From contig DIEQ01000071.1 in assembly GCA_002418705.1 (NCBI GenBank), forward strand, positions 1 through 10,578: a DNA stretch of 10,578 nt. Direction: 5' to 3'. Shown piece after piece: positions 1 to 10,578 of this stretch. The stretch comes from Mageeibacillus sp. UBA5770. Its GTDB lineage: Bacteria; Bacillota_A; Clostridia; Saccharofermentanales; Saccharofermentanaceae. Made by a program: the position numbers and the translations under genes. The notes below the pieces were generated by a model that saw only the letters and a list, made by a program, of their open reading frames with translations, did no database searches and was not told the origin of the DNA. Numbering within the stretch: position 1 is the stretch's first letter; each line of letters opens with the position of its first letter.

Positions 1-2
1 CT

Positions 3-413
3 CCGATAAACCCGGGGCGATTCACTGTTGATCTGTGGTGTACAACTTCTCAAGCCTCGAACTCGAGGACGGTTGCCATAGGGACGCTTCATACATTGCC
101 AGCCATTGAGTTTCACGATCCTATGAATTCGTTTCCGATTAAAGGGAATACCCTTTTCCTTGCGAAGAATATGAGTGATTCTTCTAGTACTATACGATGG
201 AAACCGATCAATCACGTTTCTGATCTTTTCGACGAGCTCTGGGTTTGGTTTCTTGGCTTTAGCCTTAGGCTTTGGCGCGTAATACACTTCCGATCTATTC
301 GTGCCCATTATATCGCACAGCCTTCGCAAGCTTACGTTTAAGCCTTCTTCTTTCAAGCTGCCCTGTAGGGTTAGGATTCTATCTCTTCCTGGGGTCCCTA
401 CAGCGCCTTGGCT
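3..413 (-). CDS. IS3-family transposase OrfB, N-terminal part (runs off the window)
   Basis: Shifting -1 at the A run at 413-419 opens a frame on the minus strand with no stop up to the window edge. It reads through recognisable IS3 OrfB N-terminal sequence: LCDIMGTNRSEVYY, then RFPSYSTRRITHILRKE, then NRKRIHRIVKLNGW and RPYGNRPRVRGLRS. These correspond to the HTH_21-type region preceding the rve DDE integrase core. The catalytic core itself is outside the window. In the last 40 or so bases at the left edge the expected WATD-type segment is not evident (it reads SCTPQINSESPRVYR), so the gene may be divergent or decayed there. It has no obvious independent start, so I expect it to be made as an OrfAB fusion. 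Confidence 0.75.
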
Positions 414-679
414 TTTTTTAATACGGCATTCTCCACATACAGTTCGCCGATTGTGGAACGGAGTTCTTTAAGCTCCTGTTGGTACTGAGCTTGTGCGTCT
501 GCAGCCTTTATCTTAAGGCTTTGTTCACCGCCCCTTGTGAAGGTATCTATCCAGTTTTGCACTTCACTGGGAGTAAGATCGTTCTGACGAGCAACGTCGA
601 TTACCGTTGTCGTTTGTCGCAAGATCTGCAGAACGATGTCAGCTTTCTTTCGGGCTGTCCACCTTTGCTGCTCTGCCAT
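398..679 (-). CDS. IS3-family transposase OrfA (helix-turn-helix, leucine-zipper protein)
   Basis: This 93-residue protein is the DNA-binding subunit of an IS3-family transposase. Residues about 7-50 form the HTH_Tnp_1-type helix-turn-helix (RWTARKKADIVLQILR, then DVARQNDLTPSEVQNWIDTF). The C-terminal half (QQELKELRSTIGELYVENAVLKK) has heptad-spaced leucines, the coiled coil that mediates multimerisation in this family. The start is supported by GGAGG upstream of the ATG on the minus strand (about 685-689). Its last codons run over a seven-A stretch (plus-strand T run 413-419), the expected site of a -1 ribosomal frameshift that fuses OrfA to OrfB. Length and composition are normal for the family. 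Its subgroup cannot be fixed without a database search. Confidence 0.88.
   Translation of the reverse strand: MAEQQRWTARKKADIVLQILRQTTTVIDVARQNDLTPSEVQNWIDTFTRGGEQSLKIKAADAQAQYQQELKELRSTIGELYVENAVLKKAKAL
411..419 (-). promoter_or_regulatory. Putative programmed -1 frameshift site of the IS3 element
   Basis: On the minus strand OrfA reads TTA AAA AAA GCC, giving an A-AAA-AAA heptamer in the zero frame. Slipping back by one base leaves OrfA's stop at 398-400 and enters the long OrfB frame. Such slippery A runs at the OrfA/OrfB overlap are the established way IS3-family elements make the OrfAB transposase. I did not identify a downstream stimulatory stem or pseudoknot with confidence. Confidence 0.6.
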
Positions 680-729
680 TTCCTACCTCCTCGTTCATTA
701 TACATGGTCTGAACGTGGAGGGGGACACT

Positions 730-980
730 ATATTTCACTCCTACAAGACCATCGAACAGATGTTTGGCATTACCTGCTACTTTGCTAATCCCCATCATCC
801 TTGGGAACGAAGTTCCAACGAAAACTTCAACGGCCTTCTTCGCCAATACTTCCCCAAAGGCTCTCCCTTTCTTACGTTGGTCCTGCTAAAACTCTTGCTG
901 TTAGCAAACAGCTAAATAATCCTCCTCGAAAACGTCTTGGTTTCAAGTCCCCTAAGGAGGTCGCTTATGCTATTTCTTAG
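730..980 (+). pseudogene. IS30-family transposase, C-terminal remnant with frameshift
   Basis: From about 730 the plus strand encodes HSYKTIEQMFGITCYF, then NPHHPWERSSNENFNGLLRQ and YFPKG. This is the highly characteristic IS30 segment around the third catalytic residue (the E of NEN). After about position 865 the frame changes: the same strand continues in another frame with LNNPPRKRLGFKSPKEV and a stop at 978-980, the normal C-terminus of IS30 transposases. The gene is therefore broken by an indel near 865-890 and lacks everything upstream of the IS3 junction at about 727-733. Cutting points are consistent with the IS3 element having inserted into this copy just before the HSYK segment. Not functional. 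Confidence 0.8.
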
Positions 981-1023
981 CTGTTGCACTTGTTGGTTGA
1001 ATCTACCTGATTTTTTATGCTAT

Positions 1024-3429
1024 TTATTGCTTTCGTCTTGCAGCATACTGAACATTGTACATTTCTCTTCTAATTGAGCCAGAATATTCTTTCCAATCAA
1101 AATAGGTATTACTAAGCTGACTCCAGGAATGATCTAAATAATCCAAAAAAATTCCTACTCTGGATACTCGATCTTCAATGCTTTGAACATTATGAATTTT
1201 CTCTCTAAATTCATTTAATGTAATCGGTGTATCCACGATAATGGCGTCGATATATGTAAACATGCAAGCCAACCTTAACACAGTAAAGGCGCCAGCCGGA
1301 AGGATCCGTACTCTTGTAGGCAGTGAATCCTCCTCATATATAGGCGCTGTTATAAGTCCTTTGTCTAGACAAAATTTTACCGAGACATCAATTTCTTTTT
1401 CGCTGTATCCTAGCTCTTGTAGACAACTAAATATTTCTTTTATATCTATGAAGCCTTCTTGCAATGAGGCTTTTCCTTTTTTCCTAACAAAAGATAAAAC
1501 CAATAATGTAATGAAATGCTCTTTAGGATTATCATTCGAAATATCAAATACATTAACGAGCATTGAATCTTCTGGGTTGAAGTACTCATTATCCTTATAG
1601 ATTAGAGCTCGTAGAAATTCATGTAAAGGTAATCTATACGATCCATCCTTATCAATTATCCTAATAATCTTTTGACTATCAACATGCGCACTGCCAACAA
1701 ATACTCCGATATAATCAATTACTTTGCGCAGATTGCCATTACTCATATTGTCTACAAACTCGATTATTTCAGTAGATTCTTCGAAAGCTTTTATAAGCAT
1801 CTCAATGTATTTTTCAAGAGTGTCCGAATCAACACTGACATTGCTAGTATAACTTGATAGTACCCCTAGTTCTTTCAATTTTGCTAATGCGTAACCTAAT
1901 CTTGATTTCACGACTTTATCAACTCTCGGAGGGTCGATTGTAAAGACTCTCGGTTGATAGGCGGCGAGTTTGCCAGATGACTTTGATTTAACGAATGTCT
2001 CAGGCCGTAATGCAACAAAGGCTACAACAGGCCAAGATTCTGCCATTGATTGACTAATAAGGAATACTTTTTCTTGAAGATTGTAATCTCGTTGATCAAC
2101 ATTATCAAGGAATATTACAATTTGTTTTTTTCTGCCTTTGCTAATGTGAGTTAGGCATGCTTTAAGGTGATTTTCTCGATTATTTACAAGAGTATTGATA
2201 TACTCAAGCTCTTTCTCTTTATACTCAGCTGGATTCTTTTCTTTAATATCGGAGTAAATACCTTTTGAAAACCTTTGGATATCGAGGTTGTAAACACCGT
2301 GAATGAAATTTCTTTCCTGGATATCAATATCGTACTTCTCGCGTAACTGTTTATCGATTTCATCAATAACGTACTTATCCAGATCTGCGGCGAAAGTTGG
2401 ATTAACGCCAAAATCGATATAGATAACGATAGAATTTGACAACTCTTCCTTTGCATCAACTAAAACTAAGTGCTTAATAAACATAGATTTACCGACGCCA
2501 ACATCTCCAACAAGAATTATCGGCCTACGACTTAGCCCTGCAGCTAAAAGATCTTTCTTTAAGCTCTCATTTATGCCGTTCTTGGTAGTTGCTGGCTGTG
2601 ATGTTACCTTGGCCTCTTTTTCGAAATAGCTTGTATATCTACTAACTAGTATCTCTTTTGATACAAGGGCATATTGTGATAAGGCGCCCGAGCTACAATA
2701 TGTTAGTTTTACAAATTCTTCTTCGGATTCTTGGACTCTTCCTATATCTTCAAGGAACAGCCCACCTAATATTTGCAGCTCAGCAGCAATCGGATTTCTG
2801 TTTTTGAAACCAGGGTATCCTATTATTTTTTTTGATAATTTATCAGGTGCAGGGATACTACCTTCCGAGCCCAGGAGCGAAATCACTTTGTTATCTTTTA
2901 TGCCTTCATAAGAAAGCAAATTCCAAAAAAGTAGAAAATCATTTTCGATTTCTTGAATATCCTTGAATACAATGCAATTGCCATCAAGGGGTGGGATTCC
3001 ATCCTGTCTATTACAAATAAAAATAATATATTGCCAGCCATTAGTCACTGATGCAACAGGAATGCCACGCTTATTACAGTATCTCATAACCTGATCTATT
3101 ACTTTCTGTAAAGTATCAGAAAGAGAATAAATAGTCCTTAATTTGCATTTTTTATTATTAAAACCAGCTGGAAGTTCAAAATACTGCCCTTCTTTTTTTG
3201 CCTCAACAACAACTCTCTTCCGAGGGCTACCTAATTCATAATCCGAGTATTCTTCATTGAAGTATCGCTCAGTTTCAATATAATCATGAGGCCAACCTAG
3301 ACATTCAGTCAACATACGATCTATTAATTGAAATCGAGTTGTCGCTTCATTTCTATCTGCTTTCGGAGAATCTTGAGTAATAATTGCTTTAATATTTTTC
3401 AGATTAGCTACTGCAAGTTCATAATTCAT
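1024..3429 (-). CDS. PD-(D/E)xK nuclease-like / P-loop ATPase fusion, probable anti-phage defence protein
   Basis: This 801-residue protein has no transmembrane segment or signal peptide that I can see. Residues about 25-140 resemble the N-terminal nuclease domain of type I restriction HsdR subunits and related families: D63 (YSDYELG), E76-x-K78 (VVVEAKK), then QVMRYCNKRGIP and TNGWQYIIF. Residues about 300-480 form a P-loop ATPase: Walker A GDVGVGKS (308-315), Walker B QIVIFLDNVD (436-445), and a later arginine in VAFVALRPETF. The rest (about 500-801) looks helical and is unassigned. The domain order recalls nuclease-ATPase (KAP/STAND-like) immune proteins, but I cannot name the family. The start follows GGAG on the minus strand. 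The gene is visibly richer in A+T than the cas genes and is flanked by transposase remnants, suggesting separate acquisition. Defence function is inferred from architecture and context. Confidence 0.85.
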   Translation of the reverse strand: MNYELAVANLKNIKAIITQDSPKADRNEATTRFQLIDRMLTECLGWPHDYIETERYFNEEYSDYELGSPRKRVVVEAKKEGQYFELPAGFNNKKCKLRTIYSLSDTLQKVIDQVMRYCNKRGIPVASVTNGWQYIIFICNRQDGIPPLDGNCIVFKDIQEIENDFLLFWNLLSYEGIKDNKVISLLGSEGSIPAPDKLSKKIIGYPGFKNRNPIAAELQILGGLFLEDIGRVQESEEEFVKLTYCSSGALSQYALVSKEILVSRYTSYFEKEAKVTSQPATTKNGINESLKKDLLAAGLSRRPIILVGDVGVGKSMFIKHLVLVDAKEELSNSIVIYIDFGVNPTFAADLDKYVIDEIDKQLREKYDIDIQERNFIHGVYNLDIQRFSKGIYSDIKEKNPAEYKEKELEYINTLVNNRENHLKACLTHISKGRKKQIVIFLDNVDQRDYNLQEKVFLISQSMAESWPVVAFVALRPETFVKSKSSGKLAAYQPRVFTIDPPRVDKVVKSRLGYALAKLKELGVLSSYTSNVSVDSDTLEKYIEMLIKAFEESTEIIEFVDNMSNGNLRKVIDYIGVFVGSAHVDSQKIIRIIDKDGSYRLPLHEFLRALIYKDNEYFNPEDSMLVNVFDISNDNPKEHFITLLVLSFVRKKGKASLQEGFIDIKEIFSCLQELGYSEKEIDVSVKFCLDKGLITAPIYEEDSLPTRVRILPAGAFTVLRLACMFTYIDAIIVDTPITLNEFREKIHNVQSIEDRVSRVGIFLDYLDHSWSQLSNTYFDWKEYSGSIRREMYNVQYAARRKQ

Positions 3430-3516
3430 ATTGTCTCCAATGCATTATCTTTTTTTATGCGAAAAGCGTCCAGCAAACTTTAATTCTACTGTTCTCCGCA
3501 TAATTTACTTATGGTT

Positions 3517-3544
3517 ATTCTATACAAATTTACAGATAGCACAA
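3517..3544 (-). promoter_or_regulatory. Possible promoter of the nuclease-ATPase gene
   Basis: Reading the minus strand there is TTGTGC (3544-3539), a 16-bp spacer and TAGAAT (3522-3517), roughly 90 bases upstream of the ATG at 3429. The surrounding region is AT-rich, so chance matches are likely, and other TATAAT-like hexamers occur nearby (about 3560-3570). Assigned only because the gene needs a promoter here and nothing is transcribed into it from the right. Confidence 0.3.
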
Positions 3545-3766
3545 GTAGTAAATCATATTCATATTATAAATTAATCTTAGTCATCTACTAATGATCGTAT
3601 CGAAACATTTCATAAATTTTTTTCATATTCACCTGACGTGTAATATTCTATATATATGCCACTTCATATCGGCACCTGTTCATGGAACTACGACTCCTGG
3701 GTTGGGCTGGTGTATGGTCAGCTGAGGTTAGAAATAAATTAGTAGCATAATTGGTCTGAAAAGTAG
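3545..3766. other. Gene-free AT-rich spacer between the nuclease-ATPase gene and the IS256 remnant
   Basis: I find no convincing coding frame, RNA gene or clear terminator. The left part is very AT-rich. The right part (about 3660-3766) is more balanced and may belong to decayed transposon or foreign sequence, but I could not match it to any family. The IS256-type reading frame becomes open only after the TAG at 3764-3766. Confidence 0.5.
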
Positions 3767-4597
3767 GGGAGCACTACAACTCGGGCTTCGGCAGGGCTTA
3801 TCTCAAAACTAAATAAGCAAGTCTATGAGAAAATCGAATCGTGGCGTAACCGGAAGATAGAAGGGCGTCACGCCTATGTCTACCTGGATGGAATCGTACT
3901 TAAGCGAACCTGGGCTGATGAAGTCAGGAACGTCTCGATCCTTGTTGCCTTTGGCGTCAATGAAGATGGGTTCCGGGAGATTCCTGGTGCAGCAGAAGGT
4001 GCTAAGGAAGATACGGCTGGCTGGGGTAGCTTCATTGCGAATCTCAAGGAACGAGGGTTAACGGGTGTCAGGCTCTTCATCTCCGACAAGTGCATGGGAT
4101 TGGTGGAATCGCTGGCAGAATACTATCTGGAAAGCCTCTGGCAACGTTGTACGGTGCATTTCTACCGGAATGTATTCACCAATGTACCAACTGCGAAAGT
4201 AAAAGATGTAGCAGCAATGCTCAAGGCGATCCATGCTCAAGAAGACCGACAGGCGGCCCTTGAGAAGGCGCAGGCTGTGGCAGAGAAGCTTAAAGCCATG
4301 AAATTGCATACCGCAGCCAAGACGTTGGAAGAGGGTATTCTAGAGACTTTGAGCTATACTGATTTTCCTCGCGAGCATTGGCGAAAACTAAGGACGAATA
4401 ATCCAATGGAACGGATCATGCGAGAGATCCGTCGTCGTACTCGAGTCGTCGGCAACTTCCCTGACGGCAACTCTGCACTCATGCTGGTGACCTCCCGTTT
4501 ACGGTATATTGCAGGCCGTCAGTGGGGCACTCGGTGCTACATGAATATGGACCTGTTATTCAAAGGAGAAATCGGCTACCAGATAATCGATGCATAG
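3767..4597 (+). pseudogene. IS256-family (Mutator-type) transposase, 5'-truncated
   Basis: The open frame after the TAG at 3764-3766 encodes about 276 residues with no plausible early start. Recognisable IS256 features appear in order: SKLNKQVYEKIESWRNRKIE, YVYLDGI with catalytic D (codon 3887-3889), LVAFGVNEDGFREI, LFISDKCMGL with the second D (codon 4085-4087), WQRCTVHFYRNVF, then FPREHWRKLRTNNPMERI with the catalytic E (codon 4409-4411) and EIRRRTRVVGNFPDG. The C-terminal YMNMDLL is usual for this subgroup. Missing is the N-terminal DNA-binding portion of roughly 100 or more residues. The catalytic triad is intact but the protein should be unable to bind its ends. The first in-frame ATG is at 4094, beyond the first two catalytic aspartates, so a product started there would be dead. 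Right IS end probably lies around 4620-4655 but no partner inverted repeat is present. Confidence 0.85.
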
Positions 4598-4726
4598 ACG
4601 GGAACTGGGTGAGGGCTTCCCGACAAATATGCGAAAGAATGTTGACGCTACCTGGTATTGAGCTTATCTTTATAAAAATATAGAAGAAATGAAATATATG
4701 ATGTCGTCATGACTAAATACGCTTTT

Positions 4727-4756
4727 TTTACACAAATTCCAATTGAGTGTTATACT
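4727..4756 (+). promoter_or_regulatory. Predicted promoter of the cas operon
   Basis: TTTACA (4727-4732) and TATACT (4751-4756) are each one mismatch from the sigma-70 consensus, with an 18-bp spacer, about 50 bases before the cas3 start. An overlapping alternative is TTGAGT (4743-4748) with GATAAT (4765-4770) at 16 bp. The palindrome GTCATGAC near 4706-4713, just upstream, could be an operator half, but there is no second copy to support that. The promoter lies downstream of the IS256 remnant, so the operon does not need transcription from the transposon. Confidence 0.45.
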
Positions 4757-4806
4757 GCACAATAGATAATTATATAAACTTATACGATCAAATTAAATGA
4801 TGGAAA

Positions 4807-7518
4807 ATGCAAATGAACGTCGATGAAGTGATGACTATGTTGCTTGCGCGTTCACCCAGCGGTGGGAAACTAGAGCTTCTATTAGATCATGCCTTAAGTG
4901 TAGCACAGAGGGCTTCTAATTTCATAAACGAATACTGCTTCCCTTTTGATAATCAAGAGAAGAGCAGGGCTATTGTACAGGAACTGGCATATTTGGCAGG
5001 GTTGATACACGACACTGTGGGTAAAGCCCTGAATCCGTATCAGGACTGGTTCAAGGATAACTCTGTTCGGTTTGATCCCAAAGTCCCCCATCATCATCTG
5101 GTATCCTGGCTATCCATCAGAATACTACATAGTAGGGGTATTATAGGAATTGAATATCCTGGGCATGATAAAATACTTACTGCGCTTGAAAGTGCCGTCG
5201 TTAATCATCACTTGCGCCCTGTGACAGTAATTGAGCAGACTGAAGGATATCCCCCTGAGTTTATCTCTTATGAAAATGCCTCTCAGCTTCTTTCTGCCTT
5301 GGAACCATATTGGCCAAGCTTCATATCCGGGTTTCAAATACTTCGGACGCTGTTGCTTCAAGCAAAATTCGACTTCATAAGCATCGATAATTTAAAATTT
5401 GAGACACTTCTGTCAAATTTGGAATCGGATCCTAGCTGCCTCCAGTACGAAATGGATGGTAAAGAGTTTACCATCCCAAAGCTTTTTGAGATAACATGTC
5501 AGAACCTTCCATCCCACATCACGAAACACTCTGTTCCTCCAGCACCTCTGTTGACGGAACTGCTCAGAGCAGCGTTATTGTATGCTGACAGGGAAAGTGT
5601 AAGAGATATTGAAGGAATACGAAGACCGTTCAACACCTTCACGAAGTACAGCCTATCGGATTTGGAGAAAAGGCTTCCTCCTGTAATGCGCGAACGCTGG
5701 GAACGCATTCAGAAAGACATTGTCAAAGAAACATCATCAGCACTAGAGCTTCACAATTCGGTCGTCATCAGTGCCCCTACCGGCCTGGGCAAAACCTTGT
5801 TGTCCCTTATAGCATCCTTAAGTTCAGGCAAGCGGGTATTCTATGTCTGCCCACAGAGGGATATCGCACGATCAACCTACCACAACCTCCTGTCCCTTCT
5901 ACGTGCTACTGAAAGTACTGAACCATCCAAAGTTCTTGATAACCTTAACCTGAACGATATCAGTGTACAGCTGTACTTTAATGGGACGGTACAAGATTCC
6001 GTGGGGACCGATGAACCTTTTTCTGCCAGGCTGATCGTGCTAACTATAGATGCGTTCCTATCTCCATCGCACAAGTTCAATCGTTTTGACTACTCGGAAC
6101 TGTATTCAGCAGACATGGTGTTCGACGAGTATCATCTGCTGATGTCGACTCCTGCGATGCTCTCGTTGTTTTCTCGAATGATGCTCATCCGCAACGTCTT
6201 CACCCGGTGCCGTTCGATTTTCATTTCAGCAACACCCGAACAAGTGCATTGGCTCTGGAATCGGTATGTACCCGGTGGGGACTCCATGGAATTTGCCCAG
6301 ACAAAAGTACTTCCTGATGAATTCGTACATTATCCTTGTACGTTTCCGGATAATAGATACTTTTTGAAGTACCTGACAGAGAATGAACATAGGAAGACGC
6401 CACCTGGAGGCGTACAATACTACAATACAGTCCGTGACACCCGCGCTGACAAAGATGCTGATATTCATGGTCATGGCGATGCCCTGGAATTTCACAAGAA
6501 GCTCAATTTTGAAGAGCTTCAGAAAAGGTTTGGCAAGCAAAGTAAAGATCATGAATCTCGGGCAGCCCTATGCCAGTGGGGTGCCTATGGTTTTGATGTC
6601 AGCTTCCGTTCAGTTGGAACCTCCATAGCTCCACTGTATGTTTTCATCCAAAGAGTAGGCCGGGCAATACGCTTTGCAGGCGGACAGGAGTGCAATATCA
6701 CAGTCTATGAGATTCCTGGCAGCAATCTGTCTGAACGAGCTCTCTGGGACAAGCTGTGGGGCAATTCTGTCGAACCTGAAAGAAACGCAGGCGAGAAATG
6801 TTTCAGGGAGATGATTACTGAGTATTTCCAGAAGTTTGTTGCTACACATCCAGAAGTCAGCCTGGATGAACTGTACCGTCTTTACAATGAATTCAATAGT
6901 AAAAACAGTTCTTACATGCGTCGCCGACTGGAAGAAACCTCAAGAATTGGCTTTGAACATCTTAAGGAGCTGTCTCCAAGAAGGTATTTCTCCAGCCAGA
7001 GTCCAGGCGCCCCTGAAGAACTGCCAGAACCAGAAACTGGGGAGGCTCAAGATTCAGTAATCGAAGACGTTGTTGAACAAGGAGCTTCGAGCAGAAACAA
7101 TCTTCGCAATCCAGGACGCACCTTCTATTTATTAACCAAACATCTGGATTCTACAAGAAGAACAAGGGATTGGATTCTACGATCGGTTAATGAAGACTAT
7201 CTGTGGATGCACTTCCATACCAACGGATACACATCAGATATTAGAAGAAATAATCAAGAATTCTTCTCGGAATATGCCTCGCGCATGAAGGGGATCAGAC
7301 TGGGAGAAACGGTATTGAAAAGATTCCCTCGCTTGAAACGGCTTGAAGCACACCACTTCATATATAATCTCCAGCAAGCCGCGAAACTTGCACAATCCCC
7401 TGATTCGCCCTTAATCGACCTCGTCTTTGAGTATCATGTTAAAAATTTCAAAGAAGATGTGCGTGAATACAGGTTCGAAGACCTGGGCGAAGGTCTACTA
7501 AAGAGTTGGAATTCATAA
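4807..7518 (+). CDS. cas3: CRISPR-associated HD-nuclease / superfamily 2 helicase Cas3
   Basis: Cas3 unwinds and degrades target DNA recruited by a type I Cascade complex. HD nuclease domain (about 20-265): H28, HD pair H68-D69 in AGLIHDTVGKA, H95-H97, H134-H135 in VVNHH, and the closing D261 in LLYADRES. Helicase: Walker A APTGLGKT (323-330), DEYH box (440-443), SAT (474-476), a GFDVSF segment (595-600) at the place of motif V, and QRVGRAIR (615-622). A Pro/Glu-rich linker (about 730-765) separates a C-terminal domain (770-903). At 903 residues the length is normal for Cas3. The DEYH box and compressed motif IV-V region differ from textbook I-E Cas3 and recall I-D-type helicases. The ATG at 4807 lies only 2 bases after GGA; ATG 4813 has better spacing and may be the true start. 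The frame is closed upstream by TGA at 4798-4800. First gene of the operon; 51 bp separates it from cas7. Confidence 0.93.
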   Translation: MQMNVDEVMTMLLARSPSGGKLELLLDHALSVAQRASNFINEYCFPFDNQEKSRAIVQELAYLAGLIHDTVGKALNPYQDWFKDNSVRFDPKVPHHHLVSWLSIRILHSRGIIGIEYPGHDKILTALESAVVNHHLRPVTVIEQTEGYPPEFISYENASQLLSALEPYWPSFISGFQILRTLLLQAKFDFISIDNLKFETLLSNLESDPSCLQYEMDGKEFTIPKLFEITCQNLPSHITKHSVPPAPLLTELLRAALLYADRESVRDIEGIRRPFNTFTKYSLSDLEKRLPPVMRERWERIQKDIVKETSSALELHNSVVISAPTGLGKTLLSLIASLSSGKRVFYVCPQRDIARSTYHNLLSLLRATESTEPSKVLDNLNLNDISVQLYFNGTVQDSVGTDEPFSARLIVLTIDAFLSPSHKFNRFDYSELYSADMVFDEYHLLMSTPAMLSLFSRMMLIRNVFTRCRSIFISATPEQVHWLWNRYVPGGDSMEFAQTKVLPDEFVHYPCTFPDNRYFLKYLTENEHRKTPPGGVQYYNTVRDTRADKDADIHGHGDALEFHKKLNFEELQKRFGKQSKDHESRAALCQWGAYGFDVSFRSVGTSIAPLYVFIQRVGRAIRFAGGQECNITVYEIPGSNLSERALWDKLWGNSVEPERNAGEKCFREMITEYFQKFVATHPEVSLDELYRLYNEFNSKNSSYMRRRLEETSRIGFEHLKELSPRRYFSSQSPGAPEELPEPETGEAQDSVIEDVVEQGASSRNNLRNPGRTFYLLTKHLDSTRRTRDWILRSVNEDYLWMHFHTNGYTSDIRRNNQEFFSEYASRMKGIRLGETVLKRFPRLKRLEAHHFIYNLQQAAKLAQSPDSPLIDLVFEYHVKNFKEDVREYRFEDLGEGLLKSWNS

Positions 7519-7569
7519 GAATATGATGAAATCATTAATACCAAGGGGCGTAGTCCCAAAGGAGAAACG

Positions 7570-8670
7570 ATGAAGATACACGCTAAGGGAATCGCAATTC
7601 GGATCTATGCAGAGGGTGAAGGTGTCATCAATTTTGACGGCAAGGCAAGCGAATCTGGTCAGAGGGAGTTCCTACGCAATCATGAAGGCTTTATCGGAAT
7701 CGGAGCCAACAGCAATGAAGTGATCGGAAAGCATGTCATCGTCACCACAGGTTTATTGGAGAGGGCCACAAAGTTGGGCGATTCTTTCCAAGTCCCTGTT
7801 GTGGAGATACGACAGAAGGTATCATCAGATTGCATGCGTCATGAAATATTCAAAGACTCCATGCCGCCGATAGAACTAAACTCAAGCCCCGAAGAATACC
7901 TCCCCCGCTTGCTGGCCCATACCGGAATTCTTCTGCGCGGCATGATGCGCCCGAAAAATAAGGGAATCACCCTCAAACGCAAGAGTCCATTCATGATAAC
8001 AGATCTGGTGCAGACGGGAGATGATTTTGCAGTTCCTTATATCGAAGTACATAGCAAAGAAGGTGATAAGTCATCAAAAGTAGACGAGAGCGGTACCAAG
8101 ATTGACGAAAGCACCGAAGCGAATTTCTTTAAAAAGGAGACCATAGGCCTCCATCGTCTTTCCGGAAGAGCATATCTTGATCTTTCAGAACTGCAAATGG
8201 TAATCGCCGATACAAAATTCGGTCGTCCATGCATCCTCGAAGAGTGGATCAAGGAATTCCAGAAAGCACTCAAGGATCTCTACGGAGTTGATTCGACTGA
8301 AGTGGGCTACTTTAAACTCAAACGCAGCATGCACAACATTGGCGAAAAAATGGTAAAGTTGCCTGATTCCTTTGTCACGGAGATGGTTCGAGAACTGCTC
8401 TCCAATATCCGGCAGGTATTCATCATGAGGGCTAGTTCTTACATGAAAGTATTGAAGGTGGAGATTTCACCGGCAAGCCCACTGGATCCTTTTGGAGATA
8501 CCAATGAATGGCATACTGTTACAGACAGTTTAGTGGAAGAATTGGAAGTCCAGCCCGAGTCGGCGTACATCAAGATTCCTGACGAACAGGCACAAGCCTA
8601 CAACGAAGAATACAAGAAAGCACTAGAAGCTCAAAAGGAAGCTAATGTCCGCAGTAAAAAGAAAGGATAA
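7570..8670 (+). CDS. cas7: Cas7-like crRNA-binding backbone protein of a divergent type I Cascade
   Basis: This 366-residue protein has a strong ribosome site (AAAGGAG before ATG). I assign it to the Cas7 group by pattern and context, not close similarity. It begins with an RRM-like first strand (KIHAKGIAIRIYAEG). KVSSDCMRHEIF (83-94) resembles the Cas7 helix usually read as [I/V]S-x-x-x-x-R-x-x-x. LHRLSGRAYLDLSELQMV (195-212) resembles the Cas7e segment SGVFYRYANINLAQL after the thumb insertion. The charged loop at about 160-190 (KEGDKSSKVDESGTK) may be the thumb or palm loop. The C-terminus ends in a charged helix and a Lys-rich tail. Cas7 subunits polymerise along the crRNA spacer and sever or shape the target duplex. 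Position after cas3 and before cas6e fits type I-E order. Alternative: a type IV Csf2-like Cas7. Confidence 0.7.
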   Translation: MKIHAKGIAIRIYAEGEGVINFDGKASESGQREFLRNHEGFIGIGANSNEVIGKHVIVTTGLLERATKLGDSFQVPVVEIRQKVSSDCMRHEIFKDSMPPIELNSSPEEYLPRLLAHTGILLRGMMRPKNKGITLKRKSPFMITDLVQTGDDFAVPYIEVHSKEGDKSSKVDESGTKIDESTEANFFKKETIGLHRLSGRAYLDLSELQMVIADTKFGRPCILEEWIKEFQKALKDLYGVDSTEVGYFKLKRSMHNIGEKMVKLPDSFVTEMVRELLSNIRQVFIMRASSYMKVLKVEISPASPLDPFGDTNEWHTVTDSLVEELEVQPESAYIKIPDEQAQAYNEEYKKALEAQKEANVRSKKKG

Positions 8671-8676
8671 AAAACT

Positions 8677-8701
8677 CTGAAGAGATTTCTATTCTCTTCA
8701 G
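8677..8701 (+). promoter_or_regulatory. Perfect 9-bp hairpin between cas7 and the next gene
   Basis: CTGAAGAGA (8677-8685) and TCTCTTCAG (8693-8701) are exact inverse complements with a 7-base loop. No T run follows, so it is not a classic terminator. It ends right at the ribosome site of the next gene (TAAGGA, 8702-8707, 6 bases before ATG). It could protect the upstream message end, set the relative yield of Cas7 versus the downstream protein, or be a partial terminator. The role is inferred. Confidence 0.55.
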
Positions 8702-8713
8702 TAAGGAATACAC

Positions 8714-9748
8714 ATGTACAATCTTAAGATCTGCGCCCGTGGGCTCCAGAAAAACCTTTACCCTTTCATAGTGCGGTCCACGAGGAAGATGGTAGTTTTT
8801 GGTGACAATCAAAAGTTATCTGGTCGCCATAAGCTATTCACAAAACGAGATGACAGAGAGTCTGAGTCACGTGAGTATGGGGAAGGCTTTTACCTCACAG
8901 AAAGAAATACAATAAGTGAAAGTGTCATAGCTAATATCCTCCAGGTTATGGTTGGGCTTCCTCCGGTGTCGACTCTGTCGAGTCCGGAAGCAGGCAATCC
9001 TGAGTGGGATGAAGAATGTGTATCCGCCGCAAGAAAATCAGCCATTCACTGTCTGTCTATCGTTGAGGAAAAAAGAACCTACAGGAATGTAAACCTGAGC
9101 AGCAATGCCAACAAGACTTTTACTGAAATGTGGCTTGATGGAGAATATAGATCTGTAGGGGTACCCCGCATGGGATATGATCGTACCCGTACCCTATTGG
9201 ACAGGGCTGGTTTGTGGAACGAATTTTATGAGTTAGCATGCAAGTACGACCCTGCCGCCATGGACAACCACAATACACATAAGGTTCTGGAGACGCTCAA
9301 TGCGTTTAAGCGAAACCCGGATGTCCAGCAGTTCATTAAGCATTGTACTATTAAAGGCGGAACTGCTTTTCATGACATCATATCCGGCACTGATTCAATG
9401 CATTCCAGCGGTACACTAAACTGCGAACAGAACAAGGGTATCGGACAGACTGGCCCCAACTCGGATCCGGCACTATCTATCGCAGACAGGGTAGTCCGAG
9501 GTGTCAGTAACATCCTCAAGCTTGATCTGGATATCTACATCCAGGTCAGTGATGAAATGCTCATGATGATCGAAAAACATAGTCCTGGTGTCACAAGCTG
9601 TCTTGATGGTGGCTTAGCGTGGGCAGAACTATGTGGGGAAAAACCAGCAACTGCTACCATACGACCATGGCCGTACTTTAGGGATGATGGTCACCACATG
9701 CATAAAACCATGCCGTTGTCGGAAATTATCCCTGAAGTTGGTTCTTAA
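8714..9748 (+). CDS. Uncharacterised CRISPR operon protein, candidate Cas5/Cas7-like (or large-subunit substitute)
   Basis: I do not recognise this 344-residue protein. It is surely a gene: TAAGGA ribosome site 6 bases before ATG, long frame, and co-oriented between cas7 and cas6e with 28 bp to cas6e. It occupies the place of cas5 in type I-E order. Visible features: a first strand NLKICARGL (3-11) that resembles KIHAKGI of the neighbouring Cas7-like protein; TISESVIANILQVMVGLP (66-83), which could match either the Cas5 segment before the conserved Gly or the Cas7 first helix; a helical middle (about 155-210, FYELACKYDP, VLETLNAFKR); a Gly/Ser-rich loop (about 214-250); and a C-terminus RPWPYFRDDGHHMH (317-330) with three close histidines that could bind metal or nucleic acid. 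No membrane segment or known catalytic motif. It may cap the crRNA and recognise the PAM, jobs otherwise unassigned here. Confidence 0.8.
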   Translation: MYNLKICARGLQKNLYPFIVRSTRKMVVFGDNQKLSGRHKLFTKRDDRESESREYGEGFYLTERNTISESVIANILQVMVGLPPVSTLSSPEAGNPEWDEECVSAARKSAIHCLSIVEEKRTYRNVNLSSNANKTFTEMWLDGEYRSVGVPRMGYDRTRTLLDRAGLWNEFYELACKYDPAAMDNHNTHKVLETLNAFKRNPDVQQFIKHCTIKGGTAFHDIISGTDSMHSSGTLNCEQNKGIGQTGPNSDPALSIADRVVRGVSNILKLDLDIYIQVSDEMLMMIEKHSPGVTSCLDGGLAWAELCGEKPATATIRPWPYFRDDGHHMHKTMPLSEIIPEVGS

Positions 9749-9776
9749 TTAAACCTTGAATGAGATGAGGTGAATC

Positions 9777-10286
9777 GTGTACCTATCAAGTATTTTTCTT
9801 GGCCCTATGGCAGCCGACATATATGCAGTCCATCAATTCTTGTCGAACATCGACAGCAAAGCCCTCTGGCAAAGACGCGGCCACAAAGTACTCCTTTTGT
9901 CAGAGAGAAAACTGGAAAATTCCCGAGAGGTTGGAGTGGATTTCCCGAAGAATACCCAACTTCCATTTACGCTGCGCATCCGCCCTGTGTACCGGAGTCA
10001 CGATCCTGAGAGCGGGAAAGTCATTGAGAAGCGGCTGCCCGCAGACCAGATGATGCAGAACCTTCGTAATAAAGCATCTGGTGCCGGCTTTACTTTCCTT
10101 GATGCCCTGGCATCTTCAGAAGAGCCATATGCGTTGAAAAAACCGGGAAGCACCATTCAACTTTATTCAATGTATATCGTCGGAACTTTAAGGGTACTGA
10201 ACACGCCTCTATTCCGGTCAGTTCTCTGCCATGGCATGGGACGCAGCAAAAGATTCGGATTTGGCATGATCAACGTCTGGGAATGA
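9777..10286 (+). CDS. cas6e: Cas6e-like crRNA-processing endoribonuclease
   Basis: The protein cuts pre-crRNA at the repeat hairpin and stays bound to the 3' hairpin in type I-E and IV-A2 complexes. Evidence: the N-terminus MYLSSIFLGPMAADIYAVHQ lines up closely with E. coli Cas6e (MYLSKV...DLYQLHQ), including the catalytic histidine (H19 here, H20 there). The C-terminal GMGRSKRFGFGMINV (153-167) matches the Gly-rich loop GIGPAKSMGCGLLSL. At 169 residues it is about 30 shorter than E. coli Cas6e, mostly in the middle, although RIRPVYR (67-73) and a QNLRNKA segment are retained. Start is GTG at 9777, chosen because it begins exactly at the family N-terminus and follows GAGGTG (9767-9772). It is the last gene of the operon, about 195 bp before the first repeat, and its cognate hairpin is present. 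Confidence 0.88.
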   Translation: MYLSSIFLGPMAADIYAVHQFLSNIDSKALWQRRGHKVLLLSERKLENSREVGVDFPKNTQLPFTLRIRPVYRSHDPESGKVIEKRLPADQMMQNLRNKASGAGFTFLDALASSEEPYALKKPGSTIQLYSMYIVGTLRVLNTPLFRSVLCHGMGRSKRFGFGMINVWE

Positions 10287-10480
10287 TTATTCGGTTTTAT
10301 GCCTTAAATGCAATCGCGAACCTGCAACACACATGAAAATCTTAGATGTTCGCATTTTCCTTAGCATAAAGAATTACATCCTCAAGGGTGTGATGAGTGA
10401 CCTCTTCAAGGATCTGAATTTTCACTTTCGCGTACTGGCATATGTATTTCATGTGTCTGTATGGATAAAAATATCGTGCC
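10287..10480 (+). promoter_or_regulatory. CRISPR leader region
   Basis: The 194 bp between cas6e and the first repeat contain no gene and should be the leader that drives pre-crRNA transcription towards the right. Just before the first repeat it is AT-rich (TATGGATAAAAATATC, about 10461-10476), where a -10 element could sit; no convincing -35 is visible. A weak imperfect inverted repeat pairs GCGAAC (about 10315-10320) with GTTCGC (about 10349-10354). No intrinsic terminator for the cas operon is evident, so cas transcription may read into the array. Confidence 0.6.
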
Positions 10481-10578
10481 GTGTTGTTCCCCGCGCAGGC
10501 GGGGAATGGAAGATGGATTCTTCGGGGAGCTATGGTTATGCGGTAGAGTGTTGTTCCCCGCGCAGGCGGGGAATGGAA
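10481..10578 (+). CRISPR. CRISPR array: two identical repeats and one spacer, continuing past the window
   Basis: The same 31 bases occur at 10481-10511 and 10548-10578, starting GTGTTG and ending AATGGAA, with a different 36-base spacer (10512-10547). The window stops at the last visible base of repeat 2, so the repeat could be longer. The repeat holds a strong hairpin: TTCCCCGC, loop GCAG, GCGGGGAA (10487-10494 / 10499-10506). This is the core of type I-E and some IV-A repeats, recognised by Cas6e. By homology with E. coli the cut falls after GCGGGG, leaving a 5' handle starting AATGGAA. The repeat-to-repeat period is 67 bp versus 61 typical of type I-E. Orientation, with the leader on the left and cas genes upstream, predicts transcription to the right. 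Confidence 0.9.

Follow-up and report, generated by a model that had tools for sequence, protein, structure and literature searches.

The window, the whole 10,578-nucleotide stretch of DNA analysed, ends in a co-directional operon of four genes, cas3, cas7, a gene referred to here as X, and cas6e, followed by the start of a CRISPR array (Table 1). All four frames are open at the coordinates listed, with intergenic gaps of 51 bp (cas3-cas7), 43 bp (cas7-X) and 28 bp (X-cas6e), and the motif AAAGGAG lies upstream of cas7. A preliminary description of this DNA had reported cas3, cas7, an unrecognised gene, cas6e and an array, a cas3-cas7 gap of 51 bp carrying a ribosome site, and no recognisable cas8, cas11, cas5, cas1 or cas2; the frames and profile matches computed here agree with that gene set and with the gap, and the absences hold within the window, where PADLOC recognised no Cas8, Cas11, Cas5, Cas1 or Cas2 in the 32 of 33 listed frames of at least 60 aa that were scanned (the omitted frame, 96-341, sits inside a scanned one). 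Upstream of the operon lie IS3-type frames and part of an IS256/Mutator-type transposase. Plasmid searches with transposase and ATPase sequences indicated no single group of origin.

Table 1. Features of the operon and array start within the window.
Feature	Coordinates	Strand	Description
cas3	4807-7518	+	903 aa; HD nuclease-helicase, I-F2 (Cas3fv)-like
cas7	7570-8670	+	366 aa; Cas7fv-family backbone subunit
X	8714-9748	+	344 aa; no family; candidate very divergent Cas5fv-like subunit
cas6e	9777-10286	+	169 aa, GTG start; predicted crRNA-processing endoribonuclease
Presumed leader, cas6e to first repeat	10287-10480	+	assigned by position only
CRISPR repeat 1, I-E-like hairpin	10481-10511	+	31 nt
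Spacer 1	10512-10547	+	36 nt
CRISPR repeat 2	10548-10578	+	31 nt; last base is the window end

The sole NCBIfam match for Cas7 was Cas7fv (2.4e-22, 79.7 bits against a cut-off of 200), while in PADLOC the protein matched Cas7fv and Cas7f and not Cas7e, and in the PDB it matched I-Fv structures (5o6u Cas7fv, 8.9e-7). It is 26-28% identical to three plasmid-borne I-F2 Cas7 proteins. Judged by sequence, Cas7 is a member of the Cas7fv family with clear homology, and its score below the cut-off marks it as a divergent branch. For Cas3 the top PADLOC profile was Cas3fv (1.4e-16), a small lead over generic Cas3 (4.2e-15) and the next profile (3e-14), whereas Cas3e was weaker (7.9e-09); NCBIfam TIGR01587 matched at 1.6e-14, under the model cut-off. 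Aligned with 12 Cas3fv proteins, Cas3 is collinear through to the C-terminus with its motifs kept, as judged by eye, and the four plasmid records matched by tblastn are identical to the four that carry cas7fv. These comparisons place Cas3, the helicase-nuclease expected of type I systems in general, nearest to Cas3fv. HMM-HMM comparison, suggested in the preliminary description as a check on each protein, matched both to their I-F2 counterparts, with profile-profile probabilities of 99.2% for Cas3 (against 73 I-F2 Cas3) and 98.2% for Cas7 (against 82 I-F2 Cas7).

The processing components have a different affinity. Cas6e matched Pfam PF08798 (3.8e-13) and PADLOC Cas6e (4.1e-17), fell just below the cut-off of NCBIfam TIGR01907 (42 bits, cut-off 45.2), and has an N-terminal D-I-Y-A-V-H-Q that lines up with D-L-Y-Q-L-H-Q in Escherichia coli CasE; by eye, its motifs are kept. 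The array is recognised from a single recurrence, the identical second repeat at the window end, giving a period of 67. The repeat RNA is predicted to form a hairpin of -17.7 kcal/mol (z -4.6), equalled by none of 200 shuffles, and its alignment score was 28.5 with the E. coli I-E repeat versus 13.5-20 with repeats from 11 I-F2 loci, which classes it as I-E-like. The only Rfam matches were two to CRISPR-DR28 on the minus strand, both below the gathering score. Searched against plasmids, the repeat gave 100 matching records at E-values up to 10, the best E-value among the 20 matches listed being 0.2, and a search of the phage and plasmid collections with spacer 1 found nothing.

The closest known arrangement is that of I-F2 (I-Fv, the Shewanella putrefaciens type), with the order cas1-cas3-cas7fv-cas5fv-cas6f. 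In a comparison set of 83 I-F2 loci, Cas5fv was found in all 83, Cas6f in 79 (77 by phmmer, two more by Pfam), the other four ending fewer than 140 bases from cas5fv at a contig end, and an array with a dominant period of 60 in 61. The operon in the window resembles these loci in its Cas7fv-family Cas7 and Cas3fv-like Cas3, in the order cas3-cas7-X-cas6e, which copies cas3-cas7fv-cas5fv-cas6f with similar gene sizes, and in having no recognised large or small subunit. It differs in carrying Cas6e in place of Cas6f (Csy4), an I-E-like repeat of period 67 rather than an I-F repeat of period 60, no recognisable Cas5, and a longer Cas7. It differs further from cas1-linked I-F2 in having no cas1 in the window and a Cas3 without the N-terminal extension of approximately 100 residues, which we take to be Cas2-like; neither feature is universal in I-F2: in loci L016, L020, L023, L039, L052, L080 and L085 no cas1 was detected and Cas3 is shorter.

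With Cas7 in the Cas7fv family and Cas3fv the nearest counterpart of Cas3, the operon is placed beside I-F2, and as Cas7, Cas3 and the gene order all follow I-F2, the loss of Cas8 and Cas11 is the condition already known there. The cas3-cas7 junction would then be an ordinary I-F2 junction, not a scar left by the loss of cas8e and cas11. The operon probably represents a type I interference system without Cas8 or Cas11, either a derivative of I-F2 or its sister, with crRNA maturation by Cas6e on an I-E-like repeat; the apparently borrowed part is Cas6e with this repeat, and the I-E element is limited to these. The suggestion in the preliminary description of a Cascade without a recognisable large subunit, comparable to I-Fv, is borne out by intact genes and by the absence of any recognised Cas8 or Cas11 in the window, as is that of a possible undescribed subtype, to the extent that the operon is plausibly undescribed. 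Its further proposal, that an I-Fv-like reduction took place on a Cas6e/I-E background, is not supported by the kinship of Cas7 and Cas3.

The operon is apparently an undescribed variant, of a kind that is very rare among bacteria. A profile scan of genome contigs with Cas7 alignment A2 returned no relative, and with alignment A3 only canonical I-F2 appeared among the 80 matches listed. In viral contigs, A2 and A1 found no match, nor did the repeat, Cas3 or Cas6e, and A3 found one canonical I-F2 locus. By tblastn, Cas7 had no match in phages, X none in plasmids, and Cas6e none in either. One homologue of X (P0002, 78% identical) and a relative of Cas7 (P0003, 81% identical), both of nearly equal length to their counterparts, were found. 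The longest contig is 29,193 bases for each, so the two are probably on one contig and the pair of Cas7 and X has probably been retained in a second lineage.

X, in the cas5 slot, is unrecognised, as the preliminary description had it, with no family match in Pfam, NCBIfam, PADLOC or PHROGs. It occupies the position of cas5fv in the I-F2 order and has nearly the same length (337 aa for Cas5fv), and in a C-terminal region picked after weak matches had been seen there, none of 1458 controls matched the Cas5fv profile as well as X did, although 29 of 1458 equalled the score of P0002 in the same test. On slot, length and this one test, the data suggest that X is a very divergent Cas5fv candidate. 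The remaining comparisons of X with Cas5fv did not indicate kinship: controls did equally well in 65 of 823 cases at the N-terminus and 42 of 150 over the whole length, the global alignment lay approximately one standard deviation above shuffles, and neither the HMMER N-terminal profile nor single-sequence hhalign supported a relationship.

An effector differing in kind from I-F2, in which handle binding and PAM reading fell to a protein unrelated to Cas5, is an alternative, which coincides with the I-F2-related interpretation except in the nature of X. Consistent with an unrelated X, its one PDB match is at chance level (E = 2), HMM-HMM comparison with 81 Cas5fv gave it a probability of 0.2%, and HMMER on the same C-terminal region scored it at 0.6 bits, in fifth place among the non-Cas5fv frames, with P0002 lower. 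AlphaFold gave no confident fold from two sequences (pLDDT 33.9) or after the addition of 39 Cas5fv rows (pLDDT 40.1). The shared slot, the near-equal length and the C-terminal match nevertheless argue against this alternative, and both low-confidence models contain a helix-rich middle that would fit the Cas5fv domain of six helices given in the accessible text of PMC6546366; we regard an unrelated X as unlikely. Also tentative, and less likely than not, is a separate, undescribed type I lineage in which a Cas7 group, made up of that of the window, P0003 and perhaps P0004, would be a variant or subtype distinct from I-F2, X is a signature subunit combining the roles of Cas5 and Cas8 with its own PAM reading, and the module of Cas6e and repeat comes from I-E. 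This would be a mosaic Cascade, unnamed in the accessible text of the 2025 classification.

An independent reduction of I-E, with cas8e and cas11 lost and cas5e diverged past recognition, would account for Cas6e, the repeat hairpin and the slot order cas3-cas7-X-cas6e. Beyond Cas6e and the hairpin, however, the operon departs from I-E, as Cas8e, Cas11, Cas7e and Cas5e were not recognised in the window and Cas3 is not nearest to Cas3e; the placement of Cas7 in the Cas7fv family largely refutes the idea, leaving it extremely improbable. A decaying or non-functional relic near mobile elements could be read from the transposase frames upstream, the absence of adaptation genes from the window and the visibility of just two repeats, but with four intact frames, short gaps, conserved Cas3 and Cas6e motifs, and close relatives of Cas7 and X at nearly unchanged length, decay appears very unlikely. 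Cas6e-like proteins also occur in type IV, and PADLOC type IV Cas6 profiles gave weak matches to Cas6e; type IV was set aside on account of the complete Cas3 and the Cas7fv identity of Cas7. There is precedent for a Cas6 and repeat beside the effector of another subtype in the Vibrio III-B/I-F hybrid loci, where the accessible text describes a III-B effector followed by cas6f and an I-F array (PMC6360697), whereas in the window Cas6e follows an I-F2-like effector. An I-F variant intermediate between I-F1 and I-F2 is, by its text description, likewise a rare I-F derivative, and the accessible main text does not mention Cas6e (PMC12669027).

The gene set, the kinship of Cas7 with Cas7fv and of Cas3 with Cas3fv, the Cas6e assignment and the type of repeat are computed results; under the I-F2-related interpretation, we infer how the complex assembles, where the RNA is cut, what X does and how DNA interference proceeds, as follows. 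Cas6e would cleave the array transcript at the base of the CCCCGC/GCGGGG hairpin and remain bound to the 3' hairpin, and Cas7fv-like subunits would coat the spacer. X would bind the 5' handle and, by analogy with Cas5fv, may stand in for a large subunit in reading the PAM. Target DNA would be opened by the complex and then degraded by the Cas3fv-like HD helicase-nuclease.

If this is correct, dependence on Cas6f and the I-F repeat is not inherent to a minimal Cascade lacking the large subunit, and the crRNA-processing module would be exchangeable between subtypes. The operon would then encode a compact effector of three proteins with longer repeat-to-repeat spacing, and X would offer a candidate PAM reader, both independent and highly divergent, with which to test how Cas5 can replace Cas8.

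The operon comprised four co-directional open frames and two repeats (table), bearing out the gene list of the preliminary description, namely cas3, cas7, an unknown gene (X), cas6e and an array. The gaps cas3/cas7, cas7/X and X/cas6e were 51, 43 and 28 bp, and two identical 31-nt repeats, separated by a 36-nt spacer, began 194 bp after cas6e, the second coinciding with the window end. The fold of the repeat RNA (-17.7 kcal/mol) was equalled by none of 200 shuffles. The lack of any recognisable cas8, cas11, cas5, cas1 or cas2 was also upheld, as PADLOC detected none of these in 32 of the 33 listed frames of the window.

Frames of the operon and its neighbours in the window
Feature	Position	Strand	Remark
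IS3-type frames	3-679	-	
orfB-like	3-356	-	runs past window edge
orfA-like	401-679	-	
Short frame	607-980	+	by eye resembles the terminal part of an IS30-type transposase; covered by PADLOC search alone
P-loop ATPase	1024-3429	-	801 aa
IS256/Mutator-type transposase	4094-4597	+	C-terminal part; adjoins operon
cas3	4807-7518	+	no internal stops
cas7	7570-8670	+	no internal stops
X	8714-9748	+	no internal stops
cas6e	9777-10286	+	no internal stops

The only NCBIfam model matched by Cas7 was Cas7fv (2.4e-22; 79.7 bits, under the cut-off of 200), PADLOC placed Cas7fv (2.3e-17) ahead of Cas7f (1e-12), and the top two PDB matches were 5o6u, named Cas7fv (8.9e-7), and 9g44 (9.8e-7), an entry that includes a chain of the same Cas5fv sequence. 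The helicase chain of 9g44 was the top PDB match of Cas3 (1.6e-10), for which the leading PADLOC profile was Cas3fv (1.4e-16), by a small margin over generic Cas3 (4.2e-15), Cas3a1 (3e-14) and Cas3c (3.1e-14). Among plasmids, Cas3 matched four records at E <= 1e-5, identical with the four records bearing cas7fv. The preliminary description had proposed a type I-E background reduced independently; this was not borne out, and a reduced type I-E system was rejected, given the Cas7fv family membership of Cas7 and the position of Cas3e (7.9e-09) behind Cas3fv.

For comparison, 83 I-F2 (I-Fv) loci were assembled from genome contigs scanned with a six-member Cas7 alignment (best 80 of 107 relatives retained) and three plasmid loci. 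At E <= 1e-3, Cas5fv was found in 83/83, Cas6f in 77/83 and all five genes in 61/83; two of the six Cas6f-negative loci (L019, L049) contained Csy4 by Pfam, and in the remaining four the contig ended within 140 bases of cas5fv. Neither X nor the window Cas6e matched any frame of the 83 loci. In three loci cas3 and cas7fv were separated by a PIN-domain gene (L017, 3231-3653; L018, 1598-2029; L040, 8208-8627). L012 (4770-9925) and L029 had cas7fv-cas5fv-cas6f with no cas1 or cas3 detected in the fetched stretch; directly upstream in L012 lay two integrase-family genes, a 207-aa gene of no family and a GreA/GreB-like gene, with similar-sized frames upstream in L029, and both are possibly Cas3-free I-F2 systems on a mobile element. 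Outside this set, an I-F2 system at L085 (7318-12501), on a 363-kb contig of a viral collection, had cas3, cas7fv, cas5fv, cas6f and an I-F-like array, with no cas1 detected.

The window Cas3 was collinear with twelve aligned Cas3fv, and its HD and helicase motifs were judged by eye, on five of the thirteen alignment rows, to be intact. It lacked the N-terminal extension, presumably a Cas2 domain, that six of the twelve carry (96-110 residues); this extension was also missing in the other six (L016, L020, L023, L039, L052, L080), loci in which no cas1 was detected.

The window Cas6 was identified as Cas6e by Pfam and PADLOC, with NCBIfam just below cut-off, and its N-terminal histidine, which we take to be catalytic, lines up with a histidine of E. 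coli CasE. Compared with the E. coli I-E repeat, the window repeat scored 28.5, versus 13.5-20 for the repeats of 11 I-F2 loci chosen by the common I-F motif. An array-like repeat was present in 62 of the 83 I-F2 loci, with a dominant period of 60 in 61; the period of the window array, 67 nt, is longer. Cas6e and the repeat thus both resemble type I-E crRNA processing, and in combination with the kinship of Cas7 and Cas3 to Cas7fv and Cas3fv they indicate, at the sequence level, that the locus joins an I-F2-like effector to I-E-like processing.

A large protein search with the window Cas7 returned two relatives, P0003 (81%) and P0004 (28%), but no known I-F2 Cas7, and so misses relatives at about 25% identity. 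The only relative of X, besides the window's own cluster, was P0002 (78%), which on account of that limit means one close relative; a two-sequence profile added none at E <= 10. The longest contigs of P0002 and P0003 share the figure of 29,193 bases, so the two very probably lie on one contig. P0004 is a third Cas7 on a different contig, whose length reaches 41,894 bases. A tree was built from 45 Cas7 proteins, including every second I-F2 match; in it a branch supported at 100/100 set the window Cas7, P0003 and P0004 apart from the rest, but the inner branches were saturated (length about 10) and P0004 was flagged unsure. Judged by identity alone, P0004 (28%) is no nearer to the window Cas7 than are three I-F2 Cas7 (26-28%). 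The precomputed label PF28157, common to P0003 and P0004, was not reported by the Pfam search here.

The single Cas7 sequence reached 98.2% probability against a profile of 82 I-F2 Cas7. X was not recognised by a profile of 81 Cas5fv (hhalign 0.2%). X was unmatched in every family library searched and had no recognised match in the PDB (a single hit at E = 2). It occupies the Cas5fv slot and is of similar length (344 versus 337 aa), and mainly on these grounds we regard it as probably a very divergent Cas5fv. Against the last 51 columns of the 81 Cas5fv, a region picked after weak hits there, X (about residues 265-305) scored 32.7, reached by none of 1458 control C-termini (top control 32.0), these being open frames from all six reading frames of those loci and of the window, not all real genes; an earlier run gave 0/823 controls and 0/400 shuffles as good. 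The rival reading is that X is an unrelated replacement. Against kinship with Cas5fv, P0002 scored 27.1 in the same test, matched or beaten by 29/1458 controls, and HMMER on that region ranked X fifth of the non-Cas5fv frames at 0.6 bits, with P0002 at -2.4 bits. Similarly, 65/823 controls were as good in an N-terminal test against Cas5fv and 42/150 (drawn from 360) over the whole length, and in global alignment X reached 24.4, where shuffles gave 13.3 +/- 12.5. AlphaFold reached pLDDT 33.9 with two sequences and 40.1 with 41 rows (39 Cas5fv), both low-confidence models being helix-rich from about residue 100 to 223. A six-helix domain of Cas5fv is described as compensating for the absent large subunit, with the PAM read from the major groove (PMC6546366).

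Beside the operon, the P-loop ATPase gave sub-threshold AAA and NACHT matches, a weak HSDR_N_2 match at 107-139 and no PADLOC match; its gene has 36% GC, compared with 45-49% for the cas genes, and relatives in 30 plasmid records (best-ranked 39.5% identical; the 10 listed annotated hypothetical). It is possibly another defence gene.

The 2025 classification mentions a variant of I-F that stands between I-F1 and I-F2; its main text, figures and supplements aside, contains neither Cas6e nor Cas5fv (PMC12669027). No I-F2-like system with Cas6e was found by title and abstract start; the system is provisionally undescribed, since the literature covered takes in no bioRxiv preprints and only a minority of subscription papers. 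Three-protein Cascade has its precedent in I-F2 (PMC6546366, PMC11442125). The window system, as judged from its genes and repeat, appears to be an I-F2-like minimal system in which the Cas6 and repeat module has been swapped and the Cas5 slot is filled by a protein that is unrecognisable. In the proposed scheme, Cas6e would cut at the hairpin base, Cas7 would coat the spacer, X would cap the 5' handle and read the PAM, and Cas3 would degrade the target.
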